Shown here in pieces: positions 1 to 47,188 of a stretch of 47,188 nucleotides of DNA. Position 1 is the first letter of the stretch. Each line of letters begins with the position of its first letter. The stretch is taken from contig NZ_PKUB01000004.1 in assembly GCF_002868845.1 (NCBI RefSeq), forward strand, positions 1-47,188, written 5' to 3'. The translations under genes were made by a program, and so were the position numbers. The DNA is from Desulfuromonas sp. GTDB lineage: Bacteria; Desulfobacterota; Desulfuromonadia; Desulfuromonadales; BM501. The notes under the pieces are model-generated. The model ran no database searches. It was not told the origin of the DNA and saw only the letters and a list, made by a program, of their open reading frames with translations.

Positions 1-183
1 AGAGATTGAGTTCTCTCACAGAGAGGCCGGATATACGGCAGCAATCCTGTCCCTGTCATTCAGTTCACAAGCCCTTGCAAAGCGGGGGGAGACCATATAC
101 GAGCGGGACAGCTAATTACCTTGTCCGCATTGATCCTTGGTTCCGCATCGGATTTCCCACCTTTCATTGCCGGGTACATAAAT
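1..183. other. Left edge, no supported gene
   Basis: One plus-strand frame stays open from the window edge to a TAA at 113-115 (about 37 codons). It uses codons such as AGA, TCT and TAT that the real genes here avoid, and I recognise no family. It could be the tail of a gene entering from the left, but it is equally compatible with chance. Nothing else is seen up to the terminator hairpin. Confidence 0.25.
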
Positions 184-219
184 GAAGAGGCCCGCCGGTT
201 TTGACCGGCGGGCCTCTTC
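184..219 (-). terminator. Terminator of the CoA-transferase gene
   Basis: A perfect 16-bp stem (184-199 with 204-219) closes a 4-nt loop. Reading the minus strand, the hairpin lies 25 nt past the stop codon of the CoA-transferase gene and is followed by an AT-rich ATTTATG stretch. It fits an intrinsic terminator for that gene. Confidence 0.85.
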
Positions 220-244
220 GTTCATCAATGGGACAGGTCGATCC

Positions 245-1831
245 TTATTCGCAGAGATCGATGTTGATGTCCCAGCTCTTGATCTTCATGGTGCCGTTTT
301 TGGCCAGGTTCTGCTGCATCTTGAAACAGCGGTCGAAGAGCTGCGGCTCGTGGCCGATGCCCTTGGCCAGGCACTCCTTCTTGGCCATGTCGAAGTACTC
401 CTGGAGGATCGGCTTGTACTCGGGGTGCGCGCAGGTGTTGATGATCTTCTGTGCGCGGTCCTTCGGAGCCAGGCCGCGCAGGTCGGCCAGGCCCTGCTCG
501 GTGACGACGCAGTCGAGGTCGTGCTCGGTGTGGTCGATGTGCGGTGCCTTCGGAACGACGCAGGTGATGCCCTGGGGGTCGGTCTTCGAAGGGCGGGTCG
601 ACGGCGAGTGCATGATCTTCAGGAAGCCGTTGCGCAGGAAGTCGCCGGAGCCGCCGAGGCCGTTGATCATCCGGGTGCCGCCGACGAGGGTCGAGTTGGC
701 GTGGGCGTACATGTCGAACTCGACGGGGGTGTTCATGGCGATGCACCCCAGACGCCGGATCGGCTCGGGAGCGTTGGAGATGGACAGGGGGCGCAGGGTG
801 ATCTTGTCCGCATACTTGTCCCAGTTCTCAAAGAAGCGGGGGAAGCCCGGGTTCTCAGACAGGGAGAGGGAGCAGGAAGAGGCGGCTTTCAGCTTGCCCG
901 AGTCGAAGAGATCGAGCATGGTGTCCTGCAGAACCTCGGTGTAGACGGTCAGGTCGCTGAAGGGACCCTTGGCCAAGCCGCCGACGACGGCGTTGGCGAT
1001 GGAGCCGACGCCCGACTGCAGGGGCAGCAGGTTCTTCGGCAGGCGGCCCTGCTTCACTTCGTTGCCGAAGAAGTCCATGATGTGGCCGGCGATGGCTTCG
1101 GAGGTGGCGTCCATGTCGGTGAAGGCCCGGCCTTTGTCGCGGCGCTTGGACTCGACAACGGCGACGATCTTGTCGGGGTCGCAGGGGACGTAGGGGGTGC
1201 CCATGCGGTCGCCCGCCTTGGTGATCAGGAAGGGCTGGCGGTTGGGCGGGTTCTGCGCCATGACGATGTCGTGCATCCCCTCGAAGGAGGGCTGTCCGGT
1301 GTTGACCTCGAGGATGATCTTGTCGGCGACCATCATCAGTTCGGGAACGATGCCGCAGGAGGTCGTCAGGGCCAGGCCGCAGTCCTCGGTAACAGCCGAA
1401 ACCTCGATGATGGCGACGTCGATGCGGCCGTTTTCGGTGTAGAAGCCGTAGGCCATGTCCTGGGCGAAGAGGCCGAGGTGCTTGTCACCCATGCGGATGC
1501 GGCCTTCGTTGATCCCCTTGGCGATGTTCTTGCCGGTCTGGTAGGGCCAGCGGCGGTCGATCATGTCGAGGGTCGCCCAGCGGTCCTCGGTCTCCGCGCC
1601 GACGGAGGCGCCGATGAAGAGGTTGAACTTCATCTTGCCCTGGAGGTTGTTCTTCTCGACATGGTCGGCCAGAGCGATGGGCACCTCTTTGGGGTAGCCT
1701 GCCGGGGTGAAGCCGGACCAGCCGAGATTCATCCCGGGCTTGAAGAATTCGAGGCATTCTTCGGCGGTCTTAACCTTGCTCAGCAGTGACTTGCGGCGGA
1801 CGCGATCTTGCAGTGTACCGAATTCCGACAT
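245..1831 (-). CDS. Acetyl-CoA hydrolase/transferase (succinyl-CoA:acetate CoA-transferase type)
   Basis: 528 aa, cytoplasmic class I CoA-transferase. The family moves CoA between succinyl-CoA and acetate (or hydrolyses acetyl-CoA); in Geobacter-type acetate oxidisers this activates acetate and replaces succinyl-CoA synthetase in the TCA cycle. The N-terminal half contains NLGWSGFTPAGYPKEVP (residues 35-51) and the first Rossmann-like domain. The C-terminal half has QSGVGSIANAV (272-282), the YTEVLQD segment whose Glu299 aligns with the catalytic glutamate forming the acyl-CoA/glutamyl-CoA thioester, and GGSGDF (393-398), the CoA-binding glycine motif. Length is normal. The ATG has an AGGAG Shine-Dalgarno 9 nt upstream. 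The gene is monocistronic: terminator at 184-219 and its own promoter about 240 nt upstream. Exact substrate pair is inferred from the organism type, not from residues. Confidence 0.93.
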   Translation of the reverse strand: MSEFGTLQDRVRRKSLLSKVKTAEECLEFFKPGMNLGWSGFTPAGYPKEVPIALADHVEKNNLQGKMKFNLFIGASVGAETEDRWATLDMIDRRWPYQTGKNIAKGINEGRIRMGDKHLGLFAQDMAYGFYTENGRIDVAIIEVSAVTEDCGLALTTSCGIVPELMMVADKIILEVNTGQPSFEGMHDIVMAQNPPNRQPFLITKAGDRMGTPYVPCDPDKIVAVVESKRRDKGRAFTDMDATSEAIAGHIMDFFGNEVKQGRLPKNLLPLQSGVGSIANAVVGGLAKGPFSDLTVYTEVLQDTMLDLFDSGKLKAASSCSLSLSENPGFPRFFENWDKYADKITLRPLSISNAPEPIRRLGCIAMNTPVEFDMYAHANSTLVGGTRMINGLGGSGDFLRNGFLKIMHSPSTRPSKTDPQGITCVVPKAPHIDHTEHDLDCVVTEQGLADLRGLAPKDRAQKIINTCAHPEYKPILQEYFDMAKKECLAKGIGHEPQLFDRCFKMQQNLAKNGTMKIKSWDINIDLCE

Positions 1832-2061
1832 CTTTTCTCTCCTCTTCCTATGAGATTATTTGCCCGATCACAATTGGGGGCCCTTTCCATGGAAAGAGTC
1901 CGGCTTTGAGGTCGGGGATGAATGCCCTTTTAGGCCCGTGGCAGGGGCTTCTCCTGAGAAACGGGTATGTTGACTTCCGGGCGAAAGGACGAAGGATCCT
2001 GTTGTGGGCGACGGGGATCCCGTATCACCGGAAATCTTTTAAAAAGACGTTATATGGCAAA

Positions 2062-2101
2062 TGTATACAGGATGTATAATATGTGGAAAATTTTTAGTCA
2101 A
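2062..2101 (-). promoter_or_regulatory. Sigma-70 promoter of the CoA-transferase gene with TGTATACA palindrome
   Basis: On the minus strand TTGACT (2096-2101) is followed after exactly 17 nt by TATACA (2073-2078), close to the sigma-70 consensus. The predicted start is near 2066. A perfect 8-bp palindrome TGTATACA (2062-2069) sits on the predicted +1, and its half TATACAT is repeated at the -10 box with an 11-bp period, so a repressor could occupy both. GTATAC cores are typical of several GntR-family operators; that link is only an inference. Confidence 0.75.
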
Positions 2102-2117
2102 GGGAAAATATTGGCTC

Positions 2118-2134
2118 TTTTACTTTGAGTAAAA
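2118..2134. promoter_or_regulatory. Inverted-repeat operator, copy 1
   Basis: TTTTACT-TTG-AGTAAAA, two perfect 7-nt arms around a 3-nt spacer. Its centre is about 60 bp upstream of the predicted CoA-transferase start, a position suited to an activator. A second near-identical copy lies 109 bp further upstream. I do not recognise the regulator. Confidence 0.5.
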
Positions 2135-2226
2135 AGCATCGTTTTCGACGACCGCTTCGGCCAGATTTTTGTGTGTGTTTGTGGTCTGTTTTTTTGCTTC
2201 CAGGGTGCTGCGGAGATTGAATGGAA

Positions 2227-2243
2227 TTTTACTCGGGGTAAAA
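2227..2243. promoter_or_regulatory. Inverted-repeat operator, copy 2
   Basis: TTTTACT-CGG-GGTAAAA, the same architecture as the copy at 2118-2134 with one mismatch in the right arm. It is centred about 169 bp upstream of the predicted CoA-transferase start. The recurrence of the arm sequence with a fixed 3-nt spacer is what makes it more than a chance palindrome. Confidence 0.45.
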
Positions 2244-2471
2244 AAAGCCTCCCCCGAATGCATCTGCCGCCTGTGGTTAGGGGCAATACGGTGTTTGGGG
2301 CGGCCGGGCCGGTGAGGGGCTTTCTCCTCTCCGGGTGAGTCGGGCGAATCAGGGGGCGCATCGTGGGTAGCTTAGCCGAAAAACCGAGGCTGTCAAATTG
2401 CGGTGGGACGGGGAGGGGATCTATGGATGGGGAGGGGCGGCGGCCCCGGAGTTATCGGCGGCGGTGCCCTC

Positions 2472-3197
2472 TTAACGGGCCTTTTTTGCCCATTTGCTGT
2501 CAGGGAACTCCTTGAGGAGGGTCCTGAGGGGCGTGGCCGCCCGGTTGGGGTCGCCCATTTCGACGTAGGCCCTCCACAGGGTGTAGTAGGTCTCGGCCCG
2601 CTCCTCGAAGGAGGGATAGTCCGTCAGCAGGGCGTTGAGGCGGCCGATGGCGGCATGCACCTCGCCGGTGCGCAGGTAGAAACGGCCGACATAGAGTTCG
2701 TGGGATGCAAGGCGGCCTTTGCAGTCTTGGATGAGGGGGGCTACCTCTTCAATCCGGGGATCGTCCGGATAGAGTCTGGCAAAGCTTTGAAAGGTCGTCA
2801 GCGCGTTCCGGGTCGCGGTCTGGTCCCGGTCGGGTGAAAGGATCTGTTTGAAGTAGGCCATGCCCATCTGGTAGAGGACCTGCGAGGTTCGATCGTGGCC
2901 GGGATGCTCCTTCAGGAAGTTCTCGTAGGCGATGGCCGCTTCCAGAAATTTGCTGTCCCTAAAATAGGCCTCGGCGATTTTCAGTTCTGCCAGGGTGTTG
3001 AGCTGGGCGGAAAAATACGACTCCCGGACCTTCTCCCATGCGGCGATGGCCTCCTGGTAGTGCCCTTTTTCAAAAAGTCTCTCGCCCTCCTGAAAGTTTT
3101 GCTGGGCCTCCTGGCCGATCGGGCGCGGTGATGCCGCCGGGGTACAGGCGGCCAGGGCGGGCAGCAGAAGAGCGAGAATCAGCAGGCGAAGCGTCAT
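2472..3197 (-). CDS. bamD: Outer-membrane assembly lipoprotein BamD
   Basis: 241 aa. BamD is an outer-membrane lipoprotein, the essential partner of BamA in the beta-barrel assembly complex. The lipoprotein signal peptide ends in the lipobox LAAC with Cys18. The mature part is built of TPR helix pairs: GERLFEKGHYQEAIAAWEKV, then AEAYFRDSKFLEAAIAYENFLKEHP, then further units with YPDDPRIEEVAPLI and the C-terminal TLLKEFPDSKWAKKAR. Size and repeat pattern match the BamD/ComL/YfiO family. ATG start with AAGGA 8 nt upstream. It lies 64 nt downstream of rpoH on the same strand but has its own promoter-like sequence overlapping the rpoH stop. A generic TPR lipoprotein is the only alternative. Confidence 0.85.
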   Translation of the reverse strand: MTLRLLILALLLPALAACTPAASPRPIGQEAQQNFQEGERLFEKGHYQEAIAAWEKVRESYFSAQLNTLAELKIAEAYFRDSKFLEAAIAYENFLKEHPGHDRTSQVLYQMGMAYFKQILSPDRDQTATRNALTTFQSFARLYPDDPRIEEVAPLIQDCKGRLASHELYVGRFYLRTGEVHAAIGRLNALLTDYPSFEERAETYYTLWRAYVEMGDPNRAATPLRTLLKEFPDSKWAKKAR

Positions 3198-3236
3198 GAG
3201 GAATGTCCTTGTCGGGCAGAGTCTGGTCTCGGGTGC

Positions 3237-3265
3237 AACCTAAGGGATGACCGGAAATTTGTCAA
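3237..3265 (-). promoter_or_regulatory. Probable bamD promoter
   Basis: Minus-strand TTGACA (3260-3265) and TAGGTT (3237-3242) are separated by 17 nt. The -35 box overlaps the last codons of rpoH, so bamD could be transcribed independently of the heat-shock gene. The -10 is a modest match. Confidence 0.5.
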
Positions 3266-4167
3266 CGATATTCAAGCTTCACAGAGGCTGGCGGAAAGGG
3301 GGGGGGATCGGGGGGCTGCGAGCGGGTAGGGGCAAGAGCGTCCCCGACTTTGGCCAGGGCATTCTTTTCCAGCTGCCTCACTCTTTCGCGGCTGATGTTG
3401 AACTCATTCGCCAGGGCCTGAAGCGTTTTTGGCGGGTCCAGAAGGATTCGGTCCCGGATGATGCGCCGCTCTCGCTCGTTAAGCTGGTCCAGGGCATTTT
3501 GGACCTGGCCGGACAAGAGTTGGGATTCCTCCTTCTTGAGGAGCAACTCTTCCTGGGTATCCCGTTCGTCGGCCAGGGTGTCCATGAGGGTGTAATCCTC
3601 GCCCGCGGTCAGTTCCCGATCGAGGGAGGTGTCGCGGCAGGCCATGCGCAGGGACATCTCTTCCACGTCCTCGTTGCGGACATCCAACTCACGGGCAATG
3701 TCCCGGGCGTCCTCTCCGCCGGTCAATCTCTTGATGGCTTCACGGGTCTGGTTGAGCTTGAAAAAGAGTTTCTTCTGGGCCTGGGTCGTGCCTATCTTGA
3801 CCAGGGACCAGCTTTTCATGATGTAGTTGTGGATGTAGGCGCGAATCCACCACACGGCATAGGAGATGAGACGGGTGCCCCGGTCGGGGTCGTATTTCTT
3901 CACCGCCATCATCAGGCCGACATTCCCCTCCTGCACCAGGTCTTGGATGCGCAGGCCGTAGGCTCGGTATTCGTGGGCGATTTTGACCACAAAGCGCAGG
4001 TTGGCGCAGATCAGGCGGTGAGCGTCCTTCAGGTCGCCCCGGCGTCGATAGCGGCGGGCCAGTTCATGCTCTTCTTCCCGGTCGAGCAGGTCGAAGCGGT
4101 TGATCTGGGCCATATACTGTTCGAAACCGTCACTGATGATGGGCAGGCTGGCAGTGTGCATCGGCAT
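3262..4167 (-). CDS. rpoH: Heat-shock sigma factor RpoH (sigma-32)
   Basis: 301 aa sigma-70-family factor directing RNA polymerase to heat-shock promoters. Region 2 runs from about residue 37 (HELARRYRRRGD...NLRFVVKIAHEYRAYG) through GNVGLMMAVKKYDPDRG to ISYAVWWIRAYIHNYI. It is followed by the RpoH box QKKLFFKLN (131-139; QRKLFFNLR in E. coli), the signature separating RpoH from other sigma factors. Region 4.2 has the helix-turn-helix LQALANEFNISRERVRQLEKNAL. A proline-rich tail (PPDPPPFPPA) follows. A GGAG lies 4 nt before the first ATG; a second in-frame ATG two codons on is an equally good start. The promoter is overlain by a CIRCE element, so HrcA control is expected. The next gene downstream is bamD. 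Confidence 0.93.
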   Translation of the reverse strand: MPMHTASLPIISDGFEQYMAQINRFDLLDREEEHELARRYRRRGDLKDAHRLICANLRFVVKIAHEYRAYGLRIQDLVQEGNVGLMMAVKKYDPDRGTRLISYAVWWIRAYIHNYIMKSWSLVKIGTTQAQKKLFFKLNQTREAIKRLTGGEDARDIARELDVRNEDVEEMSLRMACRDTSLDRELTAGEDYTLMDTLADERDTQEELLLKKEESQLLSGQVQNALDQLNERERRIIRDRILLDPPKTLQALANEFNISRERVRQLEKNALAKVGDALAPTRSQPPDPPPFPPASVKLEYR

Positions 4168-4199
4168 GAGACTCCGAAAAGCGTATTGAAATTAGATGA

Positions 4200-4226
4200 T
4201 TGGCACTCCTGGGTTGAGAGTGCCAA
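4200..4226. promoter_or_regulatory. CIRCE operator (HrcA binding site)
   Basis: TTGGCACTC-N9-GAGTGCCAA is a perfect 9-bp inverted repeat with a 9-nt spacer. It differs from the canonical TTAGCACTC-N9-GAGTGCTAA only by one symmetric substitution per arm. It lies in the rpoH 5' leader and abuts the -10 box, so bound HrcA would block rpoH transcription. Confidence 0.9.
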
Positions 4227-4254
4227 ATATAGCAAGTCGCATCGCTCCGCGCAA
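4226..4254 (-). promoter_or_regulatory. rpoH promoter
   Basis: On the minus strand TTGCGC (4249-4254) and TATATT (4226-4231) are 17 nt apart. The -10 shares its last base with the CIRCE element, placing the operator over the transcription start. Confidence 0.65.
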
Positions 4255-4291
4255 GGGGAAATCGGGGAGTCCCGGGGGGGGGAATTGGCCG

Positions 4292-4320
4292 TTGACAGGG
4301 CAGGGAGGGAATCCCATAAT
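4292..4320 (+). promoter_or_regulatory. crcB operon promoter
   Basis: TTGACA (4292-4297), 17-nt spacer, CATAAT (4315-4320). This is a near-consensus sigma-70 promoter about 45 nt upstream of the crcB start. The short leader between them has none of the conserved sequence of the fluoride (crcB) riboswitch. Confidence 0.7.
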
Positions 4321-4371
4321 GTCGGCAGGACGCCCGAAGTCAGTCGAACCTCCGCGAAGGCCAGCGATTTC

Positions 4372-4743
4372 ATGCAGATATTCTACATCGGACTGTTTGG
4401 CGCCCTCGGTTGCCTCGGCCGCTACTTTCTCTCGGGGTGGACCTACACCCTGGTCGGCCGGGGGCTGCCCTACGGCACCCTGGCCGTCAATGTCCTCGGG
4501 TCTTTCCTGCTTGGCCTGGTCATGGAGGGAAGCCTTCGCAGCACCCTTTTTTCGCCCGGTTTGCGCATGGGCATCACCGTCGGTTTCATGGGCGGGTTTA
4601 CGACCTTTTCGACCTTTTCCTACGAGACGGTGCGGCTTCTCGAGGAGGGGAGCCTCGTTCAGGCCGGGGCCAATGTACTGCTCAACGTGACCGTCTGTAT
4701 CGTATTTGCCGGGCTGGGGATTCTTCTTGCCCGGCAGCTTTGA
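4372..4743 (+). CDS. crcB: Fluoride channel CrcB/Fluc
   Basis: 123 aa inner-membrane protein. CrcB/Fluc proteins form dual-topology dimers that let fluoride leave the cell. Four hydrophobic segments fill the sequence. Family motifs are visible: GALGCLGRY near residues 10-18, GTLAVNVLGSFLLG (35-48) with Asn40, and GGFTTFSTFSYE (74-85), which contains the Phe/Thr/Ser residues lining the fluoride path. The ATG at 4372 is chosen because the upstream open frame overlaps the divergent rpoH gene and lacks the family sequence; the Shine-Dalgarno is weak (GAAGG, 11 nt). A DUF190 gene follows after 13 nt, a pairing common in bacteria. Confidence 0.93.
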   Translation: MQIFYIGLFGALGCLGRYFLSGWTYTLVGRGLPYGTLAVNVLGSFLLGLVMEGSLRSTLFSPGLRMGITVGFMGGFTTFSTFSYETVRLLEEGSLVQAGANVLLNVTVCIVFAGLGILLARQL

Positions 4744-4756
4744 CAGAGGAGACGCA

Positions 4757-5116
4757 ATGGCCAAACTCGAGGGGGACCAGACCCTGATGCGCATCTTTAT
4801 CGGCGAGAGCGACCGCTGGGAGCGCAAGCCGCTTTACGAGGTCCTGGTTGAGATGTTCCGCCAGGAGGGCTTCGCCGGGGCCACCGTGCTCAAAGGGGCC
4901 ATGGGTTTCGGGGCAAACAGCGTGACCCACACCGACCGGTTGCTGCGTCTTTCCGCCGACCTGCCGGTGGTCCTCGAGGTGGTCGACAGCCAGGAGAGAA
5001 TCGATGCGGTCTTGCCTCGCCTCGACGAGATGCTCAAGGGGGGCATGGTTACCCTTGAGAAGGCGCGGGTGATTCGCTACAGCGAAACGCCGGGCGAGGG
5101 GGGGGCGGCATGCTGA
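4757..5116 (+). CDS. DUF190 (PII-like) protein
   Basis: 119 aa, soluble. DUF190 proteins are small ferredoxin-fold, PII-like proteins that often sit beside crcB; their biochemical role is not settled. Visible family features are the opening RIFIGESDRWERKPLYEVLVEMFRQEGFAGATVLKG, then the MGFGANS loop (T-loop equivalent) and DLPVVLEVVDSQERIDAVLPRLDEML, followed by MVTLEKARVIRY. The ATG at 4757 is preceded by AGGAG. The gene lies 13 nt after crcB and its last 7 nt overlap the next gene, so the three are almost certainly co-transcribed. A regulatory or sensing role linked to fluoride export is an inference from gene neighbourhood. Confidence 0.88.
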   Translation: MAKLEGDQTLMRIFIGESDRWERKPLYEVLVEMFRQEGFAGATVLKGAMGFGANSVTHTDRLLRLSADLPVVLEVVDSQERIDAVLPRLDEMLKGGMVTLEKARVIRYSETPGEGGAAC

Positions 5117-5577
5117 GTCTGATCAAGCGGGTGGTGAGCAGCCCGGGGCCGGAGCCTAACGCAGAGGCCGAGGGAGAGCGCATCCAGATCGCGACCTGCG
5201 TTCTGCTTCTGGAGATGGCCCATACCGACGGAGAGTTCCACCCCATGGAGGCCACCCTGGTCCGGGACCTGATGCAGGACCGGTTCGGCCTGTCGGTCGA
5301 GGCGACGGCGGAATTGACCGAGTTTGCCCAGAAACAACGGGAGTCGAGCCTCGATCTTTTTCAGTTCACCCGGCAGGTCAACGAGAATTTCACTGTCGAG
5401 GAGAAGCAGGACGTGATGGAGGCCCTGTGGCGCATCGTTTACGTGGACGGGGTTCTCGACAAGTACGAAGACTACCTGGTGCGACAGATGGCTACACTGC
5501 TGCGCCTCTCCCACCGTCAGATGATCGACGCCAAGCTGAAGGTCCTGCAGGATGTCCGAGCCAAGGGGGATGCCTAG
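5110..5577 (+). CDS. TerB-like tellurite-resistance family protein
   Basis: 155 aa, all-helical. It resembles the TerB domain, a cytoplasmic helical bundle with acidic, probably metal-binding loops. Two such loops are visible: MAHTDGEFHPMEATLVRDLM and, about 75 residues later, VYVDGVLDKYEDYLVRQMATLL. This duplicated D-G-[EV]-x-[HD] pattern is characteristic. No tellurite-resistance operon is present, and stand-alone TerB proteins are mostly of unknown function. The start overlaps the DUF190 gene by 7 nt. The 3' end overlaps the methyltransferase pseudogene by up to 26 nt, so translation is probably coupled through the set. Confidence 0.8.
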   Translation: MLSLIKRVVSSPGPEPNAEAEGERIQIATCVLLLEMAHTDGEFHPMEATLVRDLMQDRFGLSVEATAELTEFAQKQRESSLDLFQFTRQVNENFTVEEKQDVMEALWRIVYVDGVLDKYEDYLVRQMATLLRLSHRQMIDAKLKVLQDVRAKGDA

Positions 5578-6178
5578 GCAACTGCTCCACATAACGTCCT
5601 GGGCCCACGAATTTGTCGCTGAGGTTGTCGGGCCGGGGGATTTCGCGGTCGATCTTACCGCAGGCAAAGGGAGTGACGCCCTTTTCCTGGCCCGAAAGGT
5701 CGCGCCCGGAGGCCGGGTCCTTGCGTTCGATATCCAGGAAGAGGCGCTCGAATGCTCCCGGCGCACCCTGTAGCAGGCCGCCGTCCCCGTCCACGTCTGG
5801 GGAGAAGACGATTTTCCGCCCGTTCTGCCCGAGGGGGTCTCCCTCGTCCACGATACCCATGCCCGCCTTGAGTCCTACCTTCACGGAGCACCCAGGGCCG
5901 TGATCGCCAACCTGGGCTTTTTGCCGGGCAGCGAATCGACGGTCAAAACCGCTGAGCATTCGACTTGTGTCGCATTGCGCCAGGCCTGCCTCTCTCTGGA
6001 AGTCGGCGGGCGTATCGCCGTGGCTGTCTATGTCGGGCATTCGGGGGGGCGTGAAGAAGGGCAGGCCCTGGAGAGGGTGTTCGGCGACCTGTCGTCGCGC
6101 AAGTGGCACGTGTTGCGCTTGGAGGTGGCCAACCGCAAAGAGGCCCCTTACCTGCTGGTGGCCGAGAAGCGGCAGTAG
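5552..6178 (+). pseudogene. MnmM/YtqB-like SAM methyltransferase interrupted by an in-frame TAG
   Basis: Both halves lie in one frame and together make a full-length (about 208 codons) methyltransferase of the YtqB/MnmM family (Pfam rRNA_methylase). In Bacillus this family methylates tRNA wobble uridine. The first part has WAHEFV and the SAM-binding loop VDLTAGKGSDALFLA. The second has the family's NLGFLPG (usually NLGYLPG), then VALRQACLSLEVGGRIAVAVYVGH and the ending ANRKEAPYLLVAEK. Codon 74 is TAG (5771-5773), immediately followed by CAG; a single C-to-T change from CAG would explain it. No frameshift is seen and the downstream sequence is otherwise intact, so the lesion looks recent. Readthrough or a sequencing error are alternatives. 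The start may be the ATG at 5552 or at 5570. Confidence 0.8.
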
Positions 6179-6205
6179 GAAGCTCCAAGGGGATTTCTCC
6201 GGAAC

Positions 6206-6244
6206 AAAAAAGAGGGACCAGGATCATCCTGGTCCCTCTTTTTT
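6206..6244. terminator. Bidirectional terminator
   Basis: An A-tract, a stem AGAGGGACCAGGA closing on a TCA triloop, its complement and a T-tract lie between the convergent methyltransferase pseudogene and ompA-like gene. It works as an intrinsic terminator read from either strand. Confidence 0.92.
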
Positions 6245-6265
6245 TGTTCTTGGCAGTGGAAGGGG

Positions 6266-7450
6266 TTAGTCCGGGAGAAGGGCGCAACATAGGATCTCGA
6301 CCCTGCGGTTCTGATCCCGTCCCTCTTCGGTGTTGTTGTCGGCGACCGGCTGGGTTTCACCGAACCCCCGGGCGACCAGCTTCGAGCTGTCGATGCCGAA
6401 GTTCTCGACCAGGTACTGGCGCACGGCCGCGGCCCGTTTTTCGGAGAGCTGCTGGTTGTACTCGGCCTTGCCGACGTTGTCGGTGTGCCCGGCGACCAGG
6501 ATGTGGGGGGATGGGTTCCCCCGGATGAACCGGGCGGCCTGCTCCAGCGCGACATGATGGTCGGGCTTGATCTCGGCCTTGTCGAAGTCGAATTCGAGGT
6601 GCATGGTGTACTTCAGCGGGCATCCCTGCTTGTCTACCAGCTGCCATTTGGGGGTGTCGGGACAGTTGTCCAGGTGATCGGGGACGCCGTCGCCGTCGCT
6701 GTCGCTGTCGCTCGGGCAGCCCTGCTGATCCACGGCGGCGCCCCTGGGGGTGCCGGGACACTTGTCGAGGTGATCGGGGACGCCGTCCCCGTCACTGTCG
6801 GCCGGGCATCCACGGCTGTCCACCATGACTCCTCTCGGGGTGTCCGGGCAACGGTCCTGGGGATCGATGACCCCGTCTCCGTCACTGTCGATGGGCTGGG
6901 CGGCGGGCTGGTGCCCGCCCAGAAGGTAGTTCAGGCCCCCGGTGTAGAGCAGGTTGTGGCTGGACTCATCGATAAAGGTGAGGATGTGGCGCACGTCGCC
7001 GCGCAGGGCCAGGTTTTCGGTGAGGAAGTAGCTCAGGCCCCCTCCGTAGTTGAACAGGGCGTCGCCCTTCCCGCCCTTGGTGTCCGGGTCGAGATAGGTC
7101 CAGCCGAGCCCGGCGGAGAGAAAGGGGACCAGGGCTTCGTCGGGCAGGAAGTTGTAAAGGGCGTTGATCCGGCCGAGATAGACCTCGTAATCGTCCAGAT
7201 TGCCGACCTCGGACTCTGTGTTGACGTAATTGTAGACAAATTCTGCACCCCAGTGCTTGGTGAAGTTGTAGCCGAGCCCGAGGCCGTAGGCCAGGTCGTT
7301 CTCAAGGTGCTGGTCCCCCTCGAATACATACCCCCCGATGGAAGGGGTCAGGATCAGGGCACCGGCGCGGTTCTCCGCGAAGGCGGGGCCAGCCAGAAGA
7401 GCGAAGATCGCGATTCCCAGGATGATATTCGCAAATGGTCCAGTTTTCAT
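6266..7450 (-). CDS. OmpA-family outer-membrane protein with thrombospondin type-3 repeats
   Basis: 394 aa. A signal peptide (cleavage after GPAFA, residue 25) leads into an OmpA-like N-terminal beta-barrel (about 26-180). A calcium-binding linker of three thrombospondin type-3-like repeats follows (about 187-278: DSDGDGVIDPQDRCPDTP, DSDGDGVPDHLDKCPGTP, SDGDGVPDHLDNCPDTP). The C-terminal OmpA/Pal domain (about 283-388) has GHTDNVGKAEYNQQLSEKRA, whose Asp and Arg bind the diaminopimelate of peptidoglycan, and ARGFGETQPVADNNTEEGRDQNRRVEI. It anchors the outer membrane to the wall. The tail ILCCALLPD with a Cys-Cys pair is unusual. ATG with GGGAGGG 5 nt upstream. It is probably monocistronic, ending at the shared terminator. 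Confidence 0.92.
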   Translation of the reverse strand: MKTGPFANIILGIAIFALLAGPAFAENRAGALILTPSIGGYVFEGDQHLENDLAYGLGLGYNFTKHWGAEFVYNYVNTESEVGNLDDYEVYLGRINALYNFLPDEALVPFLSAGLGWTYLDPDTKGGKGDALFNYGGGLSYFLTENLALRGDVRHILTFIDESSHNLLYTGGLNYLLGGHQPAAQPIDSDGDGVIDPQDRCPDTPRGVMVDSRGCPADSDGDGVPDHLDKCPGTPRGAAVDQQGCPSDSDSDGDGVPDHLDNCPDTPKWQLVDKQGCPLKYTMHLEFDFDKAEIKPDHHVALEQAARFIRGNPSPHILVAGHTDNVGKAEYNQQLSEKRAAAVRQYLVENFGIDSSKLVARGFGETQPVADNNTEEGRDQNRRVEILCCALLPD

Positions 7451-7541
7451 GGTGTCCCTCCCTGCGGGTGTTGAGGTAGAAAGAATACGACTTTAGTTAT
7501 GAATACCATGTAATTAGGAAATGGCAACGAGGTCCGTTCTT

Positions 7542-7558
7542 TTCGGCGTGTCGCCGAA
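7542..7558 (-). other. Small hairpin after the barrel gene
   Basis: TTCGGCG-TGT-CGCCGAA, a 7-bp stem with a 3-nt loop, 18 nt beyond the stop codon of the outer-membrane barrel gene. There is no T-run behind it on the minus strand, so it may be a weak or Rho-assisted end of the five-gene operon. Confidence 0.4.
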
Positions 7559-7575
7559 CCCGGGTGGAGTGAAAC

Positions 7576-8856
7576 TCAGAAAAAGTATTTGATGAGCAGC
7601 CCGCCGCTGCTGCCGGCGGAACCGAATTCGCTGCGCGGCAAGGGCGGCAGCGGAGAGGGAAGGGGGCGGGGATCCCGTCCCCCGTTGTAGTTCCAGAACG
7701 CCTGCAGAACCAGGTTGTCGGACAGGGAGAGGTCGACGAGGGGACGGAGCATGAAGGAGCCGTCATCGAGGTTCCAGATCAGCAGGCCGCTCAGGGTCGC
7801 CAGGGGATGGGCTTCGTAGGAAGGGGCGAGGAGCAGGTAGTGGCGGCCGAGCAGGAAGCTCAACCCCTCCCGGAAAGGGGCCGAGACCGCCGCCCGGGGG
7901 TAGTCGCCGGGCTCTTCCGCTCCCGCTCCGTTGTAGAGGTACTCGGCCAGCAGGACGATGTCGCTTTCGAACCGGTACCAGGTCTCCAGGGCGGCGATGG
8001 TGAAGGTGTCGTGCAGGTCGCCGCCGGCCTTGTCGGTGTTTTTCCCCTGGTAGGCAGTCGCCTCGGCCTTGATCCCCAGCCCTCCGAGGCTGCCGGCCAG
8101 CCCCAGGCCGACGGTGGGGCGTTTTCGCAGCAAGCCGCCGAGCCCCTGAACGTCGACCTCTTTCCAGTTGTGGGAAAAGGTGGCCAGGTAGGAGTGATTG
8201 TCCCGACCATCGCCCAGCACCGCCACTGCGCCGATCTGCCCACCCCTTCCGAAGTAGCGCACTCCCCGAAGGGCGTCCACCCCCGGCCGCACGTCCGTAT
8301 CGAGGGCGTCCGGAGGGAAGGGAGCGATGATGTCGAGAGGGGAGAACATCAGGATCCCCCCGAAACCGATGGCCTGCCGGCCCACCGTCCAGTCCACCCC
8401 CAGCAAGGTCGTCCGCAGGTTGAGGCGGTCGACCTCCAGTCTGTTCGCAAAATCCTCCCCCTCGTTCCAGCTCTGTTCCAGCTCGACCGCCCGGTTCGCC
8501 GATTGGCCCGGAAGAGGGATGCTGCCTTTCGGGTCGGTATAGAGCAGGAGGTTCTCCGCTGAGAGTTCCCAGTCGAGGGTCTCGCCGGCGGAGCCGGTCA
8601 GGTCGAGCCGCAGGCGGTTCGAGGAAAAATCGGTGTCGGGAAATGAGCCGCCCGGGGCCGCCTGCACGTGGACGTTGAGGGATTTGAGATGGCCGCCGAG
8701 GCGAACCCCGCCGGGCAGCTCCGCCGCAGCGACCTGGCCGGAGAGGCAAAGAGAAAGAAGGGCCAGCAACAAGGGGGGCAGGCATTTGAAGGTTTTCCCC
8801 TTCGCCGACGGGTCGCGCGTTCCCTGGATTTGGAGGTAGGTAAAGAAGTCAGTCAT
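7576..8856 (-). CDS. Outer-membrane beta-barrel protein of an ABC export operon
   Basis: About 426 aa. An n-region and hydrophobic core (CLPPLLLALLSLCLSGQVAAAE) make a signal peptide. The rest alternates polar and apolar residues in beta-strand fashion and ends in LLIKYFF with a terminal Phe, the usual BAM recognition signal. The segment LLGVDWTVGRQAIGFGGILMFSPLDIIAPFPPDALDTDVRPGVDALRG resembles a conserved block of DUF1302-like and other large porins, but I cannot place it firmly. It is the last gene of a five-gene operon with a LolA-like protein, two permeases and an ATPase, so it is probably the outer-membrane end of that transport route. The start is uncertain: neither the ATG at 8856 nor the one at 8892 has a good Shine-Dalgarno. 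Confidence 0.75.
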   Translation of the reverse strand: MTDFFTYLQIQGTRDPSAKGKTFKCLPPLLLALLSLCLSGQVAAAELPGGVRLGGHLKSLNVHVQAAPGGSFPDTDFSSNRLRLDLTGSAGETLDWELSAENLLLYTDPKGSIPLPGQSANRAVELEQSWNEGEDFANRLEVDRLNLRTTLLGVDWTVGRQAIGFGGILMFSPLDIIAPFPPDALDTDVRPGVDALRGVRYFGRGGQIGAVAVLGDGRDNHSYLATFSHNWKEVDVQGLGGLLRKRPTVGLGLAGSLGGLGIKAEATAYQGKNTDKAGGDLHDTFTIAALETWYRFESDIVLLAEYLYNGAGAEEPGDYPRAAVSAPFREGLSFLLGRHYLLLAPSYEAHPLATLSGLLIWNLDDGSFMLRPLVDLSLSDNLVLQAFWNYNGGRDPRPLPSPLPPLPRSEFGSAGSSGGLLIKYFF

Positions 8857-8948
8857 CGTGGCCAGCCATCCGATGCCAATGCCTTCGAGCATGCAGGAAA
8901 GAGATGCGGCTTGAAAATCGATCGCAAGCCCTGGTGGTGAAGACCTTC

Positions 8949-9638
8949 TTACTCGTTCTCCCCCGTGTCCGACTCGAGGCGACCGTCCCTGAGGTGGATC
9001 ACTCGCCGGGCGTGGGCGATGACCTGGGGGTCGTGGGAGCTGAAAATGAAGGTGGTGCCCTGGGTCTCGTTGAGCCGTCGCATCAGGTCGAGCAGGTCGG
9101 AGGCGGTCTTGGAGTCGAGGTTGGCGGTCGGCTCGTCGGCCAGCACCAGCTTGGGGCCGGCCGCCATCGCCCGGGCGACGGCCACACGCTGCTGCTGGCC
9201 GCCGGACAGGTCGCCCGGCTTGCGCCCTTCCAGCCCTCCGATGCCCAGCTCTTCGAAAAGGGCCCGCACCCGGCGGCGTCGTTCGGGCCGGGGAACTCCC
9301 TGCAGGAGAAGGGTGAATTCGGCGTTCTCCTCCGCGGTCAACACCGGGATGAGGTTGTAGGACTGGAAAATGAAGCCGATGCTGCTCAGGCGGAAGTCGG
9401 CCAGGGCCCGGACCGGGTGCCGGCTCATGTCGCGTCCCTCGATGGTGACCGTCCCCGAGGTCGGCTGGTCGAGGCAGCCGATCAGATTGAGGACCGTGGT
9501 CTTGCCGCTGCCCGAGGGTCCGGCGAGGACGGTGAACTCTCCCGCCTCGATGGCCAGGTCGAGCTCCGCCACAGCGACCACCTGCTGATTGCCCAGGGGA
9601 TAGACCTTGGAGATTCTGTCCAGTTCGACGAGGGGCAT
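8949..9638 (-). CDS. ABC transporter ATPase, LolD/MacB type
   Basis: 229 aa. It powers the two FtsX-type permeases encoded just upstream. All ABC motifs are intact: Walker A GPSGSGKTT (40-48), Q-loop FIFQSYNLIPVLT, signature LSGGQQQR (144-151), Walker B LVLADEPTANLD (164-175) and the switch His in SSHD (about 202). The FQSYNLIPVLTAEEN sequence and short length are typical of the LolD/MacB/FtsE class, which acts by mechanotransmission on periplasmic partners rather than by classic substrate translocation. ATG with AAAGGA 8 nt upstream. The gene is separated from the permease gene by 170 nt containing heptanucleotide repeats, the only large gap in the operon. Confidence 0.93.
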   Translation of the reverse strand: MPLVELDRISKVYPLGNQQVVAVAELDLAIEAGEFTVLAGPSGSGKTTVLNLIGCLDQPTSGTVTIEGRDMSRHPVRALADFRLSSIGFIFQSYNLIPVLTAEENAEFTLLLQGVPRPERRRRVRALFEELGIGGLEGRKPGDLSGGQQQRVAVARAMAAGPKLVLADEPTANLDSKTASDLLDLMRRLNETQGTTFIFSSHDPQVIAHARRVIHLRDGRLESDTGENE

Positions 9639-9661
9639 GAAAGCATCCTTTGAATGCAGGC

Positions 9662-9689
9662 GTCAGTTGTCAGTTGTCAGTTGTCAGTT
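9662..9689. repeat. Tandem heptanucleotide array GTCAGTT x4
   Basis: Four perfect head-to-tail copies of GTCAGTT. It lies 14 nt from the larger TGATAGC array and shares the 7-bp unit length, in the gap between permease and ATPase genes. Such short heptamer arrays occur between genes in many bacteria (short tandemly repeated repetitive sequences). Confidence 0.95.
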
Positions 9690-9703
9690 TGAAACCTAAA
9701 GCC

Positions 9704-9801
9704 TGATAGCTGATAGCTGATAGCTGATAGCTGATAGCTGATAGCTGATAGCTGATAGCTGATAGCTGATAGCTGATAGCTGATAGCTGATAGCTGATAG
9801 C
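9704..9801. repeat. Tandem heptanucleotide array TGATAGC x14
   Basis: Fourteen uninterrupted perfect copies of TGATAGC (98 bp). The array begins 8 nt past the stop codon of the upstream permease gene in the transcribed direction. Overlapping GCT-GAT-AGC units are small inverted repeats, so the transcript could form many competing mini-hairpins. Perfect copies imply recent expansion or ongoing slippage. The array is outside any real reading frame, so copy-number change would alter spacing or RNA structure, not protein. Confidence 0.97.
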
Positions 9802-9808
9802 TGCCTTT

Positions 9809-11041
9809 TCAAACATGTCTCATCGCTTCGGCCGGGGCGATGCGTGCCACCCTGGCCGCCGGGTAGAGGGAGGCGAGCAGGCACAGCCCTCCCACGTAGA
9901 GGGCGATCTGGCCCATCCAGGGAAGGTCCCACATGGCGCGCATGATGGGGGCGAAGACGACGCCGCCGAACTCGAGGCTTTCGGGGACGAATCGGCGCAG
10001 GTCGATCCCGACATCGACCAGGTACCAGGTGGCGAGGGAGCCGAGCAGGGTCCCCGCCGCCATGGAGAGCAGGCCCAGCACCAGGGCCTCGGTCAGGACC
10101 ATGAGCCGCAGCCGGCCAGGGGTGGCGCCCACCGCGAGGATAATGCCGAACTCCCGGGTCCGCTCCATCACCGACATGAGCAGGGTGTTGACCACCCCGA
10201 TGGTGACGATCAGCAGGATGATGACGAAGATGAACTTCTGGCTGGCGTAGTCGAGTCGGATGGCGTTGGCCAGGTTCGGCATCGCCTCCTCCCAGGCGAG
10301 CGGGCGCAGCTGCGGTCGCCCGGCAAGGATCGTCTCGATGGCCGGAAAGACCTTCCGATCGGCCCGGGCCTCCCTCAGCACCACCGCCAGCTCGTGGACT
10401 TCTCCCGGCGCTCCTCCGAGGGCTGCGGCGCTCTCCCGCCCGACCATGATCAGGGAGCCGTCCAGATCCTTGACCCCGGTGGTGACACTCCCCCGCACCC
10501 GAAAGAGTTCGCTGGCCAGCTCCCCCTCCCGGCTCTGCAGGGTGATGACGAACTTGTTACCCTCGCGGATCTTGAGTTCCCGCATCAGCCGGCTGCCCAG
10601 CACAGCGTCGCGCCCGCCGGGGGTGCGCACCATCTTCTCCCGGGGCAGTCCCTTCAGGAAGGGGTTGACCGCCCGTTCGGCCTCCGGGTCGATCCCGGTC
10701 AGCAGGATGCCCCGGCTCTCGCGGCTCGACTGGGCCAGGCCGGGGAGGTAGACACGGGGGAGAACCCCCACCACTCCCTCTATGGCGGCGATCTCCTTTG
10801 CCAGGGCGCCCGGAGCGAAGGAGAGCTTCTCGTCGCGGCTCTCAGCGTAATCGCCCCGGTAGACGGCGATGTGGCCGGAGCCGGCCCGCACCCCGCTGTC
10901 GATCATGCGCGCGTAGACCCCGAAGGAGAGGTTGTGGAAGGCCTGGACCAGCATCAGGCTGAAGGAGAGGGCCCCCAGGGTGATGAAGGTCCGCCGCCGG
11001 TTGCGCCACAGGTTCTTCCAGGCCAGCTCGAGGTATTCCAT
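9809..11041 (-). CDS. ABC permease, FtsX/MacB family (second)
   Basis: 410 aa inner-membrane permease. One TM helix at the N-terminus (about residues 16-36, after NLWRNRRRTFITLGAL) is followed by a large MacB-like periplasmic core (roughly 40-270). The C-terminal FtsX domain has three TM helices, with FIFVIILLIVTIGVVNTLLMSVMERTREFGIILAVGATPGRL as its hallmark. It is homologous to the product of the adjacent permease gene, so the transporter is probably a LolCE-like heterodimer. A perfect GGAGG lies 6 nt before the ATG, and the stop of the preceding gene lies 1 nt upstream. It ends just before the TGATAGC array. Confidence 0.9.
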   Translation of the reverse strand: MEYLELAWKNLWRNRRRTFITLGALSFSLMLVQAFHNLSFGVYARMIDSGVRAGSGHIAVYRGDYAESRDEKLSFAPGALAKEIAAIEGVVGVLPRVYLPGLAQSSRESRGILLTGIDPEAERAVNPFLKGLPREKMVRTPGGRDAVLGSRLMRELKIREGNKFVITLQSREGELASELFRVRGSVTTGVKDLDGSLIMVGRESAAALGGAPGEVHELAVVLREARADRKVFPAIETILAGRPQLRPLAWEEAMPNLANAIRLDYASQKFIFVIILLIVTIGVVNTLLMSVMERTREFGIILAVGATPGRLRLMVLTEALVLGLLSMAAGTLLGSLATWYLVDVGIDLRRFVPESLEFGGVVFAPIMRAMWDLPWMGQIALYVGGLCLLASLYPAARVARIAPAEAMRHV

Positions 11042-11042
11042 G

Positions 11043-12266
11043 TTACTCCTCCCGGATGGCCTCGACGGGGTTGAGGCGGGCTGCCCGGCTGGCCGGCAGG
11101 AACCCGGCCATCAGGCAGACGGCAAAGAGCAGGACCGCGGGGACGGAGAAGTTGGGCCACTCGAGCACCGCGGAGAGCCGTGGCAGGATGGTTCCTCCGG
11201 CGTAGGTGATGGGGGTCAGGTGGCCGGAGAGGTCGAGGCCCACCTCGGCCATATACAGGCTCATCGCCAGCCCCAGGGTCAGGCCGAGGACGAGGGAGAT
11301 TCCCCCCATGAGCAGGCTTTCCAGCAGGACGAGGGTGCGGATCCTCCAGGGGCGCATTCCCATGGCCATGAGGATGCCGAACTCGCGGGTCCGCTCCATA
11401 ACCGACATGAAGAAGGTGTTGAGAATGCCCAGGCCCGTTGCCAGGTAGAGGATGATGACCACGATGAAGCGGCTCACGTCGTAGGCGGCGATCGCCTCGC
11501 GCATCTCCGGAAGCAACTGGCCCCAGTCCAGCGCCTCGGTCCCCTCGGGCAGGCGGGTGTTGAGGGGGAGGGCGATTTCGGCGGCCCGCATCGGCTCCAG
11601 GACGCCGAGGGCCACCTCGTGCAGGCGATCCTGCATGACGGTGACCTGCTGCAGCCAGGGCAGGCCGACCAGGACCAGGCTGTTGTCGTGCCCCGCATCC
11701 CCGGTTTCGAACAGACCGGTCACCCGGAGCAGGTCGTTGCCGATGGAGCCGTCGGCGGCCTGGGTGAGAAAGACCAGCTCGTCGCCCGGGGCAACGCCGA
11801 GCTTTTCGGCCAGCCCATGCCCCATGAAGGCCCCGTTAGCCGGAGAATCGGGGAGGTAGCCGCCGGCGACGGTCTTCTCCGCCAGGCTGGTGACCTGCCG
11901 CTCCCTCTGCGGCAGGACGCCCAGCAGTTCCGCCGGCTGGGACGTGTCGGTGTGGGAGACCAGCCCGAAAGCGCGCAGCCGGGGAGAGGCACCGGTGAGG
12001 CCCTTGGTGCTCTGTATCGCTTCTTCAAGAGCGCTGCCGGGCTGCAGGAAAGAGAACATGTCCCTGTCTTCCTGGTAGCCGCGGGCCGAGACGACCAGGT
12101 GGCCGTGGTACTGCTCGGTGGCCGAGGCGAGCATGTCGCGGAACATGCCGGAGAAGACCCCCAGGGCCAGGATCAGCAGGGAGGAGGAGACCACCATGGC
12201 GCTGACCGTCAGCAGGGTGCGGCGCTTGTTGCGCCAGATATTGCGCAGGGCCAGGCGCAGCAGCAT
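11043..12266 (-). CDS. ABC permease, FtsX/MacB family (first)
   Basis: 407 aa. It has the same architecture as the next gene's product: an N-terminal TM after LALRNIWRNKRRTLLTVSAM, a large periplasmic domain, and a C-terminal FtsX domain with FIVVIILYLATGLGILNTFFMSVMERTREFGILMAMGMRP. It pairs with the second permease and the LolD-type ATPase. I take the ATG at 12264-12266; a TTG two codons earlier would overlap the stop codon of the LolA-like gene, and either way translation is likely coupled. The large periplasmic parts suggest hand-over of a lipid or lipoprotein cargo to the LolA-like protein; the cargo is unknown. Confidence 0.9.
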   Translation of the reverse strand: MLLRLALRNIWRNKRRTLLTVSAMVVSSSLLILALGVFSGMFRDMLASATEQYHGHLVVSARGYQEDRDMFSFLQPGSALEEAIQSTKGLTGASPRLRAFGLVSHTDTSQPAELLGVLPQRERQVTSLAEKTVAGGYLPDSPANGAFMGHGLAEKLGVAPGDELVFLTQAADGSIGNDLLRVTGLFETGDAGHDNSLVLVGLPWLQQVTVMQDRLHEVALGVLEPMRAAEIALPLNTRLPEGTEALDWGQLLPEMREAIAAYDVSRFIVVIILYLATGLGILNTFFMSVMERTREFGILMAMGMRPWRIRTLVLLESLLMGGISLVLGLTLGLAMSLYMAEVGLDLSGHLTPITYAGGTILPRLSAVLEWPNFSVPAVLLFAVCLMAGFLPASRAARLNPVEAIREE

Positions 12267-12268
12267 GG

Positions 12269-13006
12269 TCAACGGCTCTTGAGCTGGCGCAGGGAGAAGA
12301 AGCTCTCCTTCAGCGGGACGTCGAAGGAGAGCCGTCCGTAGTGCATGATCGTCACCTCCTCGGGCTTGTCCAGAGGCTGAACGGTCATGCGCATGGGGAT
12401 GGTCCGTTCGCCCACGGTCTGCACATCGTCGAAGACGATCTCTCGCACCTTGAGCATCTCCTCGTCGAAGTATGCGATGCGTTGCGGCACGCGGTGGGCC
12501 TTCTCCACGGCGTAGACGATTTTACCCCAGACGACCGCCGCTTCGGGCCTCGCTATCCCCTCGATGGTCCAGAGAGCCTCCGTCTCCTCGAGAAGGCGGA
12601 AGTCGTAGTCCTCGTCCACGTGGGCGGCCTTGACCAGGTCGTTGTTGGTGATGTGGCTCCCCATCCAGGCTCCCCCCATCATGGAGGGCGGCACCTTGAT
12701 GGTGCGGTCGACCTTGGGCAGGTAGTTCCAGACCTCCTTGCCCACCTTGAGGGTGGCCACCCCGCGGTCCTTGGGCGGGTCGAGAATGCGCACCAGGAAG
12801 TGGTCCCGGCCGAGGGACCAGGCCTCCATTTCCAGGTTGCGCTCCCAGTGCTCCGTGCGCACCTGCATGGTCATGCGGGCCTCGGAGGAACGCCCCATGT
12901 GCTGGTCCTCCACCTCTCGGATCAGTTGGCGCAGGTCGAGGGCCCCGGCGGGGGCGGTCAGCAGAAGGAGCAGGACTATGAGGGGGACGGCGTGAACGGT
13001 TTTCAT
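12269..13006 (-). CDS. LolA-like outer-membrane lipoprotein-sorting protein (COG2834)
   Basis: 245 aa. A signal peptide (MKTVHAVPLIVLLLLLTAPAGA) is followed by a periplasmic domain of the LolA-like fold: an 11-stranded half-barrel that carries lipids or lipoproteins. The family pattern is visible in EVEDQHMGRSSEARMTMQV, then WSLGRDHFLVRILDPPKDRGVATLKVGKEVWNYLPKVDRTIKVPPSMMGGAWMGS and THRVPQRIAYFDEEML-type strands. This is the COG2834 branch found with MacB/LolCDE-like permeases and RND exporters, not housekeeping LolA. ATG with GAGGT 6 nt upstream. It is the first gene of the operon and nearly overlaps the permease gene. Cargo is unknown. Confidence 0.85.
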   Translation of the reverse strand: MKTVHAVPLIVLLLLLTAPAGALDLRQLIREVEDQHMGRSSEARMTMQVRTEHWERNLEMEAWSLGRDHFLVRILDPPKDRGVATLKVGKEVWNYLPKVDRTIKVPPSMMGGAWMGSHITNNDLVKAAHVDEDYDFRLLEETEALWTIEGIARPEAAVVWGKIVYAVEKAHRVPQRIAYFDEEMLKVREIVFDDVQTVGERTIPMRMTVQPLDKPEEVTIMHYGRLSFDVPLKESFFSLRQLKSR

Positions 13007-13038
13007 GCTCGGACCTCTTCGTTCGGCTGCTGCCTTTC

Positions 13039-13066
13039 ATTATACATTCCCGGGACGGGTCGGCAA
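13039..13066 (-). promoter_or_regulatory. Promoter of the LolA-permease-ATPase-barrel operon
   Basis: Minus-strand TATAAT (13039-13044), a perfect -10, with TTGCCG 16 nt upstream (13061-13066). It lies about 33 nt before the start of the LolA-like gene, at the edge of an AT-rich block (about 13075-13230) shared with the divergent GGDEF-EAL gene. Confidence 0.6.
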
Positions 13067-13248
13067 AAATGCGGCAGGGGAATGGTTTTTAAAAGGTGTT
13101 TTAAATACTTTACAAATTGCTTAAGAGTCTTGCCTGGGTTGTCGAAAAGAATGGCGTAAATTTAATTTTTTAAGTCGAGTTTGTAGCTTTTGCAAAATAG
13201 AAAAACGTTATATTGTTGGCCGGTCAAGTTTTTCTGCGGGGGGATGGA

Positions 13249-16200
13249 ATGGGTTTGTTCAGCCTGAGGGGCAAGATGACGGTGGGCGTCTCCCTGCTGG
13301 TGGCGGGGACGGTTTCGATCATGGCCTTTTTTGCCCTGTCCTATTTCGGGCGGGGGCTGAGGACGACCCTGTCCGAGCAGCAGTTTTCCATGGTCTCCGC
13401 CCTGGCCGAGGAGGTCGATTCCAAGATCGTTTCCGCCCGGCAGGTCCTCATCGCCCTGGCCGGGCTCTTTCCCCCCGAAGCTCTGCAGGACCCCGCCCGG
13501 GCAGAGGAAATCCTCCGGGAGCACCAGGACACCCGCCCCATTTTCGACCACGGTCTTCACGTCTTTTCTGCCGACGGCACGCTGATGGCCTCCGTCCCGG
13601 AATTTCCCGACATCCAGGGAAAGAACTTCACCCACCGCCGCTATTTTCAGAGGACCCTGGCCTCGGGGGAGCCCCATGTCTCCGAGCCTTTCTTTGCCGC
13701 GCATCAGGGGCATCATCCCCTCATCATGTTCACCGTCCCCATCTACCAGCCCGACGGTCGCCTGGCCGGGGTGATCGGAGGAAGCCTCGACCTGCTTGGC
13801 GACAACTTTCTCGGGCGGATCGACAATAGGCATTTGGGGGGTGAGGGGTATCTTACCCTGATCAACGCATCGGGAGCTTTCGTCGTACACCGCGACCCGG
13901 GCGAGATCCTCCAGCCCAGCCCCAAAACGACCTACGACCCCCTGTTTCAGAAAGCCCTCGCAGGATACGAGGGGACCGGGGAGACGGAAAACGCCGAGGG
14001 CCTGCGCTCCATTGCCGCGGTCAAAAGACTGAAGGCCAAAGACTGGCTGCTGTGGGGAGAGCGGCCCGCGAGGGAGGTCTTCGCCCCGGTGGCCAAGGCC
14101 CGGGAGTATTTCCTTGCGGTCGTGGTTGTCATGGTGGGGATGGCGGTTCTGGGCGTCTGGTTTTTCATGGACTTCTTCACCGGCCCACTGCAGCGCCTGA
14201 CCGAACACGTCCGGGGGATCACCGGAGCAGAAGATCCCCTTCCGCCCGTCGAGATGTCCCGGAAGGATGAGATCGGGACCCTGGCCCTGGCCTACAATGC
14301 GATGCTCGCCGACCTTCACACCCAGAAGGGGCGGCTCCAGGGACAGCTGCACTTTTTCCAGGTGCTCATCGACACCATGCCCAACCCCGTCTTTTACAAG
14401 GATGCCGAGGGGGGCTACCTCGGCTGCAACACGGCTTTCGAGAAATATATCGGCATCCCGCGGGAGGATCTGCTCGGCAAGACGGTCTACGACGTGGCCC
14501 CGACGGAACTGGCGGAGGTTTACGACCGGGCGGACCGGGAGCTGCTCGACGCAAAAGGATCGCAGGTCTACGAAACCTCGGTGGCCTTCGCCGACGGAAC
14601 GACCCGAGAGGTGATCTTCTACAAGGCCACCTTCCCCGACCTCGATGGCGCCCTCGGGGGAATGCTGGGGACCTTCCTCGACATTTCAGACCGCAAGCTG
14701 GTGGAGCGGCAGCTCGAGGAGCAGCGACAGTTCTCAGACGCCCTCCTGCAGAATTCGGCGGTCCCCACCTTCGTTCTCGACACCAAACACCGGGTCATTC
14801 TCTGGAACCGGGCCTGCGAGGAACTCACCGGCATCCGGAGCGGGGAGATCCTCGGTACCGATGGCCACTGGCGGGTCTTCTACGACCACAAGCGTCCCTG
14901 CCTGGCCGATTTGGTAGTCGACGGCAGCCCCGGGATGGGGCAGGACCTCTACGAGAAATTCGGCCCCTCGGGGCTCCTTCCCCAGGGGTTCCAGGCCGAG
15001 GGCTGGTATCCCGACCTCAACGGCAAGGAGCGCTACATCTTCTTCAACGCCGCCCCCATCCACAACAGCCAGGGGGAATTGACGGCGGTCATCCAGACCC
15101 TGGAGGACATCACCGAGCGCAAACGCTCTTCCCAGGACCTCGAGCGCTCCCTTTCGCTGTTGCGGGCCACCCTCGAATCGACGGCCGACGGTATCGTCGT
15201 GGCCGACCGGGAAGGGAACGTCGTTATCCACAACAAGAAATTCGTGTCCATGTGGGGGCTTGAGGGGGAAGACGCCGGGGTGAAGGTCTGCGAGCAGGTC
15301 ATGGGGCGGGCCCTGGACCAGTTGCAGGAGCCAGAGGCCTTCATGGCCAAGACCCGGGAACTTGCCGACCGGCCCGAGGAGGAGAGCTGGGACACCCTGC
15401 GCTTCAGGGACGGCCGTGTATATGAGCTGCTCTCGGTGCCCCAGCGCGTCGGCGGGGAGACGGTCGGCCGGGTCTGGAGCTTCCGGGACGTTACCGAGCG
15501 CTGGCACACCCTGGACCAGCTGCGCAAGGTCTCCCGGGCGGTGGAGCAGAGCCCGGCCTCGGTCATGATCACCGACACCGCCGGCCTCATCGAGTACGTC
15601 AACCCCAAGTTTGCCCTTTTGACCGGTTACGCGCCCCGGGAGGTGCTCGGGAGAAATCCGAGTTTCCTGAAATCGGGCCGCATGTCACCGGACGATTACC
15701 GGCGCATGTGGCAGGCCATCACCGGGGGAACCGAGTGGCGGGGCGAGTTTCTCAACCGGAAGAAGAACGGGGACCTTTACTGGGAGTCGGCTATCATCGC
15801 CCCGGTCAAGAGTTCCGAAGGGACCATCACCCATTACGTGGCGGTCAAGGAGGACATCACCGCGCGCAAGGCGGCCGAGAAGCGGCAGCAGTTGGCCACC
15901 AAGGTCCTGCAACTGCTGGCCCTTCCCGCCGGGACCGAGGAGAAGATCTACGATTTCCTGCGCCTGATCAGGACATACCAGGGGTTCGAGGCCCTCGGGA
16001 TCCGCCTCCAGGAAAACGGCGACTACCCCTACTACAAGACCCTCGGCTTCTCCGAGGAGTTCGTTCGGGCCGGGAAGGCCGACGGCCTGTGCGGAACGGT
16101 TCTGAGCGGGGAAACGGATACCTCGTGGCCCTTCTACACCGAAGGGGGAAGCTTCTGGACCAACAATGCCTCGGAACTGCTCGCCTCCGAAGGTTCCGAG

Positions 16201-17760
16201 GACTTCCGGGCCGCGACCGGCAGGCGCTGGGCCGTCGACGGCTATGAATCGATCGCCCTCATTCCCCTGCGCTCCGGCACGGGCATTATCGGCCTGCTCC
16301 AGTTCAACGACCGCCGCCGTGGGATCTTCGACCTGGAGACGATCGAATTATTCGAGCGGCTCGGCTCGAGCATCGGTATCGCCCTGGAGCGGCAGAAGAC
16401 CGAGGAGACCCTGCGCGACAACGAGAAGCGCCTTTACCACCTGGCCCATTACGACGCGCTGACCAATCTGCCCAACCGGCTGCTGTTTCAGGACCGCCTG
16501 CAGCAGGGGCTTCACAAGGCCCGCCGCGGCGGTCAGAAACTGGCCGTCATGTTTCTCGACCTGGATCGGTTCAAGAACGTCAACGACTCCCTGGGGCACG
16601 AAATCGGCGACCGCATGCTGCAGGCCGTCGCCCGGCGTCTGCGGGAGCAGGTGCGCCAGGCGGACACGGTCGCCCGTTTCGGCGGGGACGAATTCGTCAT
16701 TATGCTCGAGGCCGATCAGGACATCCAGGAGGTGGTCCTGGTGGCCAAGAAGATCCTCCAAAGCCTGCAGCGGCCCATCGAACTCGATGAGCACCAGCTC
16801 TACGCCTCGGCCAGCATCGGCATCAGCCTCTTCCCCGCCTACGGCGAACAGGTGGAGGGGCTGGTCCAGTGCGCGGACGTGGCCATGTACCGGGCCAAGG
16901 AGCAGGGGCGCAACACCTACCAGTTCTACACTCCGGACATGAACGCCCGGGTGCATGAAATGCTGCTGCTCGAAAACAGCATGCGCCGGGCCCTGGAGCA
17001 GGAGCAGTTCGTCCTGCACTACCAGCCGCAGGTCAATCTCAGCTCCGGCGAGGTCATCGGTCTCGAGGCTCTGGTGCGCTGGCAGCATCCGGAACGGGGC
17101 ATGGTTCCCCCCGGGGATTTTATTCCCCTGGCCGAGGAGACCGGCCTGATCGTGCCCCTCGGCGAGTGGATCCTGCGCTCGGTGTGTGCCCAGATCGGCT
17201 CCTGGAGGAAGAAGGGGCTGCCCCCCGTGCGGGTGGCGGTGAATATCTCCGGGCGCCAGTTCCAGCAGCCGGAGTTTGTCGACACCGTCGACCGGGTCCT
17301 GGCGGATACCGGTCTCGACCCGCAATGGCTGGAGCTTGAGATCACCGAAAGCGTCGTCATGGCGAAGGTCGAGCAGACCATCATGACCCTGACCGATCTC
17401 AAGATGCGCGGCATTCGCATGGCCATCGACGATTTCGGCACCGGCTACTCGTCGCTCAGCTACCTGAAGCGTTTTCCCATCTCCGCCATCAAGATCGACC
17501 GCTCCTTCGTGCGCGACATCACCTCCGATGCCAACGACGCCTCCATCGTCTCCTCGATCATTGCCCTGGCCCACGGCATGAACCTGGAGGTGGTCGCCGA
17601 GGGGGTGGAAACCGCCGAGCAGAAAATCTTTCTTCAGGCCAGGGAGTGCCAACACGGGCAGGGGTACCACTTCTGCCGCCCCGTGCCGGCGGGGCAGGTT
17701 GAGGATTTCCTGCGCAGCAAGGTCCAGGGGGGACCTGTGCCGTTGCGGCTGACTTCGTGA
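13249..17760 (+). CDS. Cache-HAMP-PAS-GAF-GGDEF-EAL membrane protein (c-di-GMP turnover)
   Basis: 1503 aa. TM1 (about 10-33), a periplasmic double-Cache-like sensor (34-285), TM2 (287-309) and HAMP (310-360). Four PAS segments follow (about 365-480, 495-625, 633-750, 757-875), then GAF (885-1048), GGDEF (1060-1225) and EAL (1245-1490). The cyclase site is intact (GGDEF 1145-1149) and carries an inhibitory I-site RQAD (1136-1139) at the canonical 5-residue distance. The phosphodiesterase site is also intact: EAL 1272-1274, ITES, DDFGTGYSS (1394-1402), IKIDRSFV and EGVET. Both activities are possible; the balance cannot be read from sequence. The fourth PAS has GRNPSFLKSG without the LOV cysteine. 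ATG 13249 is chosen over a TTG 12 codons upstream because it gives a compact N-terminus before TM1. Confidence 0.92.
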   Translation: MGLFSLRGKMTVGVSLLVAGTVSIMAFFALSYFGRGLRTTLSEQQFSMVSALAEEVDSKIVSARQVLIALAGLFPPEALQDPARAEEILREHQDTRPIFDHGLHVFSADGTLMASVPEFPDIQGKNFTHRRYFQRTLASGEPHVSEPFFAAHQGHHPLIMFTVPIYQPDGRLAGVIGGSLDLLGDNFLGRIDNRHLGGEGYLTLINASGAFVVHRDPGEILQPSPKTTYDPLFQKALAGYEGTGETENAEGLRSIAAVKRLKAKDWLLWGERPAREVFAPVAKAREYFLAVVVVMVGMAVLGVWFFMDFFTGPLQRLTEHVRGITGAEDPLPPVEMSRKDEIGTLALAYNAMLADLHTQKGRLQGQLHFFQVLIDTMPNPVFYKDAEGGYLGCNTAFEKYIGIPREDLLGKTVYDVAPTELAEVYDRADRELLDAKGSQVYETSVAFADGTTREVIFYKATFPDLDGALGGMLGTFLDISDRKLVERQLEEQRQFSDALLQNSAVPTFVLDTKHRVILWNRACEELTGIRSGEILGTDGHWRVFYDHKRPCLADLVVDGSPGMGQDLYEKFGPSGLLPQGFQAEGWYPDLNGKERYIFFNAAPIHNSQGELTAVIQTLEDITERKRSSQDLERSLSLLRATLESTADGIVVADREGNVVIHNKKFVSMWGLEGEDAGVKVCEQVMGRALDQLQEPEAFMAKTRELADRPEEESWDTLRFRDGRVYELLSVPQRVGGETVGRVWSFRDVTERWHTLDQLRKVSRAVEQSPASVMITDTAGLIEYVNPKFALLTGYAPREVLGRNPSFLKSGRMSPDDYRRMWQAITGGTEWRGEFLNRKKNGDLYWESAIIAPVKSSEGTITHYVAVKEDITARKAAEKRQQLATKVLQLLALPAGTEEKIYDFLRLIRTYQGFEALGIRLQENGDYPYYKTLGFSEEFVRAGKADGLCGTVLSGETDTSWPFYTEGGSFWTNNASELLASEGSEDFRAATGRRWAVDGYESIALIPLRSGTGIIGLLQFNDRRRGIFDLETIELFERLGSSIGIALERQKTEETLRDNEKRLYHLAHYDALTNLPNRLLFQDRLQQGLHKARRGGQKLAVMFLDLDRFKNVNDSLGHEIGDRMLQAVARRLREQVRQADTVARFGGDEFVIMLEADQDIQEVVLVAKKILQSLQRPIELDEHQLYASASIGISLFPAYGEQVEGLVQCADVAMYRAKEQGRNTYQFYTPDMNARVHEMLLLENSMRRALEQEQFVLHYQPQVNLSSGEVIGLEALVRWQHPERGMVPPGDFIPLAEETGLIVPLGEWILRSVCAQIGSWRKKGLPPVRVAVNISGRQFQQPEFVDTVDRVLADTGLDPQWLELEITESVVMAKVEQTIMTLTDLKMRGIRMAIDDFGTGYSSLSYLKRFPISAIKIDRSFVRDITSDANDASIVSSIIALAHGMNLEVVAEGVETAEQKIFLQARECQHGQGYHFCRPVPAGQVEDFLRSKVQGGPVPLRLTS

Positions 17761-17797
17761 CGAGAACCTTGTCTGCTATTCGTTGCAACGAGGGTGA

Positions 17798-17836
17798 CAC
17801 AAAGAAGGGCGGCTTAAAGGGCCGCCCTTCTTTGTG
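17798..17836 (+). terminator. Terminator after the GGDEF-EAL gene
   Basis: A 16-bp perfect stem (17798-17813 with 17821-17836) around a 7-nt loop, 37 nt after the stop codon. The A-rich and T-rich ends of the stem act in place of a separate T-run. Confidence 0.8.
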
Positions 17837-17994
17837 GCTCAAAACCATGAGCTGGGTCTTTGGGCCTCTCTGAAGGAAATGTGCGGTGCCAATGGGCGCC
17901 GCCTTTTCAGAGGCGGAGCAGGCTTTTAGCGAAAGTCCGGGGCTGCAGGAGGGGGAACCCTTGGTCTCTATCCTAAGGAGGAGCATTTCCCGGC

Positions 17995-18023
17995 TTGACC
18001 TGATCCGCTTGCTGCATTACATT
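17995..18023 (+). promoter_or_regulatory. Probable promoter of the DUF6178 gene
   Basis: TTGACC (17995-18000), 17-nt spacer, TACATT (18018-18023), about 45 nt before the start codon. The rest of the 230-nt gap back to the terminator holds only a small CCGCCT/AGGCGG hairpin at 17899-17916. Confidence 0.5.
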
Positions 18024-18069
18024 GTCCTCCCCGTGTTGAAAAAGGACGAAAGTTCAGGAGTTTATTATC

Positions 18070-19782
18070 ATGGCCAAAATTGAACTGCCCCCCCGGAAAA
18101 AGGTGCGCCACCTGACCCTGCTGAGGGAATCCCGGGCCATCACGCCCCAGGAATTCAACGCTCTCGCCTTCGAGGAGCGCATGGAGATGGTCCGTGTCGC
18201 TCATGGGCGACAAAAATACGATTTGATCCTCGATGCCCGGGACGCCGAACGCCTGGTGCAGCGTCTGCCGGCGCAGGAGGTTTACATCCTGATCAAGGAA
18301 CTGGGCAGCGAGGACGTTCCCGAACTCCTCGCCCTGGCCAGCACCGAGCAGTTCACGGCTTTCCTCGATCTCGACTGCTGGAAGGAGGACATCCTCGACG
18401 GGGAGGCTTGCCTGCGCTGGCTGCAGCCCCTCCTCGATGGCGACGATGAAGAGAGAGTTCTTCGGATGGCCCTGGAGCTTGACCTTGAGCTGCTGGCGTT
18501 GATGATGCAGAAGTGGGTCACGGTGACCTTCGGCCCCGAGGACTACGGGGACGACGAGGAAATGCAGGCCGCGCTGGCCGGTTCGGGGGGATACCAGCTC
18601 GAATACCGCGACTCGGAGAGCGCCAAGCTGGTCGGAGGTTTTCTGGAGCTCCTTTTCCGGCGGGTGCCCGAATTTTACGGGCGCCTTCTGCAGGGGGTGC
18701 GCTGGGAGATGACCTCTCCCCTGGAGGAGACGGTCTACCGTTTCCGGGCGGGGCGCCTTCTAGACCGCGGATTTCCCGATCCCTTCGAGTCCCTCGCCAT
18801 CTACAGCTACTTCGCCCCCGAGAGCTTCGAGGCGGACCGCTGCCGCAAGGTGGCGGTGGAGCCTGGGGAAAGGGGGGTGGAGGCGCCCGGATTCGTGCTG
18901 ACGGCGGCCTCGCCCCGAGACCTGCTGGCCGAGATCGTGGCCGGCGGCGTCGGCCCGGAAATCTGCTGGGAGCTGACCTACCTCATCAACAAGGCGATGA
19001 GCGCCGACCGGGTCGATGTGGGAGACGTCTCCCAGGTCGAGGCCGGCGCCGGAACGGTGTACCGCTACCTCAACATCGCCCTGGAGCACCTTTCCGGGGG
19101 GGACCTGGGCAAGGCGCAGGATCTTTTCGACGGGGTGGGCCTCGAATACCTGTTCCGACTCGGATTCAGCCTCACCCTGGATCTGCAGCAGCGCAGCCGG
19201 AAGGTCCGCCGCTCGGCCCTCGGTCCCTACCTCGATGGTCCCTTCCGGGCCCTGGTGGCGGGGCTGGACCGGAAAAAGCCCCAGTTCTTCTCCGGTATCG
19301 AGGATGAGAGCCGGGGCGGGGAGCGCCCCTTCGCCAACCTTTCTGACCTGTCCCGCGCGGGGCAGTGGCTGGATCGCCTGGAGGTCCAGCAGCGGCTCTT
19401 CGAGGAGCGTTTTCCCTTCGAGTTGCCGGTCCCCGAGGCTCTGTGCCTGGAAGGATGCCTTCCCGATGCGGGAGAGGATGTGGCCCTTTCCGAAATATTC
19501 CTCACCGCCCTGGCCAACCGGATCCTGGGGCGGGACTTTCTTCCCACCCCGATACCCGAGGAGGAGATTGCCGCCCTCCACGCCAGGGCCTGCGCAGGGG
19601 GGAAGGTGGTCGAAGATCTGCGCCGGGAAACTGTGCAATGGCTCGACTCCCTGGAGCCCGGCAGCGGGGCCTTCGGGGCCTATTGCCTCGACCTGTGGGA
19701 GGAGGAATTCTGTTCCCTTCGGCCGGACCAGCTCGACCCGCGCTATGTCGGCGGCATCATCGTCCGCCTGGGACCGGCCTGA
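18070..19782 (+). CDS. DUF6178 family protein
   Basis: 570 aa, no signal peptide, no TM segments, strongly acidic and leucine-rich. I recognise it as a DUF6178 protein, a family of unknown function common in Desulfuromonadales and relatives. The opening HLTLLRESRAITPQEFNALAFEERMEMVRVAHGRQKYDLILDA is typical, followed by helical blocks (ERLVQRLPAQEVYILIKELG, VPELLALASTEQFTAFLDLDCW) reminiscent of CBS/MgtE-N-like helical repeats. The C-terminal half has no motif I can name. AGGAG lies 9 nt before the ATG. The gene converges on the chemoreceptor gene with only 18 nt between stops. No function is proposed. Confidence 0.8.
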   Translation: MAKIELPPRKKVRHLTLLRESRAITPQEFNALAFEERMEMVRVAHGRQKYDLILDARDAERLVQRLPAQEVYILIKELGSEDVPELLALASTEQFTAFLDLDCWKEDILDGEACLRWLQPLLDGDDEERVLRMALELDLELLALMMQKWVTVTFGPEDYGDDEEMQAALAGSGGYQLEYRDSESAKLVGGFLELLFRRVPEFYGRLLQGVRWEMTSPLEETVYRFRAGRLLDRGFPDPFESLAIYSYFAPESFEADRCRKVAVEPGERGVEAPGFVLTAASPRDLLAEIVAGGVGPEICWELTYLINKAMSADRVDVGDVSQVEAGAGTVYRYLNIALEHLSGGDLGKAQDLFDGVGLEYLFRLGFSLTLDLQQRSRKVRRSALGPYLDGPFRALVAGLDRKKPQFFSGIEDESRGGERPFANLSDLSRAGQWLDRLEVQQRLFEERFPFELPVPEALCLEGCLPDAGEDVALSEIFLTALANRILGRDFLPTPIPEEEIAALHARACAGGKVVEDLRRETVQWLDSLEPGSGAFGAYCLDLWEEEFCSLRPDQLDPRYVGGIIVRLGPA

Positions 19783-19800
19783 CCCTCCTGGCCGCCTCAC

Positions 19801-21600
19801 TCAGCTCTCGAGCAGCACCTTGGGGTCGAAGCCCAGTCGCACCGCGCCCCAGTGCCGGTCGGCGATCTCTATCGGCATGGAGAGATCGCTCAGGACCTCT
19901 CCCGTGTCCCGCATGTAGGTCTGCAGCAGGAAGGGGTTGCGGTTCTTGGCGCCCCGGATGCCGGTCTGGTCGCTGAAGATTCGCTTGTTCCGGCTGTGCA
20001 CCAGGTCGATTTGCGGATCACCGCTGGGCGGGCGGGAAAACCTGCTGTTGTGGGTCGGGCCGTAGCCGTTGACGTCAACGGCGAGGGAATAGACGCTGCC
20101 CTGAACCGTCTTCAGGAGGCGGTCGTAGAGGGGCTGGAGCATCCCCTCGAGGTGGGTGTCGTAGGCGGTGTGGAACTTTGGGGGGTGGCTTCCCTCGATC
20201 GGCCGGTAGTTTCGGTCGAAAATGTCGATGCCTTTCTCCCGGGCGGAAGCCAGGGCGGCTTCGACCTGGTCCCGGAACTCCCGGGTCGCGTCGATGATCT
20301 TTTCGAAATAGCCCTCTCCGACCCTGAACCGGGCCACCACCTCCTGCATCTTTTCGGTCCCCGATTTCAGCTTCCGGGAAAGTTGTTCGGAAGTGCCCAT
20401 CAGCCGGGTGACGTTGAGGCTGAAGTCGTTGATCCCCGAAACCTTTCCGTGAATATCCTCGTTGGCCCGTGAGAGCTGCCCCACCGCGGCGGTCGTCTGC
20501 TCGAGCTGGCGGACGTTTCCCTCGAAATCCCCCATCATTTCCCGAAAACTGTCGCACGATTTGACCACCGCCTCCTGGGTGCTCTCGGCATGGCAGCGGG
20601 TTTCCTCCGATTCGGTCAGGGAGGTCTCCAGGTGGCCGAGCATGGCGTTGATTTTCTCCTCGATGTTTTCGCTTGCCGCGTTGACCTGCTCCGCCAGTCT
20701 CTTGACCTCTCCGGCCACGATGGCGAAGCCCCTGCCCGCGGCTCCCGCCCGGGCCGCCTCGATGGCGGCGTTCAGTGCCAGCAGGCTGGTCTGGGAGGAG
20801 ATGGACCGGATGGTGCCGAGGATCTCCTTGATATTCGCCGAATCGGCGGCCATCGTCTTTATGGTCTGGTCATGTTCGGAGATCTTCTCCGTCATCGACT
20901 GAATGTTTCCGTTCACCTCCATCAGTTCCTGAAAGGAGGACCGGGCCGTCTCAAGGTTGCGGGCGGTGGAGCCGGATATGGCCCGGACGCTCCGGGAGAC
21001 CTCGCCGAGGGCGTCCGTTGACTCGTTGCTCAAGGCGAAGACGACGTTGGCCAGCTCCCCCTGTTTGCCGGCATGTCCCGAAGAGCTCTCCACCTTGCCC
21101 GCCAACTGGGCGGAGTGGACCGCGATGTTGAGACCCCTTCGGCGCATCGAGAGGAGGGTGCCCTTGATCTTTTCCAGGAACAGGTTGTAGTTCTGCGCCA
21201 GGGTGCGGAACTCGTCGAAGGTGGCCGCCTCCAGACTGACAGAGAGGTCCCCCTCGCCAGAGGCGATCTCTGAGAGGGAGTTGCTCAGGCGCCGGACCGG
21301 GCGGACCACCAGAAAGCGCAGGAACAGGACGACGGCCGCCAGGGCAACTGCCGAGAGGAGCCAGATGCCGATCCCCAGCCGCAGGGACGTCTCGGCGATC
21401 GCGCTCAGGGCCGCCGCCTTCTCCGGGGCTGACTCCGTCCCCTCAAGGATATCCCTGATGGCACGGTGGCTCCAGAATGTCAGGGCCAGGAAAAGCCCTT
21501 GCAGAAGAAGGAATACGGAGAGGTTTCCGGCCAGCTTTTTTGTGAGGGAATTGAAGAAGCTCTTCTCGAGAAAAACGTAGAGTGATTTGAATAAGTCCAT
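19801..21600 (-). CDS. Methyl-accepting chemotaxis protein with C-terminal sensor domain
   Basis: 599 aa. TM1 (about 25-43) and TM2 (75-97) enclose only about 30 periplasmic residues, so the usual periplasmic ligand domain is missing. HAMP follows (97-150). The signalling coiled-coil runs to about 425, with the conserved tip [38 protein letters not shown] (268-305) that contacts CheA/CheW. After it comes a globular domain of about 160 residues ([68 protein letters not shown]) that looks like a Cache-type sensor and would lie in the cytoplasm. The protein therefore probably senses an internal signal. GGAGGGGG precedes the ATG, and a sigma-28-like promoter lies 30-60 nt upstream. Confidence 0.92.
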
Positions 21601-21637
21601 GCCCCCTCCAAGCGTAAAACAGTGTTTGTGTATTTAT

Positions 21638-21665
21638 TTATCGGGCTTCGGCGGCGCATCCTTTA
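21638..21665 (-). promoter_or_regulatory. Sigma-28 (FliA)-like promoter of the chemoreceptor gene
   Basis: On the minus strand TAAA (21662-21665) and CCCGATAA (21638-21645) are 16 nt apart. The FliA consensus is TAAA-N15-GCCGATAA, so the boxes match well with one extra spacer base. Flagellar sigma-factor control is normal for chemoreceptors. Confidence 0.65.
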
Positions 21666-21807
21666 GCTCTTTTTGGGGTGGCGAGGGAAAGGCGGAGTAT
21701 GAAGCAGTTCGCTCCTGGGGGAGTGGAAACGGATTTGCACCTGGAGGGGGAGAACGGGGTGTGGAGGATTCGATTCGGAAAGGGGGACTTGTCGCTGCCT
21801 GAGTGCC

Positions 21808-21823
21808 TGGGGCATATGCCCCA
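21808..21823. other. 16-bp perfect palindrome
   Basis: TGGGGCATATGCCCCA is fully self-complementary with no loop, 7 nt beyond the stop of the minus-strand radical-SAM gene. It is unlikely to be a normal hairpin terminator; a protein-binding site or half of a cruciform is possible. The rest of 21666-21807 shows nothing recognisable. Confidence 0.6.
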
Positions 21824-21829
21824 ACCACC

Positions 21830-23524
21830 CTAGAGGGGGATGTCCCGCACCTCGAGGCCGCTCCCGCTTCGGGTGAGGTAGAGGAAGAGTCGGACGTGGC
21901 GTCCGGGCAGGTCGGGCAGGCGGGCGAAGGCCGCCGCGAAGTGCTGCAGCTTGATCCCCCGGCCCTTGATTCGGTCGGTCTCCTCCCGGACTCGCTCCCG
22001 GACGAGACGCTTCTCCTCTTCGGTCAGTTCGGTGTCCAGAAATTCCGGGGCCTTGCCGGGGACGACCCGCTCCGAGAGAGCGAAGTCGCGGCCGAGGTGC
22101 TCGCGCAGGGATTCGCGGGCCTCGTCCCTGAATCCGTTTTTCACGAATTTCCAGATCTTCTCGAACACTCCCCGGCGGGAGAGGGGGAGGCGGAACAGCC
22201 CCTCGACCCGCCAGAAGAACTCCAGTTTCTCCAGGCCGGCTGCCAGAGAACCGCAGACCTTTCCCAGTTCTCCGAGGAATTTCGGGAAGCACCCGCTGTT
22301 GTAGGTGAGATCGAGCAGGCGGCTGAGACCGCGCAGGCGTTCCAGGTCTTCGAAACTGAGTTCGGGTGTGCCGAGGACGGCGTAGGGCGGGTTGGGGTCA
22401 AAGCGGATGCCGAGCTTCCCGGCGTCCAGTCGCAGGGGAGAGCCGGGGAGCAGTTTGACCGGTTCCACCTGCAGGTGGTGGGGGTGCAGGGCGGCGACGC
22501 GGTCGATCGAGGAGAGAAACCCCTCGTATCCCTCCCCGGGCAGGCCGATGATGAGGTCGAGGTGCAGGTGGATATTGCCCGCTTCCCGCAGGCGCCGCAC
22601 GTTCTGCTCCAATCGCTCCAGGGAGGCCCGGCGGCCGATGGCGTCGAGGGTTTCGGGGAGGGGGGACTGGACGCCGATCTCGAACTGGAACATCCCCTTC
22701 GGGACGGTCTTCAGCAAATCCAGCGTGGCCCCGTCGAGGAGGTGGGCGCCGATCTCGAAGTGAAAGCGGGTGGCGTCGTTGTGTTTCAGGATAAAGGCGA
22801 AGATCTCCCGCGCCCTGTCGGCATCGTAGTTGAAGGTGCGGTCCACCAGCTTCACCTGGGGGACCTTCCGCTCCATGAGCCGGCCGAGGTCGCTTTCGAT
22901 CCGCTCCCGGGAGAAGGAGCGGACATTGTCGTCGAGCGAGCTCATGCAGAAGGCGCAGCGGTAGGGGCAGCCGCGGCTGCTCTCGTAATATACGTAGCCC
23001 CGGGAAAGGTCGGCGAGGTCGGAGGCGAAAGGCGAGGGGAGGGCGTCGAGATCCTCAAGGGGCGGCCCGTCCGGGCCTTCGACGACCTCTTCGCCCCGGC
23101 GCCAGGCCAGGCGCGGCACCCCGGAGGGCTCTTCCTCCCGGTTCCAGGCGCGGAGCAGGCCCTCCAGGGGGATCTCCCCCTCGCCCCGAACGATGGCCGA
23201 GACGCCGGGGTGGGCGCTGAACAGCTCCGGCCCATCATAGGAGACCTCGGGGCCTCCGAGCACGATTCGGATGCCAGGGCGGGCCACGGCCAGGGCGTCG
23301 GCCAGTTCGAAGGTTTCGCGCCGGTTCCAGAGGTAGACCGAGAAGGCGATCACGTCCGGTTCGGCGGCCAGCAGGTCGGCGAGCACGTTCTGTTTCGGTT
23401 CGTGGACGGTGTATTCGCGTATCGCCAGCTCTCCGCACTGCCGGCCGCAGTAGGCGGCGAGGCAGGGCAGGGCCAGGCTGGGGTGGATGTACTTGCTGTG
23501 GAGGGTGGCCAGGACGGTGCGCAT
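21830..23524 (-). CDS. B12-binding-domain radical SAM protein (DUF4080 type)
   Basis: 564 aa. The N-terminal domain (about 1-130) has the B12-binding-like pattern of this superfamily: VLATLHSKYIHPSLALPCLAAY, EPDVIAFSVYLWNRRETFELADAL, IRIVLGGPEVSYDGPEL. The radical SAM core follows, with SRGCPYRCAFC supplying the three cluster cysteines (Cys186, 190, 193) and later FQFEIGVQSPLPETLDAIGR and HLDLIIGLPGEG. The C-terminal extension (about 400-564) matches the DUF4080 architecture. The characteristic cobalamin-binding DxHxxG is not obvious, so cobalamin binding is doubtful. Substrate is unknown; relatives act in methyl transfer or ring chemistry. ATG 23524 is chosen because it begins the conserved MRTVLATLHSKYIHPS; the Shine-Dalgarno is poor. 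Divergent from the next radical SAM gene. Confidence 0.88.
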   Translation of the reverse strand: MRTVLATLHSKYIHPSLALPCLAAYCGRQCGELAIREYTVHEPKQNVLADLLAAEPDVIAFSVYLWNRRETFELADALAVARPGIRIVLGGPEVSYDGPELFSAHPGVSAIVRGEGEIPLEGLLRAWNREEEPSGVPRLAWRRGEEVVEGPDGPPLEDLDALPSPFASDLADLSRGYVYYESSRGCPYRCAFCMSSLDDNVRSFSRERIESDLGRLMERKVPQVKLVDRTFNYDADRAREIFAFILKHNDATRFHFEIGAHLLDGATLDLLKTVPKGMFQFEIGVQSPLPETLDAIGRRASLERLEQNVRRLREAGNIHLHLDLIIGLPGEGYEGFLSSIDRVAALHPHHLQVEPVKLLPGSPLRLDAGKLGIRFDPNPPYAVLGTPELSFEDLERLRGLSRLLDLTYNSGCFPKFLGELGKVCGSLAAGLEKLEFFWRVEGLFRLPLSRRGVFEKIWKFVKNGFRDEARESLREHLGRDFALSERVVPGKAPEFLDTELTEEEKRLVRERVREETDRIKGRGIKLQHFAAAFARLPDLPGRHVRLFLYLTRSGSGLEVRDIPL

Positions 23525-23590
23525 GGACAGAGCATAGCGGAGCGGACCCTCGGAGAAAAGCAAATTCTGGCGGGCGCTCTTTGGCTTGAA

Positions 23591-23620
23591 TTGCTTTGCC
23601 GACCCCGTTTGTGGTATGTT
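23591..23620 (+). promoter_or_regulatory. Possible promoter of the second radical SAM gene
   Basis: TTGCTT (23591-23596) and TATGTT (23615-23620) are 18 nt apart in the 131-nt divergent gap. The boxes are moderate matches and the start would be about 30 nt upstream of the coding region. Confidence 0.35.
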
Positions 23621-23655
23621 GCGATGGTTTGAATCTCTCTGAATAACGGGAACTT

Positions 23656-24984
23656 ATGACAACGAAACGTACCATTCTCGCGGTTGTGGCCGACGCCTCC
23701 GGGGAGGTCTTCGAGCACCCGGAGCTTCTGATGGCGGGGATGAACGGCCCCGATCCCCGCCTGCCCCGGGAGGACGAACTCATTCCCCTGCCGGAGGGCA
23801 GCCGCCTCTTCACCCTCCCCGGCACCTCCCCCATCGGCTTCGACCGCAAGCGCCGTCGCCTCGTCACCGCCGAGCGGCTGCCCCGCTCCTGGGGCGGCGG
23901 GGAGATCCAGGCGGTCTCCGCCTTTATGGCCCCGGCCTTCACCCGCACCCTGCTCCCTGCCGCTGACTATCGCAGCCAGGGGGAGACCCTTCCCCTGTGG
24001 GCCTACACCGCGGTCGGGTGGTGCGTGGAGGAGGAGCGCTTCTACGTGGCCGGCGCCCGCGTCGACCGCAGCGACCAGTGGCATCCGGACCGGTTTGATG
24101 ACCGCCTCCTCGACCCACTGGTGCGCAAGGCCCTGAAGGCGGCGCCCGAGAACCGGCTTCTCGAGCAGCTCGCCCGCTGCGCCGTCGACTATCACTGCTT
24201 CGCCGCCAAAAATCTCTTTTTCAGCCGCTGGGAGGCTCCCCTGCCGATCTCGCCTGCCTGCAACTCGCGCTGCCTCGGCTGTATCTCTCTCCAGGAGTCC
24301 GACTGCTGCCCCTCCAGCCAGGAGCGCCTCTCCTTCGTCCCCAGCGTCGAGGAACTCTGCGAGGTGGCCGTGCCCCATCTCCAGAAGGCGGAAAACGCCA
24401 TCGTCTCCTTCGGCCAGGGCTGCGAGGGCGACCCGATCCTCCAGGCCGATACGGCATGCGCCGCGGTGCGGCGGATGCGCCAGGCAACCTCCCGTGGTAC
24501 TATTAACTTCAATACCAACGGGTCGATACCCGACGCCGTGGACAAATTGGCCGAGGCTGGGGTCGATTCGATCCGATTCTCCCTCAACTCGGTGCGGGAG
24601 GAACTCTACAACGCCTATTACCGGCCCCGCGGCTACACCTATGGCGACGTTCTCGAGTCGTTGCGTCGGGCCCGCCGAGCCGGCCTGTTCATCATGCTCA
24701 ACTACCTCGTCTTCCCCGGCGTGAGCGACCAGTCCGAGGAGGTCGAGGCCCTTGTCCGCCTGGTGGAGGAATTCGGGGTGGACATGGTGCAGCTGCGCAA
24801 CCTGAGCATCGATCCGCAGCTCTACTTGCGGGCCACGGCAGTGGCCGGAGCGGGGATCGGCATGAAGGCGATGATGGACGGGGTCAAGGCCAGGGTGCCG
24901 CGCCTTCAGTACGGATATTTCAACCGCACCCGGGAGTCCTTCTTCCCGTCCGGATTCGAAACAGACTGGCCCCTGCCGCCCTGA
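23656..24984 (+). CDS. Radical SAM protein, SPASM-less, unknown substrate
   Basis: 442 aa. An N-terminal domain of about 190 residues contains DRKRRRLVTAERLPRSWGGGEIQAVSAFMAPAFTRTLLP and a WAYTAVGW block and is unlike common radical SAM partners. The core starts at PACNSRCLGC (Cys202, 206, 209 bind the 4Fe-4S cluster). It continues with SFGQGCEGDPIL, INFNTNGSIPDAVDKLAEAGVDSIRFSLNSVREELYNAYYRPRGYTYGDVLESLRRARRAG and MLNYLVFPGVSDQSEEVEAL, a MoaA/NifB-like TIM-barrel pattern. An extra cysteine cluster (SDCCPSS) lies just after the cluster motif; there is no C-terminal SPASM cluster. The Shine-Dalgarno is weak. The substrate is not known. The two radical SAM genes share one short promoter region. 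Confidence 0.85.
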   Translation: MTTKRTILAVVADASGEVFEHPELLMAGMNGPDPRLPREDELIPLPEGSRLFTLPGTSPIGFDRKRRRLVTAERLPRSWGGGEIQAVSAFMAPAFTRTLLPAADYRSQGETLPLWAYTAVGWCVEEERFYVAGARVDRSDQWHPDRFDDRLLDPLVRKALKAAPENRLLEQLARCAVDYHCFAAKNLFFSRWEAPLPISPACNSRCLGCISLQESDCCPSSQERLSFVPSVEELCEVAVPHLQKAENAIVSFGQGCEGDPILQADTACAAVRRMRQATSRGTINFNTNGSIPDAVDKLAEAGVDSIRFSLNSVREELYNAYYRPRGYTYGDVLESLRRARRAGLFIMLNYLVFPGVSDQSEEVEALVRLVEEFGVDMVQLRNLSIDPQLYLRATAVAGAGIGMKAMMDGVKARVPRLQYGYFNRTRESFFPSGFETDWPLPP

Positions 24985-25001
24985 GCCTCCTGAGGTCCGT
25001 T

Positions 25002-25031
25002 CGGCAGGGCTGTGTCCCCTCAGCCTTGCCG
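25002..25031 (+). other. Hairpin abutting the glrK ribosome binding site
   Basis: CGGCAGGGCT pairs with AGCCTTGCCG (10 bp, one G-T pair) around a 10-nt loop, ending directly at the GAGG that serves glrK. It could end the radical SAM transcript partly or tune glrK translation. There is no T-run. Confidence 0.45.
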
Positions 25032-25037
25032 AGGCCT

Positions 25038-26483
25038 ATGCGATTCTACCGCCCCAAATCCTTTTTGATCCTGGTCCTGCTGGGCTTCGTCTTCGTCTCC
25101 CTGCCGCTGATCGTGGCCCTGGTCCATGCCGAATTCTCCATGGGGACGCTGGCCAAGCAGAGTGCCCAGGCGGTTTACCGCTCGGTCAACGCCACCCAGA
25201 GCGGCCGCATCCTGGTCGATAAAATTCTCGACCTCGAGCGCAAGGCCCGCCAATTCGACGTTCTCGGCGACCCCGGACTCATGGAGGACGTCTCCGCCAT
25301 CCACCGCGAAATCGAGAGGACCATGGCCCACCTTCTCGCCATTCCCCTCGCGAAGAGCCAGGTCAAACGCCTGGAGGCCCTGCAGGCCGGCGAACGCCGG
25401 GCGGTGGAGACTCTCCGTAACGAGCCGCGCGGCTCCGAACGGCAGAAGGCCTCGCTGCAGAGTTTCGCCGAACTTCATTCCCTGGCCAACACGGCCTACA
25501 CCGAGAGCTTCGACCTCATCGTGCGCGAGGTCGACGCGACCCAGAAGGCCACAGAAAGGGCCCAGCAGGTACTTCTGTGGCAGGCGGCGGCCCTCGTTCC
25601 CCTGGCGGTGCTGTTCGTGTCCATCTTCACTCATCTGATCTCCCGGCCTATCCAGCAGATCGACAGGGCGATTCGCCGCCTCGGGGAGGGGGATTTCTCC
25701 TCTCCGGCCCGGGTCGCGGGGCCGCGGGACCTGGAATTTCTCGGCGAGAGGCTGGACTGGCTGGGCAAGCAACTGGGCGATCTGGAACGGGCCAAGAGCA
25801 AGTTCGTGGCCCAGGTCTCCCACGAGCTGAAGACGCCCCTGGCGTCCATCCGCGAAGGAGCCGAGCTGCTCGTCGACGAGGTCGTCGGCCCTCTCAACGG
25901 TCAGCAGAGGGAGGTGACCCGGATTCTGAACAAGAACAGCCAGGAGCTGCAGAAACTCATCGAGAACCTTCTGGGCTTCAGCAGGCTCGGCGCGAAGATC
26001 GCCCCTCTGAATCCCGTTCCCGTGGAGCTGGACGAACTGGTGCGCAGGGTGCTGACCGATTACCGGCTGGTGGTTCGCAAAAAGAGCCTGAAGCTCGACC
26101 TGGACCTTTCCCCCGTGACGGTCCTGGGGGACCGGGAGCAGCTCAAGACGGTGGCCGACAACCTTATCTCCAATGCCATGAAGTACACCCCACCGGAGGG
26201 GCGCATCGCCATCATGCTCGGCAAGGACGGGGAGCGCGCATTGCTCGACGTGACCGACTCGGGCCCGGGCATTCCCCCCGAGGAGCGGGAGAGCGTCTTC
26301 GAGCCTTTTTACCAGGGACGGTCGGTCCCTTCGCCGGGCCATCTCAAAGGGACAGGCCTGGGGCTTTCCATTGCCCGGGAATTCGCTTTTGCCCACGGCG
26401 GCAGCCTGCGCCTGATGGACGAGGGCGAGCTTGGGGCCCATTTTCGGGTGAACCTGCCCTGCCGGAAAGGTGAGGAGGCATGA
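25038..26483 (+). CDS. glrK: Sensor histidine kinase GlrK (QseE)
   Basis: 481 aa inner-membrane kinase that phosphorylates GlrR. TM1 (about 8-30), a periplasmic helical domain (31-177), TM2 (178-200) and HAMP (200-252). The dimerisation helix carries VSHELKTPL with the phospho-acceptor His262. The catalytic domain has the N box NLISNAMKY, G1 DSGPGIPPEER and G2 GTGLGLSIAREFAFAHGG. The sequence FVAQVSHELKTPLASIREGAELLVDEVVGPLN is close to enterobacterial GlrK. I take the ATG at 25038 with GAGG 3 nt before it; a TTG four codons upstream has no ribosome binding site. The stop overlaps the next start as ATGA, and the order kinase-lipoprotein-regulator is the same as glrK-qseG-glrR in E. coli. Confidence 0.92.
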   Translation: MRFYRPKSFLILVLLGFVFVSLPLIVALVHAEFSMGTLAKQSAQAVYRSVNATQSGRILVDKILDLERKARQFDVLGDPGLMEDVSAIHREIERTMAHLLAIPLAKSQVKRLEALQAGERRAVETLRNEPRGSERQKASLQSFAELHSLANTAYTESFDLIVREVDATQKATERAQQVLLWQAAALVPLAVLFVSIFTHLISRPIQQIDRAIRRLGEGDFSSPARVAGPRDLEFLGERLDWLGKQLGDLERAKSKFVAQVSHELKTPLASIREGAELLVDEVVGPLNGQQREVTRILNKNSQELQKLIENLLGFSRLGAKIAPLNPVPVELDELVRRVLTDYRLVVRKKSLKLDLDLSPVTVLGDREQLKTVADNLISNAMKYTPPEGRIAIMLGKDGERALLDVTDSGPGIPPEERESVFEPFYQGRSVPSPGHLKGTGLGLSIAREFAFAHGGSLRLMDEGELGAHFRVNLPCRKGEEA

Positions 26484-27088
26484 AGCGTCGCGTCCTGATC
26501 ATGGTGCTGCTGCTGGCCGCGGTCCAGATTGCCCTGGGGGCAGGCTGCGCGCGCCTGGAAAACCTCCATCCCTTCGACTTCGGTGCTGTCGAAAAGGCGG
26601 CCCCGGCCCCTTCGGGGGCTGAAGAGGTCCTGATCTTTCTGCAGTATGTTCAGGGGCTGCCCGCGCAGGAGCAGGCGAGGGAGTACGACCGGTACCGGGC
26701 TTCGTTCGAGGAGAACGGGGCACCCGGGGACCGGCTCATCCTGGCCTGCCTGGCCCTTCTTCCGGGCAAGTCTTTCAGTGATCGGGAATACTCCTTGCAG
26801 TTGTTGGAAGGCTATCCCGGCGGCGGGTCCGTCGAGAAGGATGGCATGGACGGCCTGGCCGGTCTGCTCGTCCTGCTCGCTGCCGACCATTTGCGGGCCG
26901 ACGCGGAACGGGTTCGCTTCAAAAGGCAAAACCGGGTCTTGATCGAGAAGCTGGGGAGCCTCGACGAGCTGGAACGCACCCTGGAGCAGGAGCGGGAGCA
27001 TACCAGGGAGCTGTCCCGCCAGTTGAAGGAACTCAAGGCCATCGAGGACATCCTCACCGACCGCGAGCGGAGAGGAGTGTCTCAATAG
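26480..27088 (+). CDS. QseG-like lipoprotein of the GlrKR operon
   Basis: 202 aa. The lipoprotein signal peptide MKRRVLIMVLLLAAVQIALGAGC has Cys23 as acylation site. The mature part is helical, with RLILACLALLPGKSFSDREYSLQLLEGYP (a spacing seen in QseG) and a C-terminal coiled coil (EKLGSLDELERTLEQEREHTRELSRQLKELKAIEDIL). In E. coli, QseG is an outer-membrane lipoprotein that contacts the periplasmic part of GlrK and stimulates it. Sequence identity is low, so the assignment rests on position between glrK and glrR, lipoprotein nature and the helical region. The start overlaps glrK by 4 nt. Confidence 0.75.
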   Translation: MKRRVLIMVLLLAAVQIALGAGCARLENLHPFDFGAVEKAAPAPSGAEEVLIFLQYVQGLPAQEQAREYDRYRASFEENGAPGDRLILACLALLPGKSFSDREYSLQLLEGYPGGGSVEKDGMDGLAGLLVLLAADHLRADAERVRFKRQNRVLIEKLGSLDELERTLEQEREHTRELSRQLKELKAIEDILTDRERRGVSQ

Positions 27089-27099
27089 ACGGGAGTATC

Positions 27100-28455
27100 A
27101 TGTCCGCTGAAGCGAAACGCATCCTTCTGGTCGACGACGATCAGGACCTGCTGCGTCTTTTGTCCATGCGTCTGCAGAGCGCCGGCTACGAGGTGATCTG
27201 CGCCGAGAGCGGGGAGGAGGCCCTCGGGCTCTTTCCCGTCGCCCACCCCCACGTCGTTATCTCCGACCTGCGCATGGAGGGCATGGACGGCATGGCCCTC
27301 TTCGATGCCATCCGCACGTCGAACACCTCCATCCCGGTCATCATTCTCACCGCCCACGGCTCGATTCCGGAGGCCGTGGCCGCCACCAAGCGCGGGGTCT
27401 TCTCCTTCCTGACCAAGCCGGTTGACAGTAAGGGCCTGCTTCGCGAGATCGGGAAGGCCTTCAACCTGACAGCGGCGGGGGAGGGGGGCGAGGGATCCGG
27501 GCCGGAGGGGCTCTGGCGGCGGGAGATCCAGACCCGGAGCCCGGTCATGGAAAAGCTCCTGAGCCGTGCGAAACTGGCCGCGGAGAGCGACTCGAGCATC
27601 CTTATCCGCGGGGAGAGCGGAACCGGCAAAGAGCTTTTCGCCCGGGCGATTCACCGGGCCAGCCACCGCGCCTCGGGGCCCTTCGTGGCCGTGAACTGTG
27701 GCGCCATTCCCGATGCCCTTCTCGAATCGGAACTGTTCGGCCACACCAAGGGGTCTTTTTCCGGGGCGGTCAAGGATTACCCGGGGCTCTTCAAGTCGGC
27801 CCACGAGGGGACCCTCTTTCTGGACGAGATCGGCGACATGCCCCTCGCTCTCCAGGTCAAGCTGCTGCGGGTACTGCAGGAGAAACAGGTGCGCCCCATC
27901 GGGGCCACCAAGGCTTTTCCCATCGATGCGCGCATCATTTCGGCGACCCACAGGGACCTTGAGTCGGAGATTGTCAACGGCAATTTTCGCGAAGACCTCT
28001 TCTACCGGCTCAATGTCGTCTCGCTCGAACTTCCCACACTTTCCCAGCGGCGGGAGGACATCCCCCTGCTGGCCGATCAGTTTTTGCGTTCTCTGACGGT
28101 CAAAACCGGCAAAAAGGTCAACCGGTTTTCTTCCGAGGCCATGGAGGAACTGATGGCGGCCCAGTGGCCCGGCAATATCCGCCAACTGCTCAACGCCGTG
28201 GAGCAGGCCGTGGCTCTGGCCACAACCCCGGTCATCCCGGCCGACCTCCTCTCCAGCGCCATTCGGGAAAACCAGGAAAAGGTTCCCTCTTTTGCCGAGG
28301 CCCGTCGCAATTTCGAGCAGGAATACCTGGTGCGGCTGCTGAAGATCACCGGGGGGAACGTGACCCAGGCCGCGCGCCTTGCCAAGCGCAACCGGACCGA
28401 CTTCTACAAGCTTCTGCAGCGCCATCACATCGTTCCCAGCATGTTCAAATCCTGA
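27100..28455 (+). CDS. glrR: Sigma-54-dependent response regulator GlrR
   Basis: 451 aa. The receiver domain (6-120) has the acidic pair VDDDQD, phospho-acceptor Asp56 in VISDLRMEG and Lys106 in FLTKPV. The AAA+ domain has Walker A GESGTGKE (171-178), Walker B TLFLDEIGD (238-246), and the sensor and arginine-finger regions ATHRDL and FREDLFYRLNVVSLELP. The C-terminal Fis-type helix-turn-helix is LLKITGGNVTQAARLAKRNRTDFYKLLQRH. It matches E. coli GlrR along its whole length. The sigma-54 contact loop, normally GAFTGA, reads GSFSGA here (218-223). The ATG has GGGAG upstream and lies 12 nt after the lipoprotein gene. Predicted target sites lie directly downstream. Confidence 0.95.
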   Translation: MSAEAKRILLVDDDQDLLRLLSMRLQSAGYEVICAESGEEALGLFPVAHPHVVISDLRMEGMDGMALFDAIRTSNTSIPVIILTAHGSIPEAVAATKRGVFSFLTKPVDSKGLLREIGKAFNLTAAGEGGEGSGPEGLWRREIQTRSPVMEKLLSRAKLAAESDSSILIRGESGTGKELFARAIHRASHRASGPFVAVNCGAIPDALLESELFGHTKGSFSGAVKDYPGLFKSAHEGTLFLDEIGDMPLALQVKLLRVLQEKQVRPIGATKAFPIDARIISATHRDLESEIVNGNFREDLFYRLNVVSLELPTLSQRREDIPLLADQFLRSLTVKTGKKVNRFSSEAMEELMAAQWPGNIRQLLNAVEQAVALATTPVIPADLLSSAIRENQEKVPSFAEARRNFEQEYLVRLLKITGGNVTQAARLAKRNRTDFYKLLQRHHIVPSMFKS

Positions 28456-28484
28456 CCGCCTTTTCCCGTCTCCCCCCTTTGCGC

Positions 28485-28502
28485 TGTCGCTTGACGGCGA
28501 CA
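28485..28502. promoter_or_regulatory. GlrR-type enhancer site 1
   Basis: TGTC-N10-GACA, an exact match to the binding consensus reported for enterobacterial GlrR. Centre about 210 bp upstream of the predicted sigma-54 start. It lies 30 nt after the glrR stop codon. Confidence 0.6.
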
Positions 28503-28584
28503 TTCTCACCGTCCCTTCAGAAGGTCCCCCGCTCGCCCCTTGTTGCCGGTCCTTTCTGCAATTTCTGCCGAGTGTTCGTTGTTG

Positions 28585-28602
28585 CGTCGCCATTTGGGGA
28601 CA
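28585..28602. promoter_or_regulatory. GlrR-type enhancer site 2
   Basis: CGTC-N10-GACA, one mismatch to TGTC-N10-GACA. It lies exactly 100 bp from site 1 and about 110 bp upstream of the predicted sigma-54 start, a normal enhancer distance. Confidence 0.45.
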
Positions 28603-28627
28603 CTTTTCCGATTTTTTGGCCTCTGGA

Positions 28628-28667
28628 GGCCGGTCTTCGGAGCCCGGACGGCCTCCGGAGACCGGCC
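28628..28667 (+). terminator. GC-rich hairpin after glrR
   Basis: GGCCGGTCT pairs with AGACCGGCC (9 bp) and encloses a second short stem GGAG/CTCC. It is the only candidate end for the glrKR transcript before the sigma-54 promoter. It lacks a T-run, so it may instead be an element between enhancer and promoter. Confidence 0.4.
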
Positions 28668-28677
28668 GAAGGGCTTC

Positions 28678-28693
28678 TGGCATGCAGGTTGCT
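28678..28693 (+). promoter_or_regulatory. Sigma-54 promoter
   Basis: TGGCATG-CAGG-TTGCT, a full match to TGGCAYR-N4-TTGCW with GG at 28679-28680 and GC at 28691-28692, exactly 12 bp apart. The predicted start is near 28704, leaving an 83-nt leader to the small secreted-protein gene. It lies downstream of glrR and of two GlrR-type sites. Confidence 0.8.
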
Positions 28694-28786
28694 CCACAGG
28701 CTTTCATTCGGCCGGAATGCGGCCGGTTGCGATCATCCCCGACTTGGAGCGGAATCGCGTCCTGATATGCTGAAAAGGAGATTGCC

Positions 28787-29236
28787 ATGAGTCCAGGTGT
28801 TCGTCTCGGATTGGTTCTGCTCTGTGCTCTGGCCAGCGTGCTCGTCGCCTTCGCCCATCCCCTCCGGGGGGGGCAGGCGGGGCAGCCCCGGGCCGGGGGA
28901 GTCTCTTCGGTCGGAATCCACACCTCCCTGGTTGACGGATACCGGTTCGAGTACCGCATCGCCCATTCCCGGGCGGTCTACGGAAGTCGGCCCGGAGCCA
29001 GCCCGGAGTTGATGCTCGTCATCACAGACCCCGGCGGAGTCGGCGTGGCCAATGCCGCGGTCCGGTACATCGTGGTGGGTCCGGACGAGACCCGTCTGCA
29101 GGCAAGGGCCCTGCCTTTAGACGGGGGGTATGGGGCCGGGATTTTCTGCAAGGAGGCCGGAGCCTACCTGGTGGAGACCGAAGCGGTGACGGAGCGGGGC
29201 ATTCTGCAGGACCGTTTCGGGTTTGAAGTGCGATAA
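28787..29236 (+). CDS. Small secreted protein of unknown function, predicted GlrR target
   Basis: 149 aa. A signal peptide (about 1-23, ending LVAFA) precedes a compact domain of about 125 residues: FEYRIAHSRAVYGSRPGASPELMLVITDPGGVGVANAAVRYIVVGPDETRLQARALPLDGGYGAGIFCKEAGAYLVETEAV. The run of beta-strands and the alternating V-x-[IV] pattern suggest an Ig-like or YtkA/FixH-like periplasmic beta-sandwich, but no family is certain. A single Cys is present. AAAGGAGA precedes the ATG. It lies immediately behind the sigma-54 promoter, so it is probably induced by GlrKR, which in enterobacteria responds to envelope conditions. Confidence 0.8.
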   Translation: MSPGVRLGLVLLCALASVLVAFAHPLRGGQAGQPRAGGVSSVGIHTSLVDGYRFEYRIAHSRAVYGSRPGASPELMLVITDPGGVGVANAAVRYIVVGPDETRLQARALPLDGGYGAGIFCKEAGAYLVETEAVTERGILQDRFGFEVR

Positions 29237-29315
29237 GCGGGGGCCATTTTTAGCGTGCCCATATAATGAGAAGTTGTGGTAATGTAATGAGAAATACATT
29301 TACGAGGGGGGAAAG

Positions 29316-29996
29316 ATTAACTACCTGTTGGGCCTCTGCTGTCTGCTCGTGTGCGTGTTCGCAGCCCCGGCGGTGCCCGCCGCTGCGGACACGCTCTATG
29401 TCTCCGACCAGTTGGTCATTACTCTGCGTCAGGGCAAGGGGACTCAGTACAAAATCCTCAAGTCCCTCAAGACCGGTGACCCCGTCGAAGTGCTCGAGGA
29501 GGGTGAACGGTACCTGAAGGTTCGCGCCCGGGGCGGAGAAGAGGGCTATGTGCTCAAGCAGTACTTGAGCAGGGAAACCCCCAAGTCGAAGGTCATCTCA
29601 CGGCTGGAGAAGGAACAGCAGCGCCTGAAGGACGAATTGGCCAAGGCCCGGCAGCGCGGGGACGAGCTGACCGCACAGAGCCGGGACTCCGGAGCGCGGG
29701 CGAAGGGTCTCGAGCAGAGCCTGGGGCAGAAGGAAAAGGACCTGGGGACTCTTCGGGAGCAGTTCGAAGCCCTTCAGCGAAAATCAGCCGACGTGGTCCG
29801 GATATCCGAGGAGCGTGACAGCCTCGAAACGGAAAACACCCGCCTGCAGGTCGAGGCCCAAAGCCTTCGGTCGGAAAACGAAACCCTTTTGCGCACCGGC
29901 ATGATCAAATGGTTCCTGGCCGGAGGCGGGGTCTTTTTCATCGGCTGGGTGGTCGGAAAGGTGTCCCGCAAAAAACGCCGGGGCAGCTTCTCCTGA
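29316..29996 (+). CDS. SH3-domain membrane-anchored protein (TIGR04211-like)
   Basis: About 226 aa. A signal peptide (YLLGLCCLLVCVFAAPAVPAAA) is followed by a bacterial SH3 domain: TLYVSDQLVITLRQGKGTQYKILKSLKTGDPVEVLEEGERYLKVRARGGEEGYVLKQYL. A coiled coil of about 110 residues and a C-terminal TM helix (WFLAGGGVFFIGWVVG) with a basic tail follow. This is the SH3-plus-anchor family, usually of unknown envelope role. No ATG or GTG exists in frame before the signal sequence. An excellent GAGGGGGG lies 5-6 nt before an ATT (29316), while the first TTG (29328) lies about 17 nt away, so I favour an AUU start. A TATAAT at 29262-29267 may give it its own promoter. Confidence 0.82.
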   Translation: MNYLLGLCCLLVCVFAAPAVPAAADTLYVSDQLVITLRQGKGTQYKILKSLKTGDPVEVLEEGERYLKVRARGGEEGYVLKQYLSRETPKSKVISRLEKEQQRLKDELAKARQRGDELTAQSRDSGARAKGLEQSLGQKEKDLGTLREQFEALQRKSADVVRISEERDSLETENTRLQVEAQSLRSENETLLRTGMIKWFLAGGGVFFIGWVVGKVSRKKRRGSFS

Positions 29997-30108
29997 GGGC
30001 CGGCCGATTGCGCCGCACCCGTTTCGCGGCACCAAATTCGAACTCGCCGCTTCGTCCGGCGCCGGGGCCGACCTGCACCATCGAGGCTCTCCGGCAGATA
30101 GGTAGATC

Positions 30109-31245
30109 ATGGCAAAAGTCCTGCTCCTTGTCGGAGGCGGGCACGCCCATCTGAGTGTCCTCGCCGGGCTGAAAAAGGTGGTCAGAGGGGGGCACCGGGC
30201 GATTCTCGTCAGCCCCGGGGACTACCACTATTATTCGGGCATGGGCCCCGGAGTCCTGGCCGGGACTTACCGGCCGGCACAGGCCCGTTTTCACCTTCGG
30301 CGGATGGTACAGGAGCGGGGCGGGGTTTTTCTCAAGGGCGAGGCGGTGGGGATCGACCCGGAGCGGCGCACCGTGAGGCTGGCTTCCGGCGAAGAGTTGG
30401 GCTATGACGTTGTCTCCTTCAACGTCGGAAGCGAGGTGGTCGCCGACCGGCTGGAGGCGGCCGGAGAAGCCGTCGTCCCGGTCAAGCCGATCACCAACCT
30501 TCCGGCGGCTCGGCGGCGCATTTTGGAGGGGCTGGCGCAAGGGCCCCTTCGTCTGGTGGTGGTAGGAGGGGGCCCGGCGGGATTGGAGGTCGCGGGAAAT
30601 CTCTGGCGCCTCGGCCAGGCTGGACGGGGGCGGCTCGGCATCACTCTGGCCTCCGCCCACGGGCTGCTGTACGGCTTTCCTCCCCGGGCCGGGACCCTGG
30701 CCAGAAACTCCCTGGCCGCCCGCGGCATCCGGTTTCTGGAGGGAGAGCGGGTTCTGAAGGTCGCCGGGGGGCAGGCTCTCCTGTCGGGCGGCTCGACCGT
30801 GCCGTGTGACATCGCGATCCTCGCCGCCGGCATCCGGCCTCCCTCTCTGTTCGGAACATCCGGGCTTCCGGTCGGGCCCGACGGGGGGTTGCTGGTCAAC
30901 GATTATCTGCAGAGCGTCGCTTTCCCGGAAATTTTTGGCGGCGGCGACTGCATCCATTTTCAGCCCCGTCCCCTGGCCCGGGTCGGGGTCTACGCCGTGC
31001 GCCAGAACCCCATCCTCTTCCACAACCTGCGGGCCGCCCTCGGTGGGGGAGCACTCAGGCCGTTTCGGCCGCAGAAGGATTACATGCTCATCTTTAACCT
31101 GGGGGACGGCCGGGGTATCCTGCGCCGCAAGGGCTGGGTGTGGGACGGTCATCCCGCCTGCCTGTTCAAGGACTGGATCGACCGTCGCTTCATGAAGAAA
31201 TTTCAGCTCTCCGGCGAAGCCCGGGAGGCGGGGGACGATATTTAA
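30109..31245 (+). CDS. FAD-dependent pyridine nucleotide oxidoreductase (NDH-2-like)
   Basis: 378 aa. Two-dinucleotide-binding flavoprotein: the FAD motif VLLLVGGGHAHLSVL at the N-terminus, the NAD(P)H motif LVVVGGGPAGLEVAGNLWRLG in the middle and the second FAD contact IFGGGDCIHF near residue 285. There is no redox-active CxxC, so it is not a disulfide reductase. It fits the NADH:quinone oxidoreductase type II/sulfide-quinone reductase-like group, and the GGGHAH start is typical of the branch also fused to SelD in other organisms. No membrane helix is predicted; attachment would be peripheral. The stop overlaps that of the convergent acpH gene. Physiological acceptor unknown. Confidence 0.85.
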   Translation: MAKVLLLVGGGHAHLSVLAGLKKVVRGGHRAILVSPGDYHYYSGMGPGVLAGTYRPAQARFHLRRMVQERGGVFLKGEAVGIDPERRTVRLASGEELGYDVVSFNVGSEVVADRLEAAGEAVVPVKPITNLPAARRRILEGLAQGPLRLVVVGGGPAGLEVAGNLWRLGQAGRGRLGITLASAHGLLYGFPPRAGTLARNSLAARGIRFLEGERVLKVAGGQALLSGGSTVPCDIAILAAGIRPPSLFGTSGLPVGPDGGLLVNDYLQSVAFPEIFGGGDCIHFQPRPLARVGVYAVRQNPILFHNLRAALGGGALRPFRPQKDYMLIFNLGDGRGILRRKGWVWDGHPACLFKDWIDRRFMKKFQLSGEAREAGDDI

Positions 31246-31826
31246 CCCTCGTGGGGAAAGCACCGTACGAAGTCTTGGGCCTCCGGCAGGAAGGCCCTGA
31301 AATCATCCTCCAGTCCGGCATAGTTTTTCTCCAGCTCCGCCAACCCCAGGCCGAGCGGGTTCGGACGCCGCAGCCGCGAGGATACCCGCTCCAGAACCCT
31401 TCCGATAACATCCATCTCTCTGTAGGAAACGAGCCAGTTGTGGGCAATCATGGCCGAGGCCGTGCTCTTCATCGGAGCCGGAAGGCTTCCGGCGTGATTC
31501 TCGAGAACGGCGTAGACGCGCCGGGCGAATTCGGGCAGGGGCTCCGAGCCGTAGCGCTCCCAGTTCCGGGCCATGAAGTGGTCATAGAAGATGTCCACCA
31601 GGATGCCCCGAAAATAGCCGTAGGAGTCGCAAATCCGGCCCTTGCTGGATCGAAAGGCGGGGTGGGATTCGGCGAAGACGTCCACCTTGCGGTGAAGCAC
31701 GATGCCGCGCCTGACCCCCGGCGCGAAGCTCTCGCCGATCCGGCCCTTGACAAAATCGCCCATGAGGGTGCCGAGCAGGCATTCGGGGGTCGGATCGGAC
31801 AGGTAGAGGTGGACCAGGTAGTTCAC
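31242..31826 (-). CDS. acpH: Acyl carrier protein phosphodiesterase
   Basis: 194 aa, cytoplasmic. AcpH removes the phosphopantetheine arm from holo-ACP. The family pattern is clear: MNYLVHLYLSDPTPECLLGTLMGDFVKG at the N-terminus, GIVLHRKVDVFAESHPAFRSSKGRI with the HRxxD metal-binding segment, then ILVDIFYDHFMARNW, whose Asp/His complete the HD-like metal site. It starts with GTG (31824-31826), with no better start upstream. It ends the minus-strand run of M23 peptidase, MshEN protein, lipoprotein and AcpH. Its TAA overlaps the TAA of the convergent flavoprotein gene within TTTAA. Confidence 0.9.
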   Translation of the reverse strand: MNYLVHLYLSDPTPECLLGTLMGDFVKGRIGESFAPGVRRGIVLHRKVDVFAESHPAFRSSKGRICDSYGYFRGILVDIFYDHFMARNWERYGSEPLPEFARRVYAVLENHAGSLPAPMKSTASAMIAHNWLVSYREMDVIGRVLERVSSRLRRPNPLGLGLAELEKNYAGLEDDFRAFLPEAQDFVRCFPHEG

Positions 31827-31857
31827 GGCGGCTAAAGGCCTGGCGATAGGGTTGCGT

Positions 31858-32181
31858 TCATAGGGGCTCGGCCTGAAGGATCTCGACCTTCCTGCCCCAC
31901 ATGTGGAAGCCGATGGTTTTTTCCATCGGGCGAACCCTCAGCCGGACCTTTTTTCCGTCCCGGCGCAGTTCGGCGGGCAGATCGACCGGGTCGTACCGCA
32001 TGCCGTCATCGCCGAGGATGCCGAAAAATCCCCCCTCCATTTGAAGGAAGACGACCGTCCCGGTAATTTCCAGAATTGATTGGTTCGTCAGCGATTGGGC
32101 GGGCCGGGTTTCCGAGCCGGCAGGGGCGCAACAGCCTGCCAGAAACAGAAGGGCGGCAGAGACGGCGAGGAATCTTTTCAT
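31858..32181 (-). CDS. Small lipoprotein of unknown function
   Basis: 107 aa. Lipoprotein signal peptide MKRFLAVSAALLFLAGC with Cys17 as lipidation site, followed by a second Cys. The mature part of about 90 residues is a predicted beta-barrel-like domain (ILEITGTVVFLQMEGGFFGILGDDGMRYDPVDLPAELRRDGKKVRLRVRPMEKTIGFHMWGRKVEIL). This reads like an OB-fold similar to small periplasmic proteins of unknown role. GGAG lies 6 nt before the ATG. It lies 41 nt after the MshEN gene and 31 nt before acpH, so it is co-transcribed with them. Confidence 0.8.
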   Translation of the reverse strand: MKRFLAVSAALLFLAGCCAPAGSETRPAQSLTNQSILEITGTVVFLQMEGGFFGILGDDGMRYDPVDLPAELRRDGKKVRLRVRPMEKTIGFHMWGRKVEILQAEPL

Positions 32182-32222
32182 GGCGGACTCCGGTCGGGCC
32201 TGCCGAATAAAGCGGCCCGGGG

Positions 32223-33413
32223 TTACGAGCTCAGAATCTTGGTGCGGAGGATCAGGATTTCGTAGGCCATGGCCGCCTTGGTGGCGATCCGTTGCAGGTC
32301 GAGCAGGCGTCCGCTCAGTTCGCTGTTGCCGCCGTCCACGTAGAGGATAGCGACGATCCGGCCCATCAAGGTGACCGGGACGAGCAGGGCCGCCTCGGGC
32401 ATTTTTCCTCCGAACTGCTGAAGGAGCATGGAGTTCAGGGGGGATGGGGTGACCGGCCCGAGATAGAAGGCCTTGCTTGTGGCAACGGTCTGGAGCAGGG
32501 AAGGCTCTTCCAGGGGCATCTCGACTTGGTCGAAGCCGGCAACGGGCCGTCCGTTCTTGGTGGCCTTCCAGCCGCTGGCCGCAGCCCCGCGGACCAGGAA
32601 CAGGGCCCCGCGGGAAAACTCCCGGCCGAGGTAGCCGGCCAGGGCCTCGGTGATATCGTCCCGGTCGCGGGCCTCGGCCATCTGCTCCGCCACGGACTCC
32701 AGGTTCTGGGGCCGTTCTGCGGCCGGAGCCGCCTCTGCGGCAACGGGAGAACCCTGCGCCGGGCTGGAGAGCGAGGGAAGCGGCTCGGGGGGGGCTTCCG
32801 CCAATCCGGGCATCTCCTCTTCCGGTCCCGAATCTTCCCAGAGAGGCTTGAACTGCGGTCCCGCAGGGGTCTGCCCCAGTTCGCTCGCCGCCTCTTCGAG
32901 CGGGGCGCTGCCTGCGCCGGAGCCCGGGCTGCTCTTTTGTCCCCCCACCTTGCTCGTCGTCTGGATGTAGCGGCGCTTTCGCTCGACCTGGTAGTGCTTC
33001 TCCAGGGCCAGGATCAGCCTGATCTCGGGGACCACCACGGGCCGGATGACGTAGCCCGTGCGAAAGGCGATTTCGTCGATGGCCTTGAGGTCCGAGGGGT
33101 CGGCCATGGCCAGGTAGAGCCTGCGGTTGTCAAGGCGCAGGTGGATGACCTTGTGCTTCCGGGCCATCTCCTTGGGAACCCTCTGGAGGGTCTGTTCCGG
33201 AATCTTCATCAGTCGGTTCGGTGGATCGACGAAGGGAACCCCCATCTTCTTGCTCAGCACCCGGGCGATTTCACCCTCTTCGAGCAGATCCATTTCGATC
33301 AGGTTGGTGCCGAGCCGGCCTCCGAAAATGACCTGGTATTTCAGGGCCTCCTCGACCTGGGTGGAGGTCAGGAGCTTTTCCCGAATCAGCAGTTCTCCGA
33401 GTTTGATAGGCAT
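32223..33413 (-). CDS. MshEN (GspE N-terminal) domain protein with C-terminal GAF-like domain
   Basis: 396 aa. The first 130 residues are a type II/IV secretion ATPase N-terminal (MshEN) domain: IKLGELLIREKLLTSTQVEEALKYQ, RLGTNLIEMDLLEEGEIARVLSKKMGVPFVDPP, then an ATPase-like LYLAMADPSDLKAIDEIAFRTGY. No Walker motifs follow. A proline/alanine-rich linker (about 150-230) leads to a domain ending in AALLVPVTLMGRIVAILYVDGG...LDLQRIATKAAMAYEILILRTK, which reads as a GAF-like fold. MshEN domains can bind c-di-GMP, but the first of the two RLGxxLxxxG motifs is degenerate here (REKLL). GGAGG lies 5 nt before the ATG. It may link c-di-GMP signalling to a secretion or motility system. Confidence 0.82.
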   Translation of the reverse strand: MPIKLGELLIREKLLTSTQVEEALKYQVIFGGRLGTNLIEMDLLEEGEIARVLSKKMGVPFVDPPNRLMKIPEQTLQRVPKEMARKHKVIHLRLDNRRLYLAMADPSDLKAIDEIAFRTGYVIRPVVVPEIRLILALEKHYQVERKRRYIQTTSKVGGQKSSPGSGAGSAPLEEAASELGQTPAGPQFKPLWEDSGPEEEMPGLAEAPPEPLPSLSSPAQGSPVAAEAAPAAERPQNLESVAEQMAEARDRDDITEALAGYLGREFSRGALFLVRGAAASGWKATKNGRPVAGFDQVEMPLEEPSLLQTVATSKAFYLGPVTPSPLNSMLLQQFGGKMPEAALLVPVTLMGRIVAILYVDGGNSELSGRLLDLQRIATKAAMAYEILILRTKILSS

Positions 33414-33432
33414 GAGAACCTCCGCGAACCTG

Positions 33433-33488
33433 GAGGCCGGACCTGGCTGCCGCCCGTGGGGGCGGCCTGCGAGGGTGCGTCCGGCCTC
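33433..33488 (-). other. Nested hairpin in the leader of the MshEN gene
   Basis: GAGGCCGGAC (33433-33442 on plus) pairs with GTCCGGCCTC (33479-33488), and inside it GCCGCCC (33449-33455) pairs with GGGCGGC (33460-33466). The structure lies 7 nt upstream of the Shine-Dalgarno. No T-run follows in the transcribed direction, so it is a leader structure, not a plain terminator. A weaker AAAAAG/CTTTTT pair lies just upstream. Confidence 0.6.
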
Positions 33489-33545
33489 AAAAAGGTTAAG
33501 TCTTTTTGGGCAATTGTCCAGTGGGGAAGGGCCGCGCCGCCAGGG

Positions 33546-34877
33546 TTAATCGGAAAGCTCGAGCTTCCCCGGCCCGGAGGCCATGGAGGCGGCGACCCGG
33601 GTATCCTCTTCGCGCCCTTCCAGGCGCGCCAGCAGAGGAGTGATCGCCGTCTTGAACTCGGCCATGTGCTCCTTGGAGATCGGCGGGGCCGCGGCCATCT
33701 TGACCCGGTTGGGGTTGACCGGCGAGCCGTTCTTGTACATCCGGAAGCAGAGGTGCGGGCCGGTGGCGAGGCCGGTGCTGCCCACGTAGCCGATCGTCTG
33801 GCCCTGCCGGACCTTCTTCCCCTTGCGCATCCCCTTGGCGAACCCCTTCATGTGCAGGTAAAGGGTCTCGAAGGAGTTGTTGTGGCGGACCTTGACGAAG
33901 TTGCCGTTGTACTTGGTATAGCCGATCTTGATGATCGTCCCGTCGCCGACGGTCTTGATGGGGGTCCCGGGAGAGGCGGCGTAGTCGATGGCCGGGTGGG
34001 CCTTCCAGGTCTTGGTGATGGGGTGAAAGCGCCGCAGGGTGAAGCCGGAGGAAATGCGCGAATAGGACAGGGGGGCCTTCAGGAAGGCCTTGCGCAGGCT
34101 TCTGCCCTGTTCGTCGTAGTAGGAAACGGGGCGGTCGCCGTCCTTGAACAGGAAGGCCTTGAAGGGGGTCCCCTGGTTGGTGAACTGCGCCGCGAGGACC
34201 TGTCCGTAGCCGGCCGGTTCCCCCTCCCGAAAGCGCTTCTCCACGAGGGCGAGGAACGAGTCGCCCTTGCGGATGTCGCGGATGAAGTCCACGTCCCAGG
34301 CGAAGATGTCGGCCAGGGCCATGGCCAGTTCGGCGTTCTCGCCGGTTTCGGCGACCGCCTCGAAAAGGCTGGTGTCGATGGTGGCGCCGACCAACTCGGT
34401 CTCCACGCTATACTCGATGGGGATTCGGGAGACGCTCAGGTCCTCCCCCTCGTTGCTGATAATCAGCTGGTCTTCCCGGTCGATGTCGTACTCGAAGCGG
34501 TCAAAGGCCCCGTCCTCCAGACAGAGCGTGTAGGGCTGGCCCGCACAGATGCCGGTCAGGGGGAAAATCTTGCGGCTCTTCTGGTTCAGGTCGTGCAGCT
34601 CCTGGGGGGTCAGGTAGCCTCCCAGCAGGGCGGTCAGGGTGTCGCCGGGGTTGATCGTTCCCTCGATGGCCTCCCGGCGGATCTCGGGGGCCGGCGGGGC
34701 AGCCGGCTCCATCGTCAGTGGGACCGTGCCGGCCTCCGTGGCGGGGGGCGAAGGGCGATCGAAGAGCAAGGGCGTCACGCATGCCAGGATCAGCACGGCC
34801 GCGGCCAGGGGAATCCGCCAACGGACGAGGCGGGCTTTGGCCGCGGACTTGCTTGGGGGATTGAAGTCGAAATTCAC
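33546..34877 (-). CDS. M23 (LytM) peptidoglycan endopeptidase, MepM-like
   Basis: 443 aa. An N-terminal membrane anchor (about 20-38) is followed by a LysM-like/OapA-like segment (GTINPGDTLTALLGGYLTPQELHDLNQK) and the central MepM-type domain (ELVGATIDTSLFEAVAETGENAELAMALADIFAWDVDFIRDIRKGDSF). The M23 domain is at about 275-400. Zinc ligands and catalytic residues are His294 and Asp298 (HPAID) and the later GPHLCF segment with His375. The usual HxH is HLC here, so the third metal ligand would be Cys377. It should cut peptide cross-links in the wall. It heads the minus-strand operon with the MshEN gene. Confidence 0.9.
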   Translation of the reverse strand: MNFDFNPPSKSAAKARLVRWRIPLAAAVLILACVTPLLFDRPSPPATEAGTVPLTMEPAAPPAPEIRREAIEGTINPGDTLTALLGGYLTPQELHDLNQKSRKIFPLTGICAGQPYTLCLEDGAFDRFEYDIDREDQLIISNEGEDLSVSRIPIEYSVETELVGATIDTSLFEAVAETGENAELAMALADIFAWDVDFIRDIRKGDSFLALVEKRFREGEPAGYGQVLAAQFTNQGTPFKAFLFKDGDRPVSYYDEQGRSLRKAFLKAPLSYSRISSGFTLRRFHPITKTWKAHPAIDYAASPGTPIKTVGDGTIIKIGYTKYNGNFVKVRHNNSFETLYLHMKGFAKGMRKGKKVRQGQTIGYVGSTGLATGPHLCFRMYKNGSPVNPNRVKMAAAPPISKEHMAEFKTAITPLLARLEGREEDTRVAASMASGPGKLELSD

Positions 34878-35066
34878 AGGTATATTCCGTGCCGGAGCAT
34901 TCGCCGGGAGACCGGGGGCCCCTCATTCTTGCGGTTTGACAAAACAGTTCACAATCGCCGCATGTTACCAGCTTCCTGCTCCTTTTGTCCAGAGGTTGTC
35001 TCGGCCCCGAAGCGGTTTCCCGCGGGGGGGGAGGGGCGCTTTCCGCCGGGCCGGGAGGCAATTTTG

Positions 35067-35095
35067 TTGCAAAGTAGGAAAAGGACCAGTATACA
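35067..35095 (+). promoter_or_regulatory. Promoter of the M20 peptidase gene
   Basis: TTGCAA (35067-35072), 17-nt spacer, TATACA (35090-35095). Predicted start near 35102, giving an 88-nt leader. It lies in the 312-nt divergent gap with the M23 gene, which otherwise shows nothing conserved. Confidence 0.6.
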
Positions 35096-35189
35096 CAAGG
35101 GAAATCTGTCGCTGGTTGGAGTCGTTGAACGGCTTTTCGGGGCGGGCGGCGGCCTTCGAAGTCATAATGTTTCGTGATGGGAGAGGTTC

Positions 35190-36326
35190 ATGATCAATAC
35201 GGAGCGTCTGTCAGGGGAGTTCGCCCGCCTGGCGTCTATTGCCAGTCCCTCCTTCCGGGAAGGGGAGCTCTCCCGCTACCTGGCAGAGCGCCTGCGCCGC
35301 CTGGGTGCGGAGGTTGCCGAAGACGATGCCGGAGACCGCACCGGGAGCGAAGCCGGCAACCTGATCGGCCGCCTTGCCGGATCCAAACCGTCGGCCGAGC
35401 CCCTGCTTCTCGCGGTGCACATGGACACGGTCAGTCCCGCCGACGGTGTGAGGCCGGTTCTGAGAAAAGGGGTCTTTACCAGCGCCGGGGAGACGGTGCT
35501 GGGGGCCGACGACAAGGCCGGCATCGCCGAGATCATCGAGGCCCTCGAGGTGGTTCGTGAGCAGGGGATCGCCCACGGTCCGATCGAGATCGTGGTTACG
35601 GTCTGCGAGGAGGTCGGCCTGCTCGGGGCCAAGGCCCTCGACCCCGAAAGACTCCGCTCCCGCCGGGGCCTGGCCCTCGACACCGCGGGGGTCGACCTGG
35701 TCGTCTACCGCGCCCCCTGCGCCAATAAGCTCCGTTTCACCATCACCGGACGCGAGGCCCATGCGGGCATCGCGCCCGAGGCGGGGATTTCCGCGATCGA
35801 GGTGGCGGCTCGGGCCATCGACCGCATGCCCCTGGGGCGCATCGACCCCGAGACCACCGCCAACATCGGTATCATTCAGGGCGGTTTGGCAACCAACATC
35901 GTGCCGCGGACGGTAGTTCTGGAGGGCGAGGCGCGCAGCCACGACCCGGCCATGCTCGAGACCCAGACCCGGGCCATGGTCGCCTGCCTGGAGGAGGCGG
36001 CCAGCGCCTTCGAACGCACCATCGACGGGACCGCCGTGCGCCCCGAGGTGACAGCCGAGGTTCTGGCCGACTACCCCCGGATGGCCGTCCCCCGCGATGC
36101 GGGGATCATCCGCCTGGTGGAGGAGGCCTCGGCCGCCCTCGGGCGCGGCGTGGCGGTGGAGGTGGCCGGAGGCGGCAGCGACGCCAACATCTTCAACGGC
36201 TTTGGGATCGAGACGGTGATTCTCGGCACCGGGATGACCGGCGTCCACACCACCGGAGAGTCCGTGGCGGTCAAGGACATGGTCCGCGTGGCCGAACTGC
36301 TGGTGGAGATCATCCGAGCGGCCTGA
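35190..36326 (+). CDS. M20-family peptidase (PepT-like)
   Basis: 378 aa cytoplasmic dizinc aminopeptidase of the PepT/M20B-M42 type. Metal-binding residues are visible: His77 and catalytic Asp79 in AVHMDT, bridging Asp107 in GADDKAG, the general base Glu140 with Glu141 in TVCEEVGLLGAK, Asp163 in ALDTAG and a late His in MTGVHTTGE. A dimerisation domain interrupts the catalytic one (FTITGREAHAGIAPEAGISAIEVAARAI). The GGGSDANIFNGFGI motif near the C-terminus is typical. GAGAGG lies before the ATG. The aminotransferase gene follows after 50 nt. Whether it acts on tripeptides or other small peptides is not readable here. Confidence 0.88.
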   Translation: MINTERLSGEFARLASIASPSFREGELSRYLAERLRRLGAEVAEDDAGDRTGSEAGNLIGRLAGSKPSAEPLLLAVHMDTVSPADGVRPVLRKGVFTSAGETVLGADDKAGIAEIIEALEVVREQGIAHGPIEIVVTVCEEVGLLGAKALDPERLRSRRGLALDTAGVDLVVYRAPCANKLRFTITGREAHAGIAPEAGISAIEVAARAIDRMPLGRIDPETTANIGIIQGGLATNIVPRTVVLEGEARSHDPAMLETQTRAMVACLEEAASAFERTIDGTAVRPEVTAEVLADYPRMAVPRDAGIIRLVEEASAALGRGVAVEVAGGGSDANIFNGFGIETVILGTGMTGVHTTGESVAVKDMVRVAELLVEIIRAA

Positions 36327-36376
36327 CCTGAACCTCCCGCCGGCGCAGGCGGGATAGCTCTTCACGAAGGAATGCG

Positions 36377-37546
36377 ATGAAGTTCCCTGTCTCCGCCCGG
36401 GTCGCGCAGCTCCCTTTCCCCCCCATCTCCGAAGTCAAGGGCTGGCTCGCAGGAAGGGTCTTCCCGGAGGACAGGCCCCTGGTCGATCTGTGCCAGGCCG
36501 TTCCGGACTACCCCCCGGCCGCGGAGTTGACCGACCACCTCAAGGGGCTGCTCTCCGACCCGCTGGTCTCGAAATACACTCCCGACGAGGGCCTGCCCGA
36601 GGTGCGCGAGGCGGTCTGCGCCCGCTACCGCAGAATGTACGGCGCGGGCCCCTCCGGCGGGCAGATCTGCCTGACCGTCGGCGCCAGCCAGGCCTTCTGG
36701 CTGGCGATGGTCGTGCTGTGCCGGGAGGGGGACGAGGTAATCGTCCAGCTTCCCGCCTATTTCGACCATCCCATGGCCCTCGGCGCCCTCGGCATCCGTC
36801 CCGTCTATGCCCGCCCGGCCGGCGGCGGGAGCGGGCTATCCGAAGCGGAGGCCCTGGCAAAGCTCGTCACTCCCCGGACCCGGGCGATCCTGCTCGTCTC
36901 CCCCAGCAACCCCACAGGGGCCGTCCTCGCCCCGGCGACCCTGCGCCGCATTTTCGAACTGGCGCGGGAGAAGAACATCGCCCTGGTCCTGGACGAAACC
37001 TACAACGCCTTTATCGACGGGCCGTCCCACGGGCTTTTCTCCGACCCGGCCTGGACAGGCCATTTCGTTCACCTGGCCTCCTTCGGCAAGACCTATGCCC
37101 TGACCGGCTTTCGGGCCGGGGCCCTGGTCGCATCCGAGGGGTTCATCCGCCAGGCGCTGAAGGTCCAGGACACCATGGCGGTCTGCCAGCCCCGCATTAC
37201 CCAGGAGGCGCTGCGCTACGGGTGCGACGCCCTGGACGGCTGGGTCGCATCGAAGCGGGCCGTTATGCAGCGCCGCCACCAGCGCTTCCGGGAAGAATTC
37301 CTCCGGCCGGGCAACCCCTTCGGGCTGGCCGCCAGCGGCGGCTTCTTCGCCTGGGTCACGCACCCCTGGGAGGGAGAGACGAGCCGGTCGGCGGCCCGCC
37401 GCCTCGCTGACGAGGCCAACATCGCCTGCCTGCCGGGGGCCGCTTTCGGGCCCGGCCTCGAGGGTTTCCTGCGGCTGGCCTTCGGTAACATCCGCGAGGA
37501 GCAGATTCCGGCCGCGGCGGCGCGTTTTCGGGACTTGCCCCGGTAA
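36377..37546 (+). CDS. PLP-dependent aminotransferase, class I/II
   Basis: 389 aa fold-type I aminotransferase. PLP-binding residues in order: the phosphate-contacting GASQAFW (102-108), Tyr128 in PAYFD, Asn178 in SPSNPTG, Asp206 in LDETYN, Schiff-base Lys238 in SFGKTYALTGFRAG and Arg246. The C-terminal GFLRLAFGN holds the substrate carboxylate Arg. The amino-acid specificity is not deducible from these motifs. ATG with GAAGGA 5 nt upstream. It follows the M20 peptidase closely and is probably co-transcribed; peptide breakdown followed by amino-acid transamination would be a sensible pairing, but that is inference. Confidence 0.9.
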   Translation: MKFPVSARVAQLPFPPISEVKGWLAGRVFPEDRPLVDLCQAVPDYPPAAELTDHLKGLLSDPLVSKYTPDEGLPEVREAVCARYRRMYGAGPSGGQICLTVGASQAFWLAMVVLCREGDEVIVQLPAYFDHPMALGALGIRPVYARPAGGGSGLSEAEALAKLVTPRTRAILLVSPSNPTGAVLAPATLRRIFELAREKNIALVLDETYNAFIDGPSHGLFSDPAWTGHFVHLASFGKTYALTGFRAGALVASEGFIRQALKVQDTMAVCQPRITQEALRYGCDALDGWVASKRAVMQRRHQRFREEFLRPGNPFGLAASGGFFAWVTHPWEGETSRSAARRLADEANIACLPGAAFGPGLEGFLRLAFGNIREEQIPAAAARFRDLPR

Positions 37547-37678
37547 AGGGCAGCGAGTTCCATGCTTCACGAAGCCCCCCCCGCCCGGATTCGCACGGGT
37601 CCCGGCGGGTTCGCCTGGCTCCGACACGCTCCGCAGCAGCGAAAACGAGCCCGAAAGAGACTTTCTGACAGCCCTTCC

Positions 37679-40192
37679 ATGACCTCTCCTTCGCTTCCCA
37701 TCGATGCAGTCCTGTCACCGCTGAGGCGCGCCCTGGCCTCCGGCGGCGCGGCGGTCCTCCAGGCTCCTCCCGGGGCCGGCAAGACAACCCGGGTGCCGCT
37801 GGCCCTCCTCGATGAGCCGTGGCTGGCAGGCCGGGGCATTCTCATGCTCGAGCCGCGCCGCTTGGCGGCCACCAACGCCGCCCGCTACATGGCCTCCCTG
37901 CGCGGCGAGGCGGTCGGAGAGAGTGTCGGCTACGTCATCCGTTTCGACCGGAAGGTCTCGCGCGCGACCCGCATCGAGGTGGTCACCGAGGGGATTCTCA
38001 CCCGCCGCCTGCAGAGCGATCCGGAACTGTCCGGCGTCGGCCTGGTGATTTTCGACGAGTTTCACGAGCGGGGACTTCATTCGGATCTCGCCCTGGCCCT
38101 GTGTCGCGACGCTCAGCAGGGCCTGCGGGAGGACCTCAAGATACTGGTCATGTCCGCCACCCTGGACGCCGCGCCGGTCGCCGAACTTCTCGGGGGCTGT
38201 CCCCTCGTGACCAGCGCGGGGCGCAGTCACCCGGTGGAGGTGCGCTACGCGCCGCGGGATCCGCAGGGCCACCCGGCCGAGTGGACGGCCGCGGCCGTGC
38301 GCAGGGCCCTGCGTGAGACGCAAGGGGACCTGCTCGTTTTTCTTCCCGGCGCCGGGGAAATCCGCCGCTGCCGCGATCTTCTCGGCGATCTCGGTTCGGG
38401 GGTGAGGGTGGCGCCCCTCTTCGGAGACCTCCCCTTTGCCGAGCAGGAGCGGGCGATCCTGCCGGGCAATCTGCGACGGGTGGTGCTGGCGACCAATATC
38501 GCCGAGACGAGCCTGACCATCGAGGGGGTGCGGGTGGTGGTCGACAGCGGGCTCGAGCGCCGGCCCCGTTTCGACCCGGCCCGGGGAACGACCACTCTCG
38601 AGACGATGCGGATATCCGGGGCCAGCGCCGACCAGCGGACCTGCCGCGCCGGGCGCCTCGGCCCCGGGACCTGCTACCGCCTCTGGAGCGAGGGGACCCA
38701 GGGGAGCCTGCTCCCTTTCAGCCCGCCCGAGATCCGCCAATCGGATCTCGCCCCCCTGGCCCTGGAGCTGGCCCGGTGGGGGGTCAGGGACCCCGAGAGC
38801 CTGTCCTGGCTCGAACCCCCGCCGCCGGGGGCCCTGGCCGGTGCGAGGCAGCTTCTGCGCCTGCTCGGAGCCCTCGACGAAGGAGATCTCCCGACCGTCC
38901 TGGGCGGGGAGATGGCGCTTCTGCCGGCCCATCCGCGCCTGGCCCGCCTGCTGGTGGAGGGGCGCAGGCGCAATGCCCTCGCTCTGGCCTGCGACCTGGC
39001 CGCCCTGCTGGGCGAGCGGGATCTTTTTCGAAGGGAGTGGCGGCCCCGCCTCGCAGGCGACAGCGACCTTCTGGAGCGCCTGGAGGCTCTGGAGCGCTGG
39101 CGCCGGGACGGCCGGGCGGTCGAAGGGGCCGATCCGGGCGCCTGCCGCGCGGTCGAGCGGGCGGCCCGCTTCTGGCGGCGCAAGACGGCCTGCCGGGGCC
39201 GTGCCGGGGGTGGGACGGCCCGGGAGGTGGGGCGCCTTCTGGGGGTGGCCTTCCCCGACCGCATCGCTCTCGCGCGCGAGGGCCGGGATGGTCGCTACCT
39301 GCTCTGCGGAGGGCAGGGGGGCCGGCTCTCGCCGCGCTCCGGGGTCGTCGGTCGCTCCCTGGTCGTGGCCGTGGACCTTCAGGGCGGACCCGGCGGCGAG
39401 GCCCTGATCCACATGGCCAGCGCCATCGAGATGGACGATCTGGAGGCCCTGGCCGGCGACGGCCTCGCCTGGCGGCGGAGAGTGGCCTGGGACGACCGAC
39501 AGGGCCAGGTGGCCGCCCGGGAGGAGCGGGTCCTGGGGGCGCTGGTTCTCAACAGCCGGCCGGTCGGCGCCGAGCCCGAAGAGGTGAGGGAGGCGCTGAT
39601 CGAGGCGATCCGCCGGGGCGGCCTCGACATGCTGAACTGGAGCCCCGAGGCGCGCCAGTACCTCGAGCGGATCCGTTTCGCAGGCCGGGCCTTTCCCGAA
39701 GAGGGCTGGCCGGAGCTCGGAGAGGCCGACCTCCTGAGTTCACTGGAGCAATGGCTCGGCCCCTTCCTTGACCGGGTCAGAAAGCGGGCCGACCTGCGGC
39801 GGCTCGATCTTCTTCCCCCCCTGCGCTCCCTGCTCGACTGGAACCGCCAGAGGCAGCTCGATGGCCTCGCCCCCGAGCGGCTCGCCGTACCCAGCGGCTC
39901 GAAAATCCGGCTCGACTACGCCTCCGAGGGCCCGCCGGTCCTTGCGGTCAAGCTCCAGGAGCTTTTCGGCCTCGCCGAGACCCCGCGGGCGGCCCGGGGC
40001 CGGGTCGCCGTTCTTCTTCACCTTCTCTCCCCCGCCCGCAGGCCCATCCAGGTCACCCAGGACCTCGGCAACTTCTGGAACAGCGTCTATCCCGAGGTGA
40101 AGAAGGAGCTCAAGGGGCGCTATCCCAAGCATCCCTGGCCCGACGACCCCTGGCGGGCCGAGCCGACCCGGTTCGCTCGAAGGCGCAAATAA
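37679..40192 (+). CDS. hrpB: ATP-dependent helicase HrpB
   Basis: 837 aa DExH-box helicase. Walker A APPGAGKTT (29-37), motif Ia LEPRRLAATNAARYMA, motif II DEFH (126-129; the HrpB variant of DEAH), motif III MSATLDA, motif V ATNIAETSLTIEGVRVVVDSGLERRPRFD, motif VI QRTCRAGRLGPGTCYRLW. The helicase-associated region follows, then the HrpB-specific C-terminal domain (LDWNRQRQLDGLAPERLAVPSGSKIRLDY, ending with VYPEVKKELKGRYPKHPWPDDP). HrpB function in bacteria is poorly defined; it is presumed to act on RNA. I take the ATG at 37679, where family similarity begins; an in-frame ATG at 37562 would add an unconserved 39-residue extension. The Shine-Dalgarno is weak. Confidence 0.92.
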   Translation: MTSPSLPIDAVLSPLRRALASGGAAVLQAPPGAGKTTRVPLALLDEPWLAGRGILMLEPRRLAATNAARYMASLRGEAVGESVGYVIRFDRKVSRATRIEVVTEGILTRRLQSDPELSGVGLVIFDEFHERGLHSDLALALCRDAQQGLREDLKILVMSATLDAAPVAELLGGCPLVTSAGRSHPVEVRYAPRDPQGHPAEWTAAAVRRALRETQGDLLVFLPGAGEIRRCRDLLGDLGSGVRVAPLFGDLPFAEQERAILPGNLRRVVLATNIAETSLTIEGVRVVVDSGLERRPRFDPARGTTTLETMRISGASADQRTCRAGRLGPGTCYRLWSEGTQGSLLPFSPPEIRQSDLAPLALELARWGVRDPESLSWLEPPPPGALAGARQLLRLLGALDEGDLPTVLGGEMALLPAHPRLARLLVEGRRRNALALACDLAALLGERDLFRREWRPRLAGDSDLLERLEALERWRRDGRAVEGADPGACRAVERAARFWRRKTACRGRAGGGTAREVGRLLGVAFPDRIALAREGRDGRYLLCGGQGGRLSPRSGVVGRSLVVAVDLQGGPGGEALIHMASAIEMDDLEALAGDGLAWRRRVAWDDRQGQVAAREERVLGALVLNSRPVGAEPEEVREALIEAIRRGGLDMLNWSPEARQYLERIRFAGRAFPEEGWPELGEADLLSSLEQWLGPFLDRVRKRADLRRLDLLPPLRSLLDWNRQRQLDGLAPERLAVPSGSKIRLDYASEGPPVLAVKLQELFGLAETPRAARGRVAVLLHLLSPARRPIQVTQDLGNFWNSVYPEVKKELKGRYPKHPWPDDPWRAEPTRFARRRK

Positions 40193-40368
40193 GGGCCCGC
40201 TCCCTCGGTTGCGGGGGGGGAGTCTTAAGTGTTTTGAATTGTTGATTTTTGTGTGGTCGTTAAGAGGTGGGACGGGTCAGCCTTCGGGGGCTTTTCTTTT
40301 GCGGTATTCCTGATAAGGTGGTCTTGTCTCTTATTCCGATGACCAGACCCTTTGCGGGAAGGCCGGCC

Positions 40369-41145
40369 ATGAACAACCGCCCCATCCTGTTCGGATTTCT
40401 CGTCCTGCTCCTGTTCGGCGCGGTCTTTTTCGTGACATCCGCGCCGCCCCAGTCCGCCGACCCTTCCCACGATTTCGAGGGGCTCTGCGACGAGTGCCAC
40501 CGCGCCCGCCCAGGCGCGGGGGAACCGGTCCTTGTCCGGGACGTTGACCTTGTCTGCCTTCAGTGCCATGCCATGTCGAAGGACAACTCCCATCCCACCG
40601 GGGTCGTTCCAACCCTGGAGATCCCCTCGGGGTTCCGCCTCGACGGCGGCGGCCGGCTCAGTTGCGTGAGCTGTCACCATCCCCACCTCGAAGTGTCCCC
40701 CGAGCGCCCTTATCGGCTCCGGGGAGAGGAGGTGGACAGGGGGTTCTGCGGCCATTGCCATACGCTGGGCGACGGGGGGCACGGCGGCGCCGTATTCCTG
40801 GCTCACGCCAAGGTCTATACCCCCCCGGGGGACGTGTCGGTCTCGCTGGACCGCATCTCCAGGGGATGTCTCGCCTGCCACGACGCCCTGAGCGCGGGGG
40901 ACGTCCACTTCTGCACTTCGGGGTTGGACAGGGTCTGTCTCAGCCACCCCGTCGGCGTGGTTTACGACCAGATCCAGGCCCGCAACCGGGAGCTCAACCC
41001 CCGCAGCCAGCTCGACCCCGCGATTTCCTTTATCGAGGGAAAACTCGGCTGCACCTCCTGCCACAGCATCTATTCCACCGAGCGCAAGCTGCTCACCCTC
41101 AGCAACCGGGGCAGCGCCCTGTGCCTGCACTGTCACCGGTTCTGA
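40369..41145 (+). CDS. Seven-haem periplasmic c-type cytochrome
   Basis: 258 aa. An N-terminal hydrophobic segment (PILFGFLVLLLFGAVFFVTS) serves as signal peptide or anchor. Seven CxxCH haem c sites follow: CDECH (40), CLQCH (63), CVSCH (99), CGHCH (127), CLACH (167), CTSCH (228), CLHCH (252). A CLSHPVG at 190 has lost one cysteine of an eighth site or keeps only the SHPVG element common in doubled-CxxCH cytochromes. It is a candidate electron carrier across the periplasm. ATG 40369 has GGGAAGG 6 nt upstream; an ATG 10 codons earlier is less well placed. Possible small terminator-like sequence for hrpB at about 40278-40301. Confidence 0.9.
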   Translation: MNNRPILFGFLVLLLFGAVFFVTSAPPQSADPSHDFEGLCDECHRARPGAGEPVLVRDVDLVCLQCHAMSKDNSHPTGVVPTLEIPSGFRLDGGGRLSCVSCHHPHLEVSPERPYRLRGEEVDRGFCGHCHTLGDGGHGGAVFLAHAKVYTPPGDVSVSLDRISRGCLACHDALSAGDVHFCTSGLDRVCLSHPVGVVYDQIQARNRELNPRSQLDPAISFIEGKLGCTSCHSIYSTERKLLTLSNRGSALCLHCHRF

Positions 41146-41179
41146 GGCCGTCTTTCGACTTTACCCCTCCAGCGCGGCT

Positions 41180-44137
41180 TCAGATCCGTTCGATCCGGAG
41201 CCCTTCGTCCCCGAGTTCCTCGTTGGCCCGGCGCAGAGCCTCCTCCCCGGCCATGACACCTACCGCGCTCTGCGGCCACTGGGCCAACAGGTGGCGCTCG
41301 GCGGCCCGGCGCAGGGATCCGGCGTCCACGGCGAGGAGTTTTCCCCTCAGGCTCTGACGCATCTCCAGGGAGAGGCCCTGCCGGATGTGGGCGAACTCGC
41401 GGTTGCCCCGTCCCCCGGGCGAAAGGGGCCGGTCGATCTCGCTGAAGACCGAGAGGACGGCCTCTTTGACCGCCTCGTCGGTGAAGTCGCCGGAGGCGGC
41501 CCACTCGGCGGCATCCCGGTAGACCTGCAGAGTGCGGATCAGGTGAGGGTCCCGGTAGGAGAGCATGGAGAAGAGCCCGGTCTCCGGGTCGAAGGAGGCC
41601 AGGCCCCCGTAGGCGCCGCCTTTTTCACGGATTTCCCGGTGCAGGTAGCCGGCCCGCAGCAGCCGGGACAGCACCATGAGGGCCGGGGAGTCGGGGTGGA
41701 CCAGGGGGACGGCGCGAAACACCCGGGTCACGTAGTTCACCGGGAGCGAGGCGGCCCAGCCGGTCCGCAGGGGGCGGGGCGCGAAGGGGCCCGCCGGAGC
41801 CGCCGCCTCCTTTGCGCCGCGGGGCAGGGCCTTCAGGAAGGCGCCCAGGGATGGGCGCACCGAGTCGAAGGCCCTCGCCTCGGCGGTCAGCGCGCAGCGG
41901 ATCAGCCCGCCGTCAAGGAGGCGTTCGCCGATGGCCCGCAGCTTTCCGGCGACCTCCGCCAGCTCCCCGGGGGCCAGAGCGGCGACCTGCTTGGCCAGGC
42001 GCACCAGGGAGACCCCGGACCACTCCTCCCGCTGGCTCGCGCCGGCGCTGAGAGAGGCGGCGGCGGCCCGGGCGGCGTAGCGGTGGCCCGCCCCGGGGAT
42101 GGAGTTCTCCAGGTTGGTCTTGATCTGGTTGAACACCGTGTGCAAACGCTCCAGGTCGGAGAAGTCGGGGGCGGTGAAAATGTCCTCCAGGATGTCGAAC
42201 AGCTTCTCCCCGTTGCGCCGCAGGGCCTTGCCCTTGACCTCCAGAAGAGGCGCGAAGTCGTCCAGGCCTCCGGGGGACTCGAGGACCGATGTCCCGGCGC
42301 GGATGCCGCCGGTGGCCGCGGTCATGCGCTCGGCCATCTCCATGTAGTCGTGGCCCGCCGCCCCGACCTGGGTGAGGGTGGCGCAGAACAGGGGCGCGTA
42401 GGGCCGCAGGTCCTCCGGCAGGTCCCGGGTCGACAGGTGGGAGGTGAAGTAGACGATGCCGTTGGTCGGCTGGTCGAACCAGTGCACCGGCGTCCCGCTT
42501 TCCTTCCCTGCAAGGGCGCGGACCGGGCGCTCCTCTTCCGGGATGTCGGAGAATTCGAGGGTCGGCAGGACCGAGAGGTCCTCCTCCGCCTCCTGCGAGC
42601 GCTGCAGCTCCTCGGCCTCGGCCCGGATGCGCTGCCGGTCCTCCGCGCAGAGGGCCGCGCCCAGCGTCTCCAGGCGGGCGGCGGTCTCCGCCTCCTCGCG
42701 CTCGGCCTGCCCGGGGTCGGGGCGCAGGGTCAGGGTCACCCGGTGGGAGTTGCCGAGCAGGTGGCGGCGGATCAGTTCCTGGAAGAAGGGCCCTTGCGCC
42801 GCCTCCTTCCGGACCCGTTCGAGGTCCTGGTCGAGCAGCAGGGGGGTGACGGGGTCGCCGGCGTGGATCCAGGGGCCGAGCAGGCGCATCAGGAGCACCA
42901 GGGCGTAGGGGTACTGGTCCCCGGTGACCTCCCGGTGGGCGAATTCCATCTGGTGCAGGGCCGCTTCGATCCGCTCCGCCGGGAAGCCCTCCTGCGCCGC
43001 CTTCTCCAGGGTGTCGATGACGATTTTTTCGATCTTCTCCGCCTCTTCGGGCTCGGTCCCCTGGAGCCCGGCGGCGAAGAAGGTCTCCCGGTTGTCGTCG
43101 TGGTAGCCGGTGCCCGGGGCCAGGTTCTGGCCGAGCTTGCTGTCGAGCAGGGCCTTGTGCAGCGGGGCCGCCGGGTTGCCCAAGAGCAGGTTGGAGAGGA
43201 GGGAGAGGGCGGTCCGCTCGAAACTGTCGCTGATCGGGCAGGTGAGCCAGGCCACCTGGACCATGCTCCGCCTCTCCTGGGACTCCTCCGAGGCCAGGGG
43301 GAAGGTTTCGATCAGCCTTTTCGGACTCTCGAAGCGCACCTCGTCGGGGACCGCGCTATCGACCGCCTTGTGGCCGAAGCGCGACAGGGCCTTCTCCTCG
43401 ACGACCCGCAGGTGCTCCTCCAGGGGGAGGTTGCCGTAGGTGCAGAAATAGGCGTTGGCCGGGTGGTAGTAAGTGGCGTGAAACGCGCGCAGCTGCTCCC
43501 AGCTCAGGTCGGGAATCGCGGCCGGCTCGCCGCCCGAGTTGTGGCCGTAGGTGGTGGTGGGGTAGAGGGCCCGGTTGAGACGCCGGGCGAGCAGGGACGA
43601 AGGGTCGGCCATGGCCCCCTTCATCTCGTTGTACACCACTCCCTTGAAGACGACGGCCGAATCCGGGTCGGCCGGGTCGGCAAGCTCCAGGCGGTGCCCC
43701 TCCTGGTGGAAGTCCCGCTCCAGCAGGCGGGGGAAGAAGGCCGCATCGAGGTAGATGTCCATCAGGTTGAAGAAATCCTTGCGGTTCTGGCTGGAGAAGG
43801 GGTAGAGGGTCCAGTCGCTGGCGGTAAAGGCGTTCATGAAGGTGTTGAGGCTGCGCTTGAGCATGGAGAAGAAGGGGTCGCGCACCGGGAAATGCTCCGA
43901 GCCGCACAGCACCGTGTGCTCAAGGATGTGGGCCACCCCCGTCGAGTCGTGGGGGGTGGTGTGGAAACCGACCGCGAACAGGTTGTTGTCGTCTTCGGCG
44001 GCGAGATGGACCATCCGCGCCCCGGTGACCTCGTGCCGCAGTTCGATCAGTTCGGCATTCAGTTCCGGCAAGGGGGTATGGGCGGTAACGGCAAACCCGT
44101 GCAGTTTCAAACCTGGTTCCCAGCGGATAGCGGACAT
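41180..44137 (-). CDS. M16 metallopeptidase, presequence protease PreP-like
   Basis: 985 aa, the size of PreP/M16C peptidases, which form a two-half chamber that degrades short unfolded peptides. The inverted zinc motif HILEH (70-74) is intact (His70, Glu73, His74), followed by GSEHFPVRDPFFSMLKRSLNTFMNAFTASDWTLYPFSSQNRKDFFNLMDIYLDAAFFP, the classic M16C sequence. The downstream YNEMKGAMADP supplies the third metal ligand. The second half has GGAYGG and YRDPHLIRTL. No signal peptide, so it is cytoplasmic. I choose the ATG at 44137, which has GGAG 6 nt upstream; ATGs at 44149 and 44194 are possible but worse placed. Confidence 0.92.
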   Translation of the reverse strand: MSAIRWEPGLKLHGFAVTAHTPLPELNAELIELRHEVTGARMVHLAAEDDNNLFAVGFHTTPHDSTGVAHILEHTVLCGSEHFPVRDPFFSMLKRSLNTFMNAFTASDWTLYPFSSQNRKDFFNLMDIYLDAAFFPRLLERDFHQEGHRLELADPADPDSAVVFKGVVYNEMKGAMADPSSLLARRLNRALYPTTTYGHNSGGEPAAIPDLSWEQLRAFHATYYHPANAYFCTYGNLPLEEHLRVVEEKALSRFGHKAVDSAVPDEVRFESPKRLIETFPLASEESQERRSMVQVAWLTCPISDSFERTALSLLSNLLLGNPAAPLHKALLDSKLGQNLAPGTGYHDDNRETFFAAGLQGTEPEEAEKIEKIVIDTLEKAAQEGFPAERIEAALHQMEFAHREVTGDQYPYALVLLMRLLGPWIHAGDPVTPLLLDQDLERVRKEAAQGPFFQELIRRHLLGNSHRVTLTLRPDPGQAEREEAETAARLETLGAALCAEDRQRIRAEAEELQRSQEAEEDLSVLPTLEFSDIPEEERPVRALAGKESGTPVHWFDQPTNGIVYFTSHLSTRDLPEDLRPYAPLFCATLTQVGAAGHDYMEMAERMTAATGGIRAGTSVLESPGGLDDFAPLLEVKGKALRRNGEKLFDILEDIFTAPDFSDLERLHTVFNQIKTNLENSIPGAGHRYAARAAAASLSAGASQREEWSGVSLVRLAKQVAALAPGELAEVAGKLRAIGERLLDGGLIRCALTAEARAFDSVRPSLGAFLKALPRGAKEAAAPAGPFAPRPLRTGWAASLPVNYVTRVFRAVPLVHPDSPALMVLSRLLRAGYLHREIREKGGAYGGLASFDPETGLFSMLSYRDPHLIRTLQVYRDAAEWAASGDFTDEAVKEAVLSVFSEIDRPLSPGGRGNREFAHIRQGLSLEMRQSLRGKLLAVDAGSLRRAAERHLLAQWPQSAVGVMAGEEALRRANEELGDEGLRIERI

Positions 44138-44227
44138 CGTCGTCTCCATAGCCTTGTGAGGGGTGGTCTGGGGGAAAAGTGAGTCAGTGTACATCCTTTG
44201 CGGAGGAAATAAAAGGAAGGGTTTTTA

Positions 44228-44256
44228 TTGACATTTACCGACTCAGGCCCTAACAT
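44228..44256 (+). promoter_or_regulatory. Promoter of the outer-membrane protein gene
   Basis: TTGACA (44228-44233), 17-nt spacer, TAACAT (44251-44256). Perfect -35 with good spacing, in the short divergent region with the PreP-like gene. Confidence 0.7.
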
Positions 44257-44304
44257 TCGTCCGATTAGAGAAAGTTTTAACCCAACATGCGGCACGGGGT
44301 GGCA

Positions 44305-44937
44305 ATGCGTAATAAGTGGTTCATATCTCTGGCCTTCATGGCCTCGATCCTTTTGTCCGGGTCGGCCTTTGCCGAACGGGGTCCCGTCTACATCAGCGCC
44401 CAGGGCGGCAGCGTCGCCATGAACGACGCCGACCTTACCGGTAACTTTAACACCGTCGAGATCGATTTCGACCCGGGCCTCGTCCTGAGCGGCGCCCTCG
44501 GGTACGACGTCGGCGAGGGGCGGATCGAACTGGAGGGCGCCTACCGGCACAACGGCATCGACGGCATCACCCTCGAGGGAGAGAGCTTCAACCCCGGCGG
44601 GACGTTCGAGTCCTTCAGCCTGATGCTCAACTCCTACGCCGATTTTCCCACCCGCACGCCGGTCACCCCCTTTATTACCGCGGGGGCCGGCGGCGCCTAT
44701 GTCAACCTGGCCGAGGACAAGAGCCTCAGCCTCGATTTCGAGACCACCGACGATCTCGTCTTTGCCTACCAGGGCGGTTTCGGGGTCAGTTGCGAGATCA
44801 GCCCCAGGGCCCTCATCGACCTGTCCTACCGCTACTTCGCAACGCTCGATCCCCAGTTCGACACCACCGACGGGCGGAGCGTCGATTCCCAATACGCCAC
44901 CCAGAATTTTTCCCTCGGATTCCGCATGACCTTCTGA
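44305..44937 (+). CDS. Small outer-membrane beta-barrel protein (opacity/OmpW-like)
   Basis: 210 aa. A signal peptide (MRNKWFISLAFMASILLSGSAFA) precedes an eight-strand-type barrel: GPVYISAQGGSVAMNDADL, LVLSGALGYDVGEGRIELEGAYRHNG, FESFSLMLNSYADFP, VTPFITAGAGGAYVNLAED, LVFAYQGGFGVSCEI, LIDLSYRYFATLDPQF and the ending NFSLGFRMTF with a C-terminal Phe. This matches the Opa/OmpA-barrel superfamily of surface antigens. ATG 44305 is preferred over 44287: it gives a standard signal peptide and has a GGGGTGG element. It is followed by the HAF-repeat lipoprotein gene, which has its own promoter. No ligand is known. Confidence 0.85.
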   Translation: MRNKWFISLAFMASILLSGSAFAERGPVYISAQGGSVAMNDADLTGNFNTVEIDFDPGLVLSGALGYDVGEGRIELEGAYRHNGIDGITLEGESFNPGGTFESFSLMLNSYADFPTRTPVTPFITAGAGGAYVNLAEDKSLSLDFETTDDLVFAYQGGFGVSCEISPRALIDLSYRYFATLDPQFDTTDGRSVDSQYATQNFSLGFRMTF

Positions 44938-45012
44938 GGCGATGTGCAGATGCGCAGTCCGATGGTGGTCTTCTCCGGTATCGATTCGTACGGGTTGCCA
45001 CGTAGCATCGAT

Positions 45013-45041
45013 TTGACAATCCCGCTAGACTCGTCCATAGC
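45013..45041 (+). promoter_or_regulatory. Probable promoter of the HAF-repeat gene
   Basis: TTGACA (45013-45018) followed after 17 nt by CATAGC (45036-45041). The -35 is perfect and the -10 weak. An ATCGATT sequence occurs twice just upstream (44983 and 45007 regions) and could be part of a regulatory site. Confidence 0.45.
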
Positions 45042-45105
45042 TTTGAAAATAAACAACGATATTGGCTCATTTGCGAGCATCAACCCCTGTCCTTTGAGGT
45101 GAACT

Positions 45106-46392
45106 ATGAGACGGTTGAATTTCCTTTTGATCCTTCTCCTGGCGGCGTCCATTAATCTCGTCGGCTGCGGCGGTGGCGGCGGCGGTGGCGGCGCGCCGAC
45201 CCAAGACGGCAACGACGGCGGCGGCGGAGAGCCGAGCGACGTCCTGCCCGGCGGCGACGTCTACAACTTTACCGATCTCGGCAACAAGGTGGCCAACCTC
45301 GGCCTCGACAGCTGGGCGCTGTTCGTCAACAACAACGGCCAGATCGCCGGCGAGACGACCGGCGGCGACCAGCTCTTCACCTACGTCCTGGAAGACAAGG
45401 CCGACTCCATGGCCCTCTTTGTCGAACCGCTCGGCGGGTTGACCAGCGAGGCCTACGATTTCAACGACAACGGCCAGGTGGTCGGCCAGTCCGACACGGC
45501 GGCCGGCGACTTCCAGGCGTTTTTCTGGGACGTCGACGACGGCAACACCGTCGCCATCGGCACCCTCGGCGGCCCGGAAAGTTCGGCCGAAGCGGTCAAC
45601 AGCCAGGGCAAGGTCGCCGGATGGTCCGATATCGACGCCAATCAGAATTTTCAGCAGGCCTTTGTCTGGCAGAACGGCGTCCTGACCAACATCCATCCCG
45701 ACCCGAAGGGTGAATGGGATACGACCAGCAAGGCTTTCGACATCAATGCCGGCGGCAAGGTTGTCGGCTTCGGCAAGATCGACGGGGCGAACCGGGCCTT
45801 TATCTGGGATTCCGCTTCCGGCATGCGCAACATCGACGACCTGATGGGTTTTGGCTCCACCGCCCAGCTGATCAACGACCTCGGGTACGTGGCCGGGCAG
45901 TTCATCACCTCCAGCGGCGAGGTTCACGCCTTCTCCTGGCAGAACTTCAACCAGGGCATGGTCGAGATCGAGCCTTTGGGCGGCGGCACCGCGATGGCGG
46001 TCGTGGCCATGAACGCCTCCGGCCAGATCGTCGGCGATTCCCGCTACCTCTCGATCGCAGAGCCCCCCAACTCGGTTCTCGACACCCACGCCTTCTTCTG
46101 GGATCCCCAGGACGGGATCGTCGACCTGGGCACCCTCGGCGGCCGGAAGAGCGGCGCGCTGGCCATTAACGACAAGGGCGAGGTCGTCGGCTGGTCCGAG
46201 GCCTCCGACGATTTCGTTCACGCCTTCTACTGGAAACCCGGCAGCGCGAAGATGGAAGACCTCGGCCGCCTGTACAGCTTCGGGGGCGACACGAAGGTCA
46301 ACGACATCAACGACGACGGCATGATCGTCGGCGAGGCGAAGACCTTCTCCGACGACGACATCGTCACCAGCTGGTACGGAGAGCAGAAGTAG
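45106..46392 (+). CDS. HAF-repeat lipoprotein
   Basis: 428 aa. The lipoprotein signal MRRLNFLLILLLAASINLVGC has Cys21 as acylation site, followed by an uninterrupted glycine run and a Gly/Asp-rich linker. The rest is about eight degenerate repeats of the extracellular HAF type, each around 45 residues. Each ends in a motif such as VNNNGQIAG, FNDNGQVVGQS, VNSQGKVAGWS, INAGGKVVGFG, MNASGQIVGDS, INDKGEVVGWS or INDDGMIVGEA, with interspersed AFFWD and LGTLGG. The repeats suggest a beta-propeller-like surface protein of unknown role. GAGGTGA precedes the ATG. A strong terminator follows. Confidence 0.88.
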   Translation: MRRLNFLLILLLAASINLVGCGGGGGGGGAPTQDGNDGGGGEPSDVLPGGDVYNFTDLGNKVANLGLDSWALFVNNNGQIAGETTGGDQLFTYVLEDKADSMALFVEPLGGLTSEAYDFNDNGQVVGQSDTAAGDFQAFFWDVDDGNTVAIGTLGGPESSAEAVNSQGKVAGWSDIDANQNFQQAFVWQNGVLTNIHPDPKGEWDTTSKAFDINAGGKVVGFGKIDGANRAFIWDSASGMRNIDDLMGFGSTAQLINDLGYVAGQFITSSGEVHAFSWQNFNQGMVEIEPLGGGTAMAVVAMNASGQIVGDSRYLSIAEPPNSVLDTHAFFWDPQDGIVDLGTLGGRKSGALAINDKGEVVGWSEASDDFVHAFYWKPGSAKMEDLGRLYSFGGDTKVNDINDDGMIVGEAKTFSDDDIVTSWYGEQK

Positions 46393-46425
46393 CCGGTTGT
46401 AATTTCCGGACACAGCATGACCGAT

Positions 46426-46468
46426 AGAAAAAGCGGGCCCCGCCGCAATGGCGGGGCCCGCTTTTTCT
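46426..46468 (+). terminator. Terminator of the HAF-repeat gene
   Basis: A 19-bp perfect stem with a 5-nt loop (46445-46449), opening with an A-tract and closing with CTTTTTCT, 34 nt after the stop codon. Strong intrinsic terminator, possibly active from both sides. Confidence 0.93.
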
Positions 46469-46786
46469 ATTTTATGGAACAAAGGTTGTCGCCACAGCAG
46501 GAGAGGGCACTGAGAAGGCCGGGCAACCCCCCTCTGTAGCTGCGGCTCAAGGGGTGGCCACTCATCTCCCCCCCCCCTTGCGTCAAGGAAGCGGCTTTCC
46601 CGGTCCCATATCCCGGGCACAACCCCGCGCGGCGGGAATGGTTTCCCCATTTCTGGCGGCGCGGGCTGCCGGGGAGTTTTTCCCCTGGCGCGGATCTGCG
46701 GCGGCGACCTGAACGATGCGGCCAGGGGGGGGGCAATGGCCAGGCGTGGAATCCTTTATCTCTGCAGGGGGGCTGCGTTGCCGCAC

Positions 46787-46854
46787 CTTGCATGGTTTCG
46801 AGCCCGGCAGTCGCATTCCCGACCGACAGCCGGGCTCATGTGTTCGATTGCAAG
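46787..46854. other. Two-level hairpin element
   Basis: An outer pair CTTGCA (46787-46792)/TGCAAG (46849-46854) and an inner perfect pair GAGCCCGGC (46800-46808)/GCCGGGCTC (46829-46837) are separated by internal loops, with a 20-nt apical loop. It could be a structured RNA or a repeat element; no known RNA family is recognised. Confidence 0.4.
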
Positions 46855-46954
46855 AAGACCAGGCTCTAAGAAGACCTTTGTCGTCCCCCCTTCCGCCTTC
46901 GCTGCTATTTTTCAGGCAATTCCAGCTCTCGCTTCGTCGGTTCGCTCCGCTCCG

Positions 46955-47023
46955 CTTGACCCACCCTGCGGATGTTTTGCTCTCTGGTTCGTCTGTCGAT
47001 GAGTCGGCGCAGGGTGGATCAAG
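46955..47023. repeat. Inverted-repeat intergenic element
   Basis: Arms 46955-46970 and 47008-47023 match at 15 of 16 positions (core CCACCCTGCG/CGCAGGGTGG) around a 37-nt centre. CAGGGTGGATCA flanked by GAGCGCAGCGC-like sequence resembles the GGGTGGAT...GCGCAGCG intergenic repeats common in proteobacteria. Possibly a small non-autonomous element. Confidence 0.55.
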
Positions 47024-47089
47024 GAGCGCAGCGCCGAATCGCCCATGACAATGCCGCCGCATTCCGCACGCCTCGCGGGAACGAAAAAA

Positions 47090-47113
47090 GGCCCGGGGAA
47101 AAATCCCCGGGCC
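47090..47113 (-). terminator. Terminator of the gene at the right edge
   Basis: GGCCCGGGGA pairs with TCCCCGGGCC around an AAAA loop. On the minus strand it is followed by TTTTTT. It lies 38 nt beyond the stop of the partial minus-strand gene. Confidence 0.93.
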
Positions 47114-47150
47114 TGATGTCATAACAATTGATTCGACTGTTGGGTCGTGA

Positions 47151-47188
47151 TTACGGCAGGGTAACTTCAACCGTAGCAGTCTTCTTCA
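47151..47188 (-). CDS. C-terminal end of a gene running off the window
   Basis: On the minus strand the last 38 nt read KKTATVEVTLP followed by TAA (47151-47153). The intrinsic terminator behind it supports a real gene end. Eleven residues are too few to assign a family. Confidence 0.6.
   Translation of the reverse strand, partial: KKTATVEVTLP

Follow-up and report, generated by a model that had tools for sequence, protein, structure and literature searches.

The targets of the GlrKR two-component system are mainly known from enterobacteria, where they are glmY and rpoE. The enterobacterial system is encoded in the order kinase, lipoprotein, regulator (GlrK-QseG-GlrR, or QseEGF), and the available part of one study describes how GlrR drives glmY, a local target, from sites with the consensus TGTN12ACA and a sigma-54 promoter, assisted in E. 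coli by IHF (PMC6075780). The occurrence of glrKR in beta- and deltaproteobacteria and in Nitrospira is already in print, as the accessible text of PMC8895600 indicates, and the qseEGF cluster is reported in the part available of PMC12691602 to be widespread, with the Beta- and Gammaproteobacteria and the Acidithiobacillia as the groups named. Desulfuromonadales are absent from the groups named in that part of PMC12691602, which likewise describes neither conserved local sites nor exchanged outputs for these clusters. A search of the open-licence literature found no conserved site pair and no exchanged outputs in print. A second point of comparison is MgrB-PhoQ, in which, according to the parts available of PMC8404706 and PMC2789325, a small membrane protein is made under its own two-component system.

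The window, by which is meant the whole analysed stretch of 47,188 nucleotides from a member of the Desulfuromonadales (Desulfuromonas sp.), carries a comparable block of genes followed by a compact regulatory segment (Table 1). With a probability of roughly 0.87, this segment is the enhancer-promoter unit of the GlrK-QseG-GlrR system and drives the gene of a small membrane-anchored protein. From the sites, the promoter, the gene order and their conservation we infer that phosphorylated GlrR would bind the two palindromes that follow glrR and, as the DNA loops with the sites on the correct helical face, would activate a sigma-54 promoter that transcribes the 149-aa protein gene and possibly the SH3 gene behind it. 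It is very likely on these grounds that GlrR and sigma-54 control the 149-aa protein gene. The locus differs from the enterobacterial glmY unit in that the unit lies behind glrR and not before glrK, and in that the output is a protein gene; GlmY (RF00128) was not found in the window's genome at E 0.001, while the E. coli control was positive. In contrast to E. coli glmY, the interval between site 2 and the promoter contains no IHF-like site, the best match to the IHF consensus having 3 mismatches.

Table 1. Features of the glrR region in the window.
Feature	Position	Strand	Basis and remarks
Sensor kinase gene, GlrK/QseE-like (HAMP, HisKA, HATPase)	25026..26483	+	Pfam
QseG-like lipoprotein gene, lipobox GAGC	26480..27088	+	Profile comparison; between kinase and regulator
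glrR (receiver, sigma-54 AAA+, HTH)	27100..28455	+	Pfam, NCBIfam
GlrR-type site 1, TGTCGCTTGACGGCGACA	28485..28502	.	Sequence, pattern count, order comparison
GlrR-type site 2, CGTCGCCATTTGGGGACA	28585..28602	.	94 bp from -24 GG
Strong inverted repeat, site 2 / promoter interval	28618..28675	.	Folding
Sigma-54 promoter -24/-12, TGGCATGCAGGTTGCT	28678..28693	+	Pattern scan, spacing comparison
Predicted leader	28704..28786	+	Start inferred from -12 element; AAGGAG at 28775-28780
149-aa output protein gene	28787..29236	+	ORF; helix residues 3-23, then predicted beta domain
TIGR04211 SH3-plus-anchor protein, next gene	29328..29996	+	NCBIfam; start codon uncertain

The best NCBIfam model for the window regulator is GlrR, at 622.7 bits and under the 763-bit cut-off of that model. 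Its helix-turn-helix domain is 54-74% identical to those of 18 orthologues outside the order, and the recognition-helix motif NRT.FY.LL is shared by 26 of the 27 other orthologues read, among them the enterobacterial ones, and is absent from 11 paralogues; the exception (L022) reads NRSDFNKLL. Judged by its sequence, the window regulator is an NtrC-type GlrR orthologue with the common recognition helix. A HAMP histidine kinase is encoded upstream of it, and homologues of this kinase hold the same place ahead of glrR in the loci of the order. The gene between kinase and regulator encodes a protein with a lipobox; it matches neither an NCBIfam family nor a relevant Pfam family. A profile of the order's lipoproteins matches a profile of beta- and gammaproteobacterial glrR neighbours (probability 99, E 3.5e-18), and the latter matches enterobacterial QseG (95.3, E 2.4e-8); the direct comparison of the order's profile with enterobacterial QseG is weak (probability 19.6). 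The profile sets were compiled automatically, and two or more of their ORFs (L140 and L029 among them) are probably wrong. The lipobox and this profile link, which runs solely via the beta- and gammaproteobacterial intermediates, point to a QseG-like lipoprotein. Further downstream, a homologue of the SH3 gene follows in 18 of the 29 other order loci; in the window this gene may have a promoter of its own, given a TATAAT at 29262-29267.

The preliminary description of the segment had named a TGTC-N10-GACA palindrome, a CGTC-N10-GACA palindrome 100 bp further on, a full-consensus -24/-12 element, an 83-nt leader and a 149-aa ORF. Both palindromes are present, exactly 100 bp apart, as is the ORF with AAGGAG ahead of it, and the length of the leader agrees arithmetically with a predicted start near 28704. 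The promoter element lies where it was placed with GG and GC correctly spaced, but it has one mismatch to TGGCACN5TTGCW, so that 'full consensus' was slightly overstated. As at glmY, at least two TGTN12ACA-type sites lie upstream of a sigma-54 promoter, site 2 (CGTN12ACA) being one base off the consensus. Taken singly, the elements of the window are unremarkable and weakly above chance: exact TGTCN10GACA occurs twice against 0.42 expected (at least two in 6 of 100 shuffles), and the promoter pattern with up to one mismatch occurs twice against 0.89 expected (at least two in 21 shuffles). The case therefore rests on comparison; the arrangement and its conservation do stand out. The second exact TGTCN10GACA of the window, a perfect GlrR-type palindrome at 18195-18212, lies inside an ORF (18070-19782), and no promoter of the searched type was found in the surrounding 3.5 kb. 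The interval between site 2 and the promoter holds an inverted repeat (-45.7 kcal/mol, z -3.0) that is single-copy in the genome and lacks the T-run of a terminator; the interval folds at -43.4 against -28.7 for the next strongest among 17 other loci.

Of 136 genomes of the order, 30, the window's own included, have a match to GlrR at E <= 1e-150; a further genome, G046, was missed at this threshold because its GlrR match is interrupted. For the resulting set (the window plus 29 loci), sites were scored with the motif TGTCKCYN4RGMGACA. With up to three mismatches allowed, at least two sites lie within 350 nt after glrR in 27 of the 30 loci, against a shuffled mean of 0.18; with up to two, the count is 20 of the 30 and the shuffled mean 0.000. 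The motif was drawn partly from sequences of the order, and a control with paralogous activators therefore matters: among 48 paralogous loci, none had a pair within 350 nt at up to three mismatches and none had a pair anywhere at up to two. Chance as the source of the sites is rejected on the shuffles and the paralogous loci, and not on the window alone. At up to three mismatches of 13, a promoter lies within 500 nt in 23 of the 30 order loci and 5 of the 48 paralogous ones (shuffled mean 2.48); at up to two, it does so in 17 and 4 of them, respectively (mean 0.42). The site pair after glrR is absent in three order loci (L137, L156, L157); two others (L133, L151) have the sites and neither a recognized promoter nor an output gene, and L139 has the sites and an output protein of the kind described below with no recognized promoter. 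As far as sequence allows, the sites and the promoter are thus kept beside glrR orthologues in relatives, which is what the preliminary description had proposed to check.

The distance from site 2 to the -24 GG in 18 order loci falls at 82-83, 91-94, 101-104 or 112 bp, in steps of about one helical turn; the distances for L134 and L138 use promoters with 4 mismatches of 13. The Rayleigh statistic for a period of 10.5 bp is R 0.825 (n 18) in the order and R 0.69 (p about 0.003) among 12 genus representatives. Five more order loci have their promoter 172-268 bp from site 2, and with these included R is 0.610 (n 23, p 0.0002). L155, which has three site-like matches, the nearest at 106 bp, was left out; its inclusion gives R 0.779 (n 19). 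Loci outside the order give R 0.585 (n 14, p about 0.008) with a preferred phase nearly that of the order, and addition of five upstream plus-strand units at 108-128 bp gives R 0.508 (n 19, p 0.007). These tests are post hoc and their p values count relatives as independent. The phasing agrees with looping of an enhancer on one helical face.

The arrangement is also found outside the order. A further 31 GlrR orthologues with identities of 52% or more were compared: 11 carry a pair at up to two mismatches within 350 nt after glrR, and 21 carry one anywhere in the locus. One of these loci, L020, and the order locus L149 belong to one genome, and L020 is therefore dropped from the figures for outside the order, which become 10 of 30 and 20 of 30. 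The ten loci with no pair at up to two mismatches are L022, L023, L024, L026, L030, L031, L037, L046, L047 and L049, of which L023, L024, L037 and L046 have a pair at up to three. In L053 the pair lies 668 bp behind glrR and no promoter was seen. A site pair with a sigma-54-type promoter stands beside glrR or glrK in loci of Nitrospirota, Desulfobulbaceae, Beta- and Gammaproteobacteria, and the outputs differ. The gene behind the promoter encodes a BON-domain protein in L029, L033, L034, L041 and L048, an EF-hand protein in L027 and L043, EF-hand plus BON in L023, a fibronectin-type protein in L028 and a protein without family in L025; a bactofilin gene is the output on the opposite strand before glrK in L029, L040 and L045. 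In 3 of the 15 loci scanned with Rfam (L037, L038, L042), glmY lies before glrK and behind a site pair. No output was assigned for L021 (contig end), L024, L032, L035, L036, L039, L044 and L046. The same cis-unit recurs over several phyla with its output gene exchanged: glmY in enterobacteria, genes for BON, EF-hand or bactofilin proteins in beta- and gammaproteobacteria, and the gene of a GQxG protein or, in a single genus, a putative small RNA in the Desulfuromonadales. The earlier proposal was that GlrKR acts in this lineage on a local protein gene in place of glmY. This is the best reading, since the sites and the promoter are conserved and GlmY was not found in the genome; local control is not peculiar to the lineage, as site pairs occur in several phyla.

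In 20 of the 29 other order loci, the gene behind the promoter encodes a protein that begins with an arginine, a hydrophobic helix and the motif [AV]GQxG; in L130 this protein is encoded by the second gene behind the promoter. Nine of these 20 proteins are long (145-171 aa) and eleven short (63-76 aa), one of the latter (L146) possibly being frameshifted. The window protein is a long, diverged form that is 27-45% identical to the nine other long forms and has a 5-residue insert ahead of GQxG. Across the eleven short proteins, two long ones and the window protein, the invariant columns all belong to the N-terminal segment: R, L, A, G, Q and G. In five short proteins (group B), pN/pS is 0.00-0.14 for codons 11-40 against 0.17-0.72 for codons 41-63, and in five others (group A) it is 0.11-0.32 for codons 1-32 against 0.33-1.29 for the tail, where the alignment is rough. 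In these ten short proteins (63-68 aa), purifying selection acts far more strongly on the start than on the tail. What is conserved in the predicted output protein across the order is the N-terminal helix plus GQxG. Constraint of this degree would be surprising in an ordinary cleaved signal, and the helix of the 149-aa protein, described earlier as secreted, may serve as a membrane anchor and stay uncleaved.

Several relatives of the output gene lie in other settings. In G046 (contig C21, L187), a 30-aa ORF behind glrR has a ribosome-binding site and consists of the conserved helix and AGQ segment only; the promoter ahead of it misfits the spacing searched. A homologue of the 149-aa protein in G055 (contig C3, L188) lies directly behind a radical-SAM gene and retains the beta domain, with GGRVS as the motif; the glrK-qseG-glrR block is absent at that place, and the gap contains no sites or consensus promoter. 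Homologues away from glrR also occur in G050 (contig C3, L010/L183) and G046 (contig C330, L017), where a site-like palindrome with 2-3 mismatches lies 106 and 103 bp, respectively, from a sigma-54-type promoter. In the last of these a TolQ-like gene follows.

What the output protein does can be read in two ways. It could act in the envelope as an effector, anchored and Ig-like in the manner of YtkA/CrdA/CopC, with a protecting or sensing role in the periplasm such as BON and EF-hand outputs may have in other lineages; we consider this plausible at somewhat less than even odds. The structure model of the window protein, with a helix at residues 3-23 followed by beta strands, matches H. pylori CrdA (TM 0.54/0.71, E 7.2e-6), DUF4426 and FetP/P19, and a location in the envelope is also predicted for several of the output proteins of other lineages. 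The match to these periplasmic Ig-like domains is at the level of the fold and concerns the C-terminal part, and the model, computed from a single sequence, has low confidence (pLDDT 64). At the level of sequence, the matches stay below threshold: the window protein does not match the YtkA family (PF13115), three of ten members do so weakly (best E 0.02), and Big_1 is matched by two of ten (0.027). The remaining weak Pfam matches, each in one member, are unlike in kind (haemocyanin beta-sandwich, 0.0023; cNMP-binding, 0.014), and a profile search of solved structures gave no relevant match. The earlier statement that the window protein belongs to no recognized family holds by sequence for Pfam and NCBIfam. 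An effector role sits less easily with the 11 of 20 family members that are short and lack the C-terminal domain (again with L146 possibly frameshifted) and with the family alignment (A1), which has no invariant His, Cys or Met.

Alternatively, the output could act as a small regulator in the membrane and exert feedback on GlrK or QseG in the manner of MgrB on PhoQ, with the helix and GQxG as the active part and the C-terminal domains as accessories. No sequence likeness to MgrB is claimed, and the feedback is hypothetical; we weigh it slightly below the envelope effector, as a tentative reading. It is consistent with the short forms and the 30-aa ORF of G046, which keep helix and GQxG and little else, with the lower pN/pS of this start in groups A and B, and with a gene position next to the kinase and behind sites for its regulator. 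In G055, where no kinase block lies alongside, the motif has become GGRVS though the beta domain stays. The window copy, however, has its 5-residue insert before GQxG despite the presence of GlrK, and the conserved segment could equally be a sorting or anchoring signal.

A different possibility is that the promoter makes a small regulatory RNA from the leader and that the protein is incidental, as might be suggested by the enterobacterial case, in which GlrR drives glmY (PMC6075780, in the part available). Four order loci labelled g14 (L135, L140, L119 and L155, in genomes G030, G013, G085 and G050, respectively) lend it some support, as they have no GQxG protein and instead share a conserved stem-loop of ~37 nt with a T-run that begins 30-89 nt after the predicted start, behind the sites and the promoter. 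This element, which has no Rfam match at cut-off, is putatively a GlrR-driven small RNA that replaces the protein in one genus. It is found as a single copy per genome in 4 of the 136 order genomes and in none of the other 132, the window's genome included. In the window, the leader carries a good ribosome site ahead of a conserved ORF, and an Rfam scan of 28400-30200 gave nothing above cut-off. A small RNA in the window leader was rejected as a candidate, and we regard the RNA reading as improbable. Least probable of all, and very remote, is that another enhancer-binding protein serves the promoter, to which the palindromes beside glrR would bear no relation: a GlrR query of the genome returned 101 first-look candidates, so that many activators of that kind are likely present, and a promoter-like site occurs in 4-5 of the 48 paralogous loci too, but the site pairs lie beside glrR orthologues and beside none of the 48 paralogues, site 1 fits the E. 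coli consensus TGTN12ACA (PMC6075780, in the part available) and the glmY loci, and the promoter and site 2 are phased.

GlrR may have a further target in the same genome. On contig C41 at ~11.7-12.1 kb, minus strand (L182/L175), two sites and a promoter at 92 bp precede an ExbB/ExbD operon, and the same arrangement occurs in G046 (L190) with the promoter at 94 bp. A search for this ExbB at 1e-50 was positive in 2 of 134 genomes, both with the site-promoter unit, and a second GlrR unit before the ExbB/ExbD operon is likely. A c-di-GMP-I riboswitch with a sigma-54-like element of its own lies just upstream of this unit in the window's genome. Prediction of a genome-wide regulon by pattern alone was uninformative, the pattern giving 78 matches per strand at up to one mismatch against 85 for a control pattern; a site at C12:24097 has no promoter of the searched type, and a possible pair at C11:1536/1734 shows no convincing arrangement.

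GlrR/sigma-54 control of a local gene for a small membrane-anchored protein can be extended to a wider proposal, in which the enhancer pair is of ancient origin and serves as a portable port for local output, into which the Desulfuromonadales plug a kinase-feedback membrane microprotein of a family not described before (helix plus GQxG, down to 30 aa) and other lineages plug BON, EF-hand, bactofilin or independently arisen small-RNA genes. In this combined form the proposal is doubtful. If it is true, the control element would long predate its use at glmY, with repeated exchange of the output, which suggests that an envelope protein, and not a small RNA, may have been the ancestral output. It would also provide testable GlrR targets in many bacteria and, if the reading holds, bring to light a family of membrane microproteins under strong selection beside a sensor kinase.
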